From a virus: a DNA stretch of 62,802 bases. Of the stretch, positions 1-62,802 are shown in pieces. The stretch covers positions 1 to 62,802 of IMG/VR virus record IMGVR_UViG_3300027833_000047; one strand, 5' to 3'. Numbering within the stretch: the first letter of the stretch is position 1; each line of letters begins with the position of its first letter. The notes beneath the pieces are model-generated. The model saw only the letters and a program-made list of their open reading frames with translations. It did not search any database and was not told the DNA's origin. Made by a program: the position numbers and the translations under genes.

Positions 1-2084
1 GGAGTATTTGTTGGTGTTATAGTAGGAGTATTAGTAGGTGCTGGTGTAGATGTAGGAGTATTCGTAGGAGTATTGGTTGGAGTGTTGGTAGGAGTATTTG
101 TTGGGGTGTTAGTAGGTGTTACGGTATTAGTTGGGGTGTTTGTTGGTGTGTTTGTTGGAGTATTAGTCGGTGTATTTGTAGGTGTATTAGTTGGCGTTAC
201 GGTATTAGTTGGCGTATTGGTAGGAGTATTAGTTGGTGTGTTCGTAGGTGTATTAGTTGGAGTTACGGTATTAGTAGGGGTATTTGTAGGAGTATTAGTT
301 GGAGTATTAGTTGGCGTATTAGTTGGTGTGTTCGTAGGTGTAGGTGTATTCGTAGGAGTATTAGTCGGCGTATTAGTTGGAGTTACAGTATTTGTAGGAG
401 TATTTGTTGGTGTGTTTGTTGGTGTATTAGTTGGAGTATTGGTTGGGGTAACTGTAGGAGTATTAGTTGGTGCAGGTGTAGTCGTTGGCGTATTAGTTGG
501 GGTATTTGTTGGAGTTACAGTATTTGTAGGAGTATTGGTAGGAGTATTAGTTGGCGTATTGGTTGGAGTATTAGTTGGTGTAGGTGTATTAGTTGACGTA
601 TTAGTTGGAGTATTGGTTGGGGTATTTGTTGGAGTTACAGTATTTGTAGGAGTATTGGTAGGAGTATTAGTTGGCGTATTGGTTGGAGTATTAGTTGGTG
701 TAGGTGTATTAGTTGACGTATTAGTTGGAGTATTGGTTGGAGTATTGGTTGGTGTAACTGTAGGCGTATTAGTTGGTGCAGGTGTAGTCGTTGGAGTATT
801 AGTTGGAGTGTTGGTTGGGGTATTAGTCGGAGTATTAGTAGGTGTTGGTGTTAAAGTCGCACCAGGAGTTGATGTAACGCTTGGTGTTGGCGTATTAGTT
901 GGAGTATTAGTAGGTGTGTTCGTTGGAGTATTGGTAGGAGTATTGGTTGGAGTATTAGTTGGAGTATTTGTTGGTGCCGGTGTAGTCGTTGGCGTATTAG
1001 TTGGAGTATTGGTAGGAGTATTGGTTGGAGTATTTGTAGGCGTATTCGTTGGTGTTTGCGTTGGTGTTTGAGTAGGTGTTGAAGTATTAGTCGGAGTATT
1101 AGTAGGTGTTGGTGTTAAAGTCGCACCAGGAGTTGATGTAACGCTTGGTGTTGGTGTATTAGTTGGAGTATTAGTTGGAGTATTAGTAGGTGTGTTCGTT
1201 GGAGTATTGGTTGGTGTAACTGTAGGCGTATTAGTTGGTGCCGGTGTAGTCGTTGGCGTATTAGTTGGCGTATTAGTTGGAGTATTGGTTGGAGTATTTG
1301 TAGGCGTATTCGTTGGTGTTTGAGTAGGTGTTGAAGTATTAGTAGGTGTATTTGTGGGTGTCGGAGTTAAACTAGCACCAGGAGTTGACGTAACGCTTGG
1401 TGTTGGTGTGTTAGTAGGTGTATTAGTTGGAGTGTTCGTTGGAGTGTTCGTTGGTGTATTAGTTGGGGTATTAGTTGGTGTATTAGTTGGGGTATTAGTT
1501 GGTGCCGGTGTAGTCGTTGGCGTATTAGTTGGCGTATTAGTTGGAGTATTGGTAGGTGTATTTGTCGGAGTTAATGTAGGTGTAGATGTATTAGTCGGGG
1601 TATTAGTAGGAGTTAAGGTAGGAGTAACTGTAGTAGTATTAGTTGGGGTATTGGTAGGAGTATTAGTTGGTGTGTTCGTAGGAGTATTAGTCGGAGTATT
1701 AGTTGGCGTATTAGTTGGGGTCGCAGTATTGGTTGGCGTATTAGTTGGGGTTGGAGTAGGTCCATCTGTTGGCGTAGGTGTTGGAGTTACACTTGTTGGT
1801 GTATTTGTTGGGGTTACAGTATTGGTTGGAGTATTTGTTGGTGTAGACGTATTAGTCGGGGTATTAGTTGGTGTAGATGTGTTAGTAGGAGTATTTGTAG
1901 GGGTATTAGTTGGAGTGTTGGTTGGGGTTGGAGTTACAGGATTCGTAGGTGTGTTCGTAGGTGTAACAGTCATAGTAACTGTAACTGTAGGTGTTGGCGT
2001 ATTCGTAGCCGTATTGGTAGGTGTATTCGTAGGAGTATTCGTAGGAGTATTGGTTGGAGTGTTCGTTGGTGTAGGGGTAGGCGT
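1..2084 (-). repeat. 12-bp tandem array encoding TPTN tetrapeptides
   Basis: Plus-strand units of the type GGAGTATTAGTT repeat in 12-bp steps over two kilobases; on the minus strand they read Thr-Pro-Thr-Asn. Higher-order copies exist. Bases 541-600 are identical to 661-720, a 120-bp period. The module containing GCACCAGGAGTTGATGTAAC starts near 851, 1115 and 1367 (third copy slightly diverged), spacings of 264 and 252 bp. All are multiples of 12, which fits expansion and contraction by whole units without loss of frame. Confidence 0.9.
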
Positions 2085-2333
2085 TACATCGTCTTCATAA
2101 ACTATGATTTTCTTGGCTACCGCCTCATCGTTACACCCTGGTTGTTTATTAACAACAAAAATAGTATATTGGATACCTGCAACTGAGCCTGGTAGATTTA
2201 AAACCACACCCGCAATAATTTGGTCTCTAGTTACCCCCGTTTTAATAGGTGTAGTTGCAGTAGAGCCCGTGTGAATATCAAACGGTCCAACAGCATTTGA
2301 ACTTAAAGTTAATCTTATTATTACTTGCGACAT
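1..2333 (-). CDS. Pro-Thr repeat tail-fibre/adhesin-like protein, C-terminus off the left edge
   Basis: The minus-strand frame opens at the ATG at 2333-2331 and I found no stop down to base 1, so about 777 codons are present and the C-terminus is missing. Residues 1-80 form an ordinary globular start ([19 protein letters not shown]) ending in YEDDVTPTP. From there to the window edge the protein is almost only Thr-Pro-Thr-Asn tetrapeptides with occasional Val, Ala, Ser, Gln or Ile. A module reading [14 protein letters not shown] recurs three times. No signal peptide or membrane segment is visible. Such stalks usually act as extended, possibly glycosylated linkers in surface or virion proteins. 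Position beside another Pro-Thr protein and the baseplate operon suggests a tail fibre or adhesin; that role is inferred. The opposite strand is also open but is only the mirror of the repeat. Confidence 0.75.
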
Positions 2334-2351
2334 TAATTAATACATTTGTTA

Positions 2352-2359
2352 TATAAATA
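2352..2359 (-). promoter_or_regulatory. TATTTATA motif upstream of the Pro-Thr protein
   Basis: The sense strand reads TATTTATA 18 nt before the ATG at 2333. It is one of 14 similarly oriented sites in the window. The 111-bp gap 2334-2444 holds nothing else recognisable. The promoter role is inferred from recurrence. Confidence 0.4.
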
Positions 2360-2444
2360 CTGCGAGAATGTAAAATACAGATTTCTATTTACTTTATTTT
2401 TTTTTAGTTTTATCACTTGAATATATTATTATTTTTATAAATTA

Positions 2445-5400
2445 TTAGCAACCACTTCCGATTCCACTACAATTACCACCTATACATGGTGAGAACGATG
2501 TTACAACACCACCACTAACATTAAAAATACATCCCGTATCTGAAACAAATGCTCCGTTACCTATTAATACGTAGTTACCACTACTAAAGGCGTAAACCGA
2601 ATTACCTGTAGGACAATCTAAGAACGTAGATGTACTAACATCTGTAAAATATTCAATCGTTGGAGTACCCCCACCATTAAAGGAGTTACATGGTTGTGAG
2701 GAACCTCCTCCGTGAAGTCCGAAGAATAGACCTAATGAGTTATATCCTGGAGGTGTCGTATTACATGGGTCAAAACCTGTAATGAAATTACCAACAGGAC
2801 AATCATTATACATTACTTCTTCAGTAGATAAGTTAAGGTCTTTTATCACTCTAACCCAACTAACATCTTGGTGACATTGTGTAGAGGTAGGGTGGGAACA
2901 GTTTTGATTAGGTCCTGACCATATACATGCACAAACAAAATCAAAGTCAATAAGTCCACTAGGGGAATTCGCGGCGATAGCCTGAGCAGCTATAGAAGAT
3001 ACAGGAATTGCATTATATCTATCGTTATTACTTTGTCCAGGATAACCAGGACCCCCTGCTAAAGTAGAAAGAGGTGGGTAATTTAGAAGGTCGGGGGTTC
3101 CTCCTACATTATTCATAGATACCTGACCAATAGTTATACCATTTGCCGTAATATCAAACACTCCTCTATTACATGTATGACCTCCAAAACAAGGTGACCC
3201 GTTTAACCCAAACTGGTTATATTCAACAATAAATGTCAGAGACTCAATACAACTAACTAAAGGTAGTGTTGTTGGCGTTGGTGTTGGTGTAGGTGTCGCA
3301 AGTAGGGTAGTTGTGGGTGTTGGCGTAGGCGTAGTTGTTTGTGTTGGAGTTGGTGTTGGTGTAACATCATTACAACAGATATTATATACAATTTTAGTAC
3401 TTAATCTAAAGTATACATTTTTTAATTCTTTACAATCTGAAATAATTGTTATTAAATTTTGGCCAATATCTAATGTAAAACTTTCAATTTGTGGTATCGT
3501 TTTAAGTATCTCATTAATTGTATTTAACCAATCTTGTGCACTAGGATAATCACCTAAGGTCGTTCCCGTATAAAATGGGTTCTCTACGTGATAAGGAGGT
3601 GTCATTGTACCACCTGAAAAATCAACTATAACATAAAAAACAGCATTTACCAATGAACAGTCCTGATGACCAACAGTTAAATCAAGGTAACCCTCATTTA
3701 ACATAGAACCAAAATCTCTAATACCCGCTGAAGTGGTAATGAAATCGTTTTCACATATCTCAGTTACTTCATAACATTCAACAATTTGATTGTTACAATT
3801 AATTGTGACTGAGTTCGTTGCGGTACACCCATTATGGTCAGTAATAGTTGCGGTATAAGTACCCCCACTCAAACCATTAATGGACGTAGTTGTCTCACCA
3901 TTACTCCATTGAATATTAAACGGAGCAACACCCTGATTAATAGTTATATCCGCCATACCATCATTACCTGAAACACATTCAGTAGGGACTATTATAAAGT
4001 TTACTCCTGTAGATGGGCCTATCGTTATAGTTTGGGAAACTGTACAATTTCGTACATCAATAACATTTAAAAGATATGTTGATGGAGATAGTGAAGTTAT
4101 TGACTGAGTATTTGATGGGTCGTCAATTACTGAATAAACAACAGAACCCGTATTAACATCTGTTAATATATAATCAAATGGTCCCTGTAACGGAACTGAA
4201 CCCGCGGTTAGATTAATATCTATTATTCCATTATTATCGCCACAAGTACCATCAGTGATTGTACTATTAACATTAAATTTAACAGTATTAGATATAGTTT
4301 TTTGAGTCGTGTATGTACAATTACTATTTTGTGATACAATTGTTACCGTATACGTGTCAGAAGGTAAATTGTTAAAAGTATGTGACTGTGACTGAGTACT
4401 GATAGTGTCAGAAGTTATACTACCGGTGACTGAATACGTAAATATTCCTGAAGGACCTATTAAGGATATTGATATGGAACCCTCATCATTACAGACAGAG
4501 TTAGTTACACCAACACTAACAACTGAAAACCCTGCGGTTGAGGGTATAGGCTCTATTGATGTAACTGTACAACCACCAGCATCTGTAATAAGTGTACTAT
4601 TAAACCCTCCACATAATCCCGTAAATGCCACTGACAAATTATTTGAAACTATTACTTCACCTGAACTATTTTGATACGTATATGGTGAAGTACCCCCCAA
4701 TATAGTCACCACTACTTGACCATCACAATCAAAACATCCCGCCTGTGTCGGTACCGCTGAAACTACAGACAATGGGTCAGCTAACCCTACGTTAGTACTT
4801 TGGCTTAATCTACACCCTTCAGAATCTGTAACTTCAACCCCCCATGAACCCACAGATAATCCAGTCGCGGTTGGTGTTGTTTGTCCATTAGTCCATAAGT
4901 ACGTGTATGGTGGGGTTCCACCTAATAAGTTAGTGACAGTCACGGTGCCGACATTAGAACCACATGGAGAATCAGGAACAACTAAAAGATTGTAACTTAT
5001 CGGGTCAGTACTTATAACTATTGTGTTCGTTGTTTGTACAATCGCACCTCCAAAATCGGTAACAATACAATAATAAGTCCCTGGTTGAACATTTACAAAT
5101 ATTTGTACATTAGAAAGAGCATTAAAAGATTGTACAATTACACCTAAAGAATCATATAAATCGTACTGAAATGGGCTAGATAATGAATCATTTGTAACAG
5201 TTACTACTCCATTGGTGTTACCACATGTCGTACCCGAAGAAGTGATAGTGGCGGTAAAACAACCTTCAACATTAACATTAATAATTACATCTTGATTAAT
5301 CCCACCTGAACTATCTTGAAGTACAAAAACATAACTACCTTCGTCAACTCCACTCCAAATAAATGGACCGTCACCTGTTTGTTGAGCCAATAGTAATCCA

Positions 5401-7214
5401 CCCACCGCAGTAGTTGACGTATTTGTAATAGTATAAGGTTTTGTACCACCTGAAGGACTTATCAATATGACACCACCTTTAGGATTGGTACAAGTACCTG
5501 TAACTTCAAAACTATAACTTAAAGGTCCTTCGTCACAAGGGTCAACACATGGGTCACTAGTTATTCGTATACCTTGATATGAAAAACTAGTGTCTACACA
5601 TACCTTTTCACCTACCGATGTACCTTGTAGTATATTTCCACAACAATCCGTATATGCATAAACACCGTCAGTATCACCTGAAAAACAACCCGTAACCGCA
5701 CTTGGGGTCGGAGTATTAGTCGGAGTGTTAGTTGGTGTATAAGTAGGGGGAACGAAGGAGCTTGTAGTTGGCGTCATTGTTGGCGTTACCGTAGGTGTTG
5801 GAGTAAACGTATTTGTCGGCGTAGGGGTAGGTGTGACTTCCTGACATAATACATCATCACACTTTATAGTACTTACTGAGGCAACATCATTATCCCAATA
5901 AGTGATGGTTACAAATGAAAGAGCACCTGGGCTAATTATTCGACTGAGACAATTATTTACCCCACCGACATCTTCAAATAAATACGTATTTCCCACCCCA
6001 AATGGTCCTGTAAAGTCATTATCAAAATCTATAACATTAAATCTAAATATTTTGTTACCAGTACAGGCCGAAAAAAAGTAATATATATCTACGGCATTTA
6101 CGTTATTAGTACAGTCAACACAACTTTCAAAGACATCACCCATTGGATTTCCATTTAATGGTGTCGAAACCAATACTTGGTCAACCGTATCAGTTTCACC
6201 ACCAAAACATTCCAATTTTAATTGAACAAATTGTGGTTGTACTTTTCCACCACCCGTTGGTTGTCCCCATGTTAATGTTGATGCACTAAAGACCTGAGCA
6301 CCTTGACTTATCCCCGTACAATCTTTATCAGCCGTAAATTTATATATGTTATTAAATGGGTTATTTGTTTGACAATCACTACAATCCGAATACCAATTTG
6401 ATACTATATCATAAAAATTAGTTAAAGTTCCGCTGTAAGGTGTTTGAGTATTATTCGGACGTAAACACGGTCCACCCCATATTGAAGAATATGATTCTAC
6501 TCTATCCCTCATATCTCCAGAATATTCTATACCACTAATACCCGTTATTATATTACCATAACAGTCATCGGACATCGAAACCCATCCATCATATAACCCA
6601 TTAAAGTAGTTTCTAGCGGTTGTTGCGGAATAGGGGATTGTCGTGTAATATGAACTTGGACCACTTATTAAGTCTGATGAGTAAGAACTGGCATTGTTAA
6701 AATCATAATTTAAAACTCCATTATTAGTTATATGATTATAATCATCTAAACTCGTTAAAGAAATGTAATCATACCTATTAGTATCGACTCCAATTAATTT
6801 TAACGTATTATTAAACGTATTCGCACTATAAAAATTAGTAACGTATCGGGGGGACTTAAACGTTCCACTCGGACTTTCTACATCAATATAGTTTTGAGCA
6901 AAAAATGTTGTATTAATATTAAACGTTGAACCTATATAGACCGCGACCGATGAAGATGATGTTGTATTCCATGGTTCACCTGTAATCATTTGAGTATCAA
7001 AAGCAATTGGTGTAAGACCTAAAGGTGAAACTTTCCAAGTTCTTGACCTAAATGCCCAAGTTGAGTTCGGGAAATTCGTTAAATAAGTAACTGTAGACGC
7101 TCGGTCATTACCTGCAGGAACATTGGCATCTGGCCAAGCCATATAAACTGTCGAACCTGTAGTTGGTGAACCTACAGTTGCTATTTGTTCTAATTTAAAA
7201 TATAATGTTGCCAT
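2445..7214 (-). CDS. Large adhesin with SprB-like repeats and Pro-Thr linkers
   Basis: A 1589-aa protein, probably a tail fibre or host-recognition adhesin. Residues 1-455 form a Cys-containing N-terminal region that I do not recognise. A Pro-Thr linker covers about 458-505. Residues about 565-1140 contain roughly seven repeats of the SprB type, seen in motifs such as GGTPPYTYLWTNGQTT followed by a glycine turn and VTDSEGC. A second Pro-Thr linker lies near 1283-1319. A Gly/Cys-rich C-terminal domain (about 1325-1589) is unrecognised and may be the receptor-binding tip. SprB repeats are known from the gliding-motility adhesin of Flavobacterium and other Bacteroidota surface proteins. The start overlaps the stop of the upstream gene as TAATG, so translation is probably coupled to the baseplate operon. 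Virion location is inferred. Confidence 0.8.
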   Translation of the reverse strand: MATLYFKLEQIATVGSPTTGSTVYMAWPDANVPAGNDRASTVTYLTNFPNSTWAFRSRTWKVSPLGLTPIAFDTQMITGEPWNTTSSSSVAVYIGSTFNINTTFFAQNYIDVESPSGTFKSPRYVTNFYSANTFNNTLKLIGVDTNRYDYISLTSLDDYNHITNNGVLNYDFNNASSYSSDLISGPSSYYTTIPYSATTARNYFNGLYDGWVSMSDDCYGNIITGISGIEYSGDMRDRVESYSSIWGGPCLRPNNTQTPYSGTLTNFYDIVSNWYSDCSDCQTNNPFNNIYKFTADKDCTGISQGAQVFSASTLTWGQPTGGGKVQPQFVQLKLECFGGETDTVDQVLVSTPLNGNPMGDVFESCVDCTNNVNAVDIYYFFSACTGNKIFRFNVIDFDNDFTGPFGVGNTYLFEDVGGVNNCLSRIISPGALSFVTITYWDNDVASVSTIKCDDVLCQEVTPTPTPTNTFTPTPTVTPTMTPTTSSFVPPTYTPTNTPTNTPTPSAVTGCFSGDTDGVYAYTDCCGNILQGTSVGEKVCVDTSFSYQGIRITSDPCVDPCDEGPLSYSFEVTGTCTNPKGGVILISPSGGTKPYTITNTSTTAVGGLLLAQQTGDGPFIWSGVDEGSYVFVLQDSSGGINQDVIINVNVEGCFTATITSSGTTCGNTNGVVTVTNDSLSSPFQYDLYDSLGVIVQSFNALSNVQIFVNVQPGTYYCIVTDFGGAIVQTTNTIVISTDPISYNLLVVPDSPCGSNVGTVTVTNLLGGTPPYTYLWTNGQTTPTATGLSVGSWGVEVTDSEGCRLSQSTNVGLADPLSVVSAVPTQAGCFDCDGQVVVTILGGTSPYTYQNSSGEVIVSNNLSVAFTGLCGGFNSTLITDAGGCTVTSIEPIPSTAGFSVVSVGVTNSVCNDEGSISISLIGPSGIFTYSVTGSITSDTISTQSQSHTFNNLPSDTYTVTIVSQNSNCTYTTQKTISNTVKFNVNSTITDGTCGDNNGIIDINLTAGSVPLQGPFDYILTDVNTGSVVYSVIDDPSNTQSITSLSPSTYLLNVIDVRNCTVSQTITIGPSTGVNFIIVPTECVSGNDGMADITINQGVAPFNIQWSNGETTTSINGLSGGTYTATITDHNGCTATNSVTINCNNQIVECYEVTEICENDFITTSAGIRDFGSMLNEGYLDLTVGHQDCSLVNAVFYVIVDFSGGTMTPPYHVENPFYTGTTLGDYPSAQDWLNTINEILKTIPQIESFTLDIGQNLITIISDCKELKNVYFRLSTKIVYNICCNDVTPTPTPTQTTTPTPTPTTTLLATPTPTPTPTTLPLVSCIESLTFIVEYNQFGLNGSPCFGGHTCNRGVFDITANGITIGQVSMNNVGGTPDLLNYPPLSTLAGGPGYPGQSNNDRYNAIPVSSIAAQAIAANSPSGLIDFDFVCACIWSGPNQNCSHPTSTQCHQDVSWVRVIKDLNLSTEEVMYNDCPVGNFITGFDPCNTTPPGYNSLGLFFGLHGGGSSQPCNSFNGGGTPTIEYFTDVSTSTFLDCPTGNSVYAFSSGNYVLIGNGAFVSDTGCIFNVSGGVVTSFSPCIGGNCSGIGSGC
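3259..3366 (-). repeat. Pro-Thr linker in the SprB-type adhesin, C-terminal copy
   Basis: A short Thr-Pro array (TPTPTPTQTTTPTPTP and onward) separates the region after the SprB-like repeats from the C-terminal domain. Codon use resembles the long array at the left edge of the window. Confidence 0.8.
3795..5522 (-). repeat. SprB-like protein repeats
   Basis: About seven degenerate units of 70-90 residues. Each has a Cys near the start, a GG-x-x-PY core (for example GGTPPYTYLWTNG and GGTSPYTYQNSSG), a G-x-Y-x-V/A-x-V/I strand and a closing D-x-x-GC. The repeat is visible in protein, not as DNA identity, so the array is old. Boundaries are approximate. Confidence 0.7.
5697..5840 (-). repeat. 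Pro-Thr linker in the SprB-type adhesin, N-terminal copy
   Basis: A Thr-Pro array with [18 protein letters not shown] on one side and [13 protein letters not shown] on the other of a short SSFVPP break. It joins the N-terminal domain to the SprB-like repeats. Confidence 0.8.
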
Positions 7215-10183
7215 TAACTACAATTAATTTGTACATTTACACCAACGTTTACTGTTAGAGTTTTATCTGTGAATTCAGGGTCACATCCTGTGTTACTTAC
7301 TGTCAAAATATTACTACTACCTATAGTATAGTTTAAACCACTTTGATATAAATACTGTAACTTATCATTCAATGCGATAACCCATTCATTAAATGTCGGA
7401 TAATCTTGTCCACCAAGTCCCTCATAAAATTCTTCCTGTACTAAAATTGTTGAATCTAATCTTACATCAACATACCATTTACTAACTAAACTGTTTAGTA
7501 CACAGTCATTAATAGTGTACCCCGATTTATTAATACAACTATTAATACTATTATTTAATATGGTCGACATAGAATTAATATTAACGTCACACGTAAGTGT
7601 TTCATCAATACAATCATTATCAAATAACTGACCATAATATACACATGGTATACACTCAACAGGTATAAGTTGGCAACCTCTTTGTCGTCTCCAAACATGT
7701 TTTTGTCTTTGTAAAACATTGTTTACCATTTTCTGACCACCCATCCATATCGTAGAGGCAGGAATCATTTGTTCGACTAATTTTGTCCAATAGTCACCAA
7801 TACCTAAAGTAAAATCAATCATCTTTTGGTATGTATATTGATTTGATGGTATGTTTACCGCAGAATCGGATTGTAAGTATTTCCAATATATCGATTGTAG
7901 TGTTGGGTAACTGTTCACCGCACCGTCACTAATGGTTTGTCGGTTTCTTACATTAATTAATGTATTGTAAAAAGTTTGAGCAAATTCAAAAAATGTTTTT
8001 TCTTTTGGTAGTGGGTTAATTATTGTCCAATCTTGACCTCCAGGAGATGGATAAGGCGATGTCAGTCCCGATGAAGGAAAAGGGTAGTTATAACGTCTAG
8101 ACATTCTCCATATATCATATGTAATACCTTGCGCCATGTTTAAATATAATTCAACATTTTTAGCATTAAGTACTAATTTTTCATCAAATACCTCGTAATA
8201 TGCATTATACTCCCCATCACGATTTCTTCTAACACCTGTTTCAGTGTCATCCCACGATTTATTATTATCAATAGTTCTAGTTAAACCAAAACCAATATCC
8301 ATGTATGGAAATTTTCTAAACCTATCAAAATACTTTTGACCGTAGGTAAAAGTCTCTAAAGATGTTTGTATACTAGGATTCGCCCCTGTAAATGTTGAGT
8401 TTGTTATGTCGAGTTTTTCTATCGCTCTATGGTCGGGCGTCTCAATATACCATCCTGCACCCTTTTCAAAGAAATAGTCGTTGTTTGTTACAGGTCTTTT
8501 TGGGTAACCATATTCATTCATAGGGTAATCCCCTCTTATGGCATCTGTTTGACTAACGTATTTTGATGTCGTAAAACCTGTATATGAAACACCTTGTATA
8601 TTATAAACCACGTTAGGGTCTAAAGCCGGTACATCATCTACTTTTGTACCACCTGACATTTTTAAGTATTCGCCTTCGAACCTTTTTACGTTTATTGGAC
8701 CATCAGCGACGTACACTATTTCATTAAATTCGATTAAATCTTTAGGGGCACCTACCATCCTCATAATTGCCTCGATAGAGTGTCTCGTACCTTTTGACTT
8801 AAACAAATATGCCGAATTAAGTATTAAATTTCTATAAAATTGAAAATTTAATTGGTTGGGTGTTGGGTCATTTTCAAATCCTGCATATGCGGACTTATTT
8901 TCATTACCAAATATTGAATTTAAAAAGCCCTCATTTGTTATTGGTGATATATTAGTGTTCCACCCTAACGTTTGAGCTAAATTTTGTAATAACTCTGAAG
9001 GGATATCGTTTTGAGGGGTATAATGTACTGAATTCATAAAAGATAATGCATCTATAAATTTCTTAGACTCATCAAAACTTCTACCGTATAGTTGTAATAC
9101 TTTTTCAACCTTTTTATCACCAGTATCAAAATCTTTAAACGCACCTGTAGTTAAAAATCTAACTATTAGGTCAGTCTTATATCTATCCATAACTTCACCA
9201 ATTTCACTAACTTGCGTTAAGTAATTGTCAAATCTTAACGTTGATATGTCTAAATTCCACACCCCTAATTTTGGCCATGTTACTCTTTTTTTACGTTTTA
9301 TAAATTGTCCGTTATCTCCCTCTTCAACTAAATCAAATATTGCCGTATATGGTGGGTTAGTAAATCTATTTAATAAAAAATCTTCAATCTCATCAAAATC
9401 CTCTTTAAATGTAAATTCAGTATTGAATGATGTCGGTCTTAATATTAAAGTATCTGTTGATGAGGCTGACCCACTAAATGGGTTACCTCGAACCGTCACC
9501 GTAACTGTACCCGCAGAAACGTTTTGAGACGCCATGAAATTAACAAAAGGATACTCAGTTTCCATATTATTAACATATAACGCATATTTGTTGTAATTAG
9601 TAGTCATATCCCTCAATGGACTTATGGGGTATGACCTAACTGAAATATTACGTGCAGCATTTACTGAATAATCAATATCAAAAGGATTATCAAATCTAGT
9701 AACATCCATTGTAAACGTTGTTAACTGTTCAACACTATTAAACGTTATATTATTAGCTGTATTTGCAGTACTATACGATGGTAAAGAAACCCGATTCACT
9801 TGTATTGATGCCGGAAAAAAATTAATTATTTTAGTTATAGACGTAGACAATCTTTTCTGTAACGACCCATAAAGAGCGTAATTAGTAACCTGACTTATAT
9901 CGTAGTTCGGATAAACTCTATAATTTTTTATCGCAATTGCTTTAGACTCTTCAATACTACCAACATCGAGGTCATTTAAAGATATAGGATTACTAAACAC
10001 TCCCGTGTCAAATGTTCTATTAACTTTTTCAACAATATTTGTAGAAAACTCGAAATTACCCTGAGTTAACCCCCCTCCTTGAACCACTTGTAACCCAACT
10101 AAATCAGGTGAAAATGATTGGTCAGCACTTGGAGGTGCTGGTGGATAAAAAAACTTCTTAGTCTTATTGTTGTTTGTAGCCAT
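7214..10183 (-). CDS. Baseplate/tail-fibre connector, tail protein I-like
   Basis: A 989-aa virion protein. The central region (about residues 320-490) resembles the phage tail protein I family: helical stretches such as YGRSFDESKKFIDALSFM, then LAQTLGWN, then the NSAYLFKSKGTRHSIEA motif followed by IMRMVGAP. In P2-like and T4-like phages this family links the baseplate to tail fibres. The N-terminus carries a Pro-rich segment (FFYPPAPPSADQ). The C-terminal 200 residues contain several Cys and a 90-residue domain whose motifs (LNDKLQYLYQSGLNYTIG) are also seen near the end of the neighbouring SprB-type adhesin (WLNTINEILKTIPQIESFTL), hinting at a shared fold. It begins 2 nt after the stop of the gene before it and overlaps the adhesin start. 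The family call is by motif only. Confidence 0.65.
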   Translation of the reverse strand: MATNNNKTKKFFYPPAPPSADQSFSPDLVGLQVVQGGGLTQGNFEFSTNIVEKVNRTFDTGVFSNPISLNDLDVGSIEESKAIAIKNYRVYPNYDISQVTNYALYGSLQKRLSTSITKIINFFPASIQVNRVSLPSYSTANTANNITFNSVEQLTTFTMDVTRFDNPFDIDYSVNAARNISVRSYPISPLRDMTTNYNKYALYVNNMETEYPFVNFMASQNVSAGTVTVTVRGNPFSGSASSTDTLILRPTSFNTEFTFKEDFDEIEDFLLNRFTNPPYTAIFDLVEEGDNGQFIKRKKRVTWPKLGVWNLDISTLRFDNYLTQVSEIGEVMDRYKTDLIVRFLTTGAFKDFDTGDKKVEKVLQLYGRSFDESKKFIDALSFMNSVHYTPQNDIPSELLQNLAQTLGWNTNISPITNEGFLNSIFGNENKSAYAGFENDPTPNQLNFQFYRNLILNSAYLFKSKGTRHSIEAIMRMVGAPKDLIEFNEIVYVADGPINVKRFEGEYLKMSGGTKVDDVPALDPNVVYNIQGVSYTGFTTSKYVSQTDAIRGDYPMNEYGYPKRPVTNNDYFFEKGAGWYIETPDHRAIEKLDITNSTFTGANPSIQTSLETFTYGQKYFDRFRKFPYMDIGFGLTRTIDNNKSWDDTETGVRRNRDGEYNAYYEVFDEKLVLNAKNVELYLNMAQGITYDIWRMSRRYNYPFPSSGLTSPYPSPGGQDWTIINPLPKEKTFFEFAQTFYNTLINVRNRQTISDGAVNSYPTLQSIYWKYLQSDSAVNIPSNQYTYQKMIDFTLGIGDYWTKLVEQMIPASTIWMGGQKMVNNVLQRQKHVWRRQRGCQLIPVECIPCVYYGQLFDNDCIDETLTCDVNINSMSTILNNSINSCINKSGYTINDCVLNSLVSKWYVDVRLDSTILVQEEFYEGLGGQDYPTFNEWVIALNDKLQYLYQSGLNYTIGSSNILTVSNTGCDPEFTDKTLTVNVGVNVQINCS

Positions 10184-10185
10184 TT

Positions 10186-11094
10186 TTAATTAGTTATGTT
10201 ATTGAAATTTTTACTAAAATCAATATTATTGTCCCTGTCTTGTCTAACCTCATATAATAAATTATTAAATTCATCTCTGATTTCATACAAGTTATATTGT
10301 TTGTATATATTAAGACTACTGTCATACATAGTATAGATTCCATCTTCCATACTCTTTGTTTGATTACCATAAAGAGCAATTGCCAATGTGTCAATGTCAT
10401 GTTCAGCTAATTCAATATCCACACTTATTGGGTTAAAAAATGTGTTAGTCATAACTATATTTTGATTAGGTTGACCGATAAATGGTGTTGCATTCGCTTT
10501 ATTAGATGGTGCACTTGAAGGTGACACCGTACAAAAAATTAAGTCACTTCCTCCTTCAACATATCTATATCTTATAGCTTTTTGGGAACTATTACTTAAA
10601 TTAGTAACTACCGGTTCACAATAAAATGATGAAGTCACTACTCTATAAAAATTAGGTATTTTAGTTCCGTCACTATTTAAATATTCGATGCGGTACCCTA
10701 TTAATCCTTGGTTGGTAAACCTATTTCGATACTCTTGTGGTACCCCGTTTAAGTCTATTATTATACCTTTAACATTAGGTAATGATGATAATACACCACA
10801 ATCTGTAATAGTCGTCCTAATCTCTACAGGTCTTATGTATAATGTATATATTCCAATTTTATTAAATTCTTCAGCTGGGAGTTTTAAATTATATAAACCA
10901 CCTAATATTTCAACATCAGCATTACCTCCTGTCGTTGAACTGTGGAAATAAGGTGTTAAAACATCTTGGGCGTTCAGTTTTGTTAAAACAAAATTTGTTG
11001 TAACGTCTCTTGATGGAGTATAATTTAAAATTATCTCAACATCCTGTGGAGACATGTCAGCTGGTCTTACTGTTCCGTATGTTCCTAAAGCCAT
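10186..11094 (-). CDS. Putative virion protein, function unknown
   Basis: A 302-aa protein with no family that I recognise. It is rich in beta-type sequence, Asn and Thr, has no membrane segment or signal peptide, and ends in an Asp/Asn-rich stretch (RQDRDNNIDFSKNFNN). It lies in the baseplate operon between the PKD-domain protein and the tail-I-like connector, with gaps of only 2-3 nt, so it is co-translated with structural genes. A baseplate or fibre-attachment role is inferred from position. The start MALGTYGTVRPADMSPQD is the first ATG after the previous stop. Confidence 0.6.
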   Translation of the reverse strand: MALGTYGTVRPADMSPQDVEIILNYTPSRDVTTNFVLTKLNAQDVLTPYFHSSTTGGNADVEILGGLYNLKLPAEEFNKIGIYTLYIRPVEIRTTITDCGVLSSLPNVKGIIIDLNGVPQEYRNRFTNQGLIGYRIEYLNSDGTKIPNFYRVVTSSFYCEPVVTNLSNSSQKAIRYRYVEGGSDLIFCTVSPSSAPSNKANATPFIGQPNQNIVMTNTFFNPISVDIELAEHDIDTLAIALYGNQTKSMEDGIYTMYDSSLNIYKQYNLYEIRDEFNNLLYEVRQDRDNNIDFSKNFNNITN

Positions 11095-11097
11095 TTT

Positions 11098-12180
11098 TTA
11101 CTCGTTATTATTGTTTATTCTGAAGTAACCATACCCATAAGATACCATGTCACCTAAGTTATCCACCTCTCCAAGTCTTTGTAGTGATTCAAAACCTGAA
11201 AGCTTGCCTCTTTCAATAAATATTTCAGATTGTATTTCTGGCGAGTCAACTACGTTAATTAATACTTCTTGTTTAGTAATTGCTGACGCAACTAGCTCAT
11301 TACTTGTTAAACCTGAAGATTCGGCGATATATAATGTGGTACCATCTAAGTAATCATAGTATTGAACATTATTAATTGTATAGGAGGTATATCCACTAGT
11401 TATTTGGTCTACCTTACCAAAAGGTTGACCCCCTTTAACCACTGTAGTGCTTATATCAAATTGAGTATTTCCATACAATTTAAGTTCAGATAACCTTGAA
11501 GAACTAAACCCACTTAGTATAAATGGTACTGTAGTGAAATTATTAGACGTTTGACTTTGTACTGTATTAGAACTGTCCCCCGTAAAAATATAATCGTAAC
11601 TAATAGGTATTCCTGACCAGCTACCACCTTGAGGAGTAAATGTAACATTACCATAAGGATTAGTTATTGTCACCCCTGTTGTTGGAACATAAACTGTTTT
11701 CTCAACTATCGTTTGTCCCCATGGATTATTTTGAGTCAATGTTATAACATAACTATTGGTTATATTAGGATAAGTATGTGATAAATACTGAGGAGCATTT
11801 GACGTTAGTGGTTCACTAAAACCGTCCCCCCAATCGACAATATAGTCAGACAACTTTAAAAATCCTTTAAATTCATCAGACGTGTTAAATAACCTTATCG
11901 TATTTTGATTAGACGGGTCACCTGATGTTATAAAATTTGATACCACATCTTGTTGTAACGCGAACCCATCAAATGGAGTATAAAAACCGTAGTTTTCATA
12001 CGTTTGTCTAAAAACTATTGGCACTGTTAACCCTGTTAATAAACTACTACCATCCGTACCCCCACTTAATATTTGAGTCATACCAGTATAAACACCAAAA
12101 GTGTTTCCACTAAAGTATTCAGTGATAACGTCACCTTTTATTGATTCGGGTGAAATCTTTATGTAGTATTTCTCTTCCAT
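11098..12180 (-). CDS. Virion protein with a PKD-like domain
   Basis: A 360-aa protein. Residues about 110-170 match the PKD-like fold by motif: YIVDWGDGFSEPL, then LSHTYPNITNSYVITLT, then a closing VEKTVYV. PKD domains are Ig-like modules used in surface adhesion and in phage decoration or fibre proteins. The rest is beta-rich and Ser/Thr-rich and unrecognised. Its start overlaps the upstream stop as TAATG, and it stops 3 nt before the next gene, so it belongs to the baseplate operon. A role in the baseplate periphery or fibre network is inferred. Confidence 0.65.
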   Translation of the reverse strand: MEEKYYIKISPESIKGDVITEYFSGNTFGVYTGMTQILSGGTDGSSLLTGLTVPIVFRQTYENYGFYTPFDGFALQQDVVSNFITSGDPSNQNTIRLFNTSDEFKGFLKLSDYIVDWGDGFSEPLTSNAPQYLSHTYPNITNSYVITLTQNNPWGQTIVEKTVYVPTTGVTITNPYGNVTFTPQGGSWSGIPISYDYIFTGDSSNTVQSQTSNNFTTVPFILSGFSSSRLSELKLYGNTQFDISTTVVKGGQPFGKVDQITSGYTSYTINNVQYYDYLDGTTLYIAESSGLTSNELVASAITKQEVLINVVDSPEIQSEIFIERGKLSGFESLQRLGEVDNLGDMVSYGYGYFRINNNNE

Positions 12181-13040
12181 TATTGTGGATTAACATATTC
12201 ATACCATTTTATACCGTTTGTAAGTTGTCCTACACGATTTCCTAAACCGTATCCTTGAAACACTTGATACTGATAATTATTCACATCTAAATCAACCTTA
12301 TAATAAAAGTATTCAGTTTTATTAAATTTAAACGTTTCACTCATTTCAGATTGTGGTCGATTAATCATTCTAACAAATTGTCCGGTTTTGGCATTAAAAA
12401 ATTTAGCCGACATGTAAAATGTATTAACATCAATATATTCTCTACTTTTTAACCAATAAATAAAATACCCTTCTTTATCACCTATAAAATCTAAATTAAA
12501 AGTGGGGGTTCTTATTATAACAGGCTTTGGTACTGATGGTGTTCCAATATCCACACCTTGTTTTTCTCCTTGTTGAGTAGGTATCACCAATGTGAAGTAT
12601 AATCTTTGGTTTTCAGGTTGTTTGGAATCGTAAAAATCCAACTTAAAAAAACTCCTCTTAAAGGAATTAGCGTAGTAATACATTTCTTTATTAGTAAATG
12701 AAATTCCGCTATATGTTTGGTAAACTGAGGGGTCCACGTAATTGTAACTTGAAACCCACATATTAGTATTCGCCGGTGTAGTATTATTAACGTCTATGTC
12801 CCTATTAAAAAAGAAAAACTCATAAGTCGTACTAGTTTTAGGCTCATTATTAACCGTTAACCACTGAGTATGTGAATATCTAGTAGTCTCAAAATCCTCC
12901 ACAGGGTTAATGATTTCCTCAAGCACATCATTTTCATATTGCTTAATTAAGTCTTCCCTCCCAAAATTATCAAAATCAATTTCTACGGGTAGATTAATAT
13001 ATGTGTCTCCATTATTAACGGTAAATCTAAATTTATTCAC
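12180..13040 (-). CDS. Putative baseplate-operon virion protein
   Basis: A 286-aa protein that I do not recognise. It is rich in Tyr, Phe and Asn (for example YEFFFFNRDIDVNN and FNKTEYFYYKVDLDV), predicted beta-rich, with no membrane segment. Its start lies 8 bp inside the end of the preceding 582-aa gene and its stop overlaps the next start as TAATG, a strong sign of coupled translation. The position, between baseplate proteins, suggests a wedge or fibre component; this is inference only. Confidence 0.6.
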   Translation of the reverse strand: MNKFRFTVNNGDTYINLPVEIDFDNFGREDLIKQYENDVLEEIINPVEDFETTRYSHTQWLTVNNEPKTSTTYEFFFFNRDIDVNNTTPANTNMWVSSYNYVDPSVYQTYSGISFTNKEMYYYANSFKRSFFKLDFYDSKQPENQRLYFTLVIPTQQGEKQGVDIGTPSVPKPVIIRTPTFNLDFIGDKEGYFIYWLKSREYIDVNTFYMSAKFFNAKTGQFVRMINRPQSEMSETFKFNKTEYFYYKVDLDVNNYQYQVFQGYGLGNRVGQLTNGIKWYEYVNPQ

Positions 13041-14781
13041 AATTATCTATTATTGGTTGAAAGATTATGTTATTAAAAACGTTATTATTTTTCATTAGTG
13101 GAGTTTGTAGGAATAGTACCTCACCAAATGGATAATGCTCACCATTTAAAAATGGATAATTAACACCGTTACCACTTGAATCAACAAACCCATAAGAGTA
13201 TATGTCTCTCCATCTCCATTGTTGTTCATAGTTTGAAAAGAATGAATAGTCAGGTACACCACTTACATCATTTTTATCGCCCACCTCAATATAATCAGAA
13301 TATACTCTTAATTTTACTGAATGATGCGGATTATACGTATAACCATCAGGTAAATTAATATTCGCATTCGTTGTAAAAAAATCAGAATTAAATGAAAATT
13401 TATGTGATATCGGTGAGAGTACAGTTTCTTTTTGGTCGAATTCATTCCACTCACAGATGTCACCCTTTAATTCAGTACCGATAGGTAAATCTTTATTATA
13501 GTAAAATCTTACATTTAATCCGTTATCACCTGTTCTATCATAAAAATCAACATCAATATTATCTTTATTATTATTATTTATTTTAGACCACCAATTATCC
13601 ACACTATTTTCTAAAAAATTAAAACTCCATCCAACTTCTAACCCTTTGGTTGGGTAAGTTTGTGATGGTTTATTGAAGTATCCGATATATCCTTTATTAA
13701 CTATAGTAATAAATAATTCAGTAACTGGTCGGTCTAAATTATCCATTAAAGAAATAATATCAATATCTTTATCAAATGATACGCCAAACGTACCTCTCCC
13801 ATCTTTAACAGATATTCTTTCAACTTGATTAGGAGTCAATGCCGAATATTCTAATTTTTTATTCACAGGAAAATTATTCTGTTCAAAACCCATTTTAGTT
13901 AAATCAACATTTGAAACATTCGTTAAAGTTTTATGTTTTCTAACATAGTATTTAGACATCGTTTCACCCGAATTTTTAGGATTTATAACACGCTTTAAAT
14001 TTGACATATACCCATCACTAATTGTTACTCCAGTAAACCCATAATTATAAACATTAAGAATTTTGTCGTCATTTCCGTATGATTGGTCCCCTAAACTATA
14101 CACCTCGAGCAGGTTACTACCATTTATTGGTGTATTTAAATAAATGCTATCTCCTTGTTTTATATTATGTTTGTAACCACAATAAAAGCTTAACATATTC
14201 TTACCGTTCACCACTCGGTTTTTAATCGTATAGGGTATACCTTCAGAAACTTGAAACGATATATCGGTACCACTTTCCTCATCAGTATATTCCATTATTT
14301 GATTGTAATCATTACTATGTGGATACGTTAGGTAGGTGGACCAATTATAAGTTGAAGCGCTTTTACTTCTGTATATGATATGACCAGGTACTCCGCTTGT
14401 TCTAAAAAAATTAAACTCATCATATGGAGGATACCCTTTCCAATCACAATTTGCGTAGACACCTAAAGCGTCCACAACCGTCTTAGTTGGGTCAATTAAA
14501 TATAATTCATTCTCGAAGGCTTGATAGTTATTTGTTTTACCTGAAACAATGTTATCAAACAGATTAACTATCTTACCGGCAACTCTAAATTTAGTTGATA
14601 TTTGTCTTTCGTGGTCAAACCTTTCTTCTAAATTTAATAAAACGGTTCTATCCCCTTCAATAATACTTTTTTTAGTATTCTCAATCGGTACTTGGACAAA
14701 CAAATCCGTATCAGGTGCTCCGGCATATCTATCAGAGCCCCTAACAATCCTTATTGTCTGATTATTTTTTTGATTACCCAT
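13033..14781 (-). CDS. Putative baseplate-operon virion protein
   Basis: A 582-aa protein without a recognised family. The N-terminus is basic and polar (MGNQKNNQTIRIVRGSDRY). The remainder alternates beta-type segments with Asn/Tyr-rich loops. There is no signal peptide or membrane segment. It overlaps both neighbours by 8 bp. Because it follows gp25, gp6 and the 1811-aa protein in transcription order, it occupies the place where T4 carries gp8 to gp10. That comparison is positional and I see no clear sequence motif supporting any one of those. Confidence 0.6.
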   Translation of the reverse strand: MGNQKNNQTIRIVRGSDRYAGAPDTDLFVQVPIENTKKSIIEGDRTVLLNLEERFDHERQISTKFRVAGKIVNLFDNIVSGKTNNYQAFENELYLIDPTKTVVDALGVYANCDWKGYPPYDEFNFFRTSGVPGHIIYRSKSASTYNWSTYLTYPHSNDYNQIMEYTDEESGTDISFQVSEGIPYTIKNRVVNGKNMLSFYCGYKHNIKQGDSIYLNTPINGSNLLEVYSLGDQSYGNDDKILNVYNYGFTGVTISDGYMSNLKRVINPKNSGETMSKYYVRKHKTLTNVSNVDLTKMGFEQNNFPVNKKLEYSALTPNQVERISVKDGRGTFGVSFDKDIDIISLMDNLDRPVTELFITIVNKGYIGYFNKPSQTYPTKGLEVGWSFNFLENSVDNWWSKINNNNKDNIDVDFYDRTGDNGLNVRFYYNKDLPIGTELKGDICEWNEFDQKETVLSPISHKFSFNSDFFTTNANINLPDGYTYNPHHSVKLRVYSDYIEVGDKNDVSGVPDYSFFSNYEQQWRWRDIYSYGFVDSSGNGVNYPFLNGEHYPFGEVLFLQTPLMKNNNVFNNIIFQPIIDNCE

Positions 14782-17700
14782 TTAAGTCCGCGTTAAACAT
14801 ATATTTAGTTATGAATAAATTCATTGCACTTTTTCCTTTTTTTAATCCAAAATAATTATGAAATGGTGAACCAACTCGAAACCCTTTAGACGCCTGTTGT
14901 CCTGAACCACTTGCAGGTGGTATACTACCAGTAAAACTACCTAATGGTCGGTTAAATAAGAACCCTGTTCCAAGTCCATTAATAGGTTGGGGATAATCAT
15001 TAAAACCATCAAATTCCTCATTTTGATATTTACCCGATAGTGATGGTGAATTATTGGTCTTCCATGTATTTTCCTCACTACCCCAAACGTTACCATTACT
15101 TTCATATTTCCACCCATAATATGGTACTTCTTGAGCTCCAGGGTATTTAAAATCATCTGTTATGAATGGGTTAAGTTCATTAAAAGTTAGTTGTCCCGGC
15201 CCCAATATTCTTCTGTCTTCAACGGTACTACCAATATTGTTATATAAACTTTTTGTACTACCGGTAAACCATATACCCATTAAATTTTCATTAACCGATA
15301 TACTATCTGAATAGTTTCCAGATAAGTAAGGTAATACACCAAATTCACTATTAATAGAAATCATTTGAGCATAATCTCCATCGACTCTAGAGTCAGTAAA
15401 ACTTGAACCTGCACCAGTAGAGGCGTCTCTTGAAAATAATTTTTGTATAGCTGCGTCTCCAACACCTAATAAATCCTCTAAAAAGCTTGAAGATATTAAT
15501 CTAGAAATTATAAATAAATTTAAAATTCCAGAAATATCTTGATAAGATGTGGACTCAACCTCATCAATAATATACCCTTGAAATTCAGGTGTTAATAAAA
15601 TTTCTTTTAGAAAATCAGTTTTTGGACCTAAATCCATTATTGTTGTTGGTTGGAAAATGTTACCTTTATTTGCACCTTCGGTCATCAATCCACCAAAAAA
15701 TCCGTAATCACATTCTTTTGATGGTGTAAAATTACCGTTGTAATATGGCGCGGACCGATAAAAAAATGAATTAGTGTCTGTGTTAAAATACAATGGTCCA
15801 CAATTTTTCTTATCTGCCGAAAAGATACCAGTACCACTACTTCGGTCACCACAAAACTTGTAACGTTTTACTTCATTATTACTATTATAAAAAGTTTTCT
15901 TTTGAAACGATGGCATATATAACGTACCGTTAATCCAACTATTTTGAAACATATGACCAACTACACCTCTACATGCTCCAAACATAAATCTAAATCTAGT
16001 TCTCCACTCAAATAATAATGGGTAGTCGATAGTAAACAAACTTATAATTAAAGGGTTATCTACAAAAACATAACAACCACCAACAACCCTATCGGCATCT
16101 TTTTTAGTACATGGGTTCGAAACACCAAAAGTGTCTCCCTCCCCCTCGTAACAATCAAGAGGTACTAATCCTTGACAAGTAAAACTATCTAATACCCCTC
16201 CTGGTAGTTCATCAGAATCGGGGTCCGCCTCGAAATCCCCTAATCCTCCTGACGAATCACTAGACGAATTTTGTGAACCTCCACCCACTAAATTACTTTG
16301 ACCGTTATCACTAACATTCCAATAAGCAAATGTTTCATTTAACATTAACGGAAAATCCTGATATTGTCTTAAATCAGGGTCAAGACCCGTATCTCTATAC
16401 GATGAAGTGGGTAACCTATCAGACCTGAATATTAATTGAGTTTCATCATTCATCTCAATGGTTGGTGTATTATTATTTAGTACTAATGGGTCATCATTTA
16501 ACCAATATGATGGTGCAATAGTATATCCCCTATCATTAGTCGAGTTAAAGTTTATAAGCGTATTTGGATTACAATCTGTCCACTGATATGATGCTCCGTC
16601 AATACGTCCCTGACCAAGAATATTTTGTGGACCTCTACTAACTGACAAAAAGGTTCTAACTCCACTTCCTTGTGCCGGTGGGTGTGCTGGAGTACTTAGG
16701 TAAGAAGTGACAGTCATACCATCTGGAGAACCCATAGGGCCGACATTGGGTACTGCTGAACCTAAGTTGTTACCCCATTGTTCACCTAGTGATGAATAAT
16801 ATGCAAATGCTGTAGTATCAAACGATTTAAATGAATTCATTAAGTTTACACACCAAGTACCTAAACCACCTACGTTTCCAGCAGTGTTTTGTGAACTAAT
16901 AACTGTTAATTCAAATTGTCCTGTCGCTGATACATATGAATTTACAGTACCGATTATATAATTTGCATCATTCAAAGATACTTTTACAATTTGTCCTGAG
17001 ACATATGGTAAATTTGTAGCTATTGATAATGGACCAAGAGTTGCTCCTGGACTTTGAGGTAAAAGTATGGTTTGTGAACTACAATACTCATACAATGAAC
17101 TATTTTCAGGTGGCGTAAACAAAAAAGGACTATGAAATAATTTATCATTAGTATTACCACCCGCAGTCGAATTATTAAATCGGCGAGTACCTGATGTAAC
17201 AAGGTTAGAATAGTGTCTTTCAGGAGCATAAAACCCACTTGCCTCATCAGTCGGACCAATAGGTATATTGGGGAAATAGTCACCCTCAAAATTATATTCA
17301 GAAATTAAATTACTATACACTGGCTCACCATACATACGGGAGACATTAAATTTCATCTTTTGTCTTGGAGAATAAGGGTCAACACCTTTCGATAAAAAAT
17401 ATATTTTTAAATTTTTATATTCTGCGTAGTAGTCTAAAGGTCTTAATGGGGTAATAATTTGGGTATCTGTCATCCCAAAGGACTGTCTACAGGTAAACTC
17501 GACTCTTTTATCTATCAGGTAATTCCATAATATTGACTTAGTTAAGTAATTACTACCCGCACCCGACATAACATCCATCGCATCCCCTATAGTAATACTA
17601 CCAATTACTTGATGATACTCGATACCCATTTTAAAATTATATGACATACCTGAATTAGGTGAGTAGAGGTCCATATCGACATATTGAACACTACCGTCAG

Positions 17701-20209
17701 GTTTTATATACGTTAATCCATTTGGTGCTTGAACATACGCCGAAGGATTTGAAACCATAGACCCTGTTATGCTTTGGTACCCGTATTGATTAACTGTTAA
17801 ACCACTATTATTAACGTTTTCATCAGGTATAAGTTCAGGGTCAACAAAACTTAATAATTGACCATTATCCATGTCAACTTGACCGTCAGTAACCATTATA
17901 AGTGGCATATCCTCATATCGATTTCTAACATTTGTCACAGGAATCGTATCAGGGACACCAATTGTTGATAATTGGTCATTTATAACATCAACCAACATAC
18001 GATTCGGCATATAGTTTTGAGTACCATCACTTAAAAAATCAAAATATCGTTCCCTCTGATTCATTAAGTTTACCGCTTGAGGTAATGTTACGTTATACAC
18101 CATTCGAGCAACTGGACCACCAACAGCGGGGTCATTTAAAGAAAAGGGGCTTTTATACCACCTATTACTAGGGTCAGTAAAACCACCACCCGTTAACTCA
18201 ACATCGGGGTCATATCCTGAAAACATAACCATATTATAATTTTCCGCCACACCGCTTCCATCACTATTACCGTAACAAACGTTACAAGGACTTTGGGCAC
18301 CACCACTAGGGTCACAGTATATTGGTTGTTCATAAGCCCCAATACTTACAAAATCCGCTAAATTACTTTCGTTATTATTAGCTAATAAAATATCCATATC
18401 ATCAAGAGTTTCACTCTCAGCTGGTGGCATATTAATGTCCTCACAAGAACAAGCTTCACAATCAGGATAAGTCATCATTGGTAAAGTTAACCTCTTAAAT
18501 GGGTTGTCTTTAGATAGTGGAGTAATGGTTTCTTTTTTACAGTCACTTTTCTTTAATTTACTACTAAGCCACGCAACAACCTTACAAATACCGTAAACTA
18601 ATTTATTTATTATCCAAAGAACCAAATTAATAATAACCCTAAAAATTGGATACAATAAAGCTAATACGTGCATTATAGGTAAGATAACAACTATAACCGG
18701 AGTCACAATCGTTAATAATATATTAAATAGAAAATATAAAAAATCAAAATTTCTTTGACCGTCATTAGTAGGAAACTTATTATTCTCACTAGCGCATGAC
18801 TTATCTAAAATTTCTTTTATACCGTAATGAGACGCCCGATTTATACCATATTTCCAACGGTCGATATGTGCTGCGGTAGTATATACTTTATTAAATCCAA
18901 ATAAATAAAAGGTGTCTTCACATTTTATAGCCGAATCTTTATCATAGTAATCATCCCAATTTAAAGAAAAGGAATAAGATTTATTACGATTTTCCCAAGT
19001 ACCCCCGTAGTTGCTGTTTGGGCTAGTACTACCCGTCCAATGTTCTTTTATATTTGGAACTAAGTAATTTGCCCTCATTATTTGACTTTGTAACCCCGCC
19101 TCATTTTGCCATTTAATTTTAAACCTATATTTAGATTTAGTCGGAATACCTATTGTCGGGTCAACTGAAATAACTCTTTCACCAAATTCATTAGTGGTTA
19201 TATAATCTAAATTCATTGGTATATCTATTAACCAAGCCCCATTGTCGTCTATAACATTACCTCCGTCCTCTAACTGATATTGCTCAAGTACGGGGTCACC
19301 ATTTTCATCTTCTTGTATGGTATGTCTTATGGCTAAAATTTCACCAGGACCAGCCACCATATCACATAAATTACCCGTATCTTTTTTAGGTCGACAACTT
19401 GACTTAATGTATTCATCATCGTTTGATGATGATATAGAACCCATAAATGTTGAATGTGGTATTATCTCAATTCCTTGGTCGGCTAAATCAAAATCTACCC
19501 TTGTAATTCCAACGTCACACATGTCATCTTGACCCCAAAATGAACTAACATCTATGTCCTTTATTTCATGAACTATCTGAGGTAGTGAGTCAATGTTTTC
19601 CGAATCCTTAAATAATTGACCATTGAATTGTGATTTTACTCCCCTACCCATCCTTATTAAATCAGAAGGTCTTAATGAAAACTCACCCATATTAGATAAG
19701 TCTAAATCCATAATTATTTTTTGACTACCTAATGGAACCCCCACTATCATAAAATCCCCCGACTCATTAGTTCTTACAGAATACTTATAATACTTTTCAT
19801 AAACCTGTAGTACTTCTTTACGTGTTAACACATCATCGACCGTTGGAAATGTTCCTGTAGCATTATGACCATAATACTCGTCCTCATAGGGTAAAAGATT
19901 ATAACGATACCCATCCTCATTTTTAGTGGTCGGCGTCTTATACGGATAAAGTGTGGATATTATTGGGTCTTCCTCATCTACACTATCTAAAGGTATGAAA
20001 ATAGAGATATGAGCGTTAGGTATACCTAAACCCCCATTGGCGATTACACGACCAACCACTACACCGTAGTTAGCACAGAACTGCGTATATAGGTCTTCTT
20101 GTCTTAATTTTAAAGACAGAATTTCCAAAGAATCAAAATCTTGGTCAATTTTAATATTAATATTTCTATCAACACCAGGTTCTGTTCTTATTCTAATAGA
20201 TTTTGGCAT
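14774..20209 (-). CDS. Giant 1811-aa baseplate-operon protein with internal membrane segments
   Basis: The N-terminal 170 residues look like a carboxypeptidase-regulatory-like (transthyretin-type) domain: VVGRVIANGGLGIPNAHISI, then SVRTNESGDFMIVGVPLGSQ. Residues about 485-550 are strongly hydrophobic (FLFNILLTIVTPVIVVILP, then FRVIINLVLWIINKL), enough for two or three membrane passes, followed by a Lys/Cys-rich stretch and a Cys cluster (CEACSCEDINMPP). The C-terminal two-thirds is Asn/Gly/Tyr-rich and likely beta-structured. It directly follows gp6, the place of gp7 in T4, so it may be a wedge protein. A membrane segment inside a baseplate protein could act in contact with the host envelope. 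Both roles are inferred. Confidence 0.65.
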   Translation of the reverse strand: MPKSIRIRTEPGVDRNINIKIDQDFDSLEILSLKLRQEDLYTQFCANYGVVVGRVIANGGLGIPNAHISIFIPLDSVDEEDPIISTLYPYKTPTTKNEDGYRYNLLPYEDEYYGHNATGTFPTVDDVLTRKEVLQVYEKYYKYSVRTNESGDFMIVGVPLGSQKIIMDLDLSNMGEFSLRPSDLIRMGRGVKSQFNGQLFKDSENIDSLPQIVHEIKDIDVSSFWGQDDMCDVGITRVDFDLADQGIEIIPHSTFMGSISSSNDDEYIKSSCRPKKDTGNLCDMVAGPGEILAIRHTIQEDENGDPVLEQYQLEDGGNVIDDNGAWLIDIPMNLDYITTNEFGERVISVDPTIGIPTKSKYRFKIKWQNEAGLQSQIMRANYLVPNIKEHWTGSTSPNSNYGGTWENRNKSYSFSLNWDDYYDKDSAIKCEDTFYLFGFNKVYTTAAHIDRWKYGINRASHYGIKEILDKSCASENNKFPTNDGQRNFDFLYFLFNILLTIVTPVIVVILPIMHVLALLYPIFRVIINLVLWIINKLVYGICKVVAWLSSKLKKSDCKKETITPLSKDNPFKRLTLPMMTYPDCEACSCEDINMPPAESETLDDMDILLANNNESNLADFVSIGAYEQPIYCDPSGGAQSPCNVCYGNSDGSGVAENYNMVMFSGYDPDVELTGGGFTDPSNRWYKSPFSLNDPAVGGPVARMVYNVTLPQAVNLMNQRERYFDFLSDGTQNYMPNRMLVDVINDQLSTIGVPDTIPVTNVRNRYEDMPLIMVTDGQVDMDNGQLLSFVDPELIPDENVNNSGLTVNQYGYQSITGSMVSNPSAYVQAPNGLTYIKPDGSVQYVDMDLYSPNSGMSYNFKMGIEYHQVIGSITIGDAMDVMSGAGSNYLTKSILWNYLIDKRVEFTCRQSFGMTDTQIITPLRPLDYYAEYKNLKIYFLSKGVDPYSPRQKMKFNVSRMYGEPVYSNLISEYNFEGDYFPNIPIGPTDEASGFYAPERHYSNLVTSGTRRFNNSTAGGNTNDKLFHSPFLFTPPENSSLYEYCSSQTILLPQSPGATLGPLSIATNLPYVSGQIVKVSLNDANYIIGTVNSYVSATGQFELTVISSQNTAGNVGGLGTWCVNLMNSFKSFDTTAFAYYSSLGEQWGNNLGSAVPNVGPMGSPDGMTVTSYLSTPAHPPAQGSGVRTFLSVSRGPQNILGQGRIDGASYQWTDCNPNTLINFNSTNDRGYTIAPSYWLNDDPLVLNNNTPTIEMNDETQLIFRSDRLPTSSYRDTGLDPDLRQYQDFPLMLNETFAYWNVSDNGQSNLVGGGSQNSSSDSSGGLGDFEADPDSDELPGGVLDSFTCQGLVPLDCYEGEGDTFGVSNPCTKKDADRVVGGCYVFVDNPLIISLFTIDYPLLFEWRTRFRFMFGACRGVVGHMFQNSWINGTLYMPSFQKKTFYNSNNEVKRYKFCGDRSSGTGIFSADKKNCGPLYFNTDTNSFFYRSAPYYNGNFTPSKECDYGFFGGLMTEGANKGNIFQPTTIMDLGPKTDFLKEILLTPEFQGYIIDEVESTSYQDISGILNLFIISRLISSSFLEDLLGVGDAAIQKLFSRDASTGAGSSFTDSRVDGDYAQMISINSEFGVLPYLSGNYSDSISVNENLMGIWFTGSTKSLYNNIGSTVEDRRILGPGQLTFNELNPFITDDFKYPGAQEVPYYGWKYESNGNVWGSEENTWKTNNSPSLSGKYQNEEFDGFNDYPQPINGLGTGFLFNRPLGSFTGSIPPASGSGQQASKGFRVGSPFHNYFGLKKGKSAMNLFITKYMFNADLNG

Positions 20210-20222
20210 AATTAGTTTTTAA

Positions 20223-20230
20223 GATAAATA
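20223..20230 (-). promoter_or_regulatory. TATTTATC motif upstream of the 1811-aa gene
   Basis: The sense strand reads TATTTATC 13 nt before the ATG at 20209, in the 71-bp gap after gp6. It is oriented with the gene, like the other sites of this kind. Confidence 0.4.
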
Positions 20231-20280
20231 GTTATTCATCCTAATTTTAATTTGATTTTGTCAAAAGTATATGGATAGAT

Positions 20281-22119
20281 TTAAGAGAAGTCGACATTTT
20301 TGAGTGACTTAGCTCTTACTTTAATATCGTTATTAGGAAAACGAATTTGATATACTTGATTTGGTTGAGCGAAAATGGTGTCGTCAATTAACTGTATTTG
20401 TTTTGTTTGACTATCAGAATATCTTTGAGATGTTTGTGAATTAGAGTATCTACCCCCAACTTTCCCAAAAACCTTTAAGTCTGAAAGTGATATAACACCA
20501 GGAATATCTTGAACAATTCTCCTTACATCTGAAACATTAACATTCTCACCTAATTGTTGTTTTTGAGGTGAGAAATAACTATCAATAGAATTAATAATAT
20601 TTGTAATAATTTGTCCTTGATTCTGAGTGGAGTCCATAACGACCGATAAATCAAACTCCAAATCGACTACATTCGCACTTGATATGGATATATAATCATT
20701 TATCATACGATAATGTGATAAGTAATTGGCAATATTTTGTTTTAACGTATTAGATACTGTTTCAGTTAGTTTACCCTGAGTATCGTATGAAAGAATTTCA
20801 ATTTTTATTTTATTGTCTTCCTCAGTAATCGCCGCTTTAGCAGGTGCTCCGTACCTACTTGGCATTGTCCTTACTAATGAATTATAATCATTTACAGTGA
20901 CCGCTCTTTTTTGTGCCGCAAAATTAAATGATACCATATTTCTTACTTCATCTGTAGTTGGTAAATTACCACCACCAATTGCCGCAGTAACATTAGTAAC
21001 CCTTAAACTTTCAATTACATTTTGGCTAATTGTACTTGACGGCCCATTTACATCAAAATATGTTGTACCAAATTGAGTTAACACATCAACCCCAACGTTA
21101 GAAGCCTTACCTCCGCCGACTCGATATTGTACAAATAACGTAGTATTTGCTCTAACAGTCACACCTAACCCAATATTATTTTGATAGTTTGATAGAGTTA
21201 ATGGAATACCTGTCCTCGTAAATTCTTGTAATTGTTCTTCAGGAGTAGTGGTACCACCACCAAAATTTATTTTACAATAACCTTCGGGAGTATACTCTGA
21301 TACAAATCTAGTTTCAGACTCAATATATTTACCAACCTTAATACCTGGTTGGTCAGATGGTTTAGTTGGGTCTTCAACAAAAATTTTAGCCTCCGCTAAT
21401 GAATCGACTTCATACCACTTATTAGATGAACTTATAAATTCATCATATGTGGGCGGCGATTGGTAATTAACACCATCTTTTTGTATTAAAGTGGTAATAC
21501 TAATAACATTCTTTTCAGGTAAAAAGAATTCAAAAAATGGTCGAACATCATTATTACTAATAACTTTTTTAAACGTTTTAGTTAAACCATTAACCACGAC
21601 CTCTCTTTTAGTCATAGTATAATTTATTAAACGATTATTTGCATCAAAATTTGGTATCTTAGTACGATTTGGGTAACCCTCACTATTATATTGTGAACTA
21701 AACTCAATATCATTAGGGTTTTCAAATACTTGACCTCCACCAATAAACTGTGAACCAGCTCTCATTGTACCCAAATATCTTTCATCTTCTTGGTCACCTA
21801 AAGCAGGAACGGTTATTGATACGTCAACTAACGCTATAGATGGTCTATTACCCGGTATTTTTAAACCATATGTTCTAGCAATATTATATATTGAGGACTT
21901 TTGTTGTGCGTATTGAAGTACGGTCTCTTGTATACTACGGTCCATATGGTAATGTAAGTTATCACCAATTGCGGCATTTAAATCCATAAACACTGAATAA
22001 ATGGACGCATCATTAAAGTTACCTATTAAATCAGGGTAATATTGTTGAGTATAATTTATCAGTTCCTGTCTTAAGGATTGAAAGTCTCTATCTGTGTATG
22101 AAATTTTACGGTTAGCCAT
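20281..22119 (-). CDS. 6: Baseplate wedge protein gp6
   Basis: A 612-aa protein of the T4 gp6 / baseplate J family, close in size to T4 gp6 (660 aa). Gp6 dimers form the inner ring joining baseplate wedges around the hub. Supporting motifs are the N-terminal YTDRDFQSLRQELINYTQQ, the NDASIYSVFMDLNAAIGDNL segment, YNIARTYGLKIPGNRPS, and the C-terminal part with NDYNSLVRTMPSRYG followed by VSDVRRIVQDIPGVI. The neighbour upstream is gp25, its partner in the wedge core, with a 6-nt gap, so the two are one translation unit. Assignment rests on these motifs and on synteny. Confidence 0.88.
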   Translation of the reverse strand: MANRKISYTDRDFQSLRQELINYTQQYYPDLIGNFNDASIYSVFMDLNAAIGDNLHYHMDRSIQETVLQYAQQKSSIYNIARTYGLKIPGNRPSIALVDVSITVPALGDQEDERYLGTMRAGSQFIGGGQVFENPNDIEFSSQYNSEGYPNRTKIPNFDANNRLINYTMTKREVVVNGLTKTFKKVISNNDVRPFFEFFLPEKNVISITTLIQKDGVNYQSPPTYDEFISSSNKWYEVDSLAEAKIFVEDPTKPSDQPGIKVGKYIESETRFVSEYTPEGYCKINFGGGTTTPEEQLQEFTRTGIPLTLSNYQNNIGLGVTVRANTTLFVQYRVGGGKASNVGVDVLTQFGTTYFDVNGPSSTISQNVIESLRVTNVTAAIGGGNLPTTDEVRNMVSFNFAAQKRAVTVNDYNSLVRTMPSRYGAPAKAAITEEDNKIKIEILSYDTQGKLTETVSNTLKQNIANYLSHYRMINDYISISSANVVDLEFDLSVVMDSTQNQGQIITNIINSIDSYFSPQKQQLGENVNVSDVRRIVQDIPGVISLSDLKVFGKVGGRYSNSQTSQRYSDSQTKQIQLIDDTIFAQPNQVYQIRFPNNDIKVRAKSLKNVDFS

Positions 22120-22125
22120 ATATTA

Positions 22126-22587
22126 TTAAATATTTATAATCACGAAATCTTTTGATGAAAATGTACCACTAACAATTGTATAGTCAATTCTTAACTTTGC
22201 AGTGTACTCAACCGCACTATCGCTAGCCACTCTAAAAACTTGACCACCTAATTCATCATAGTTTATTTCACCGGGTAAAGGTTCAGTCTCAACATAAGGT
22301 TGAATTGAGATATCATTTATTTGTAGGTTGGGTATGTACTTATCTACGGCCTGTCGGACATCAGCCTTTATTGCGTCGAATGTTGGTCCGTCCATTGGTT
22401 CAAAAATAAACTCATAAATACGAGTACCAAAATCGGGTAAATAATACCTACTACCCTTTCTAGTTAATATTAAATGCAGTAAATCAGCCCTAATCTCCTC
22501 ATTAGTTGATTGAGTCAATCTAAGGTAGTCTCCTTGTAAACTATCTCTAAAAGGAAAAAATACTCCGTATGTTTTACCGTCTGCCAT
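22126..22587 (-). CDS. 25: Baseplate wedge protein gp25
   Basis: A 153-aa protein of the gp25/lysozyme-like wedge family, with the usual length. The signature is complete: NEEIRADLLHLILTRKGSR, then YLPDFGTRIYEFIFEP and a C-terminal helix. Gp25 sits at the wedge core where sheath polymerisation starts, bound to gp6 and gp53. It heads the baseplate operon and is preceded by TATTTATG 4 nt before its ATG and by the nrdA-side terminator. The first ATG gives MADGKTYGVFFPFRDS, which matches the family start. Confidence 0.9.
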   Translation of the reverse strand: MADGKTYGVFFPFRDSLQGDYLRLTQSTNEEIRADLLHLILTRKGSRYYLPDFGTRIYEFIFEPMDGPTFDAIKADVRQAVDKYIPNLQINDISIQPYVETEPLPGEINYDELGGQVFRVASDSAVEYTAKLRIDYTIVSGTFSSKDFVIINI

Positions 22588-22591
22588 ATTT

Positions 22592-22599
22592 CATAAATA
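22592..22599 (-). promoter_or_regulatory. TATTTATG motif upstream of gp25
   Basis: The sense strand reads TATTTATG only 4 nt before the gp25 ATG. If it is a promoter, the mRNA would be nearly leaderless. Confidence 0.35.
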
Positions 22600-22630
22600 T
22601 AAACACAGATTATTTTATCTAAATATAAAA

Positions 22631-22660
22631 GAAAAAAGGTTAGACGAATCCAACCTTTTT
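22631..22660 (-). terminator. Rho-independent terminator with UUCG tetraloop after nrdA
   Basis: On the minus strand the RNA folds as AAAAAGGUUGGA, UUCG loop, UCUAACCUUUUU: a 12-bp stem with one G-U pair and a U-rich tail. It lies 26 bp past the nrdA stop and separates the replication block from the gp25-gp6 operon. Confidence 0.85.
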
Positions 22661-22685
22661 ATATGATATCCCTATATTTTATCCC

Positions 22686-24392
22686 TTAACCTTCACATGC
22701 AACACATTGTAAATCATTTAAATTTAATTTTTTTCTAGCAAATGCTTGCGCTGAATTCATTGAATGTTGATAATATAGTGTTTTTACCCCTAACTTCCAT
22801 GAGTCAATAAGTAACTTATTTACGTCTTTAGTCGGCATTTCAGGTGAAACCATTAGATTTAATGACTGTGATTGGTCTATATAGTCCTGTCTTATTGCCG
22901 CTTGATTAATAATTGATGATTGATTAATTTCTGCAAATGTTCTAAAAACATCTTTTTGTTCGTCACTTAAAAAATCTAAATGTTGTACCGAACCATCTCC
23001 CTTTTTAATACTGTCCCACGTATCTTTATTATCCATATTCATAGTACCTAACAATTCTTTTAATACAGGATTTTTAATCGTAACCTTCATTTTCGCAACG
23101 TCTTTAACGTAACAGTTAGACCAAATAGGTTCAATAGATTGTGATACTTGACCAAGAATAAACGCTGAAGAAGTAGTTGGTGCAACTGCGTTAAGTGTAA
23201 CATTTCTTCTACCATAACCTTTTAGATATTCAGGCTCCCCAAATATCTCAGCTAATTCTTCTGACGCCTTGTATGATTTATCTTTAATGGTTTTAAACAC
23301 CTCAACATTAAGTTTAGCGGTTTCTCTTGTGTCAAATGCCAACCCCTTTGATTGTAAAAGTGAGTGCCAACCTAAAACACCTAAACCAAGCGCTCTTTGT
23401 CTCTTAGCGAAGTTATAAGCCTTTTCCATATAAAGAAACGCCATTTTACCTTCTCTGGTACCATTGTCTCTTAATTCCTCTAATTTATTACAATACTCAG
23501 TAACTACCGCATCTAAGAAATAAACCATAGTTTCAACAGCATCTGTGTCTTTCCACTCATCGTAGTGTAACACATTCATTGAAGATAATACGCAAACGAA
23601 TGATTCGTCTTCAGAGTTATGTAGAGCTATCTCAGAACAAAGATTAGAGTTATAAATTTTAGCCCCTTTATCTTGGTAAACTTTAGGCGCATTATTGTTC
23701 ATAGTGTCATGGAACATAATATATGGGTAACCAATTTCACCCCTTCTTTGGATTACTTTTGCCCATATTTTTCTTTTCTCGTCATCACCCGCAATCATTT
23801 CTTCCATAAATTTATCAGTCACTGTAACTGCGTGTGTTAAATCTTGAATTGAAGCCCCTTCTGTTCCAATCTCTAAAAACTCCATAATGTCTGGATGTTC
23901 AACAGGTAAGTAAGGTGAGAACCTACCTCTACGTGTCGCCCCTTGTGAAATATTATCCACGACACTTTGAAAAAGATTCATAAAGTGGACCGCTCCTGGC
24001 GCATGTCCGTTATCAGTTATCTTAGCTCCACGACCACGAATGTTACCGAAATACCCTGAAGTACCTCCACCCATTTTACTCATCTCACCAACCTCAGCCT
24101 GAGTAAATAGAATTGACTCTATACTATCACTGACATTAGAACCGAAACAACTAACAGGTAACCCTCTTTCTTTACCAAAATTTGCCCATACTGGTGATGA
24201 TAGTGAATACCACCCTTTACTCATATAGTCGTAAAATTTATCGGCGAACCCTTCTTTACCTAATAGTTTTTCTGCATGTTCCGCAATTGTTTTTATTCTA
24301 TCTAAAGGTTCCTCACCCTCACTCAAATAACCTCTACGAAGAAACGTAACTGATTCTTCATTAATCCAATTAAATGGTTTTCTATTTTTCAT
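22686..24392 (-). CDS. nrdA: Ribonucleoside-diphosphate reductase large subunit, class I
   Basis: A 568-aa catalytic subunit that reduces ribonucleotides to deoxyribonucleotides for phage DNA synthesis. Visible catalytic residues are the redox pair C82 (PVSCFGSN) and C267 (SFVCVLSS), the thiyl site N250-x-C252-x-E254 (SNLCSEI), the radical-transfer pair Y540-Y541 (TLYYQHSMN) and the C-terminal shuttle C563-V-A-C566. The substrate-binding PTTSSAFILGQ segment is present. It starts directly with the helical domain: the ATP-cone found at the N-terminus of many NrdA proteins is missing, which explains the short length. The ATP-cone is instead on the adjacent NrdB. Gap to nrdB is 21 bp; the gene ends before a strong terminator. 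Confidence 0.93.
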   Translation of the reverse strand: MKNRKPFNWINEESVTFLRRGYLSEGEEPLDRIKTIAEHAEKLLGKEGFADKFYDYMSKGWYSLSSPVWANFGKERGLPVSCFGSNVSDSIESILFTQAEVGEMSKMGGGTSGYFGNIRGRGAKITDNGHAPGAVHFMNLFQSVVDNISQGATRRGRFSPYLPVEHPDIMEFLEIGTEGASIQDLTHAVTVTDKFMEEMIAGDDEKRKIWAKVIQRRGEIGYPYIMFHDTMNNNAPKVYQDKGAKIYNSNLCSEIALHNSEDESFVCVLSSMNVLHYDEWKDTDAVETMVYFLDAVVTEYCNKLEELRDNGTREGKMAFLYMEKAYNFAKRQRALGLGVLGWHSLLQSKGLAFDTRETAKLNVEVFKTIKDKSYKASEELAEIFGEPEYLKGYGRRNVTLNAVAPTTSSAFILGQVSQSIEPIWSNCYVKDVAKMKVTIKNPVLKELLGTMNMDNKDTWDSIKKGDGSVQHLDFLSDEQKDVFRTFAEINQSSIINQAAIRQDYIDQSQSLNLMVSPEMPTKDVNKLLIDSWKLGVKTLYYQHSMNSAQAFARKKLNLNDLQCVACEG

Positions 24393-24413
24393 ATTATTAT
24401 TTTGTTATTGTTT

Positions 24414-25694
24414 TTAAAATAAATCGTTAGATGTTATCGATTTTTGTTTTTTACTGTAATTAATACTTCTTTTATTAAAAAAGTCAGTATGTTTTGTAGT
24501 TAGAATTTCATCATCAAACCATTCTGTGGTCTCCAATAAGGTTTGATTAATTTCAAAAATACTATCAACACCTATAGAATTCAAAGATACGTTAAATCTA
24601 TGTTTAATGAACTCCATTGTTTGTTTTTTAGTTAAAAATTCTAAATCACCTTTTTCGAAAATCCAATTAACTACTTCAGTCTCCGCTTCATAAGCCTCTT
24701 TAGTTGCGATAACTAAATCTTCAACTAATTGTGGTGTCCACCAATCAGGGTTTTCTTTTTTAATTAAATTAACTAATTCAAACCCAAATTCCGCATGGAT
24801 ATTCTCTTCTTTAGATGTTGCCTCAACTGCGTTACTAATACCTTTTAATTTATTTTTATGTTTATTAAATGACATAATAACTAAAAATTGTGAAAATAGT
24901 GATACGTTTTCAACAAACATTGAGAATAACACTATAGACTCAAAGTATTCTTTATCATCGACTGATTTAGAGTTTGAGATAGCCTTTTCTAAGTATTTAA
25001 TTCTTCTTCTCACTTGTGGAACCTCTAACAAATTTTCAAATTCCCCATTAAGACCTAGTAATTGAATTAGGTGTGAGTAAGCGTCCGCATGTCTCACTTC
25101 CGATTCAGCAAACGTAGCCCCTACATTACCAATTTCAGGTTTTGGCATTCTTTTATAAATGTCCCCCCAAAACGATTTAACTGCGACTTCAATTTGTGAA
25201 ATCGCTAACATAGCTCTTTCAACTGCAGACTTTTCTTTTTCATTTAAATGTACTTTATAGTCTTGGATATCAGACGTATAGTTAAATTCTGTATGTACCC
25301 AATAGGAGTGTCTAATTGCGTCCACATATTCATTTAAGTTTGGGTACTCGTAAGGTTTAAGATTAGTTCTTTTTGAAAAAATGTTAGGTCGATTTTTAGA
25401 ACGATAAATAATATATTCCTTCGCAACATCATTAAGTCCATTATCCATTAATTTGTTTTCAACCATATCATGGATTTCATCAACATTGGGAACCCTTTCT
25501 TTATTACCTCTGAAAAGACTTTTAGTCGTGAGTCTAGCAATTTTTTCAGTCATACTCTCGTCTACTTTATCTATACTTTTCATCGCATTTAAAATAGCCA
25601 TTTCAATCTTTTCAGATTTAAAAACTACCTTATCTCCACTTCTCTTTATTACATAACGAATGTCTTTACTGACACTATCAATTAGATTGTCCAT
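24414..25694 (-). CDS. nrdB: Ribonucleotide reductase small subunit with N-terminal ATP-cone
   Basis: A 426-aa radical-generating subunit. Residues about 12-100 are an ATP-cone (YVIKRSGDKVVFKSEKIEMA, then VDEIHDMVENKLM and EYIIYRSKN), the allosteric dATP/ATP sensor normally on NrdA. The ferritin-like domain follows, with metal ligands E199-V-R-H202, E262, E297-N-I-H300 and probably E169 in place of the usual Asp. The radical-site tyrosine is retained as Y206 (H202 plus 4). An ATP-cone on NrdB is known from Leeuwenhoekiella blandensis and relatives, where dATP inhibits by driving oligomerisation of the small subunit; the same control is inferred here. NrdA next door lacks its own cone, so the pair is consistent. 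Confidence 0.92.
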   Translation of the reverse strand: MDNLIDSVSKDIRYVIKRSGDKVVFKSEKIEMAILNAMKSIDKVDESMTEKIARLTTKSLFRGNKERVPNVDEIHDMVENKLMDNGLNDVAKEYIIYRSKNRPNIFSKRTNLKPYEYPNLNEYVDAIRHSYWVHTEFNYTSDIQDYKVHLNEKEKSAVERAMLAISQIEVAVKSFWGDIYKRMPKPEIGNVGATFAESEVRHADAYSHLIQLLGLNGEFENLLEVPQVRRRIKYLEKAISNSKSVDDKEYFESIVLFSMFVENVSLFSQFLVIMSFNKHKNKLKGISNAVEATSKEENIHAEFGFELVNLIKKENPDWWTPQLVEDLVIATKEAYEAETEVVNWIFEKGDLEFLTKKQTMEFIKHRFNVSLNSIGVDSIFEINQTLLETTEWFDDEILTTKHTDFFNKRSINYSKKQKSITSNDLF

Positions 25695-25716
25695 ATATTA
25701 TTGTTTTTAAAAAATT

Positions 25717-27096
25717 TTATATTTTACTTTCCCTTTGTTTTCTCTTTTGTAGTAGTTCTTGAATACGTACTTTGTTTTTCTCTTCTTTTTGTTCTTCCAT
25801 ACCTAAGAAGGTTACACTACTATCCGTATCAATTTCTATCATTTCGTTATCGAATTTGCAATTTTCAAATACAATACCATCTTTACCAATTCTTGATTTG
25901 GTAATCGCTATTGTTGCTAAATTCATTTCTTTCTGCTGTAGGGATTTAGCGATAGAAATAATAACGTGACCTACTTGGGCCTTTTTAATTGAACCACCCA
26001 TTTGGTCTGTGGTTACAACTTCAGAAGATATTGAGGAGCGATTCCCTTGAGTTGCCGTCCAACCCGCAATATCTAACTCATGACACATGGATTCAAATCC
26101 TCTCATAACCGAACCTTCACTTTTCCATTCGTCTCCTAAGTTCTTATCAGGAACTATACAATCAATATAATCCACCACAACTAAATCTAATTTAATTCCT
26201 TCAGCAATCATCTTACGTATCTGATTCTTTATCTGATTCATCGTTAATGTATCTGAAGGTAACTTTTTTAGTATAAGTCTGTTAGGTGCATTTTCTTTAA
26301 TTTGTTTAACTTTTTCTAAAACTTCTTCTCTTTGTAATGACAAATTATCTGGTGCGATTTTTGTCCACATAGTAAAGTGTTTTCTTTGTATAATTTTAGG
26401 GTTATCCTCAAAAAATATTTGTAATACGTTATAACCTAAGTTAAATGCATTATTTGCAATTTTACTAAGAACTGTGGTTTTACCAACACCTGTCGGAGCT
26501 AGAATAACACCAATTTCACCTTTTGCTAACCCACCTTTCAATAAGTTATCTATACCAGTTATCCCTATAGGAATTGGGTGTCTAAAATCGTCATCCAATA
26601 CCTCATCTAAATTAAAAAAAACATCCGCAGTTCCCGTATCAACTTCACCAACTTGTAAAGCTTCTCTTACCATTTCTTCTAAATGGTCATAAGATTCAAA
26701 ATCACCTTTATCGATAATTTTTTGAGCTTTAGTCATTACCTTCTGTAATTCTTGTTGTTTACAGAACTTTAACGCCTTTTCTTGAACGTATTGGTATCCA
26801 TCATCAGGTGCGTCTATTACTTGAGTAATCATATCTAAGACCATTTTTTGGGCCATAGGTGACGTAACTTCAGATTTAGTGATTTGTTCGAGTGTTGAGA
26901 ATGAAGGAGCGTGTTCATATTTGTGATAATACTCCTTGGTCATCTGCATGATTAACTTAAAATATTGATTGTCAAAGTACTTAGGTTCCAACACATCTAC
27001 AATAGAACTTGCGAAATCCTTATAAAGGATAATATTGTTAAGTATTTGTAATTGAAATGTATTACCGAGGTAACCAAAATTCTTTTCTTTTGACAT
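25717..27096 (-). CDS. 41: Replicative DNA helicase gp41 (DnaB-like)
   Basis: A 459-aa hexameric 5'-3' helicase of the phage replisome. An N-terminal helical domain (1-150) is followed by a RecA-type ATPase: Walker A at 200-208 (APTGVGKTT), Walker B in LDLVVVDYIDCI, and the GWTATQGNRSS and QMGGSIKKAQVGHV segments near the DnaB H4/sensor regions. Length matches T4 gp41 (475 aa). It lies between the nrd genes and the exonuclease/UvsX/gp32 group. A TATTTATA site lies 32 nt upstream of its start, at the end of the preceding gene. Confidence 0.9.
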   Translation of the reverse strand: MSKEKNFGYLGNTFQLQILNNIILYKDFASSIVDVLEPKYFDNQYFKLIMQMTKEYYHKYEHAPSFSTLEQITKSEVTSPMAQKMVLDMITQVIDAPDDGYQYVQEKALKFCKQQELQKVMTKAQKIIDKGDFESYDHLEEMVREALQVGEVDTGTADVFFNLDEVLDDDFRHPIPIGITGIDNLLKGGLAKGEIGVILAPTGVGKTTVLSKIANNAFNLGYNVLQIFFEDNPKIIQRKHFTMWTKIAPDNLSLQREEVLEKVKQIKENAPNRLILKKLPSDTLTMNQIKNQIRKMIAEGIKLDLVVVDYIDCIVPDKNLGDEWKSEGSVMRGFESMCHELDIAGWTATQGNRSSISSEVVTTDQMGGSIKKAQVGHVIISIAKSLQQKEMNLATIAITKSRIGKDGIVFENCKFDNEMIEIDTDSSVTFLGMEEQKEEKNKVRIQELLQKRKQRESKI

Positions 27097-27127
27097 ATTT
27101 TTTTGAGTTTTAATCTGTGTTTGTAAA

Positions 27128-27592
27128 TTATAAATATGGGTGAATTAGTGAATGCTTCATGTACTTGTAAGTTAAATTTTCACTTGAGAAAGTGTCAGTT
27201 AACTCGCGAAGTAACTTTTTTAGGTGTGGGCGTACGTCCACAGTGTATCTAGTCTTAGGTGGGTATAATTTAGCATCTATAATTCTATGACAAATTGTCT
27301 CATCTCCTATCTTAAGGTAAATGTTAAAATGTTCGTCACCTTCAGTATTTGATGTTTCTAACAATTCAGGATTGACCGTTATTTGACCAATATTTTCTGA
27401 AAGGTAGTTACACGATTTGATTTTCAAATCTTCCTGAATTACTTCAGACGCATTTCTGATTACCTCATAAAGCTCAACACTCCCTCTAGCCTTAGGGTTA
27501 TACCCTCTAACATTAAAGTACCTCTGTACAACAAAGTTATCATTTAGAGTCATTAAGAACTCTAATTTGGTTGTTTCTGTTTTTTCTTTCAT
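27128..27592 (-). CDS. Conserved-looking protein in the replication block, function unknown
   Basis: A 154-aa protein that I do not recognise. It is hydrophilic and mixed alpha/beta with no Cys cluster beyond three scattered Cys and no membrane segment. Features are an N-terminal LEFLMTLNDNFVVQRYFNV and a C-terminal helix rich in basic residues (RPHLKKLLRELTDTF). The start overlaps the stop of the exonuclease gene as ATGA, so it is co-translated with it and precedes the helicase gene. That position makes a replication or recombination accessory role likely; a helicase-loader role like T4 gp59 is possible by position but not shown by motif. Confidence 0.6.
   Translation of the reverse strand: MKEKTETTKLEFLMTLNDNFVVQRYFNVRGYNPKARGSVELYEVIRNASEVIQEDLKIKSCNYLSENIGQITVNPELLETSNTEGDEHFNIYLKIGDETICHRIIDAKLYPPKTRYTVDVRPHLKKLLRELTDTFSSENLTYKYMKHSLIHPYL
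27129..27136 (-). promoter_or_regulatory. TATTTATA motif upstream of gp41
   Basis: The sense strand reads TATTTATA 32 nt before the helicase ATG, overlapping the stop of the preceding gene. It is the only clean copy inside the replication block, so it may be fortuitous. Confidence 0.2.
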
Positions 27593-28605
27593 ATTAAACG
27601 TTTTTTAGTTTTAAATCTTCTTTTTTCTTTTCTTGTTAATTTCATAAAAGGGGTTAAAAATTCAACCCACGCATTATCATGTTTTGGTAGATACTTAAAA
27701 ATTCCATCACTCATCATCATTCTCATTAGGTTTTTATATCCTCTACCATCAGGGTCTAAATTTTCTGTATGGTACTGTTCAATAATCACTTTTGAGTCCT
27801 CGGTTAATAAAGGTTGAGACAAATCTACGAGTTTTTTATTGATTATAAAAAATTCTTCACCATAAATCCCTCTTTTTGTTTTTCCTGAGAGTAAATTTTG
27901 TAGTGCTCGATTGTCTTTATCAGTTTTATGTAGTTCCTCTGCATGTTTTAAAATATCATCAATAGTTACGACACTATCAACTATTTCGGGAAATAACTTA
28001 ACAAATGTTTTTTCACCCATATATCTGATACCATCAATATTATCTGATTTATCACCTGATATGATTTTAAAAGTTGATATGTTCTGATGAGGGATTGAGA
28101 TATCTTTTAAAGGGACTAAATCTCCATTTCTAAGGGTTATCTTCTTCATCGGTTGGTACACTTCCACTTTATCGGAGATAAGCTGTGTGAGGTCCTTATC
28201 TGAAGAATAGATAGTCTTATATTCGTCTTCAGATATTTGACAGTAATATGCGATTAAATCATCACTCTCAGTGTTTTTAACAGAAACTTGTCTGATAAAC
28301 ATTTCTTCAAGGTATGATTTAACTTGTTGTACCTGCCACTCGAACGATTCCTTTTTAGATTCGTTTAATGTCTGTTTACGATTTCCCTTATATTCTGGTG
28401 AAATAAGTTTTCTTTGGGATGAGTTATTTTCCCCATCCCAAAACACAATGACTTTATCATGATTGTGTTCATTAAGAAACTTTTTGATTGTATTAACGAA
28501 ATGATATAAACCTCCAATATGTTTTCCGTCATGGTAGAAATCTCTTACCCCATGAAAACCTATTTTAAATAAATTATTTCCGTCAATTAATAATGTTTTA
28601 ACCAC
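27589..28605 (-). CDS. rnh: RNase H / 5'-3' exonuclease (FEN family)
   Basis: A 338-aa flap-type nuclease that removes RNA primers during lagging-strand synthesis, like T4 RNase H (305 aa). Acidic metal-binding sites are visible: LLIDGNNLFK at the N-terminus, VIVFWDGENN, the ESDDLIAYYC pair and the IYSSDKDLTQLI segment, followed by the helix-hairpin-helix ISGDKSDNIDGIRYMGEKT. The start codon is GTG (28605-28603); no ATG lies near enough to keep the required LLIDGNN strand. It overlaps the next gene by ATGA and sits 18 bp from uvsX. Confidence 0.9.
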   Translation of the reverse strand: MVKTLLIDGNNLFKIGFHGVRDFYHDGKHIGGLYHFVNTIKKFLNEHNHDKVIVFWDGENNSSQRKLISPEYKGNRKQTLNESKKESFEWQVQQVKSYLEEMFIRQVSVKNTESDDLIAYYCQISEDEYKTIYSSDKDLTQLISDKVEVYQPMKKITLRNGDLVPLKDISIPHQNISTFKIISGDKSDNIDGIRYMGEKTFVKLFPEIVDSVVTIDDILKHAEELHKTDKDNRALQNLLSGKTKRGIYGEEFFIINKKLVDLSQPLLTEDSKVIIEQYHTENLDPDGRGYKNLMRMMMSDGIFKYLPKHDNAWVEFLTPFMKLTRKEKRRFKTKKRLI

Positions 28606-28623
28606 TTTATTTGTGTTAAATTG

Positions 28624-29628
28624 TTACTGTTCTTTTTTTTCCTCTTCTAACTTAAAGTCACCTTCAATTCCGATAACCTCTTTCCAATACTCAGATTGCT
28701 CACCTTTGTATTTTTCAATTGATTTTTTTTCCTCAGTACTTTCTTTACCCGCTAAGAATCCGTGAGGGGTTACAATTATTTTTCCGTCCGCATATCCTAA
28801 TCCATTGATGTGATTTTTCATTACCGATATTTTTGTTCTAGACGCGAACTTTACTTTTCTTTTGTTCTTAACTGCAGATATAGTGGTAGTACCCGCATCT
28901 TTTTGATTACCAAATAAGAAAACTAAAGAAGAATTTAACCAAATCGCTTCACCTCCTTTGCTCTTTATCTTAGGTTGCCCAAATGGGTTATCAGGAAGTT
29001 GTACCCAAGGTTGATTAACAATTAATAAAGTATTCTCATACTTAGAATCCGCTCTACGTGAGCCCGAAATTCTTTGGTTGATACCCATACCTATCTTATC
29101 CGCTAATGTAGATGCGTTATGCATTTTACCACCTTTACCGTCAAAAGTCATTTTACATGGTACTGAACCTACTGAATCCCATAAGAACAATAAGTCATAG
29201 TCTAATTCACCTTTAGACTGAGCGTCTAATAATTCATTAATAAAGTCAGTTATTTGTTCTATATAATTAAAATTATTATTAAAAATAAAGAATCCGTCCC
29301 AATCTAATTCACCTGTTTCCTCATCAACTACTTCATCACACTCGAAACCCATAAGTTTTGCGTGTTCAAAAGACCATTTTTGTTCCGTAATAATGAATAC
29401 AGGTAATATACCTTTTTTCTGTGCATCTACTGCCGCTTTTACTAACGCAGTTGTTTTACCCGTATCTGAATGCCCTAAAAACATATTTAAATGACCTATT
29501 GCTGGTCCAGGTAATCCAACAGCATCTAAGAAATCCTCACCCAAATCAAAAAACCTTTGTGGTTTGTATTTTGCGGATGTAGAAAATTTCTTTTTTATAC
29601 TACTAAAATCTTTTTTCTTTATTGCCAT
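28624..29628 (-). CDS. uvsX: RecA-like recombinase UvsX
   Basis: A 334-aa strand-exchange ATPase used in T4-type recombination-dependent replication and repair. Walker A is at 52-60 (GHSDTGKTT) and Walker B at about 145-150 (LLFLWDSVGS). An L1/L2-type region holds NASTLADKIGMGINQRI, then NTLLIVNQPWVQLPDNPFG. The C-terminus is Glu/Lys-rich. Length is a little below T4 UvsX (391 aa). It sits between gp32 and the exonuclease. It has an A-rich leader and no clear late-type motif directly upstream. Confidence 0.9.
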   Translation of the reverse strand: MAIKKKDFSSIKKKFSTSAKYKPQRFFDLGEDFLDAVGLPGPAIGHLNMFLGHSDTGKTTALVKAAVDAQKKGILPVFIITEQKWSFEHAKLMGFECDEVVDEETGELDWDGFFIFNNNFNYIEQITDFINELLDAQSKGELDYDLLFLWDSVGSVPCKMTFDGKGGKMHNASTLADKIGMGINQRISGSRRADSKYENTLLIVNQPWVQLPDNPFGQPKIKSKGGEAIWLNSSLVFLFGNQKDAGTTTISAVKNKRKVKFASRTKISVMKNHINGLGYADGKIIVTPHGFLAGKESTEEKKSIEKYKGEQSEYWKEVIGIEGDFKLEEEKKEQ

Positions 29629-29695
29629 ATTTTTTTTTAAATTGATAAAAATGGTGACAACATCACTGTCGTCACCATCATCATATTAGTTGTTA

Positions 29696-30556
29696 TTAAA
29701 ATGGTAAGTCTGTGTCTACACCCATTTTTGATTGTGGGTCAGTAGTCTCCTCAGTTTTAGTTGATTCATTTGAACCACCTAAGACTACTTCAGAAGAGTC
29801 ATCACCATATACGTACTTCTTTAGGTCACTACTCCATACAGGTGTTTCACCTCTTGAAATAGCCTCTAAATACTCTACGGGTTTCTGTGCATAAACATCT
29901 TGCCATGTTAACTCATTAGTCATCCATTCTTTCATTTGGGACTCATCCGTATGAATAGGACATGGGTCATCATACATAACCGTTTGCACTACAGTGTACT
30001 CAATACCTTTAGGTGTTTTTGCCTTTGATAGTTCGACCATCAAGTCACGTCCCTCATTAGCGTCGGTCACATCACCCTTTGCTTTCCAAATCGGAATAAT
30101 TTTATCTAAGATACCTTCTTGTTTGTAATTATCTTTAAATCTCCAAAATTTAGGTCCGTGGTCCTCATTATCTCTGTCGATAAGTTTTACAATGTAAAAT
30201 TTACGTGGACGATACTGCCTTGCTAAATCTTTATCGGATTCTTTACCTGTTGAGATTAGCTCTTCGTAAACCTCAGTAAGAGGTGAACGTTCTCCGTCAT
30301 TTTTTCCTGGGTCGTAAAGTTTTGTCCATTTACCATCAATCTGTACCTCATGATACCACACTTCTTTAAAAGGTGATGAACCGTCAGGTGTTGGTAGTAT
30401 ACGTACTCTTTTCTGTCCCGAACTCGTACCTTTTGGTAAATAAGTCGTGAAATAACGTTTTAACCTATCTTCTTGAGAGATAGATTGTTTTCCTGTGTTT
30501 GATTTTGAAGTATTTTGCTCATACTGAGCCAATACCGCGTCTAATGCATTTGCCAT
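29696..30556 (-). CDS. 32: Single-stranded DNA-binding protein gp32
   Basis: A 286-aa homologue of T4 gp32 (301 aa), which coats single-stranded DNA and organises the replisome. The N-terminal basic segment, the core starting RVRILPTPDGSSPFKEVWYH, a Tyr/Arg-rich OB-fold (QYRPRKFYIVKLIDR) and the acidic flexible tail ending MGVDTDLPF are all present. The Cys/His zinc site of T4 gp32 is not visible: there is a single Cys, in DDPCPIH. The gene leads the replication block and has a 145-bp upstream region that also contains the terminator of the 203-aa gene before it. Confidence 0.9.
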   Translation of the reverse strand: MANALDAVLAQYEQNTSKSNTGKQSISQEDRLKRYFTTYLPKGTSSGQKRVRILPTPDGSSPFKEVWYHEVQIDGKWTKLYDPGKNDGERSPLTEVYEELISTGKESDKDLARQYRPRKFYIVKLIDRDNEDHGPKFWRFKDNYKQEGILDKIIPIWKAKGDVTDANEGRDLMVELSKAKTPKGIEYTVVQTVMYDDPCPIHTDESQMKEWMTNELTWQDVYAQKPVEYLEAISRGETPVWSSDLKKYVYGDDSSEVVLGGSNESTKTEETTDPQSKMGVDTDLPF

Positions 30557-30633
30557 AATTTTTCTTTTTTCTCTGTTATTATTTATTTATCGTTTACTCA
30601 ATTATAATATAACAAAGAAAGTCATTAAGTCAA

Positions 30634-30662
30634 ATAAAAAAAGACCATTTAGAATGGTCTTT
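30634..30662 (-). terminator. Rho-independent terminator after the acidic 203-aa gene
   Basis: The minus-strand RNA folds as AAAGACCAUU, CUA loop, AAUGGUCUUU followed by a run of U. The stem is 10 bp. It lies 40 bp past the stop at 30702, closing the two-gene unit 31551-30702 before the gp32 leader begins. Confidence 0.85.
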
Positions 30663-30701
30663 AATTTTTATTTATAAACTTTATATAATATGTAAGGGGT
30701 A

Positions 30702-31313
30702 TTAATATTCTTGTTCTAAAGGTGCGTCAAACGAATCTTTAATATCTCTATCTGAATAACTTTCTACTTCATCAGACGTTAGTACATATTCATTTTTACC
30801 TGTCTTTTCCATATCAGGACCTTTGTCCATAAAGAAATCTGTTAACTTTTGATTATATGGGTAACTATCTAAACTTCTTAATTGTAACTTTTCTTCAGGT
30901 GATTTTTGACGATATTTTTCAACTTTATCTTCTAAACTATTAATTTTAACTAATATTTTATCCATATCAGATAATTTAGAAGTAAGGTCATTTAACCTAT
31001 CCATCATACTATCCATATACTCCTCTTGTTTAGCTGACATATCTTTTTGAGTCGTAACTAAATCAGTTATATCTAACTCTTCTGTCCCACTCTCTTCTAC
31101 ATCTGAATCAGATGAAGGTTCACCAACAACTTCAACATCTGGGTCAGACTCAACATCGACAGGTTGTACATCATCAATCTCAAGTTCAGGACTATCTAAG
31201 TCAAGTTCACCACCTTCAATCGGCTCAGGTAAGTCAGTTTCTTGCTCAGTAATATATTTGTTAATATTATTATATTTACTTATCTCTTCTAATATTTTCT
31301 TATCTACAGACAT
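30702..31313 (-). CDS. Acidic coiled-coil protein, function unknown
   Basis: A 203-aa, very acidic protein. Residues 25-90 are almost all Asp, Glu, Pro, Val and Ser (PVDVESDPDVEVVGEPSSDS), probably disordered. Residues about 95-140 form a likely coiled coil (DRLNDLTSKLSDMDKILVKI, then LEDKVEKYRQK). The C-terminus is mixed. There is no family that I recognise. It follows the 74-aa gene by 13 bp and shares its upstream TATTTATA site and a downstream terminator, so the two form a small late-type unit after the hub gene. A scaffold or virion role is possible. Confidence 0.6.
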   Translation of the reverse strand: MSVDKKILEEISKYNNINKYITEQETDLPEPIEGGELDLDSPELEIDDVQPVDVESDPDVEVVGEPSSDSDVEESGTEELDITDLVTTQKDMSAKQEEYMDSMMDRLNDLTSKLSDMDKILVKINSLEDKVEKYRQKSPEEKLQLRSLDSYPYNQKLTDFFMDKGPDMEKTGKNEYVLTSDEVESYSDRDIKDSFDAPLEQEY

Positions 31314-31326
31314 TTTGTATATTTTT

Positions 31327-31551
31327 TTAACCGTTTAAGAGTGTCTTTACACCATGAGGTGTTTCAACTCTTAAAGTCTTATTTAGTTTCATTGAGTTAT
31401 CGACCCTTTCAATAAGTCCGTCTCTCATTCTTACGGTATAACAATCTCCGGTGTCTAAATCACAAACTTCTTTGTAACCGTTACCTGTATTTTTTTCAGT
31501 TATTCTAGTGTCTTTTGACAAAAACTGGTCTAATAATGCTTTAGTATCCAT
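31327..31551 (-). CDS. Small protein, function unknown
   Basis: A 74-aa protein. The first 20 residues form a helix (MDTKALLDQFLSKDTR). The rest is beta-type with two Cys (KEVCDLDTGDCYTVRMRDG) and ends VETPHGVKTLLNG. No family is recognised. A TATTTATA site lies 11 nt before the ATG, and the gene is the first of a two-gene unit. Its reading frame is clean and its start fits the spacing seen for structural genes, so it is probably real. Confidence 0.6.
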   Translation of the reverse strand: MDTKALLDQFLSKDTRITEKNTGNGYKEVCDLDTGDCYTVRMRDGLIERVDNSMKLNKTLRVETPHGVKTLLNG

Positions 31552-31562
31552 AATCTTTTATT

Positions 31563-31570
31563 TATAAATA
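31563..31570 (-). promoter_or_regulatory. TATTTATA motif upstream of the 74-aa gene
   Basis: Sense-strand TATTTATA, 11 nt before the ATG at 31551, in the 44-bp gap after the hub gene. Confidence 0.4.
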
Positions 31571-31595
31571 TACGATAAATGTTCTTTTTCTTAAA

Positions 31596-34500
31596 TTAAC
31601 TTCGATTCCAAACATTTATTTTGGCTTTAAAAACCGCTTCCGCCGTATCAAAAAGTTTTTTTGACTCAGTATTCGTTGTTAAATCATGGTTTACTGATGC
31701 GATAATTGAATCATCTATATTACTACCTGCGGTTAATTCTTTATCTAATGTAGTAAATCTAAAGGTATAATACCATAAGTAAGCAAAAGTTTTAGGTAAG
31801 TTACCATTAATTGTCGTATTAACTAAAAACGCATCAATTATTTGTTCGTACTGTGAACATACTTGATTCATAAACGTAATTGAATCTCCTGGCGATTTAA
31901 ATGAAAGATAAGGAATTGCATAATCACTATCATTAACACACACTTGTTCTTCAAAATTAATTGTCCATCTTGCATTTTCTTTAAGATTTTTTAGGTTGAA
32001 GTGATTATTATTAATACTAACTACATTACTTCCTTTACCATTTTCAACATAACCAACACCGAAAATAAATTGTTTTACATTATCGTTAAAACTACTACTT
32101 CCGTCAATTAAAGTTTTAAATTTAGTTTCAGTGATACTTTTTCGTGTAATATCAACATAAGGTTTACTAACTTTTTGTACTGCAACACATTTTTGATTGT
32201 CAGCGATTTGTGTTTTCGCTCCACTCTTAGTAGAACTATTTTTGATATCTGTGGACCTAGTAACGGTATCCGCAGTAGAACCTTCGAGAGTCGGTATTCT
32301 CCTAACTTCTGATAAGTAATTTTGTACAATTTCTCTATTTACGCTCGATATTAAACCGTCTGGCATTTTTAACGAATATTTTGACATTCGTACACCCTCA
32401 AAAGTTGTTTGAAAGTCTCTTGTGGTTATGTCATGAGTAACACTAGTAATTAAATAAGGTCCATAAAACATTGGTACGTATCTTAAATTAAAATACATTG
32501 TAGGTTGAATCATAACATTACCCATAGAAGTAACACTACAATTATAACTAGACGCCTTATAAAAATTATATAAACTTACGGACTGTTGTGCTACTTTTTG
32601 TCCTTCGGCCTGTGACCCCATATCTGCGAGTATCTGAAATGTTGGTGCAATATTTTTTCTTTGGGACATATCAATGTTAATTGCTTTAAATATACTTTGA
32701 TTTTGTACACCAAAATCCACATTGAACGCAACAACTTTATTTCTATTTGAAAAGTTAGTAACTCCATCTTCAGAGGCTCTAACACTATTTTGTGATGGTA
32801 TTGAGATATCAAAAGAGTCATCACCATATAAGTAATTATCGTTTTCCGGTGACGTATTTATTTTTTCGGCGGGTTTACCAACATATATAGCCAATAATTT
32901 AGGTTCAGATGTATGGGTATCTACCTCTAAAAATGTTCCAAAAGTATTATTCGCAATATCACTAAAAGCCGGATTAGGCATACCCTCCTTAACTCTTTCA
33001 TTCCTACCATAGAAATTAGAATAAGATGGTGTCGGCATAAAGATAAAATTATTTTTTTCTAAAATACTCCCTATTAAATCCAATACACTTGTTTGTGCTA
33101 AATTACTTTTTAGAAACCCCCTTAATTGATTAATATCAATAATAACTTTATCCCCGATAGGTCTATTAGCCTTATCTAAAAATAAAAATTGTTCAAATAA
33201 TGTTTTATTTTTAACATCTTGTCCAGATATCCACCTATCATTAAAATTTTTAAATGTTTCCCATAGTTCGGTTTTTAAAGCTCCACCTTTATCGTCTAAC
33301 TTAGAAATTCTCGATTGAGTATTATTTACTTTAACTGTCGGTAACGTTTTATTTAAACTTGTAAATATTTGATTTAACATGTCATTTTGAAATGTGACTT
33401 GTTCAGACATGAAAGCATCAAACGTTTGTTGAAAATCACTTTTTGTTAGATTATTGTTCTCCATTTTTTGTGTCACAAAAACTTTAATTATTTGTGACAA
33501 ATCTCTCACATTTTCTTTAGTGAATTGGATATCCATGGTTGGGAAAAAATCAGTTATGAATGAACCATTATCACTATACATTAAATCAAAATCATCATAG
33601 TAACCAACACGTAAGTATAACTCATCCCAAGCTTCAGGTGACGCTCCTTGACTACCAGCTAATGTCGTGGCATTTGTTGCGGTAGGGACAGAACCCTCCC
33701 TATAGTAACTAAAATCAATTGGGTCTATTGGAATAATACTTTCGACAGATGAGAAAGAATCGAAGACCCTTCTATTAAACCTTCCAGGGTTACCTATTTT
33801 TAATATAACATCCTTTTCTTGTATTGCTGTTTTATTTAAATTAACAAACTGTTCCATCTGTTTATCAGAAATACTTTTAACATCATTTATTGAATTATTT
33901 GTCAGTTCGGGCTTATCTACAATTAATAAACTTTTCATCACCTTTTCAATATTATAATCGTATTCTACGTTAAATGACCCTAAATACTCATCATCATTTG
34001 GTGTTGTTGGGTTAAAAACTATATCTTCATAGTCCTTATCTTTTTTACAAAAATTTAAAAAGTGTTTTTCAAATTCATCTAACATCTCTTTAGAGAAGAT
34101 AGCAAAAATTTCCTCAATAGATTTATATGCTCTGTCATTATCCTTATTAATAACATTAAAGGCATCTTGTTGGGTATCTCCCGTATCAATAACTTTAATA
34201 TATTGAGTTGTTTTAGGTTTTCTTACCCACTCATTATTATAGTAACCATAGTGAGATGATGCCCACAACGACCTAACATTACCGTTTTGAATAGATTTAT
34301 TGTTGATATCTATATTTTGAGTTAAGTGGTTTTGTGAGTTTAGACACTCTCTTTGGGCTTGTGTAAACTTTAAATAACCTGAAGATGGTATTATTAACAT
34401 CTTAGAATTATTAACTGCGTTTCCTGTATTTCCTGACGTTCCTATCGCGGATAACAATTCAAAAGTAGATAAATTAAAATCAAAACTATTATTACCTTCA

Positions 34501-37500
34501 ATATCAAAGTACTGGTAGTAACTATCATAACTTAAAGTATTAAGTACATTACTTTGGTCATATCCCGCAGGTAAAAAATTACTTTGTGATTTACCTAATT
34601 TAAATTGACCCTTATTAAATAAGTCATTTATTTCAGTGTTGGTATACCCCGTTAATGGTGACTTACCTGTAAAGAATTTGTAAGTATCATTCACCACTTT
34701 AGGGTAAAATCCATTGCTAGTAAATTGATGATTAAAATTAATAAGTGTACCAGGAAGTGTTGGATTTATTATGTTGGGTATAAGTACTGGAACTATTTCA
34801 GTTTTTTGAGGAACATAGGTCGTACTCCCTCCCGTATAGTTTTGTACATCATAAACTTTATTTATATCATTAGTAATTGGGTCATAAGCGTTAACATAAT
34901 CAAAATCTTTCCATATTCCGTCAAGAATGTCTCCATTACCTATTTTATCTTCTTTATATCTATGCCATATTGAACCATATTTTAATAACCAAAGATATGG
35001 TATTTTATGTATCGCAGCAAATTTACTTAGACCCGCGTAAATATTATCACCCCACTTAGTGGTATTGACTCCAGCGTCGCTAGTGTTTTTTGTTAAATAT
35101 TTTTCGCTAAGTGTCGGTAATGGTAATGAATTAAGATAAATATACCCTAAACCCACATATGGATTTATTACTCCGTTGGTTTCTCCCGACACCCCTTTTA
35201 ATAATGCATTGGTAAAGTAAGGAGTATTTAATAACGAAGTTGTTTGTATTGAAGTTAGATTATTTGTTGCGGTGTTATAATCAGTACCGTAGTCAATTGG
35301 ACTTTCCGTTAAATAAAAATCCTTATTTTCTCTATTAAAGTAATAATCTTTAGCTTGAGCATTTGTTTGATATTGTGTACTATCACTATTATTACTAGTG
35401 TTTTGATTTGGGTTTGATGGGTAGTTTTTATCGTATTGAAAATAAGTAATAAAGTTATTTTTATATCTTACATCATCAGACGATTGGTCGTCAAATGTGG
35501 AAATAGTTTTTTTAAGTACATTAAAACTCATAACATCAGTAGTACTATTCGCCCTATAAATCTCGGATATATCTTTACCTTTAGAAATGTTTTTTTGTAA
35601 CCAATCAAGATTATTAAATGGATAAACATCCATTAACGTAGTCGCATTTGATGAAGTACCTGTAATATAAGTTTCTAAATCTTTCACGGACTCTGTTGCA
35701 GATATTACCTCAACTGAACTTGTGTTCATACTTTCTTGACTATAAATGCCGAAGTCGTTATCTACATAACCTTTTATATAATTTTGAGTATAAATATCTC
35801 TAGATTTTCTAGCAAAATAACTACCTTCTCCATTATTAGAAATCGATAATAGGTACTGATTAAAAGTCGATGCGTTAAATTTAAATTCCTTAAAAATCTT
35901 CATTAATTCAGGAATGTTCTCCACACCGTCTTTTATATTAGATGATTCGAAATCCGCTAATACATTATATAATGTTTTTCTAAAATTATTATTTCTAATA
36001 ACTTTACTATAATTCGCCCCTAAATAAGTTCTTTCATATATTTCATAAAAAAATGAGACAAACTCTTCATTTGTATATGGCGCAACATTAAAAGGAAACT
36101 CTACAGAGTTTATTCCAATATATTTAGAGACTTGAGTTTCATTACCATAATTTATGTTAATATTAGGTTTATCTTTTTCTAATGAAGCGGTAATATACTC
36201 CTCAGTAAATTGTATTTCAGGCCAAAGATTATAGTTCCATCCTTGAAGTTCACTGGTGACATTAGACCCTCCAGGATATGTTAAAGTATAGTTGGTATCA
36301 TTATTTTCATCCGTCTCTTCAATGAAATATTGAGGCCACGGATAAACTATTTGAGTGTTTTTTAAAGCATCTGACTTACCATCAACTTTTACAGTCTTTA
36401 ATGATGCTTTAGACGCATCAACACCGAAAGATTTTTCAGGTGGCATAATTGCGGTTAACCTCACTGGATTATCTCTAACGTCCCAAGCCCTACTATGGGT
36501 ATTATCCATTAATCGATAAAACGCCTCAGCGTTTGCGCAGATTACGGCTAAAACATTATTTATTGTTGGGTTAAACCCTAAACCCACATCTGAGCTTATT
36601 ATTTTTTTAGCTAACGCTTCGGATAGTTTTGTTTCGATTTCCTCCTTCATTCTCTTGTATGTGGTTTCAATCTTCGCTAATTTAGCTAAAAAACTACCAT
36701 TTTGAAAATTGGCACCTTTAAACACATTACCAAAGGCAATAAGTACTGAAGGATTATCCGTTTCCTGTAACCCACCGTCAGGACCTACCTTATAACTTTT
36801 GGAAGAAACTTTAAACGCCGCCTTAATCTTCCCTTCAAACTCACTTAATTGAGCGTCTGTTGGTTCATTACCATTACGTTTAATATATGTCGACTTATAA
36901 TCTATAACCTCAGGGTCCGTGATTTCTTGTATTAAATCACTTGTTTTAATATTAACGGCTATTTTTGAAGGGGATGTTTTATCCTCTATAACATAAGTCC
37001 CCGGATTATAACCAAATGTAGGATTATCTGTTAGGTACTTATTACCCTCAAGTATAGCGATTTGTAGTTTTGATATCGCAGTTCTACGTCCCTGTTCATC
37101 AAGTTCCTTTTTCAAACCATATAAAGTGGTTGCTTTAGTGTCGTTTAAAACATATATAGAAGTTGAGTCAACAAACTCACTAAACCAATTATCGGTAATA
37201 TCTGGAAAAATACTTCTCCTAAACCTAGAAATTCCCCTTTCATAATTAACAACATTATTTAGAACTGACATATCTTCTTTGGAATACGCTTCCATAACAT
37301 AACGGTTAAAATACTCTAATCTCATTCTCATCTGATTAAGAGTTATTTCGGGAAAGTCTTCTTCAACTAACCCTTTTGACTTATATAAAGAATAAACTTC
37401 TTTAATTTTTTCCATACCTTTAGTCGTATCTATCTTATCTATGGCTACGGTTCCACCCGCGGGTATACCCTTAACATTTTCAAGTTCATAACTTTTAGGG

Positions 37501-38255
37501 TACATATGTGGTGTAGTATACAAATAATCTAATAACGTGTCCTTTAAGAACGCATGTGACCTTGCAACATATGAAGTTGTTATTCGGTAACTACCGTCTG
37601 CCGGGTCAAATCTAGCGTTAAAGTCTTTTAACATTAACTCTAACTTAATAGCTTTACCATAATGACCTTTTACTGTTAATATAAAAATTGGGTAAGGTAA
37701 GTTCATAAATATTGAATAAGGTGACTTATCCCCTCTTTCAAATAAAACCCTTCCCTGTACATCGGTCATTTCAATAGTAACTGTAGGTACAAACGCCGGA
37801 TTCATTTTTATATTAATACGAGTAATACCTAATAATTGAGTATCAACCCCTCTTCCTGAACTAAATATGTCATTTTCACTCTTATTATTTTGTCCAGGCA
37901 AAAATTGGTCAGTCCATGTAGAATCGAAATATTTTGGGTCGTCAGATTCTTTACCACCTAAATTAACATTGGGTTCTTTTTGAGTTTGTGGGTTACCTTC
38001 CATAAAGTTAACCTTTAGTTGAGCAACACCTACATTTTTAACACTATCCTCATAGTTAGAGCCAATCGCCAATTTTGTTCTCGGAATCACTCTAGCCTCC
38101 AAATTGGCGTAAGTTATTAAATTTTCTTGTTTAACATTGCGTTCTTCAACCGTACCGTCAGAATTGACAACTTTATTAGGGTCAACTACTACGACATTAT
38201 CGTATTCGGTTTCAACATAAACCTTATCATTACCAAAAAATTTATTATCTGCCAT
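31596..38255 (-). CDS. Giant baseplate hub protein with C-terminal lysozyme/glucosaminidase-like domain
   Basis: A 2219-aa protein. The N-terminal part has beta-rich segments typical of hub proteins (VTIEMTDVQGRVLFERGDKS, then PYPIFILTVKGHYGKAI). Near residues 1900-1950 a hub-type segment reads NVMIQPTMYFNLRYVPMF, then GPYLITSVTHDI and a closing Phe/Arg strand. The last 170 residues resemble a muramidase or glucosaminidase domain: FIFGVGYVENGKGSNVV, then NNNHFNLKN, then IPYLSFKSPGDSITFMNQV. In T4 the hub lysozyme is a domain of gp5. Here it would sit on one giant polypeptide, presumably cutting peptidoglycan during entry. Assignment of the enzyme is by motif pattern only. The start overlaps the end of the gp53-like gene by 11 bp. 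Confidence 0.7.
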   Translation of the reverse strand: MADNKFFGNDKVYVETEYDNVVVVDPNKVVNSDGTVEERNVKQENLITYANLEARVIPRTKLAIGSNYEDSVKNVGVAQLKVNFMEGNPQTQKEPNVNLGGKESDDPKYFDSTWTDQFLPGQNNKSENDIFSSGRGVDTQLLGITRINIKMNPAFVPTVTIEMTDVQGRVLFERGDKSPYSIFMNLPYPIFILTVKGHYGKAIKLELMLKDFNARFDPADGSYRITTSYVARSHAFLKDTLLDYLYTTPHMYPKSYELENVKGIPAGGTVAIDKIDTTKGMEKIKEVYSLYKSKGLVEEDFPEITLNQMRMRLEYFNRYVMEAYSKEDMSVLNNVVNYERGISRFRRSIFPDITDNWFSEFVDSTSIYVLNDTKATTLYGLKKELDEQGRRTAISKLQIAILEGNKYLTDNPTFGYNPGTYVIEDKTSPSKIAVNIKTSDLIQEITDPEVIDYKSTYIKRNGNEPTDAQLSEFEGKIKAAFKVSSKSYKVGPDGGLQETDNPSVLIAFGNVFKGANFQNGSFLAKLAKIETTYKRMKEEIETKLSEALAKKIISSDVGLGFNPTINNVLAVICANAEAFYRLMDNTHSRAWDVRDNPVRLTAIMPPEKSFGVDASKASLKTVKVDGKSDALKNTQIVYPWPQYFIEETDENNDTNYTLTYPGGSNVTSELQGWNYNLWPEIQFTEEYITASLEKDKPNININYGNETQVSKYIGINSVEFPFNVAPYTNEEFVSFFYEIYERTYLGANYSKVIRNNNFRKTLYNVLADFESSNIKDGVENIPELMKIFKEFKFNASTFNQYLLSISNNGEGSYFARKSRDIYTQNYIKGYVDNDFGIYSQESMNTSSVEVISATESVKDLETYITGTSSNATTLMDVYPFNNLDWLQKNISKGKDISEIYRANSTTDVMSFNVLKKTISTFDDQSSDDVRYKNNFITYFQYDKNYPSNPNQNTSNNSDSTQYQTNAQAKDYYFNRENKDFYLTESPIDYGTDYNTATNNLTSIQTTSLLNTPYFTNALLKGVSGETNGVINPYVGLGYIYLNSLPLPTLSEKYLTKNTSDAGVNTTKWGDNIYAGLSKFAAIHKIPYLWLLKYGSIWHRYKEDKIGNGDILDGIWKDFDYVNAYDPITNDINKVYDVQNYTGGSTTYVPQKTEIVPVLIPNIINPTLPGTLINFNHQFTSNGFYPKVVNDTYKFFTGKSPLTGYTNTEINDLFNKGQFKLGKSQSNFLPAGYDQSNVLNTLSYDSYYQYFDIEGNNSFDFNLSTFELLSAIGTSGNTGNAVNNSKMLIIPSSGYLKFTQAQRECLNSQNHLTQNIDINNKSIQNGNVRSLWASSHYGYYNNEWVRKPKTTQYIKVIDTGDTQQDAFNVINKDNDRAYKSIEEIFAIFSKEMLDEFEKHFLNFCKKDKDYEDIVFNPTTPNDDEYLGSFNVEYDYNIEKVMKSLLIVDKPELTNNSINDVKSISDKQMEQFVNLNKTAIQEKDVILKIGNPGRFNRRVFDSFSSVESIIPIDPIDFSYYREGSVPTATNATTLAGSQGASPEAWDELYLRVGYYDDFDLMYSDNGSFITDFFPTMDIQFTKENVRDLSQIIKVFVTQKMENNNLTKSDFQQTFDAFMSEQVTFQNDMLNQIFTSLNKTLPTVKVNNTQSRISKLDDKGGALKTELWETFKNFNDRWISGQDVKNKTLFEQFLFLDKANRPIGDKVIIDINQLRGFLKSNLAQTSVLDLIGSILEKNNFIFMPTPSYSNFYGRNERVKEGMPNPAFSDIANNTFGTFLEVDTHTSEPKLLAIYVGKPAEKINTSPENDNYLYGDDSFDISIPSQNSVRASEDGVTNFSNRNKVVAFNVDFGVQNQSIFKAINIDMSQRKNIAPTFQILADMGSQAEGQKVAQQSVSLYNFYKASSYNCSVTSMGNVMIQPTMYFNLRYVPMFYGPYLITSVTHDITTRDFQTTFEGVRMSKYSLKMPDGLISSVNREIVQNYLSEVRRIPTLEGSTADTVTRSTDIKNSSTKSGAKTQIADNQKCVAVQKVSKPYVDITRKSITETKFKTLIDGSSSFNDNVKQFIFGVGYVENGKGSNVVSINNNHFNLKNLKENARWTINFEEQVCVNDSDYAIPYLSFKSPGDSITFMNQVCSQYEQIIDAFLVNTTINGNLPKTFAYLWYYTFRFTTLDKELTAGSNIDDSIIASVNHDLTTNTESKKLFDTAEAVFKAKINVWNRS

Positions 38256-38562
38256 AATAGAAGAAATGGTTTTCTACCGCCGCTTTGTAATCCTGTAAAG
38301 AATTTGTTAGGGGAAATGGTATAAAAAGTAATGCGTTATCCGGTATATTAGACTCTAAACCACCATACTGTGGATTTGCTGCCAATATTAACCAACCAAA
38401 ATATGGTGACTCATAAAACTCATAACTTAGTTTATCTAACCTACTACGACCAGTCCTAAAAATATATCTCTTATCTGAAGGCTTTGATGGTATTCTAACG
38501 AACGGAACAACTGATTGTTGTCCATTAACTAAAAAGTCAGTATATCTATTCCAATATCTCAT
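38245..38562 (-). CDS. 53: Baseplate wedge protein gp53-like (LysM-like)
   Basis: A 105-aa protein. The core reads FRTGRSRLDKLSYEFYESP, then YFGWLILAANPQYGG and IPDNALLFIPFP. This matches the pattern of small LysM-like baseplate proteins (T4 gp53, P2 gpX): a strand, two helices that place a Tyr/Trp pair, and a final strand. Such proteins clamp the wedge or hub. It lies between the 1588-aa baseplate protein (2-nt gap) and the hub gene (11-bp overlap), which fits. It is shorter than T4 gp53 (196 aa), so the call is a family resemblance. Confidence 0.6.
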   Translation of the reverse strand: MRYWNRYTDFLVNGQQSVVPFVRIPSKPSDKRYIFRTGRSRLDKLSYEFYESPYFGWLILAANPQYGGLESNIPDNALLFIPFPLTNSLQDYKAAVENHFFYYGR

Positions 38563-38564
38563 AA

Positions 38565-41500
38565 TTAATTAAATGTTACTTTTCCGTTATAAGAGCTTTT
38601 TCCTCCCTTGTTTAATCCAGAATACAACTCATTAAAATATCCGTCTTTAACTGAATTTACGTTCGCTTTAGGTACGTTTATATAATAAAATATTCTTTCT
38701 TTTTCTTTAGTAAATGGTGAGTAGTCATTAAACTTTCTAACTGAGTTACGTTTACTAAACCTATCTAACTCTCTTTCAGTTTTTCTTTGAACTTTTTCAT
38801 AGTCCTTTTGTAAGTCATCAACTATATTATTGACATATCTGTCCCACTTATTAATATCACTTAACCTATCATTTAATAATTTTAATATTACATTGTCCTT
38901 ATCGTTTAGTATTTTTTGATACATAGCATTCATAAATCGAGAATAATATAACCCTTCATCTTGATATTCTATTGAGAATGAATAATCGGACTTAAATGGT
39001 TTTTCCACTAATTGTTTATTATCATCAAATATTTGGTTATAAAACTCTTTTAAGTCAGTACTTAAAGTCACCATATCATTTTCCATTTCCTCATAAGTAT
39101 TATTTGCGTTTTTAGAAGTTTTATCAACATTATCAGTGGCCTCTAATTCCTGTTGTACATTTCTTGCTTTATCCGCAAACCCATCCGTATTAGTCATCAC
39201 AAAACTTATTTTATCTATCGTATCGATTAAACTTATTTGGTTATTTACCACTTTTGGCATAACACTCATATAATCTGATATATAATTTGGCTTAACTTCA
39301 TTAATTAAAGAGATTATATTGAATTTATAGAGGTCAATATCTGCGTTTGTGAAATTTTTATTTTGTATCTTTTTTAATAATGGTGAGTTATTATTATTTA
39401 CGTCATCTATTATTTCATCAAATAAGTTATTTATTTTATTTTGTAACTCATCCTCTTTTGGTTTACCGAATAGATTAGTTCCAGTAGTGGTACCAGTAAA
39501 CCCATTAGTATAATACCCTAAGGTTTTACCATCTGTATAATTTCTCTCATCAGTAAAGTAAGCCAATCCATCTATAGAGTATGTGTTAGCGACTTGATTA
39601 AGTGATTCAGTGATTGAGTTTGCATAATTTTTAACATCTTCAACCGCAGTGGCCATTATCGTTTTATAAGAGGTTTGACCACTAGTGGTACTTTCTGTAG
39701 TTGTTGGGTATGTAGTTAATATATTAGTTTTAATAGTACCAATGGTTACACCCTTAGTTGGTATATCTTCATTAGTTGGTCTATTATCTGAACCAAAGGG
39801 TACGATACTTTCTATAGATTCCCATATCTCTTGATTTAACTCATCTCTTTGTTCTGTGACTACAGACCTATCATCATAAACTTCAGTATTTGCGTAGTAA
39901 TTAAATGAAAGAGCATTTTGTAATCGATTAACAGGTTCTTTTAATCCTTGACCACCTATAAAGAAAAATGACATATTAATATCCGCTAACATTGGTTGAA
40001 CTCCGATTCCTTCAGGGTTCAAATCAAAAGTTAATGGCTCATAACTTATAGATATTTGATTAATGGCTATCTTAGTGTGATAAAAATCCCCAATCCTTAA
40101 TATACATATTGGGGGAGCCCCAAATGAAGTATTCTTAGCGTTGAACTCTGTTGGTCTACCATCGTCTCCAATAACAGGAATCGTATCACCAGGCCTAATA
40201 CATTGTTGTAGAAATGTAAGTCTTGAGTTTAAACCTTCGGGTGTGGTAGAATGAAATGCGGGTTGGAAATACTTTATTTTTTCTTTTATTCCGTTATAAA
40301 CCATCGGCGAGCTTTCTTTAACTAAATCAAAGTAATCACATTCAGTTAACAACTTTCTGACTATTATTTTCGCAACTTCCTGTCTTTGTTTTTCAGTTTT
40401 TGTTGGTTGTTTCATAACCGGTTTCTCAGGTATTGCCGTTTGTGTTTCAGTATCAACTACAGGTGGCGTACTTTCTTCATCAGTTACCTCTATTTCTTCT
40501 TGGTATGGTGTTTCAACAATACTATTAAAAAATACTCTTCTACAACCCATTGCCTGTGGTGAATATACTTTATCTGCCTGAGCTAATTCTTGTGTACAGT
40601 CGACACCACCAATAGTTACCTGTTCTCCCGACGCAACCTCTTTAATTATAAATTTACCATCATCTTTCCATTGTTGTAACGTTTTTTCACTATTTGAAGG
40701 TTTTAATGGTAACATATATTGTATAACGCTATCGATTCTTCTCTTAGATAAAGATTTATTATAATTAACACTATTAGGTGACGACGCAGAACCTTGTAAT
40801 AAGACTTCAACTGTAGAACCCTCGTTTAACGCCTCTCCCACTCCTTCAATAAATAATAAAGTACTATTTAATGGTCCTTTATCTGGACCTGTTAATATGT
40901 TTTTTTCATAAAACTCCTTAACCCCCACTTTATTTTCTGCGCTGGCACTTGCATCATATACGGACTGTTCCGCAATATAATTAGTTAATGTTGTTTCGTA
41001 AGATTCATCAGAGGTCGTAGATGTCGCGTCTTGTGGACCTGGTACATCATTATCAAAATAATAAGAGAAACTGTAAGTATCCTCTTTTACTTTATCAACA
41101 TATTCAACTGTAGCGGGGTCTTCGGTTCCAGGTGTCTCAGTGTTTATAGAATCGAAAGTTTCTTTTACTTCTTCAGGTACAGGTGAGTTAACGATTATTT
41201 CATAGATATCACTATACGTAAATTGAGGATATCTTAACGCCAATTCATATATATCGTATTTTCTACAACCAGCAAAGAATGAATCAACAATACCCGTAAC
41301 TTTATTGTTATTACTTTGATTAGCTAATTCTTTATCCACTATAGCATTTAGTATTGATGGGTGGTCAACCACTATCTTCCAACTTAAATTACCATTTCTT
41401 GTTGTATTATTATACGTATAAATTGGTTCAGGTCGACCTAAAAATTCGTTTGTGTTCCAATTAGCCGAATTAGTTTCACTAACTTTCATGTCATACGGTG

Positions 41501-43331
41501 GAAACCACATTATTCTACCACCATTAGGACCTCTCTCACAATGAGGTAAATCTTGGTAAGTAAATCCTTTTTTTCGTGAAGTCCTCCACGATAAGTTTTC
41601 TAAAGAGAACATGTATTTTTTAACCCCTTCAGGACTAAAATCATTACCTGTTAAGTTTGTTGTCTCATTACCCCTCATTGGAGCAATATTTAGATTATAT
41701 GTACTATCTAACACTGAGTAGGTAAAACGTCTGTTTGCAGTTGTTATACCCTCTGTTTTTTGTAAATCACCCATAGAATAATATGGGGTATCTTTAGTAA
41801 ACACTCGACAGTACTCTTGTCCGATAATATCACCATCAACATCTTTATAAGCGATTACTCTTGAACCTTTTGTTAGTTCTCTCGTACCATCATGAAATAC
41901 TTTAGATACTTGGTCGATAGCATTACCAACATGTTGTAGTTTTCTAACACCTACAACCTCATCAGCGGCGTTAATTAATTTTTGTGTATTATCTAATATC
42001 GACCCTGGCGTAAAATCATAATTTCCTGCACCATCCACTGATTGGGTTGCGGTGAACGTATTTTGAACTCCTTGTTCATTCCAATCCGTATCAATAGTAC
42101 CAAAAAACTCAGCGCCTTTACCAACTTTTTGTCCCGCCCTATCTTTATATTTAGGTGATACCCATGTAAATCCTCCCTGTAACCCTGAACCGTCATATGT
42201 TGAGGTTTGGTTTAATCCAAATTGGTATATATTATCCCTCTTTTCGTTTTCATATATTTTAGCAATCTCATCATACCCATAAACAGGTACCTGAGTTTTA
42301 TTACCGTCTTGGTCTAATGGTAGAGATTCTGCGGGAGCCACAATATCCCTCATTTCTTGTTGTGAACTACCTACATAATAATTTTGTTTTGGTACTTTAG
42401 TAAATAAATCAGTTAAAAAATTTCGGTTATAATCAGGAATATAACGGTTAAGTCTAAGACCATGAAAAAGTCTTGACCTCTGTCCACCACCTGTGTTGTC
42501 CAAGAAAATTTGCATTCCTGTTTTTTCGGTAGGTAATTTAAGGACACCTCTCTTATCAAATAAACCAGTAATTTTATTAGCTATTTGATTTAAATACATT
42601 TGTTTCGGTTCGGAACTAAAATAGTCACCAGGTATCCATGAATACGGTGAATAGATTCCACTTACTCTACTAATAAAATCTAAACCTTTTCCGATTAAAC
42701 TTTTAGGTACTGAAATTTTCCAATCCCTTTCAATTATAGATTTATTACCTGTAACTATACCTAGTAAATCAAACGGGTCAGATAACGCATCTATCGCATT
42801 TACTCTACCTATAGTTTGTTGGTAAGTTTCTTCGGCGACTCTATACTGAAATTCAGTCTTAAGTGATTCCGCAGCGATTCTTGCCAAATCCGAATCCTGT
42901 GATAATGGACCGTTATCCCCTTGTGGGTTTTGACTAGTTAATAATATAAATGGATTATATGATGACGCAATAAAGGTATTATATGGACTTTTACCTACTA
43001 AGGCAGGTATACCCTGATTCATATCTAAATTTAAGGTATTACTAAAACTCGTAACTGAATTTATAAATGTAACGTCATCAATAGATTTTGGTTCCCCAAA
43101 TCCTCCTTCGGGACCATATTGATTTTTAACGTAAGCATAATTTCCTTCATTAGAACCAATAACTTCAACTTCATCTGAATCAATAACACCAATATCGTTT
43201 ATTATCACTTCACTCTGTCCAGGCTGAGAAGCAGGACTAAAACCATCGCTATTGTATGGTTGTAGATTTTTTACTAATAATTTTTTTCTAAAATTTTCAG
43301 TAGAATCAAATGATAATGGACTTAATGACAT
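38565..43331 (-). CDS. Large baseplate protein with an internal OmpA-like domain
   Basis: A 1588-aa protein in the hub operon. Much of it is an unrecognised structural sequence. Residues about 815-940 resemble an OmpA C-terminal (peptidoglycan-binding) domain: VEVLLQGSASSP, then VNYNKSLSKRRIDSVIQYM, and finally QAMGCRRVFF, corresponding to the G-x-A/T, YN-x-x-LS-x-x-R and RRV landmarks. Around residues 1090-1130 a segment like CILRIGDFYHTKIAINQISI, then LDINPEG-type text, is typical of tail proteins bound to the tube end. The last 200 residues are coiled-coil-like and charged. A TATTTATC site lies 16 nt before the ATG. A role in docking the baseplate at the cell wall is inferred. Confidence 0.65.
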   Translation of the reverse strand: MSLSPLSFDSTENFRKKLLVKNLQPYNSDGFSPASQPGQSEVIINDIGVIDSDEVEVIGSNEGNYAYVKNQYGPEGGFGEPKSIDDVTFINSVTSFSNTLNLDMNQGIPALVGKSPYNTFIASSYNPFILLTSQNPQGDNGPLSQDSDLARIAAESLKTEFQYRVAEETYQQTIGRVNAIDALSDPFDLLGIVTGNKSIIERDWKISVPKSLIGKGLDFISRVSGIYSPYSWIPGDYFSSEPKQMYLNQIANKITGLFDKRGVLKLPTEKTGMQIFLDNTGGGQRSRLFHGLRLNRYIPDYNRNFLTDLFTKVPKQNYYVGSSQQEMRDIVAPAESLPLDQDGNKTQVPVYGYDEIAKIYENEKRDNIYQFGLNQTSTYDGSGLQGGFTWVSPKYKDRAGQKVGKGAEFFGTIDTDWNEQGVQNTFTATQSVDGAGNYDFTPGSILDNTQKLINAADEVVGVRKLQHVGNAIDQVSKVFHDGTRELTKGSRVIAYKDVDGDIIGQEYCRVFTKDTPYYSMGDLQKTEGITTANRRFTYSVLDSTYNLNIAPMRGNETTNLTGNDFSPEGVKKYMFSLENLSWRTSRKKGFTYQDLPHCERGPNGGRIMWFPPYDMKVSETNSANWNTNEFLGRPEPIYTYNNTTRNGNLSWKIVVDHPSILNAIVDKELANQSNNNKVTGIVDSFFAGCRKYDIYELALRYPQFTYSDIYEIIVNSPVPEEVKETFDSINTETPGTEDPATVEYVDKVKEDTYSFSYYFDNDVPGPQDATSTTSDESYETTLTNYIAEQSVYDASASAENKVGVKEFYEKNILTGPDKGPLNSTLLFIEGVGEALNEGSTVEVLLQGSASSPNSVNYNKSLSKRRIDSVIQYMLPLKPSNSEKTLQQWKDDGKFIIKEVASGEQVTIGGVDCTQELAQADKVYSPQAMGCRRVFFNSIVETPYQEEIEVTDEESTPPVVDTETQTAIPEKPVMKQPTKTEKQRQEVAKIIVRKLLTECDYFDLVKESSPMVYNGIKEKIKYFQPAFHSTTPEGLNSRLTFLQQCIRPGDTIPVIGDDGRPTEFNAKNTSFGAPPICILRIGDFYHTKIAINQISISYEPLTFDLNPEGIGVQPMLADINMSFFFIGGQGLKEPVNRLQNALSFNYYANTEVYDDRSVVTEQRDELNQEIWESIESIVPFGSDNRPTNEDIPTKGVTIGTIKTNILTTYPTTTESTTSGQTSYKTIMATAVEDVKNYANSITESLNQVANTYSIDGLAYFTDERNYTDGKTLGYYTNGFTGTTTGTNLFGKPKEDELQNKINNLFDEIIDDVNNNNSPLLKKIQNKNFTNADIDLYKFNIISLINEVKPNYISDYMSVMPKVVNNQISLIDTIDKISFVMTNTDGFADKARNVQQELEATDNVDKTSKNANNTYEEMENDMVTLSTDLKEFYNQIFDDNKQLVEKPFKSDYSFSIEYQDEGLYYSRFMNAMYQKILNDKDNVILKLLNDRLSDINKWDRYVNNIVDDLQKDYEKVQRKTERELDRFSKRNSVRKFNDYSPFTKEKERIFYYINVPKANVNSVKDGYFNELYSGLNKGGKSSYNGKVTFN

Positions 43332-43347
43332 CTATATATTCTTTTTA

Positions 43348-43355
43348 GATAAATA
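43348..43355 (-). promoter_or_regulatory. TATTTATC motif upstream of the hub operon
   Basis: Sense-strand TATTTATC, 16 nt before the ATG at 43331, leading the unit 43331-31596. Confidence 0.4.
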
Positions 43356-43418
43356 GACGGTAACATAATTTTGTGTAAACTAAAAGAATAGATTTATACA
43401 AAGATACCCCTATTAATA

Positions 43419-45365
43419 TTATGAGTTCATACCTCCACCAGTCACAGACCCACCATACGTTCCATTTGTGTTAAGTAGTTGGGAACTGATTGTCGCCATC
43501 GCGTCTGGATTATTTATTAAGTATCTAGCAAACTCCTCCTTAGTCATAACCGAACTAGTTGGCATATTATCAACTGTTAAATTAACTTGACCACTCACAG
43601 TAAGGTTAGAATTAGATGCGATGGTACTTGTTGTTGGTTCACTAATGTTAAGACTTGAAGTATTTAAATTACTTACAGATAAATTATTTCTCTGCATAGT
43701 TTCATTACCTTCATTATTTCTCTGTACGGTTTCCTTACTTTCTTCGTTAACATTTTGAAATCCTTCATTATTTCTTTGGAGAGTAGACTTAAATATTCCA
43801 TCCGTACTTGTATCGATTTTATCTAAATAATCTGTCACATCATCCCATCCGGTTTTCATCATCGTTAAAAGTGCCTCTCCATTCGCCACTTTAAGTGCTT
43901 CTTCGAGACCTCTACTTATCGCATCACTAGCGGTATCAATACCTTTAACTACCGCATCTACAATCTCTTTAGCGGTATCTTCGTCAAGTTTTAATTGGGT
44001 CTCTACCTGACCTGCCATATCTACAATTTTTTGTGGTACCTTAATTTCTTCTTCTCGTTTTAAAAATTCAGTAGTTAATAAGTCTTGTGCTTTGACCGCG
44101 TCTTCGGCAAAAGTTTCAAAACCACCACTTTTTACTAAATTTAGTGCGGTTAAGTTAATTAAAGTGTTCTGAGCCGCCTGTATTTGGTTAAGATACCCCA
44201 TAGACTCCTTAGCGACATCAAGTTCTGACATCTTATTAACATCTAACATTTTCTCTAATTGAGTATAATCATTAGCAGTTAAATCATTAAATCCTTCTCC
44301 AATCTTTTTAACTGTACCATCAGGCATAGTTATCTCCAAATTACCATTAGCACCAATTTTACTCATATTAGCAATAAGTTCTTTTTGTTCTTCAGGAACA
44401 GTATTCATATTTCCTAATATATTTAACTTTTGAGTTTTTTGGGCGGCCATCATACCCATCTCAGAAAACTCTTGGTATGACATTCCAGCTAATTTTGCGG
44501 CTTCTCTAAGTCGATACATCTCCGTAACAGGTATATCAAACTCTCCCGACTCTTCATTAAATGTAACTGCTCCCGCAGCCATATCAACAAGACTATCTTG
44601 TAGTCCTGCCATGTCTGTTTGAGCCATGTGAAGTAATTGGAATGGGTCACCTAGTTTACTAATTGAACCACCTAACATTTGAAAACCTGCCGCGGTTTCA
44701 ATAGCGGTTTCTGGCGACATTAAACTATCCGCAAGGCTAACCGTATTACCCATATCTATTCTTAGTGCTTGAGCCTGTGCCACCATCTTAGAGAGTCCTT
44801 GTACACCATCTTTAAAATTGTATGTTACCATCAACTTTAAATTCTTGTTAACACCACCCATAAACTCTGAGACATTTAGACCGTAAGACCTGGCCTCTTT
44901 GGTCATATCCCCCATCATTTCGAGTGTTTGGTCGGTAGTATATCCTAAGGTATCAAATGCGGTTGCCATACTAGCCAACTCTGCAGATGTCATATTCGCA
45001 GTCATCCCCAATACTTGGAATCCGGTTGTTTGTTCATCAGTAAGGAAAGTACTCCTCATCATTGAATTATTTATTGCCGCAAATAATTCTATGTTTTTTT
45101 CGGCCCCAATACCTATTAACCCGGTGGTCTTAGCTGATTCGGCCATTACTTTTTGAACTTGGTTACTAACTGCCCTTGTCTGACCAATACTTTCCCTTAC
45201 CGCATTCGCAGTTTTAGTATTAATACCACCCGCTCTCTCAATTAACGTACCGACATCTGTAATACTCTTTCTAAGTTCTTTACCGAACGTTAAAAGACTA
45301 ATATTTGCTAATGTAATATTAGCTGCAATATCTGCACTGTCTTTTACTAATCCATCGTTAAACAT
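43419..45365 (-). CDS. Tape-measure-like tail protein
   Basis: A 648-aa, mostly helical, Ala/Met-rich protein. It contains stretches typical of tape measures: ANITLANISLLTFGKELRKS, then GLIGIGAEKNIELFAAINNS, then AELASMATAFDTLGYTTDQT. The C-terminal quarter is Asn/Thr-rich (QRNNEGFQNVNEESKETVQR and similar short repeats of QRNNEG). The length is close to T4 gp29 (590 aa). It follows the tube, gp26-like and small overlapping genes, the standard tail-gene order. It would set tail length and line the tube. The first ATG gives MFNDGLVKDSADIAAN; a TATTTATA site is 13 nt upstream. Confidence 0.7.
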   Translation of the reverse strand: MFNDGLVKDSADIAANITLANISLLTFGKELRKSITDVGTLIERAGGINTKTANAVRESIGQTRAVSNQVQKVMAESAKTTGLIGIGAEKNIELFAAINNSMMRSTFLTDEQTTGFQVLGMTANMTSAELASMATAFDTLGYTTDQTLEMMGDMTKEARSYGLNVSEFMGGVNKNLKLMVTYNFKDGVQGLSKMVAQAQALRIDMGNTVSLADSLMSPETAIETAAGFQMLGGSISKLGDPFQLLHMAQTDMAGLQDSLVDMAAGAVTFNEESGEFDIPVTEMYRLREAAKLAGMSYQEFSEMGMMAAQKTQKLNILGNMNTVPEEQKELIANMSKIGANGNLEITMPDGTVKKIGEGFNDLTANDYTQLEKMLDVNKMSELDVAKESMGYLNQIQAAQNTLINLTALNLVKSGGFETFAEDAVKAQDLLTTEFLKREEEIKVPQKIVDMAGQVETQLKLDEDTAKEIVDAVVKGIDTASDAISRGLEEALKVANGEALLTMMKTGWDDVTDYLDKIDTSTDGIFKSTLQRNNEGFQNVNEESKETVQRNNEGNETMQRNNLSVSNLNTSSLNISEPTTSTIASNSNLTVSGQVNLTVDNMPTSSVMTKEEFARYLINNPDAMATISSQLLNTNGTYGGSVTGGGMNS

Positions 45366-45378
45366 AGTTTTCTTTTTA

Positions 45379-45386
45379 TATAAATA
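45379..45386 (-). promoter_or_regulatory. TATTTATA motif upstream of the tape-measure gene
   Basis: Sense-strand TATTTATA, 13 nt before the ATG at 45365, in the 25-bp gap after the 68-aa ORF. Confidence 0.4.
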
Positions 45387-45390
45387 TTAC

Positions 45391-45597
45391 CTATCTAGAT
45401 TTCTGTCTTTGTTTTTCTGCTTGTTCGTTTTTCTCTTGAAATTCTGTTGAAAGTTTATCAATAAAGAACTTTCTTTCAAATGTGGGCATTAATTGTAAGT
45501 CTGAGTAAGACATATTAACATGTTTACTAAGATAGTAGAACTCATCGAGCATAACTTTCCTATAACTAGAAGAAAGGACGAAAAAACTCTGCCCCAA
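45391..45597 (-). CDS. Small tail-assembly-chaperone-like ORF overlapping gp26-like gene
   Basis: The open frame gives 68 residues from a TTG at 45597, or 53 from an ATG at 45552 that lies 13 nt past the stop of the gp26-like gene. The product MLDEFYYLSKHVNMSYSDL, then QLMPTFERKFFIDKL, ends in a charged tail. This helical pattern with an MP-x-x-ER-x-F core resembles small proteins found after the chaperone gene in many tail clusters. The frame overlaps the previous gene by 32 nt at an offset of +1 (or -2), near TTTTGGGGCAG. It could be made from its own ATG or as a frameshifted extension. It is followed by the tape measure. Confidence 0.6.
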   Translation of the reverse strand: MGQSFFVLSSSYRKVMLDEFYYLSKHVNMSYSDLQLMPTFERKFFIDKLSTEFQEKNEQAEKQRQKSR

Positions 45598-46315
45598 AAG
45601 TGATACGCATGTTCACTTTTTCTCCTGACGGGGCCATAACAGTTCTATTGAGGTCCAACTTAGGTTCACAATCATTAATTGTGTTTCTAATAAACTTTGA
45701 ATCCGCAATAGGTAGCGTACTAATAAATGTTGATATTTTTTCTCTGTTTTCATCACCGTCAATAGAAACTACAATCTTTTCTAATCGTTTTGTGATAATA
45801 GGTACAGTAACCCCATCAGGATATGAATCACCTAATGATGATAATTCATTGGTATCCTTAATATTTAAAAGTCGACACTTAACATTAACTGCCGACTTAG
45901 GTAAATTAAATTCAAATAATCCTTTATCGTTTGGAGTTATTTTAGGTGTGACTATGTTTAACTCATCTAGAGCAACTGTAGTTTCGAAGTTTTTTCCCGT
46001 TTTTGGGTCTTTTAATTTAAATATATAATCAGAACCAAACGCAGTGTTTCTTAAGAATATTAATATCGCTTCGGCATCCCCATCTAATAATTCGTTTACA
46101 TTAAAATCTGGTTCATATATTTTATTTTTTAGTAATGTCATCACTAAATTTTTATCCCCTGAAGATGACAATAATATGTTTTCATCTTGAGCAGTTAAAT
46201 AACCAACCTTAAGAGATTTTTTCTTATTACTGTAGAATATTCCCTGAGATGGTAATGGTACCACATCGTGTGGTAAGTTCATATTTGCTTGTCCGTATTG
46301 TTTTCCTTGGTCCAT
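45566..46315 (-). CDS. 26: gp26-like baseplate hub/tail assembly protein
   Basis: A 249-aa soluble protein. The N-terminus reads HDVVPLPSQGIFY, then LKVGYLTAQDENILLSS, the pattern of T4 gp26-type proteins, which set up hub assembly. A middle region has FLRNTAFGSDYIFKLKDPKT, and the end is RITFGAEFFRPFF. It sits between the tube gene and the tape measure, the place of tail assembly chaperones in other phages. T4 gp26 is 208 aa. A positional chaperone-like role is inferred; the gp26 call is by motif and is moderate. The tube-gene terminator lies in its leader. Confidence 0.55.
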   Translation of the reverse strand: MDQGKQYGQANMNLPHDVVPLPSQGIFYSNKKKSLKVGYLTAQDENILLSSSGDKNLVMTLLKNKIYEPDFNVNELLDGDAEAILIFLRNTAFGSDYIFKLKDPKTGKNFETTVALDELNIVTPKITPNDKGLFEFNLPKSAVNVKCRLLNIKDTNELSSLGDSYPDGVTVPIITKRLEKIVVSIDGDENREKISTFISTLPIADSKFIRNTINDCEPKLDLNRTVMAPSGEKVNMRITFGAEFFRPFF

Positions 46316-46329
46316 AATAGTTTATTTAA

Positions 46330-46367
46330 ATAAAAAACCATAGAAGTTCAATGACCTCTACGGTTTT
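46330..46367 (-). terminator. Rho-independent terminator after the tail tube gene
   Basis: The minus-strand RNA forms a 14-bp stem, AAAACCGUAGAGGU pairing with ACUUCUAUGGUUUU around a CAUUGA loop (two G-U pairs), followed by a U-rich run. It isolates the abundantly needed tube gene from gp26-like downstream. Confidence 0.8.
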
Positions 46368-46409
46368 AAATATACAATTGATTGGTTTATTATCAATACT
46401 TGTTTTATA

Positions 46410-46898
46410 TTAGTATACTAAAATACATCTATCAGGACGTAATGTTGCTGTAATTGTAGCTAACGCATCATCACTATATCCTAAACTATCGAAATTAACG
46501 TCAGTTAAAAATGTTCCCTGTAGAATCCATTTTTCAACCGCTACTCCTGTTGGGTCCAACATCTCTAGGTCTAAGTCTTTCTTATAACCTGCAGCATATC
46601 CCATACGTCCTGTTACGGACTCTGAATGTAATCTAACCCACTCCATTAACGCTTGTGACGCTGATGGTCCAATTGGGTCACGGAATGTAACGTTTATCGT
46701 GTTCCACACGAATCTACCGGCTACGTATGTAGAGGTGTTTAAAAAAGGAATCTCTGTTGACCCGATTTGGATGTTAGGTCTTGATGTAGACTCAACATAC
46801 CAAGAATTGATACCCAATGATGATGGAAACGATAGTATAAATCGATTCTTCCTTTTTGGTTCATAGGGAACGGGCATTTTCATTAATAAGTCTGCCAT
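46410..46898 (-). CDS. 19: Tail tube protein gp19
   Basis: A 162-aa protein that polymerises into the inner tail tube, the same length class as T4 gp19 (163 aa). The family pattern is clear: PYEPKRKNRFILSFPSSLGI at the start, then WYVESTSRPNIQIGSTEIPF, the FVWNTINVTFRDPIGPSASQ strand pair and the closing SDDALATITATLRPDRCILV. It has its own late-type motif 36 nt upstream and its own terminator, in keeping with high late expression. The next upstream genes are HAD phosphatase, a 48-aa ORF and the sheath gene. Confidence 0.92.
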   Translation of the reverse strand: MADLLMKMPVPYEPKRKNRFILSFPSSLGINSWYVESTSRPNIQIGSTEIPFLNTSTYVAGRFVWNTINVTFRDPIGPSASQALMEWVRLHSESVTGRMGYAAGYKKDLDLEMLDPTGVAVEKWILQGTFLTDVNFDSLGYSDDALATITATLRPDRCILVY

Positions 46899-46934
46899 TG
46901 TATTTTGGTTTTATATTTCTTTAGTTTATTTAAT

Positions 46935-46942
46935 TATAAATA
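46935..46942 (-). promoter_or_regulatory. TATTTATA motif upstream of the tail tube gene
   Basis: Sense-strand TATTTATA, 36 nt before the ATG at 46898, in a 120-bp gap that holds no gene. Confidence 0.4.
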
Positions 46943-47018
46943 TCCAGTTTAAAAGTTTTTCTATTTACTTTTATTTTTTTTTCGGTAATCTACTAGAGCA
47001 AATAAAATATAATAATTA

Positions 47019-47870
47019 TTATACTTCTTTTTTATCTCCTCCTTTAGTTAAATACATTTTAACTGGTTTATCTTTATATTCTTTATCTAAAAATGATTTA
47101 ATCTTTTCAACATTGCCTGGGTCGTCATCAGAAAACCCAATCATCGGTACGAAATTATTTTTTATATCATTTTTAAGAAAGGCTTTTTTTCCAATCCTTT
47201 TACTTATATCTCTAACATAAGAGATAAATTCACGTAAAGCTTTGATTTTTCCCTCTTCAGGGTCAGCGGCGTTACCTTCACCGTAAGTTACGGGGTGGTA
47301 TTTATTAAGGTCCAAATAGTCGTTAATCATTATAGACGAATCTTTTTCTTCATCACCCGTCATATTACGATATTTTTTAAGATTGTCAATTAAAGACTCC
47401 TTACTAATACCATTATGGTTAGTTACAATCATATTGTAAATCGCTTCACGTAATACCGATGGGGTATGACCTCTTGCTGTGATTATTGAAAAAATTGACC
47501 CTCCGTTTATTGCTTCAACAAAATCATTCCACGATGGTCCTGGTTTAGCTAATAAGGAATCCACTATAAAGGCATTGTCACCTTTAACTCCGAAATTTCT
47601 ATAAGGGTCATCGGCATACCCCACAATCATTTTACTCTTATATTCAAAAGGTTCTTTACCAATCATACCTCGATAGTCAGCGAAGTCTTCTGTTGACATC
47701 CCTACCTCCTCGTCCTCATCGGACAAAAGTATGATTTGTGTTGGCATAGTCGCAATATTATCGTCCCAATCAAAAGCATAATACTTTAAATCAGGGTTAC
47801 CTTCAGGGTCAAACCCTTCTTGTAATTTTTTTTCGTGATAAAATTCTCTAATAACCTTCTTTAAACTCAT
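47019..47870 (-). CDS. HAD-superfamily phosphatase-like protein
   Basis: A 283-aa protein with HAD motifs in order: motif I D34-W-D36-D-N (AFDWDDNIATMP), motif II in SIITARGHTP (the Thr), and motif IV GFSDDDPGN at about 245-252. The conserved Lys of motif III may be in EEGKIKALREF. HAD enzymes remove phosphate from nucleotides, sugars or proteins. The substrate cannot be read from the sequence. It lies between tube and sheath, an odd place for an enzyme. The N-terminus MSLKKVIREFYHEKKLQEG is helical and basic and resembles short leader segments seen in other genes here. The gene follows a 48-aa ORF by 4 bp. Confidence 0.8.
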   Translation of the reverse strand: MSLKKVIREFYHEKKLQEGFDPEGNPDLKYYAFDWDDNIATMPTQIILLSDEDEEVGMSTEDFADYRGMIGKEPFEYKSKMIVGYADDPYRNFGVKGDNAFIVDSLLAKPGPSWNDFVEAINGGSIFSIITARGHTPSVLREAIYNMIVTNHNGISKESLIDNLKKYRNMTGDEEKDSSIMINDYLDLNKYHPVTYGEGNAADPEEGKIKALREFISYVRDISKRIGKKAFLKNDIKNNFVPMIGFSDDDPGNVEKIKSFLDKEYKDKPVKMYLTKGGDKKEV

Positions 47871-47874
47871 TTTT

Positions 47875-48021
47875 CTACTTCGTTTTTTTATTGATTTTTA
47901 CCATTAGTCTTTCTAGTTGTGACTCAGATATTACAATATTCTGAGGTTTTTTAGAAAAAGACTTTTTTCCGTCAGACTTTACGTTTAACGACTCGTTAAG
48001 TGTTTTTTTCTTGAATTCCAT
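47875..48021 (-). CDS. 48-aa basic protein, function unknown
   Basis: A short ORF from the ATG at 48021 to the TAG at 47877-47875. The product is basic (MEFKKKTLNESLNVKSDGKK) and ends with a helix-like VISESQLERLMVKINKK. It sits just before the HAD gene with a 4-nt gap, so it is probably co-translated. It is unrecognised. Its compact fit between two genes and its clean helical pattern support it as real. It could be an internal virion peptide or a small regulator; neither is shown. Confidence 0.5.
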   Translation of the reverse strand: MEFKKKTLNESLNVKSDGKKSFSKKPQNIVISESQLERLMVKINKKTK

Positions 48022-48052
48022 TTTATTTTTGTTTAAACGTTTAATTGGCTAA

Positions 48053-48074
48053 GAGGAGAGAATTAACCCTCCTC
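48053..48074 (-). terminator. Weak hairpin after the tail sheath gene
   Basis: GAGGAG at 48053-48058 pairs with CTCCTC at 48069-48074 around a 10-nt loop, just past the sheath stop. There is no proper U-run after it on the minus strand, so termination is uncertain. Confidence 0.3.
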
Positions 48075-48097
48075 ATTATTATAAATATAGTTAGTTA

Positions 48098-51000
48098 TTA
48101 AATATCTTCAAAAGATGCTCCTGTAGGAGTAATCAAAAATTCGATATCTATAAATTCAAGTGCTCTCGTTGGTTTCAAGTATATTTTACCTGTTAACGTA
48201 TTAGAGTCTAAATCTTCAGGTGTACCTGAAACCGTAACTCTAAAGTCAATTAAACCTCTGTCTCTTCTAATACTATCTAAGATAGGATTAACTGAGTCTA
48301 AGAATTCTTGTCTTACTTGTTCGTCATTTTGTTCGAACAATAACCTTACCGCCACAGCCGAAATTAATTTACGTGCTTGTAGTAATAATCTTCTAACGTT
48401 TATTCTATCAAGTGCAGATTCTTTAATTTGTAAAGTTTTGTTACCCCAAATAACAGTACCAACATCAGAGAAGGTTGCAATTGGGTTTAATCTACCTTGG
48501 TATAGAGTATCTCTATCTTCTTGTGTTAACTTTTTACGTGCTTTAACTGAATTAACTAAACCTCTCGTGTAACCCGCCGATGCGAACCATGGGAATGCTA
48601 TGTTATCTGTTAATGCTAAGTTTCTAATAACTTCACCTGTTGGTGGAAGATAAATTTGTGTATTATTAACGGTGTCTCTTGTAAGTATCCACGGGTAATA
48701 AGTTGCGGTATAGTTGGAATCAATTCCTGTATCAGTTAAATTATCTACCGCTTCTTCAGGGTAAATAAAGTCTGTATCAAAACTACCTAAAGAAGGTGTA
48801 AACATTTGATAATCAGGTGTAGTACAAATATAAATAGAATCCGCTCTATCCTGTTCAACCATATCAATTGCTGACTCAACTAAGTTTGAATTATTTACAT
48901 AATCAATACCTGGTGTAGTAAATACATTAATGTTAACTGCTTCAGGATTGTTAAAAGTGTATTGACCCCATAAGTAAGCGTAATAATCAGTGTTTGCCCA
49001 AGTTAATTTGTCTGGACCAACAATTTGTTTAAACGCTCCCCATCCTGTTGCGGTTGGGTAACTTATTGAAGGTGCCGCACCTTTTCTAAATCCAGCCGCT
49101 CCTAATTGGTATCTGTCTCCGTTAGTTCTATATTGTCTATATATGTCCCATCCATCAAAACCACCTGACGGTACAACTGTAAATTTACGTGAATTTAATC
49201 TAAAATATGGACTACCTTCAGTTGGTTCTGAGTCGAAACTCGCATCTCCAACTTCAAACGCAGTTTCACCTGATGTAGTATAATTAGAAGAAATACTAAT
49301 AACAGTCGCTCCTGAATCCATATGGTAACCTTTAGTAAGGTAAGACCATGGTTGTGAATCCGTAGCGGTAGCTAAGTTTGTTGGGTTTTGTTTTCCTTTA
49401 TATGATAAGAAATCCGCATCTATACCAGCAGTGTTAGAAACACCTAAGAAAGTTCTTCTTACTCTGTCGCCTGAACTTCTTGTTTCATTATCTGTACCTG
49501 AAGCCGCTCCAAATGGAGGATTCCAAATAACTTCACCTGGTGTGTCGTATTTTGTTTTGTATTCTAAGAATGGTGATTTAACTCCTGAGAACTGTCTAGT
49601 TTGGTAACCTCTAAAACCACAAGGTAGTGAATCAAAAGGTGCGTCTTCATTCATTTCTAACATTATAAATCTAGACCTTAATTCAAACTCCCCATTAGAA
49701 GTACCAATCCTCTTAGCCACAAAACTATTTTGGTTCATATCCATTGTACAGTTAGTAAATTTCTCTAAAACTACAGGGTTAGCGTCGGTATCGAAAAAGT
49801 CACGTACTACCACATCAAACGTTCCATTATTAAATGAAATATTCATGATAGATACTTTTATCTCTCTATTTGCCGAATTACCATCAGAAATGGTTAACAC
49901 TTTAAACATATTATAAACTTGATTACCTCTTAGTTCTGAAACAAAGTAAGGTGTTTCAGGTGTTTGATATTGTTCTAAATACCATCCGATACTCGTGTTA
50001 GTACCCAAATCTTGTCTTGCACTTGGTAATTCAACGAAATCACAATTTAAACCACGAACTCGACCTAATCGATACCCCGTGTTTAATAAGTTATAATATT
50101 CTTCTTCTACAAATAAAGGTACTTCAGATTTTGGTTTAGCAAAATTAGATTTACCAAATACTTTTGATAAGTAATTTGAATTAGAAATATTAAATGATGT
50201 TTGGAATGTGAAAATATCACCATCCGATGTTTTCGCTGAAACCGCGAAAGTATCAAAAGGGTTAGTGGATATTCCAGAATAAGCTCCTGAACAGTCTATT
50301 AAAGCGTCAGTTGTTCCTGAAACCTCATATACAGGACCATCATCAGTGGTATATGTATCAATACCTCGTGAACGTAAAGTTGCTACTACCACATCATGAT
50401 AATCATTATATGGTGTACCCGTATAAGTAGTTACGTAAACTTGAGCGGAACCTGTGAAAGATAAACCACTATTAGTCATAGTTGTTACACCAAAACCAAA
50501 TCCTGTACCGTTATAAACGTCATTATTTTCAGTAAATAATGCGTAATACCATGGGTCGTTTACAGATGCAGTTAAATCAATTGATTCAAACTGTACATCT
50601 TCAACACCTAAAACATTTACGTTTCCTACGTAATTAGGTGTGCTAGTTGTAATATCGCTATATGTTGTCGAACTAACCGCACCCCAAAAATAAGATGTTT
50701 GACCTGAAGTTGTGTTGTTTACTATCTCTGAATAGAAATAACCTTCCATATCTGAAAGGATTGATGATTCACCACCAGTATACGTAGTATATGGATTTGT
50801 TATCACACCTTGAATTGAAGCTGGAAGTGAACTGTAATTTGTCACCGCAACACTTGTAGATGTTCCTGAAACTCCGGTAAATATAATATTAAATGGTCCA
50901 GATTCTCCCGTAGCGGTTGTTCCTGAACTATCTAAGTTACCGATAGTTGTTATTGACCATGAAGGTCCTGCGTCATACCCTGATAGACCAAGTACTCTAG

Positions 51001-51280
51001 TAACAAACAATTGATTTGATTGTTGTAGATATGATTTAGCTATATAAGCCGCCTCATACTTAGGTATCTGAGTATTTACGAATTTAGTTGGATTTGTACC
51101 ACCAAAATAGGATTGGAACTCATCGTAATTAGTTATGAAAATCGGCTCGAACGCTGGTCCCGAAATTGTTTCACCTACTAACCCAAGAGTTGTGACTCCT
51201 ACACTTTGTGCTACAAAACTTAAATCTCTTTCTGATGTATAAACTCCCGGAGATACAAATACTTTGTTAGATGTTGCCAT
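48098..51280 (-). CDS. 18: Contractile tail sheath protein gp18
   Basis: A 1060-aa sheath subunit; T4 gp18 has 659 residues. The N-terminus has the family start VFVSPGVYTSERDLSFVAQS followed by GVTTLGLVGETISGPAFEP and ITNYDEFQSYFGG. The C-terminal polymerising domain is clear: LDRINVRRLLLQARKLISAV, then RRDRGLIDFRVTVSGTPEDL and TGKIYLKPTRALEFIDIEF. About 400 extra residues lie in the middle (roughly 120-620), Ser/Thr/Gly-rich and beta-like, probably protruding domains on the outside of the sheath. It has a TATTTATC site 32 nt upstream and stands alone between divergent and convergent neighbours. Confidence 0.92.
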   Translation of the reverse strand: MATSNKVFVSPGVYTSERDLSFVAQSVGVTTLGLVGETISGPAFEPIFITNYDEFQSYFGGTNPTKFVNTQIPKYEAAYIAKSYLQQSNQLFVTRVLGLSGYDAGPSWSITTIGNLDSSGTTATGESGPFNIIFTGVSGTSTSVAVTNYSSLPASIQGVITNPYTTYTGGESSILSDMEGYFYSEIVNNTTSGQTSYFWGAVSSTTYSDITTSTPNYVGNVNVLGVEDVQFESIDLTASVNDPWYYALFTENNDVYNGTGFGFGVTTMTNSGLSFTGSAQVYVTTYTGTPYNDYHDVVVATLRSRGIDTYTTDDGPVYEVSGTTDALIDCSGAYSGISTNPFDTFAVSAKTSDGDIFTFQTSFNISNSNYLSKVFGKSNFAKPKSEVPLFVEEEYYNLLNTGYRLGRVRGLNCDFVELPSARQDLGTNTSIGWYLEQYQTPETPYFVSELRGNQVYNMFKVLTISDGNSANREIKVSIMNISFNNGTFDVVVRDFFDTDANPVVLEKFTNCTMDMNQNSFVAKRIGTSNGEFELRSRFIMLEMNEDAPFDSLPCGFRGYQTRQFSGVKSPFLEYKTKYDTPGEVIWNPPFGAASGTDNETRSSGDRVRRTFLGVSNTAGIDADFLSYKGKQNPTNLATATDSQPWSYLTKGYHMDSGATVISISSNYTTSGETAFEVGDASFDSEPTEGSPYFRLNSRKFTVVPSGGFDGWDIYRQYRTNGDRYQLGAAGFRKGAAPSISYPTATGWGAFKQIVGPDKLTWANTDYYAYLWGQYTFNNPEAVNINVFTTPGIDYVNNSNLVESAIDMVEQDRADSIYICTTPDYQMFTPSLGSFDTDFIYPEEAVDNLTDTGIDSNYTATYYPWILTRDTVNNTQIYLPPTGEVIRNLALTDNIAFPWFASAGYTRGLVNSVKARKKLTQEDRDTLYQGRLNPIATFSDVGTVIWGNKTLQIKESALDRINVRRLLLQARKLISAVAVRLLFEQNDEQVRQEFLDSVNPILDSIRRDRGLIDFRVTVSGTPEDLDSNTLTGKIYLKPTRALEFIDIEFLITPTGASFEDI

Positions 51281-51312
51281 TGTGTAATTTTTTTCTTAAG
51301 TTTTTATTTATT

Positions 51313-51320
51313 GATAAATA
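51313..51320 (-). promoter_or_regulatory. TATTTATC motif upstream of the sheath gene
   Basis: Sense-strand TATTTATC, 32 nt before the sheath ATG at 51280. Confidence 0.4.
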
Positions 51321-51357
51321 TTAGTAAAAAGATGAAAAAACTAATAAGCTAAGAGTA

Positions 51358-51365
51358 TATTTATA
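51358..51365 (+). promoter_or_regulatory. TATTTATA motif upstream of the ribbon-helix-helix gene
   Basis: Plus-strand TATTTATA, 6 nt before a 16-codon leader ORF starting at 51372 and 49 nt before the ATG at 51415. It faces opposite to the sheath-gene motif 37 bp away. Confidence 0.35.
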
Positions 51366-51414
51366 AAGAGTATGAAAAAGTTCTACCTTTTTTCTACATT
51401 TAAAAAAAACACCT

Positions 51415-51564
51415 ATGGCTAAAATAAAAAACATAAAAATTTCACCTGAGTCACATATGACTTTAAAAATATACTGCGAAAAACACGGTTTAAAGATATA
51501 TAAGTTCTTAGAAAAATTAATTGAGGATAATTGTAAAGAATCAAGAGATATCTACGGAGAGTAA
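51415..51564 (+). CDS. Small ribbon-helix-helix-like DNA-binding protein
   Basis: A 49-aa ORF from ATG at 51415 to TAA at 51562-51564. The product follows the ribbon-helix-helix plan of Arc/CopG-type regulators: a short basic strand (MAKIKNIKIS), then helix PESHMTLKIYCEKHGL and helix KIYKFLEKLIEDNC. It is the only plus-strand gene inside the minus-strand tail cluster, placed between the sheath and gp15-like genes. A 16-codon ORF (51372-51422, MKKFYLFSTFKKNTYG) overlaps its start by 8 bp. A repressor or regulator of neighbouring transcription is inferred. Confidence 0.6.
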   Translation: MAKIKNIKISPESHMTLKIYCEKHGLKIYKFLEKLIEDNCKESRDIYGE

Positions 51565-52605
51565 TTAAAGAAGTCTCGCTTTAGATTTTAATACAGACTG
51601 TTTAGTTATATCCCCCTTAACGACATCAATTTTGATTTCATCGTTAGTGGATACTTTTATAGTTGAAACATCATCACCAATATAGTTACCGTTAATGTAA
51701 ACCGAATAACTGTCTACATTAGTGGATTCTAAAATTGTTAAATCAATTTCATATCTATAAGTCTCAGTTAAAGATTCTATACCACTAACAAAAATTATGT
51801 CTAAATCAAAATCACTTGGGTTTGAAGGATATTTTTCAACTCTCCTACCTGTGTTAAGAGTATCGACTTCAAATATAGTCGCGGTTCTTGATATTGCTGG
51901 AGACACTTCAAACTCTTCTTCATCTAATAAAAATCCCATCATTAAGAATTCATAACTTTGTACATAGTACTTTCTTTTTTCAAGTTCTAAAACCGATTCA
52001 TCAGATGAACTATTTAAAATCATTGGTATGTAATGACCTTTTATTTCCGTATATGCTTGTCGAGATGAAAATTTTTGTAAGACTTTCTTATTAAAGTCAT
52101 TTAGTTCCCTCATTCTATTGCAAAATATTTTAACATTATAAGTAATATCCACAGGAACAGGTTGAGGTATTTTATAAATGTCCATACCTTTTCTTTGTCC
52201 ATCCCACGTTGGTACTTTGGCGTAATAAAATTGTCTTCGATTTGGAATGGTGTATTGTAATGACGGATTCGTCCCAAACTTTACATCAGGGTTTCTAACT
52301 GTGGCAACAAACGGAGGTTTAATGTTTTTATCTAAATCTTGAAAATTCCAAGACTCTGTAAATTGTGCCCAATTTTGTGTCGTAATTATTAAATCGATAT
52401 TACTTACATTCTTACCGTTTATTGAAATACCTAACTCATCTCTAACGAAGTCTAACATACCTCTATCTAAATCGGCATGTAAAATAGACTTAGGTAAGTA
52501 AGTTCCGTCCACTTCAATTTGTTCCAATAACTCCTCTCTTCTTTTAAGTAGAGTCTTATTAAGAGTTAAAGGTAAATGTTTTTTTACGTTTTTAGGTAAT
52601 CCCAT
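51565..52605 (-). CDS. gp15-like tail completion/sheath terminator protein
   Basis: A 346-aa protein. The middle region resembles T4 gp15-type tail terminators: RRQFYYAKVPTWDGQRKG, then PQPVPVDITYNVKIFCNR and a helix leading to KGHYIPMILN. These proteins cap the tube and sheath and dock to the neck. The N-terminal 60 residues (LLKRREELLEQIEVDGTYL) are an added helical segment and the C-terminal 70 residues form an added beta domain. It lies directly upstream of the sheath gene in transcription order, as gp15 lies before gp18 in T4 gene order. Its start overlaps the zinc-ribbon gene stop as TAATG. Moderate confidence by motif and place. Confidence 0.5.
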   Translation of the reverse strand: MGLPKNVKKHLPLTLNKTLLKRREELLEQIEVDGTYLPKSILHADLDRGMLDFVRDELGISINGKNVSNIDLIITTQNWAQFTESWNFQDLDKNIKPPFVATVRNPDVKFGTNPSLQYTIPNRRQFYYAKVPTWDGQRKGMDIYKIPQPVPVDITYNVKIFCNRMRELNDFNKKVLQKFSSRQAYTEIKGHYIPMILNSSSDESVLELEKRKYYVQSYEFLMMGFLLDEEEFEVSPAISRTATIFEVDTLNTGRRVEKYPSNPSDFDLDIIFVSGIESLTETYRYEIDLTILESTNVDSYSVYINGNYIGDDVSTIKVSTNDEIKIDVVKGDITKQSVLKSKARLL

Positions 52606-53165
52606 TATTCTTTAATTTCACTGATAAAAAAAACTTTATTTTTTGAGTTAATCATTTCGACCTCATTTGCATCATAAATTGGTTCTTCACTATTTTTTCT
52701 AACAAATGAGTCGTACTTATATGGATTATAGGTTATTACGTTCTCATTTGGTTCATCAGGTAAGTTCTCACATGGAAACGTACAAAAATCCATTAAAGTT
52801 CCAATCACAAATGCGTGTACATTTTTTCTCATCTCATCTCTAACTTTTTTCTTTCCTCCTTGTCTTACCCTAAATTCAACATTTTTTAATTTAACGTAAT
52901 CGGCATACATCACAATCTTATTTTTATATGATACTGAAAATGTGTGTTTATGTAAGTTATAGTATACCATAACCTTTTTACCGACATAATTTACTTCTTG
53001 ATTATCGTTACCACATTTATGACAAATATAAGGGTCATCACCACCATCACTTAAATCCCAAGACCATCCACATTCATCACACACGACTTTTTCGCCCTCA
53101 ATACCCTCACACATATGTGACATACGACTCTTAATTAAATTTATTTCTTTTATTAATTTTTTCAT
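52605..53165 (-). CDS. Zinc-ribbon protein of the neck/tail operon
   Basis: A 186-aa protein with two parts. Residues 27-55 are a zinc ribbon with C29-x2-C32 and C48-x2-C51 (VVCDECGWSWDLSDGG, then PYICHKCGND). Residues about 60-130 are a second domain (VYYNLHKHTFSVSYKNKIVM, then VEFRVRQGGKKKVRDEMRKN, then VHAFVIGTLM) that I recall as recurring in aquatic phages without a known function. It overlaps both neighbours (ATGA and TAATG), so it is co-translated with tail-completion genes. Nucleic-acid or protein binding is possible. Confidence 0.65.
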   Translation of the reverse strand: MKKLIKEINLIKSRMSHMCEGIEGEKVVCDECGWSWDLSDGGDDPYICHKCGNDNQEVNYVGKKVMVYYNLHKHTFSVSYKNKIVMYADYVKLKNVEFRVRQGGKKKVRDEMRKNVHAFVIGTLMDFCTFPCENLPDEPNENVITYNPYKYDSFVRKNSEEPIYDANEVEMINSKNKVFFISEIKE

Positions 53166-53677
53166 ATTCCTCTAAATTCCCCATCATTGACAGGTGCGGC
53201 AATTATACTTCGGTAAAAGGGCTTATACCCTCCATATGTATGTTTATTATCACTAACAACTCGACCATCGTTTACGACAGAATAATACCTTACTCGGTCC
53301 TCAGTTTCGTAATAACCTAAATAATCACCATAATCGATATCGATGTTTAATTCATCTAACGCATCTTGATATACACCAACTTTTAAGTTTCCAGGCTCCA
53401 TTTGTGATAAATTAGAATTCGCGTAATTTTGATTATCGGGGGATTCGATTGTTACATAACCTTTAAATTCTACGGGCGGTAAAAATTGTATCCCATCCTC
53501 TAAGGACTCACCGTATACATCATCAGTTTTAGTTTTTTGTCGGTCAACTTTGTATAAAACAATAGTGAAATGCATATCACCTTCAAGCCACTCTCGACCC
53601 ATATTTTGTTCCAAACCAAAATCTTCGGACCCGAAAAACTTCTCTAAACGCGTTATTGGTATCTTTCTATTGTTCAT
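53162..53677 (-). CDS. Putative neck/tail protein, function unknown
   Basis: A 171-aa protein without a recognised family. It contains TRLEKFFGSEDFGLEQNMGR, a VLYKVDRQKTKTDDVYGES segment and an acidic, Tyr-rich region (DIDYGDYLGYYETEDRVRYY). It leads the three-gene unit that ends with the gp15-like gene, and its ATG is 5 nt from a TATTTATC site. The divergent gene on the other side encodes the SNF2 helicase. By position it could be a head-tail connector component similar to gp14 in role; no motif proves this. Confidence 0.55.
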   Translation of the reverse strand: MNNRKIPITRLEKFFGSEDFGLEQNMGREWLEGDMHFTIVLYKVDRQKTKTDDVYGESLEDGIQFLPPVEFKGYVTIESPDNQNYANSNLSQMEPGNLKVGVYQDALDELNIDIDYGDYLGYYETEDRVRYYSVVNDGRVVSDNKHTYGGYKPFYRSIIAAPVNDGEFRGI

Positions 53678-53682
53678 ATATT

Positions 53683-53690
53683 GATAAATA
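53683..53690 (-). promoter_or_regulatory. TATTTATC motif upstream of the neck/tail unit
   Basis: Sense-strand TATTTATC, 5 nt before the ATG at 53677, in a 46-bp divergent gap. On the plus strand of the same gap, TATAAATA (53709-53716) lies 7 nt before the SNF2 gene. Confidence 0.35.
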
Positions 53691-53723
53691 GTTAGTTTAT
53701 AGTTATATTATAAATATTACATT

Positions 53724-55487
53724 ATGGAAAGTAATAAAGATAAATTATCAAAGATACCTGAAGTTAGGGCGCAACGTACATTAGAGGTGTACGATGGGTT
53801 CAATAACTATATACAATCCATTCAAAAAAAATTCAGAGAACAAAAACATTTTAAATTAACTAGGGCTCAAGCCGACTACATCAATAGTTATCATGAGTTA
53901 GTCCCTAAAATAGCCAGAAAGTGGGTCGAATTAGACAGTTACTTCGGTAAAAAAATGATGGAAGATAAACTTCTAACAAGAGTCCCTGAAAAAGTCTACA
54001 TAGAAAAACTTTTAGTTGAAAAAGATAAGTCCTTTCATATTTGGGGTAAAATCTTTGAGAATGAGAAATTACATTCCTTTTGGTTACCTCGTGTCGCACT
54101 AATTAAATCACAAGAAACCGAAAAAGTTGAAATTGATTATGAAAAGTATTCACATAGACCACCATTAGAACATCAAATTGAATCCATAGAAAAATTGGCT
54201 AGTCATAAAAAATATATTTTAGCTGACGATATGGGATTAGGTAAAACTACCTCAACAGTAATCGCCGCTTTAGAGTCGGGGGTGGAAAGAGTATTAATTG
54301 TTTGTCCAGCATCATTAAAGATTAATTGGAAACGAGAAATTCAAAACTACACTGAGAAATCGATATCGATAGTCGAGGGTAAGAAATGGGAAAGTGCGGA
54401 TTTTGTTATTATTAATTATGACATATTAAAAAACTTTCATGATATCAAAAACAAAGAAGAGTCAATTATATTACAAGAAGGATTCGATTTAGTTGTTGTT
54501 GATGAGGCACATTACATTCAAAATGTTCAGGCTAAAAGAACCAAACTTATTAATGACATTATAAACTCAATAGGTAAGGTTTGGTTGTTAACAGGAACAC
54601 CAATGACATCAAGACCAATAAATTATTATAACTTATTAAATTTAGTTGAGTCACCTGTCGCATACAATTGGATGGCATACGTTATTAGGTATTGTGAAGG
54701 ATATCAATTTAATGTGGGTAACCGTAAAGTATGGAACGTAAATGGTTCATCTAATCTAACAGAGTTAAGAGATAGAACTAAAACTCACGTTCTTAGAAGA
54801 TTAAAACAAGACATATTAGATTTACCAGATAAAATTATTACACCTGTTTACCTTAATTTAAAATCTAAAGAGTATGTTGCTCTAATGGGTGAATATTATG
54901 ATTGGATGGAAGATGATAGGGAAAAGAAATCATTAACGGTACAGTTCTCTATGTTAATGAAAATAAGACAGATAATCGCTGAAAATAAAATTAAAGAAAC
55001 TTGTGAATTAGTTGAGAACATTATCGAACAAGGTAAAAAAGTTATAGTTTTCACTAACTTTACAAATACCTTAAATCAAATTGCCGACCATTTCGGTAAA
55101 AAGGCAGTGAAGTTAGACGGTAAGATGAATAAAATATCAAGACAAAACTCAGTAGACCAATTTCAAGAAAACGATAAAGTAAGGGTGTTTGTAGGTAATC
55201 TTAAAGCTGCGGGTGTTGGAATAACACTAACGGCAGCTGAGGCGGTTATTATGAATGATTTATCTTTTGTCCCTTCGGACCATTCTCAAGCTGAAGACCG
55301 AGCGTATAGGTATGGTCAGAAATCTAACGTTTCAGTATTTTATCCAATATTTGAAAACTCCATTGAAGGAATTATTTACGATATACTCTCACAAAAGAAA
55401 AATGTCTTTGAAACTGTTATGGGGGATAATGAAGGAAGAGGAGACATTATGGAACAAATTATTAATGAAATATCAGTTAGAAGATAA
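53724..55487 (+). CDS. SNF2/SMARCAL1-type DNA helicase (UvsW-like role)
   Basis: A 587-aa superfamily 2 helicase of the SNF2 class. Motif I is at 168-176 (ADDMGLGKT), motif II DEAH at 260-263, motif III in WLLTGTPMTSRP, then NYYNLLNLVE, and the C-terminal motifs V-VI in GNLKAAGVGITLTAAEA and HSQAEDRAYRYGQKSNVSVF. The RYGQ motif VI and compact size point to the SMARCAL1 (HARP) group, whose members anneal and remodel branched DNA. In T4 a branch-migrating SF2 helicase, UvsW, does related work in replication restart, so a similar job is inferred. It begins the plus-strand group; the exact TATAAATA of the T4 late promoter is 7 nt before the ATG. Confidence 0.88.
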   Translation: MESNKDKLSKIPEVRAQRTLEVYDGFNNYIQSIQKKFREQKHFKLTRAQADYINSYHELVPKIARKWVELDSYFGKKMMEDKLLTRVPEKVYIEKLLVEKDKSFHIWGKIFENEKLHSFWLPRVALIKSQETEKVEIDYEKYSHRPPLEHQIESIEKLASHKKYILADDMGLGKTTSTVIAALESGVERVLIVCPASLKINWKREIQNYTEKSISIVEGKKWESADFVIINYDILKNFHDIKNKEESIILQEGFDLVVVDEAHYIQNVQAKRTKLINDIINSIGKVWLLTGTPMTSRPINYYNLLNLVESPVAYNWMAYVIRYCEGYQFNVGNRKVWNVNGSSNLTELRDRTKTHVLRRLKQDILDLPDKIITPVYLNLKSKEYVALMGEYYDWMEDDREKKSLTVQFSMLMKIRQIIAENKIKETCELVENIIEQGKKVIVFTNFTNTLNQIADHFGKKAVKLDGKMNKISRQNSVDQFQENDKVRVFVGNLKAAGVGITLTAAEAVIMNDLSFVPSDHSQAEDRAYRYGQKSNVSVFYPIFENSIEGIIYDILSQKKNVFETVMGDNEGRGDIMEQIINEISVRR

Positions 55488-55505
55488 AAAATTATAATTA
55501 CCTAT

Positions 55506-55513
55506 TATTTATA
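55506..55513 (+). promoter_or_regulatory. TATTTATA motif upstream of the superoxide dismutase fusion
   Basis: Plus-strand TATTTATA, 12 nt before the ATG at 55526, in the 38-bp gap after the helicase. Confidence 0.4.
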
Positions 55514-55525
55514 ATAAAAAAACAA

Positions 55526-57088
55526 ATGGAGTTCAAAAGGTTAAAAGACAAAATCTCATTAATTGAACATAAAATTAATAGTCGAGAAAATTTAACTAAA
55601 GTTAATCCTATTATCTCGCACACTCCCAAACAAATTTTAACAGAAATGAAAAAAATTGGTATAGAAGAATTACCGTACTCTTATTCTGCCTTAGAGAGAT
55701 TTATAGATTCAGAAACTATGGATACTCACTATAATAAACATTATAAAGGATACGTAAAAAAATTAAATGACGCTCTTTCAAGTAGAGTCGATGGAAATAT
55801 TGAATTAGAACAACTAGTAAAAGGTATTTCAAGGTATAATAAAACAATTAGAGATAATGCGGGTGGAGCATTTAACCACGCATTATTTTGGAAAATTATG
55901 TCACCTAAAAAACAAAGAGCTGAAGGTGCGGTATATGAAAAAATAATTAAAGATTTTGGAAGTTTTCCTAAATTTAAAAAAATATTTAGTAATGAGGCCA
56001 TTAAAAATTTTGGCTCAGGATGGACTTGGTTAGTAGTGACTAAGGAAGGTAAATTAAAAGTTATGTCCACCCCTAATCAGGACAACCCATTAATGAATGT
56101 GGTTAAAAATGGAGGTTACCCAATCCTTTGTTTAGATACGTGGGAACACGCATATTATTTAAAATATCGCAACAAAAGAGACGAATATGTTAGAAATTTT
56201 TGGACAATAATTAATTGGGATTATGTTAATGAATTATATCTAAATCAAACCTCTAAAAAATTAACTGAGACTAAGATAGTAAAAAACATCATCTCTGAAG
56301 GGGCGAGTGCGGGTTGTAATAGAAACCAAGTACAAACATATCGAAGATTATTTAATACAAACCCTGAAATCAAAAAACGTTTTATGTATACTATAATGGA
56401 CATTTTAAAAGAAGTGTTTTCGGAATACTGGTATGAAAAAAATAAATACGATAAAGGTCAAATGTCAGGAATTTACGATTATGAACAAAAAGGTCGTTCT
56501 GTTATTAATAAGTTAAATACTAACTACACATCATTTTGTACTTTAGTTAGCGACACTAACCAGTATTTAAGAAAATATGGTATTGATGCAATTAACTTTA
56601 ATGATAAAAACCGTAAAGAGCAACTATCTGAAGTAGATAGACTTAATAAATATTTAGTCGAATTAAGGTACTCTATCTTTAAATCAGACTCTCCAACATT
56701 TAAAACAATTATGACGGGATTAGATAAAACTAACAAATTTGGGGATAAAAGAGAGGTTGATGCGGTAGCAAGTTTAAAAAATATTTTCAATACTAGCGAC
56801 GTTAAAAAAGTTGGTGAACTAGGTGATGTGGATGATATGATTAAAGGTATTGATGCGGTTGTTGAATTACCTGAAGGTACTAAAACAATACAAATTAAAC
56901 CATTTAATAGAATTAATAAACAAGATGGTAAAGTTATTGTTTATGGTACAGGAAACGTCAAACCCTATAAAACTGACTACTTAGTGTTTCATAGTAATAA
57001 ATTAGGTACCGAAGTTTTTGAAAATAAAAACACAAAGATAATTAACGGAAGATACGTTTTTAGTGAGTCATCACAATATAATAATTAA
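55526..57088 (+). CDS. Mn/Fe superoxide dismutase fused to a PD-(D/E)XK-like domain
   Basis: A 520-aa protein. Residues about 48-238 are a full Fe/Mn superoxide dismutase: H68 in MDTHYNKHYKGYV, H118 in NAGGAFNHALFWK, and D204/H208 in LDTWEHAYYLKYRNKR, with FGSGWTWLVV and PNQDNPLM between. The GG-x-x-NH and NQD-x-PL forms favour the manganese type. Residues about 240-395 are a helical linker (KIVKNIISEGASAGC). Residues about 400-490 look like a PD-(D/E)XK nuclease core: EVDAVASLKNIF, then IKGIDAVVELPEG and TIQIKPF, with Gln where an acid is usual. The enzyme would remove superoxide; the tail domain may bind or cut DNA or be inactive. It lies between helicase and neck genes with a late-type motif upstream. 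Confidence 0.8.
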   Translation: MEFKRLKDKISLIEHKINSRENLTKVNPIISHTPKQILTEMKKIGIEELPYSYSALERFIDSETMDTHYNKHYKGYVKKLNDALSSRVDGNIELEQLVKGISRYNKTIRDNAGGAFNHALFWKIMSPKKQRAEGAVYEKIIKDFGSFPKFKKIFSNEAIKNFGSGWTWLVVTKEGKLKVMSTPNQDNPLMNVVKNGGYPILCLDTWEHAYYLKYRNKRDEYVRNFWTIINWDYVNELYLNQTSKKLTETKIVKNIISEGASAGCNRNQVQTYRRLFNTNPEIKKRFMYTIMDILKEVFSEYWYEKNKYDKGQMSGIYDYEQKGRSVINKLNTNYTSFCTLVSDTNQYLRKYGIDAINFNDKNRKEQLSEVDRLNKYLVELRYSIFKSDSPTFKTIMTGLDKTNKFGDKREVDAVASLKNIFNTSDVKKVGELGDVDDMIKGIDAVVELPEGTKTIQIKPFNRINKQDGKVIVYGTGNVKPYKTDYLVFHSNKLGTEVFENKNTKIINGRYVFSESSQYNN

Positions 57089-57107
57089 CGAAATGTAGTT
57101 TTCTTAA

Positions 57108-57115
57108 TATTTATA
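57108..57115 (+). promoter_or_regulatory. TATTTATA motif upstream of the neck gene
   Basis: Plus-strand TATTTATA, 14 nt before the ATG at 57130, in a 41-bp gap. Confidence 0.4.
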
Positions 57116-57129
57116 AAGAAAACACATAT

Positions 57130-58242
57130 ATGTCTGTAATTATTGAACCACAAAGAACAAAACTGTATACTCGTGTAAAACACCTGTTAGGTGCACCAAT
57201 ACGTAGTATCGAAATAGAAGACGAAATGATGGACTCATTATTAGAGTTTTCAATTCAAGACTATGCCCAATATGTAAATGATTGGCTAATTGAATCACAA
57301 TGGACATCTCTTTACGGGTTGAACTTAGATGAAGAATCAGTTACTAGGGCATTTACTACACGTTCCTTAGATTGGGAAACTCAATACACTTATGCCTATT
57401 CCAAGATTGTTGGACTACAAGCAGGTGGAGATTCTGTACTTAAAAAGGACTATATAGATTTAAAAACAAACCAACAAATTTATGAAATACCTGCGGGTAG
57501 AGAGTTAAATGAATTATTATGGTTTACAAGAGCAGAATTAGACGCCGCCTTTTTTGACCCGTTTATGGGTGGATTTGGTGGTATGGGTGGTGTAGGTATG
57601 GGTGGTGGTGCCGGTTTTTCACAAATGGGTCAATCTGGTAACTATATGATAACTCCCGCGTTTGACATTTTACTTAGAATGCAAGATATCAACTTAAAAA
57701 GAAGATTAATTGGTGGTGAATTAACTTATAGGGTAACCGCGTTACCTGAAGGTAAAAAGGCATTACATCTTTATAATGTACCTGGAGGTAAATTTGATTT
57801 TGGTAATATGCAAAACAATGAGTACCGAGTATGGTACTGGTATTACGAAACTGACGATAGAGAAGATTGTTTAGCAAAAAATCCTGATATTATTAGATTA
57901 CCTTCTGATATTCCAATCGATGAGATGTTGTGGGCAGAATTAAATAATCCGGCACAGGCTTGGGTTAGAAAATGGTTCGTAGCCTATGTAAAGGAAACGT
58001 TAGGACGTGTTAGAGGTAAATTTAGTGGTAACTTAAAGACACCCGATTCTGAAGTAACCATGGATTATGATTCACTACTTACTGAAGCTAAAGATGAAAA
58101 AAGTAAATTATTGGAGGAGTTAACCGCAAGATTAGAAAGACTAAGACCCGATAAGATGATGGAGAGAGAAGCTAACTTAGCGGAACAATTAAATAAATCA
58201 TTACAATACAGAGCGTTACCAAGACAAATGTACGTAATTTAA
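57130..58242 (+). CDS. 13: gp13-like neck protein
   Basis: A 370-aa protein resembling T4 gp13 and its marine relatives (T4 gp13 is 309 aa), which close the head-tail joint. The N-terminus has the usual helical start: LYTRVKHLLGAPIRSIEIED, then DSLLEFSIQDYAQYVNDW. Later come WVRKWFVAYVKETLGRVRGK and an acidic, helical C-terminal region (LLEELTARLERLRPDKMM). A Gly/Met-rich loop of about 25 residues (GGFGGMGGVGMGGGAGF) interrupts the middle, at residues about 144-166. The gene is transcribed from its own motif and is followed 2 nt later by the 112-aa gene. Confidence 0.65.
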   Translation: MSVIIEPQRTKLYTRVKHLLGAPIRSIEIEDEMMDSLLEFSIQDYAQYVNDWLIESQWTSLYGLNLDEESVTRAFTTRSLDWETQYTYAYSKIVGLQAGGDSVLKKDYIDLKTNQQIYEIPAGRELNELLWFTRAELDAAFFDPFMGGFGGMGGVGMGGGAGFSQMGQSGNYMITPAFDILLRMQDINLKRRLIGGELTYRVTALPEGKKALHLYNVPGGKFDFGNMQNNEYRVWYWYYETDDREDCLAKNPDIIRLPSDIPIDEMLWAELNNPAQAWVRKWFVAYVKETLGRVRGKFSGNLKTPDSEVTMDYDSLLTEAKDEKSKLLEELTARLERLRPDKMMEREANLAEQLNKSLQYRALPRQMYVI

Positions 58243-58244
58243 TT

Positions 58245-58583
58245 ATGGGAATAATAAAAACACGACCAATTAAAAAAATTATTAACGGTAAAGAACATAT
58301 TGTTTCTGAAACTATTGTGGTTAATAATGTGTCTTCCTACACCACTAAAGGTGAAGTCTCAATTATTGTAAAAAATAGTAAATCAGAATGTGTAATTTTA
58401 TTAGATGAAACTACTACTCAACATGTTACAATAAAATCTATGTCCGATTCAGTAGTTAAATCAGGCAAACTAATCGATGAACAATATAATGAAATTAAAC
58501 TCGAAAAGTTTGCCTCAGTTGAATTAAGATATATTAATGGTTATTGGTATGTTATGTCTTCTGATGGGCTAAAGAACTCATAA
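58245..58583 (+). CDS. Small beta-rich virion-type protein, function unknown
   Basis: A 112-aa protein, beta-rich and without Trp-rich or Cys motifs. The end KFASVELRYINGYWYVMSSD is of a kind seen in phage decoration or tail accessory proteins. The first ATG is 2 nt after the neck gene stop, so they are co-translated. Its last 32 bp overlap, convergently, the end of the DNA polymerase gene. Function unknown. Confidence 0.55.
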   Translation: MGIIKTRPIKKIINGKEHIVSETIVVNNVSSYTTKGEVSIIVKNSKSECVILLDETTTQHVTIKSMSDSVVKSGKLIDEQYNEIKLEKFASVELRYINGYWYVMSSDGLKNS

Positions 58584-61383
58584 TATTCATATTTTTATTA
58601 ACATAATTCATATCCACTAATTTAGTGGTACCCTCTAAATACATATAATAAGGGTTTATATTAACGTCATCCCAAAATCTAATTTCAGGGTCAGACAGTG
58701 TTAGTACCTCATCTAAATTATCTTGACTACCTTCTTTCATAGGATACCCCCTTACTAATTTTGTCTGTGATTTAGTAAAAAATGGTCTATCGTCTGGATT
58801 ATCCACTAATATCTCGCTACGAATTTCAGGAGAAAACACTACAAGTAATGGTTCAATACGTTTATTGAACGCCGCCATATAACGAGCAATATTGTACTCA
58901 CCTAATTTATCAGGGGTATCACTAATATATTTATCATCAATTAAATAACAATTTAATACGATTTCTGTAGAGTCGGGAGGCATAGGTTTACCATTATTAA
59001 TCGCGTACTCTCTTTTTTCCGCTGCAGTTGCGTTCCACTTATTCTTTTTCTGTACATCACCATGAGACTTTCTTTCCCCATTATTAACATAATAAATAGT
59101 ATCACCTAAACCAACATTTAACTCATGTTTTATCGCTAATTCCATATGTGCTTGTCGTGACATTAAAGAACCTGATTTGGTTCTTTTTTTCATATGTAAT
59201 TTATAATCTTTTATACTTTGTTTAACACGAGATTTATTTGCAATTTTAGAGATAGGTATTTCTAAATTGTAAATTTTATTTACATACTCATAATAGAAAT
59301 CCAAGAACTCGTGACCTTTACCGTCTAATAATAAACGAAGTCCGTGGTCCAAAAACTCAGCAACGTATGTTTGTAATTTTTTAGATTTAATACTGTTACC
59401 CGTTAATTTAACTTTACCTGTATCGGTAAGTAATGCGTAATTTTTACGAGCCACGTTAATTGTTGATGGCCACACACCATCGGTATCTAACCCCATTTCT
59501 CCCCTCATAAAGATATCATTATACTCGGCAACATCTGCCTCAGTACCTATGTACTCCTTACCTTCTTTAACTAAACCATTTAGTCCCTTACCAATATAAG
59601 TGTGATTTTTACGTTCAGATGGTGATGAAAAGTTTACACCATCCGTATCCATCACTAATGGTTTGTACCCCCTTTTCATAAACCACATTATCATTTGTCT
59701 AAGATATTGTCTACCCGTACAGGTAATTTGTTCCCCCATATCCATATCACCCCACGGAAATACGTGTGGAGCGGATAATGACCCGAAAAATGCATTAATA
59801 AATATTTTAATTGGTAGTTGTTTACGGTTATACTTTTTAGACTGTTCAGGGTCTGAAACGTATAAGTCTGACGCCAATTGTTTATAATTGATACGTGTGT
59901 CTCTGAAATACTTTAACATACTCTTCATTGCTCCCGTTACATCACATTTAGGGAAGATGTCGTGAACTAACTGTATCGATGGGTATAGTGAGGAGTAATC
60001 GAGTTTTAAAACGTCTGTAGAGTACCCTACTGCCATCAATCTTGACAATCCACCTGTAAATGGTCGTTTCTCACCTTTCTTAGGAATCGCTAAGTTATGT
60101 TTATATGACCAAGCTGCCATAATCATTTTCCATAATGTTGCAGTACCCATTGTTGATAACCTTTCGTATGTGGTGGGTACTAATTTAGAAAGAAGGAAGT
60201 TTGCTTGATTAAACTCCTCGTCCACAACCATAGTCTCCCAAATATCATCATAAAGATACCTTTCAATAATGTAATTCCCATTTACCTTTTCATAGTGACC
60301 TGGAAATCTTTCCATTAGGTTTTCAGTACCTGTTGAACCAACTTCTTTATAACCACCTGTCTTTGGGTTGAAATAATAGTCTTTATTATCGAAATAAATT
60401 TTACCAATCTTATCTCCTTCAACATAAACACGGTTTTCTTTTTCGGCCCCAATAAATTGAGTTATGTATTTAAGACCCCAACTTTTAATGTCTGAGTTAA
60501 TTGCTTGTGTTCTTCTAACTGCATGTGCGATATCAATGATATTGTAACCCCACATCATTGTTTGAGTGTATGGTTCCATTTCATTCGCTAACTTCAACAT
60601 ACCCTCCTTCTGTCTTAACTTTTGTTTAGGGTTTAACGTTTTAGATATTTTTTTAATGTCTAATCCTAATATCTCCGCCCTACGAAGAATAAAAGGAAAA
60701 TCGAAAAAGGCTGAGTTATAACCACCAATTAATGTTGGTTTTATACTTGCGATTGTATCAAAAAATTCAATAATAACTTTACGTTCCTCTTCATCGTTTT
60801 CACAGGCAATAACCTTTTCGAAACCTTTATTATCTTTCATCCCTATAAGGAATATTTTACTATCCTCAGGAGATAATCCTGTAGTCTCAATATCAAATAC
60901 GAAACGATGTACCTCATCGTACTCATCGAAACCTTTGAAAAGTCTTTTATTTTTTTGTATTAGATATTGTTCGGCGGGTGCCAGAATCATTATGTAGTCT
61001 GAATTACCACGACCCCATGGGTCTAATCCACCACCTTTAAAAAAGTTTACTAAATTACTATATGACTTAGTTGTTTTAACTAAATATTTTAAACCCTGTT
61101 CCATTCGAGTGTCATTGTGAGTATCTAATGTCTCAATAATGATTCCGTGTGTGGACATAGCTTGTTTTTGAGCCGCCTTAGAACCACCATAAAAGTTGAG
61201 TCCTTGTAGGTTACCTACCCATGCAAATGGAATAAATGTGTCTGATTTTATTGATTTACCCTGTATTGGGTCTTGAATTACTTTGAATATTTTTCCTGAC
61301 GCGTAATCATATTCTAACGCTACAATATATTTTTCAGGGTCCTCTCCATTGAGGAACGTTTCAATTTGTTCTTGTGATACCAT
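58552..61383 (-). CDS. 43: Family B DNA polymerase gp43
   Basis: A 943-aa replicative polymerase with 3'-5' proofreading, a little longer than T4 gp43 (898 aa). Exonuclease motifs: Exo I D164-I-E166 (FVFDIETTGL), Exo II N223 to D228 (GGYNSAFFDFP). Polymerase motif A near 460 (LKLDYSSLYPSIQ), motif B with LPIKIFINAFFGSLSAP, motif C near 576 (PLVMDTDGVNFSS). Motif C reads DTDG where T4 and most relatives have DTDS. The N-terminal domain and YVEGDKIGKIYF segment fit the T4 type. Three other plus-strand genes end convergently at its 3' end; a hairpin lies 32 nt upstream of its ATG. Confidence 0.93.
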   Translation of the reverse strand: MVSQEQIETFLNGEDPEKYIVALEYDYASGKIFKVIQDPIQGKSIKSDTFIPFAWVGNLQGLNFYGGSKAAQKQAMSTHGIIIETLDTHNDTRMEQGLKYLVKTTKSYSNLVNFFKGGGLDPWGRGNSDYIMILAPAEQYLIQKNKRLFKGFDEYDEVHRFVFDIETTGLSPEDSKIFLIGMKDNKGFEKVIACENDEEERKVIIEFFDTIASIKPTLIGGYNSAFFDFPFILRRAEILGLDIKKISKTLNPKQKLRQKEGMLKLANEMEPYTQTMMWGYNIIDIAHAVRRTQAINSDIKSWGLKYITQFIGAEKENRVYVEGDKIGKIYFDNKDYYFNPKTGGYKEVGSTGTENLMERFPGHYEKVNGNYIIERYLYDDIWETMVVDEEFNQANFLLSKLVPTTYERLSTMGTATLWKMIMAAWSYKHNLAIPKKGEKRPFTGGLSRLMAVGYSTDVLKLDYSSLYPSIQLVHDIFPKCDVTGAMKSMLKYFRDTRINYKQLASDLYVSDPEQSKKYNRKQLPIKIFINAFFGSLSAPHVFPWGDMDMGEQITCTGRQYLRQMIMWFMKRGYKPLVMDTDGVNFSSPSERKNHTYIGKGLNGLVKEGKEYIGTEADVAEYNDIFMRGEMGLDTDGVWPSTINVARKNYALLTDTGKVKLTGNSIKSKKLQTYVAEFLDHGLRLLLDGKGHEFLDFYYEYVNKIYNLEIPISKIANKSRVKQSIKDYKLHMKKRTKSGSLMSRQAHMELAIKHELNVGLGDTIYYVNNGERKSHGDVQKKNKWNATAAEKREYAINNGKPMPPDSTEIVLNCYLIDDKYISDTPDKLGEYNIARYMAAFNKRIEPLLVVFSPEIRSEILVDNPDDRPFFTKSQTKLVRGYPMKEGSQDNLDEVLTLSDPEIRFWDDVNINPYYMYLEGTTKLVDMNYVNKNMNIMSSLAHQKT

Positions 61384-61414
61384 ATTATTTGTTTTTTCGT
61401 TTGAGACATTTTAC

Positions 61415-61433
61415 TCACATCGTATTGATGTGA
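61415..61433 (-). promoter_or_regulatory. Hairpin in the DNA polymerase leader
   Basis: TCACATC and GATGTGA form a 7-bp perfect stem with a 5-nt loop, 31 nt before the polymerase ATG. There is no U-run, so it is not a typical terminator for the gene before it. T4 gp43 represses its own translation by binding a leader hairpin, so a similar operator is possible. Confidence 0.35.
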
Positions 61434-61520
61434 TTACTCTTTAACACTTAAACAAATTATAGGTAATGATTATAGAATTGTCAAACTATTTTTTTTTCTT
61501 CTTACGTTATTGCTCATATC

Positions 61521-61874
61521 TTAAATTATGTTAATATATAAATTTTCTCTTATTGGAGCAATTAGTTCACCCATTGAATTATGTATATGAAATTCACCGA
61601 TAAATCTACCTTTAATATTAGTGTCCCTTTTACTCCATTTATAATAAATATAGTATTCATAAGGAGCATCAGGGTTAACTTGTATTTTTTCAGTGATATA
61701 AGCATTATTCATTAGTACCTTTTGTATACCATTCGCTTCATTTTTCATTGAGAATCTTATAGTTGCGGTATCTAAATCGGCGTCAAACAACTTATAGGCA
61801 TCTGTTCGTCCGTCTCTGACGACTTGCATTTTAAGGATTGGTAACTCACTTTTATGTTTTATAAAAAATTCCAT
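61521..61874 (-). CDS. Small virion-associated protein, function unknown
   Basis: A 117-aa beta-rich protein. The start MEFFIKHKSELPILKMQVV followed by an acidic strand (LFDADLDTATIRFSMKNEAN) and YEYYIYYKWSKRDTNIKGRF resembles small BppU/tail-tip-type N-terminal domains from other phages, which is only a weak likeness. It follows the LamG-like gene by 28 bp, with a TATTTATT site 6 nt before the ATG. A role in tail-fibre attachment is inferred from the neighbour. Confidence 0.5.
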   Translation of the reverse strand: MEFFIKHKSELPILKMQVVRDGRTDAYKLFDADLDTATIRFSMKNEANGIQKVLMNNAYITEKIQVNPDAPYEYYIYYKWSKRDTNIKGRFIGEFHIHNSMGELIAPIRENLYINII

Positions 61875-61880
61875 ACTATC

Positions 61881-61888
61881 AATAAATA
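61881..61888 (-). promoter_or_regulatory. TATTTATT motif upstream of the 117-aa gene
   Basis: Sense-strand TATTTATT, 6 nt before the ATG at 61874, between the LamG-like gene and this one. Confidence 0.3.
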
Positions 61889-61902
61889 GTTTATATATTT
61901 AA

Positions 61903-62802
61903 TTAGGCGGTCGGGGGACTATTCTTATATGGGTGGTTTGACGGTAACGCTCCTGTTCGTCCCCATTTCCAAGCCAAATAACCCTCAGCCTTTTCTAACT
62001 CAGTTAGGTCGGTACCACCCGTACCCGGTAAGGATGCGTAGGCGATATACTCACCCATTCGACCATTAAGTTCAACTGATGACCTATTTCTCATTAATCT
62101 CAATTCTTGATTTGTTGATAATGAATTATCATAATCATTTACAGGTGAGAAGGTATTTGTTTGACCATCTATTCTTATACCGATTTGGTTTCCTGTTTTA
62201 TTAAAGAAACATACAACAATATACCATTGGAATCTATTTAAACCTCCTAAACCTGTCCAATCTAATTTATCGCCAATTGTAGTACTAATTTTATTACTAC
62301 TTAAACCATCTAAATCCAATTCACCTGGCCATGTATTATTTGATGCTCCCGCACTTATAGCATAATCTCTTTTTGGTGATTGATTTGTTTCATAACTCCA
62401 AAATGAATTTTTGGTATTATTAGTTCCATCATATCTAAATAAACCAATAGCCCAATGGTTACCCGATGACACTTGTGATTCGTAGGATGTACTCTGTAAG
62501 TAATCACCGTTACCATCAAACTGAAATACATTCAATCCATTTTGAGTTGATGAGTTAGTTGTCGTAGTACCTGCAACTGTCATAGTATAAGTTCCCGCTT
62601 TATCAGTTACTGAAGATAAACTTGTTCCACTTCTTGTATAGTTCGAAGTATCTGATGCGTCAATCCAAGCGACTGGTGTTAATGTCGAATTTGGTGACCA
62701 TAGGATTGGTGATGGAGTTGGAGTTTGTGTTGGAGTATTTGTTTGAGTTACTGTGGGTGTAGGGGTATTAGTCGGAGTATTCGTTGGAGTGTTAGTAGGT
62801 GT
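61903..62802 (-). CDS. Pro-Thr stalked LamG-like protein, N-terminus off the right edge
   Basis: The frame stays open from the right edge (a codon starts at 62802) to the stop at 61903, giving 299 residues of a longer protein. The ATG at 62583 is internal, because the same frame runs on upstream without a stop. It starts with a Thr-Pro array ([22 protein letters not shown]) to about 62706, then a lectin-like domain: ILWSPNSTLTPVAWIDASD, then GNHWAIGLFRYDG, RFQWYIVVCFFNKTGN, and NGRMGEYIAYASLPG. This is the LamG/concanavalin-A-like pattern of glycan-binding domains. It is probably a fibre or surface adhesin; the missing N-terminus would carry the virion anchor. Confidence 0.75.
   Translation of the reverse strand, partial: TPTNTPTNTPTNTPTPTVTQTNTPTQTPTPSPILWSPNSTLTPVAWIDASDTSNYTRSGTSLSSVTDKAGTYTMTVAGTTTTNSSTQNGLNVFQFDGNGDYLQSTSYESQVSSGNHWAIGLFRYDGTNNTKNSFWSYETNQSPKRDYAISAGASNNTWPGELDLDGLSSNKISTTIGDKLDWTGLGGLNRFQWYIVVCFFNKTGNQIGIRIDGQTNTFSPVNDYDNSLSTNQELRLMRNRSSVELNGRMGEYIAYASLPGTGGTDLTELEKAEGYLAWKWGRTGALPSNHPYKNSPPTA
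62706..62802 (-). repeat. Thr-Pro array at the right edge
   Basis: Plus-strand GGAGTATT-type units run into the right edge and encode TPTNTP tetrapeptides on the minus strand, matching the array at 1-2084. Confidence 0.8.

Follow-up and report, generated by a model that had tools for sequence, protein, structure and literature searches.

The window, as we call the whole stretch of DNA analysed here (62,802 nt), carries an open reading frame of 520 aa (55526..57088, + strand) in which a superoxide dismutase (SOD) is fused to a nuclease-like domain. Both the ORF translation and full-length homologues support its extent, and the coordinates and residue numbers of the preliminary description of this DNA were all correct on re-check. 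The gene occupies a single slot with the order SNF2 helicase, fusion, neck gene and then, on the opposite strand, PolB. The upstream neighbour (53724..55487, +) is an SNF2-type helicase (Pfam SNF2-rel_dom, E 3.5e-26) present in all of 80 loci, and the downstream neighbour is a neck or head-tail adaptor gene (57130..58242, +; phrog_211, E 2e-10) present in 78 of them. The placement between a branch-remodelling helicase and a neck gene that had been described before holds as to the slot, but the helicase is of the SNF2 type, and a role as a UvsW-type remodeller found no support. The closest PADLOC match of the helicase is ZorD. In two relatives the helicase ORF measures ~960-985 aa instead of the usual ~600 aa (L189, 2928-5882; L209, 3018-5897), possibly due to an intein or other insert.

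Architecture, integrity and upstream motif

The protein begins with an N-terminal extension (residues 1-45; 55526..55660, +) that consists of a helix (residues 2-18) and a low-confidence stretch in the AF2 model and that differs among homologues. It is followed by the SOD domain (residues 46-240; 55661..56245, +), delimited by Pfam, PDB matches and conservation, and by a conserved linker (residues 244-259, KKLTETKIVKNIISEG; 56255..56302, +) with a pLDDT below 50 and two [ILVM]-x-E sites ending at E248 and E258. The C-terminal domain (C-domain, residues 259-520, ~260-280 residues) combines a helical half with a PD-(D/E)XK-like core. The helical subdomain (~residues 266-390; 56321..56695, +), modelled by AF2, contains an invariant SxxNxxNT motif (S325, N328 and N331 in 112/112 sequences). 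The core (~residues 391-520; 56696..57085, +), assigned by AF2, Foldseek and invariance, carries E410, D443, Q456 and K458. This architecture and its conservation, the gene slot, the late-type motif discussed below and the assignment of a PD-(D/E)XK-like fold are established by sequence or model.

A frameshift or an assembly join of two separate genes can be ruled out, as full-length relatives with 57-99% identity occur on many independent contigs. The search for the same fusion in other phage genomes that had been proposed as a check returned 96 distinct homologues, and dN/dS values of 0.02-0.1 in the SOD part and in the C-domain indicate purifying selection. We do not regard the split ORFs of L123 as a naturally split gene because this contig contains several frameshifts and its helicase is broken too. 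In L018, L019 and L020 (~5715-5840 / 6001-6125) the N-terminal extension and the SOD are in different frames, offset by one base; translation could begin anew at an ATG (residue 41), which would yield a protein lacking the extension.

The region upstream of the gene (55499..55525, +) contains the late-type motif TATTTAT, which starts 20 nt before the ATG. TATTTAT precedes 11 of the 35 genes of the window compared to 1.3 in shuffled sequences, a strong enrichment, and is located 12-44 nt before the genes concerned (e.g. at 55506, 57108, 46935 and 45379). These include the tail tube and tail sheath genes, the neck gene and the fusion gene itself. Before the fusion gene it is conserved or nearly so in most orthologues. 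Given this enrichment and conservation, the fusion gene is probably a late gene. The late-type motif noted in the preliminary description thus holds up as the phage's own TATTTAT and not as the T4 motif TATAAATA, which is no more frequent in the window than expected by chance and lies on the wrong strand at the fusion gene. Elsewhere in the window, a gene for a tail sheath protein of 1060 aa (48098-51280) matches sheath proteins only in residues 841-1057, leaving the ~840 preceding residues unexplained, and a 226-aa ORF (61903-62583) resembles by eye a lectin-like (LamG-type) surface domain.

The SOD domain and the C-domain

The SOD domain is recognised by both Pfam models of the Fe/Mn family above their curated cut-offs (Sod_Fe_N, E 1e-21; Sod_Fe_C, E 2.5e-39), and its top PDB match is 6gsc (E 2e-58). 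The four metal ligands H68, H118, D204 and H208 and the Mn-type companion residues, here G114 and Q185, had been recognised at the outset and are invariant in the homologues that have the domain (95-96/96, the remainder being gaps). H72, Y76 and W166 are likewise invariant in every homologue with a SOD domain. Together with the Mn-type pattern NAGGAFNH and NQDNP, these residues identify the domain, at the level of sequence, as a Mn-type SOD with a complete predicted active site. The dimer-bridge residues W206, E207, H208 and Y211 are also invariant, and the SOD is probably dimeric. Like the Mn-type members of the family (6gsc, E. coli SodA), it has both Pfam domains, all ligands, the active-site Gln on the C-terminal half and the Glu-His-x-x-Tyr dimer-bridge residues, but it differs from them in being joined to an unrelated domain of ~260-280 residues. 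In a tree the SODs of the fusions form one supported clade separate from 36 sampled cellular SODs, and candidate cellular sources found in a genome scan with exact peptide patterns reach at most 49% identity.

The C-domain matches no family in Pfam, PHROG, NCBIfam or PADLOC. The profile search that had been suggested for this region gave nothing significant against the PDB sequences and, for 55 members scanned against Pfam and PHROG, only scattered weak matches. Structure prediction had likewise been suggested as a check. The AlphaFold model built from 55 homologues, with the LR756501 protein left out, has a pLDDT of 88.5 and a pTM of 0.81 and runs from the helical half through a long helix bearing E410 to strands bearing D443 and Q456-x-K458 and on to further strands. 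In a Foldseek search of the PDB, I-Ssp6803I ranked first (E 3e-3, probability 1.00), followed by Hjc resolvases, and all matches with a probability of at least 0.5 were PD-(D/E)XK enzymes. A viral structure library returned PD(D/E)XK endonucleases, Holliday resolvases and two full-domain homologues, one of them a 1113-aa marine phage protein. The TM-scores against the PDB are modest (0.36-0.45 depending on the target), and the prediction shows no helix of at least four residues between the third core strand and the last one. The fold is therefore assigned from core topology and motif.

With regard to the active site, D443 and Q456-I-K458 lie in the PD-(D/E)XK-like segment as had been pointed out before, and the motif is complete with E410, which sits on the helix before them. 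All 112 distinct homologues (112/112) have these four residues, and they include proteins without a SOD as well as a distantly related stand-alone copy. The nuclease DREN of the SPARDA system uses D41, Q60 and K62 for catalysis and its fold resembles I-Ssp6803I (PMC12205087), which marks QxK as a genuine active-site variant. The C-domain shares the order of helix-Glu, strand-Asp and strand Gln-x-Lys with I-Ssp6803I, Hjc, SPARDA DREN and Mrr-like enzymes, the last two of which also have a D-QxK site. It differs from PD-(D/E)XK nucleases in its additional helical half with SxxNxxNT and in lacking a detectable sequence family. As part of the overall explanation developed below, we give even credence to the C-domain being a new PD-(D/E)XK-type nuclease family with a predicted D-QxK active site.

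Presence and absence of the SOD domain

Two overlapping scans of IMG/VR for relatives of the C-domain returned at least 402 and at least 410 stretches. The fusion is kept down to ~45% C-domain identity. In 29 of the 80 loci among the matches listed, the C-domain alone (277-298 aa) fills the same slot. In a tree of 72 C-domains, constructed by a quick method and with a very long branch as the only outgroup, the SOD label needs three changes. Because the deeper branches all carry the SOD, an early gain followed by at least two losses is the simplest reading of these sequences. Large SOD-less contigs (76-309 kb) encode no other SOD, and contigs with the fusion encode only the fusion SOD. The SOD therefore appears dispensable: a whole clade lacks it, and the contigs encode no other SOD that could replace it. 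To judge from the sequences compared, the C-domain is the constant element of this family and the SOD an optional module. In L204 the SOD-less gene lies between inserted genes (5250-5909 and 6820-7902), the first resembling by eye an HNH-type free-standing endonuclease, and a further inserted gene is found in L189 (8336-8938).

A stand-alone copy of the C-domain with 28% identity is encoded by the 735-kb phage LR756501; used as an IMG/VR query, it retrieved no relatives. The fusion is absent from the isolates in the phage collection, and T4, cyanophage ACG-2014e, Microcystis phage Mel-JY01 and Flavobacterium phage immuto have no relatives of the C-domain. The UniProt entry A0A6J5L953 of an uncultured Caudovirales phage (501 aa) shows the same architecture with 44% identity over nearly the full length; it exists as a database entry only and is named 'superoxide dismutase' after its SOD part. 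Stand-alone Fe/Mn SODs are likewise encoded by phages (the Pseudomonas phage PA5oct group, Vibrio phage 2.275.O and Acinetobacter phage MD-2021a), but the nuclease part is unmatched in these records.

Linker sites and possible functions

The two [ILVM]-x-E sites of the linker are each present in 94/94 sequences, and E258 is invariant in 55/55 members including SOD-less ones. A third such position, the only comparable one in the protein, lies inside a helix and is less conserved, and the fusion linker is the sole place in the whole window with the two-site pattern. The SOD-less L209 retains the linker pattern (KIDESHLFKQILSES). The prohead protease gp21 of T4 cleaves after L/I-X-E (PMC9026906), a motif to which both linker sites correspond in their [ILVM]-x-E form in all 94 sequences. 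Genes for an S77 prohead protease and a gp23 capsid protein are present in 10/12 large contigs of relatives, in a region that lies outside the window. The capsid protein of the relatives contains LINE|A near residue 60, approximately where T4 gp23 sheds its 65-residue N-terminal peptide, and in some relatives a gene adjoining gp21 begins with MKIKITESQLQKLRKVISEGN, which resembles the fusion linker. The conserved sites, their agreement with the gp21 motif, the protease and gp23 genes, the capsid LINE|A, the MKIKITESQLQKLRKVISEGN gene and the uniqueness of the pattern in the window favour prohead processing, and we lean slightly towards cleavage of the linker by a gp21-type protease. The T4 head-internal proteins (IPI-III, Alt) similarly have L/I-x-E sites before the mature domain and a late-type motif, and the relatives of the fusion also encode gp21 and gp23 (10/12 large contigs). 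In the fusion, by contrast, the sites lie within the protein and separate two enzyme domains, and the likeness is one of motif and genes.

Prohead uptake, linker processing and both enzyme activities of the fusion are what we infer from its sequence. In the explanation that we consider best, and which we regard as being about as probable as not, the gene would encode a late bifunctional pro-protein of a constant nuclease and an optional SOD that is packaged into the head and cut by gp21. A Mn-type SOD would have been captured once and placed between the N-terminal helix and the nuclease. The fusion protein would be taken into the prohead, where a gp21-type protease could cut the linker after KLTE248 and/or IISE258 and free SOD and nuclease inside the head. 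The nuclease might then act on DNA upon ejection or during head completion, and the SOD might remove superoxide harmful to phage DNA or to the metal and radical enzymes of early infection. We propose somewhat more tentatively that the virion delivers antioxidant and DNA-cutting enzymes with the genome as a two-enzyme polyprotein separated by the prohead protease. Points against this explanation are that the L/I-x-E motif is short and common, that the linker is helical at low confidence in one model and that the LR756501 copy has no such linker, as well as the modest TM-scores of the C-domain and the absence of the SOD from a whole clade.

The main rival of prohead processing is an unprocessed late cytoplasmic enzyme: a packaging-linked resolvase or debranching nuclease, standing in for T4 gp49, that would work with the SNF2 helicase while the SOD protects DNA at the packaging site. 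It would account for the Hjc-like fold matches, the late-type motif and the constant pairing with a helicase whose best match, ZorD, is of the SNF2 type and carries a Mrr-like nuclease. We nevertheless consider it rather unlikely, as it leaves the two invariant [ILVM]-x-E sites unexplained and the LR756501 copy is not located beside a recognisable helicase. Endonuclease VII, RuvC, RusA and Hjc are not found above the Pfam cut-off in 12 large contigs. We set this absence aside as proof of a resolvase role; it is weak evidence because the same scan, while finding gp49 in T4, came up empty for cyanophage ACG-2014e and Flavobacterium phage immuto and so also misses resolvases in other T4-type phages.

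Less probable still is an auxiliary metabolic gene whose SOD lowers superoxide in the infected cell and whose C-domain merely localises the SOD to DNA. The existence of stand-alone phage SODs, the fully kept active site and the proposal that Fe/Mn SOD serves Microcystis viruses as an auxiliary gene (PMC12542629) speak for this possibility, but through at least two apparent losses of the SOD the C-domain remained in its slot with its catalytic residues intact. The same pattern reverses the earlier suggestion that the C-terminal domain tethers the SOD to DNA, since it is the nuclease-like domain that forms the constant core and the SOD that comes and goes. The neighbouring neck gene and the late-type motif could also point to a structural head-completion protein that binds DNA ends near the neck through the PD-(D/E)XK fold without cleaving them. 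We consider this improbable, as binding alone would not need four catalytic residues that are invariant in 112/112 homologues. A defence or anti-defence device, also raised in the preliminary description, lacks direct support: neither the fusion nor the C-domain matches a known defence family in PADLOC. The virion-related role envisaged there gains support, though not proof, from the late-type motif, the adjacent neck gene and linker sites that resemble prohead-protease targets.

The analysis thus supports a single protein that pairs a SOD with a PD-(D/E)XK-like core, and we found no paper describing such a fusion in the literature searched, which covers few subscription journals. Each part comes from a known superfamily; the combination, the sequence family of the C-domain and the protease-like linker are absent from that literature. 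The gene is a conserved component of a widespread uncultured lineage of T4-type phages, with relatives in at least 410 contig stretches, and has an undescribed nuclease-like family at its core. Sister lineages with and without the SOD in the same gene slot provide a natural experiment, and the fusion offers a concrete, testable case for phages that may carry antioxidant enzymes in their virions.
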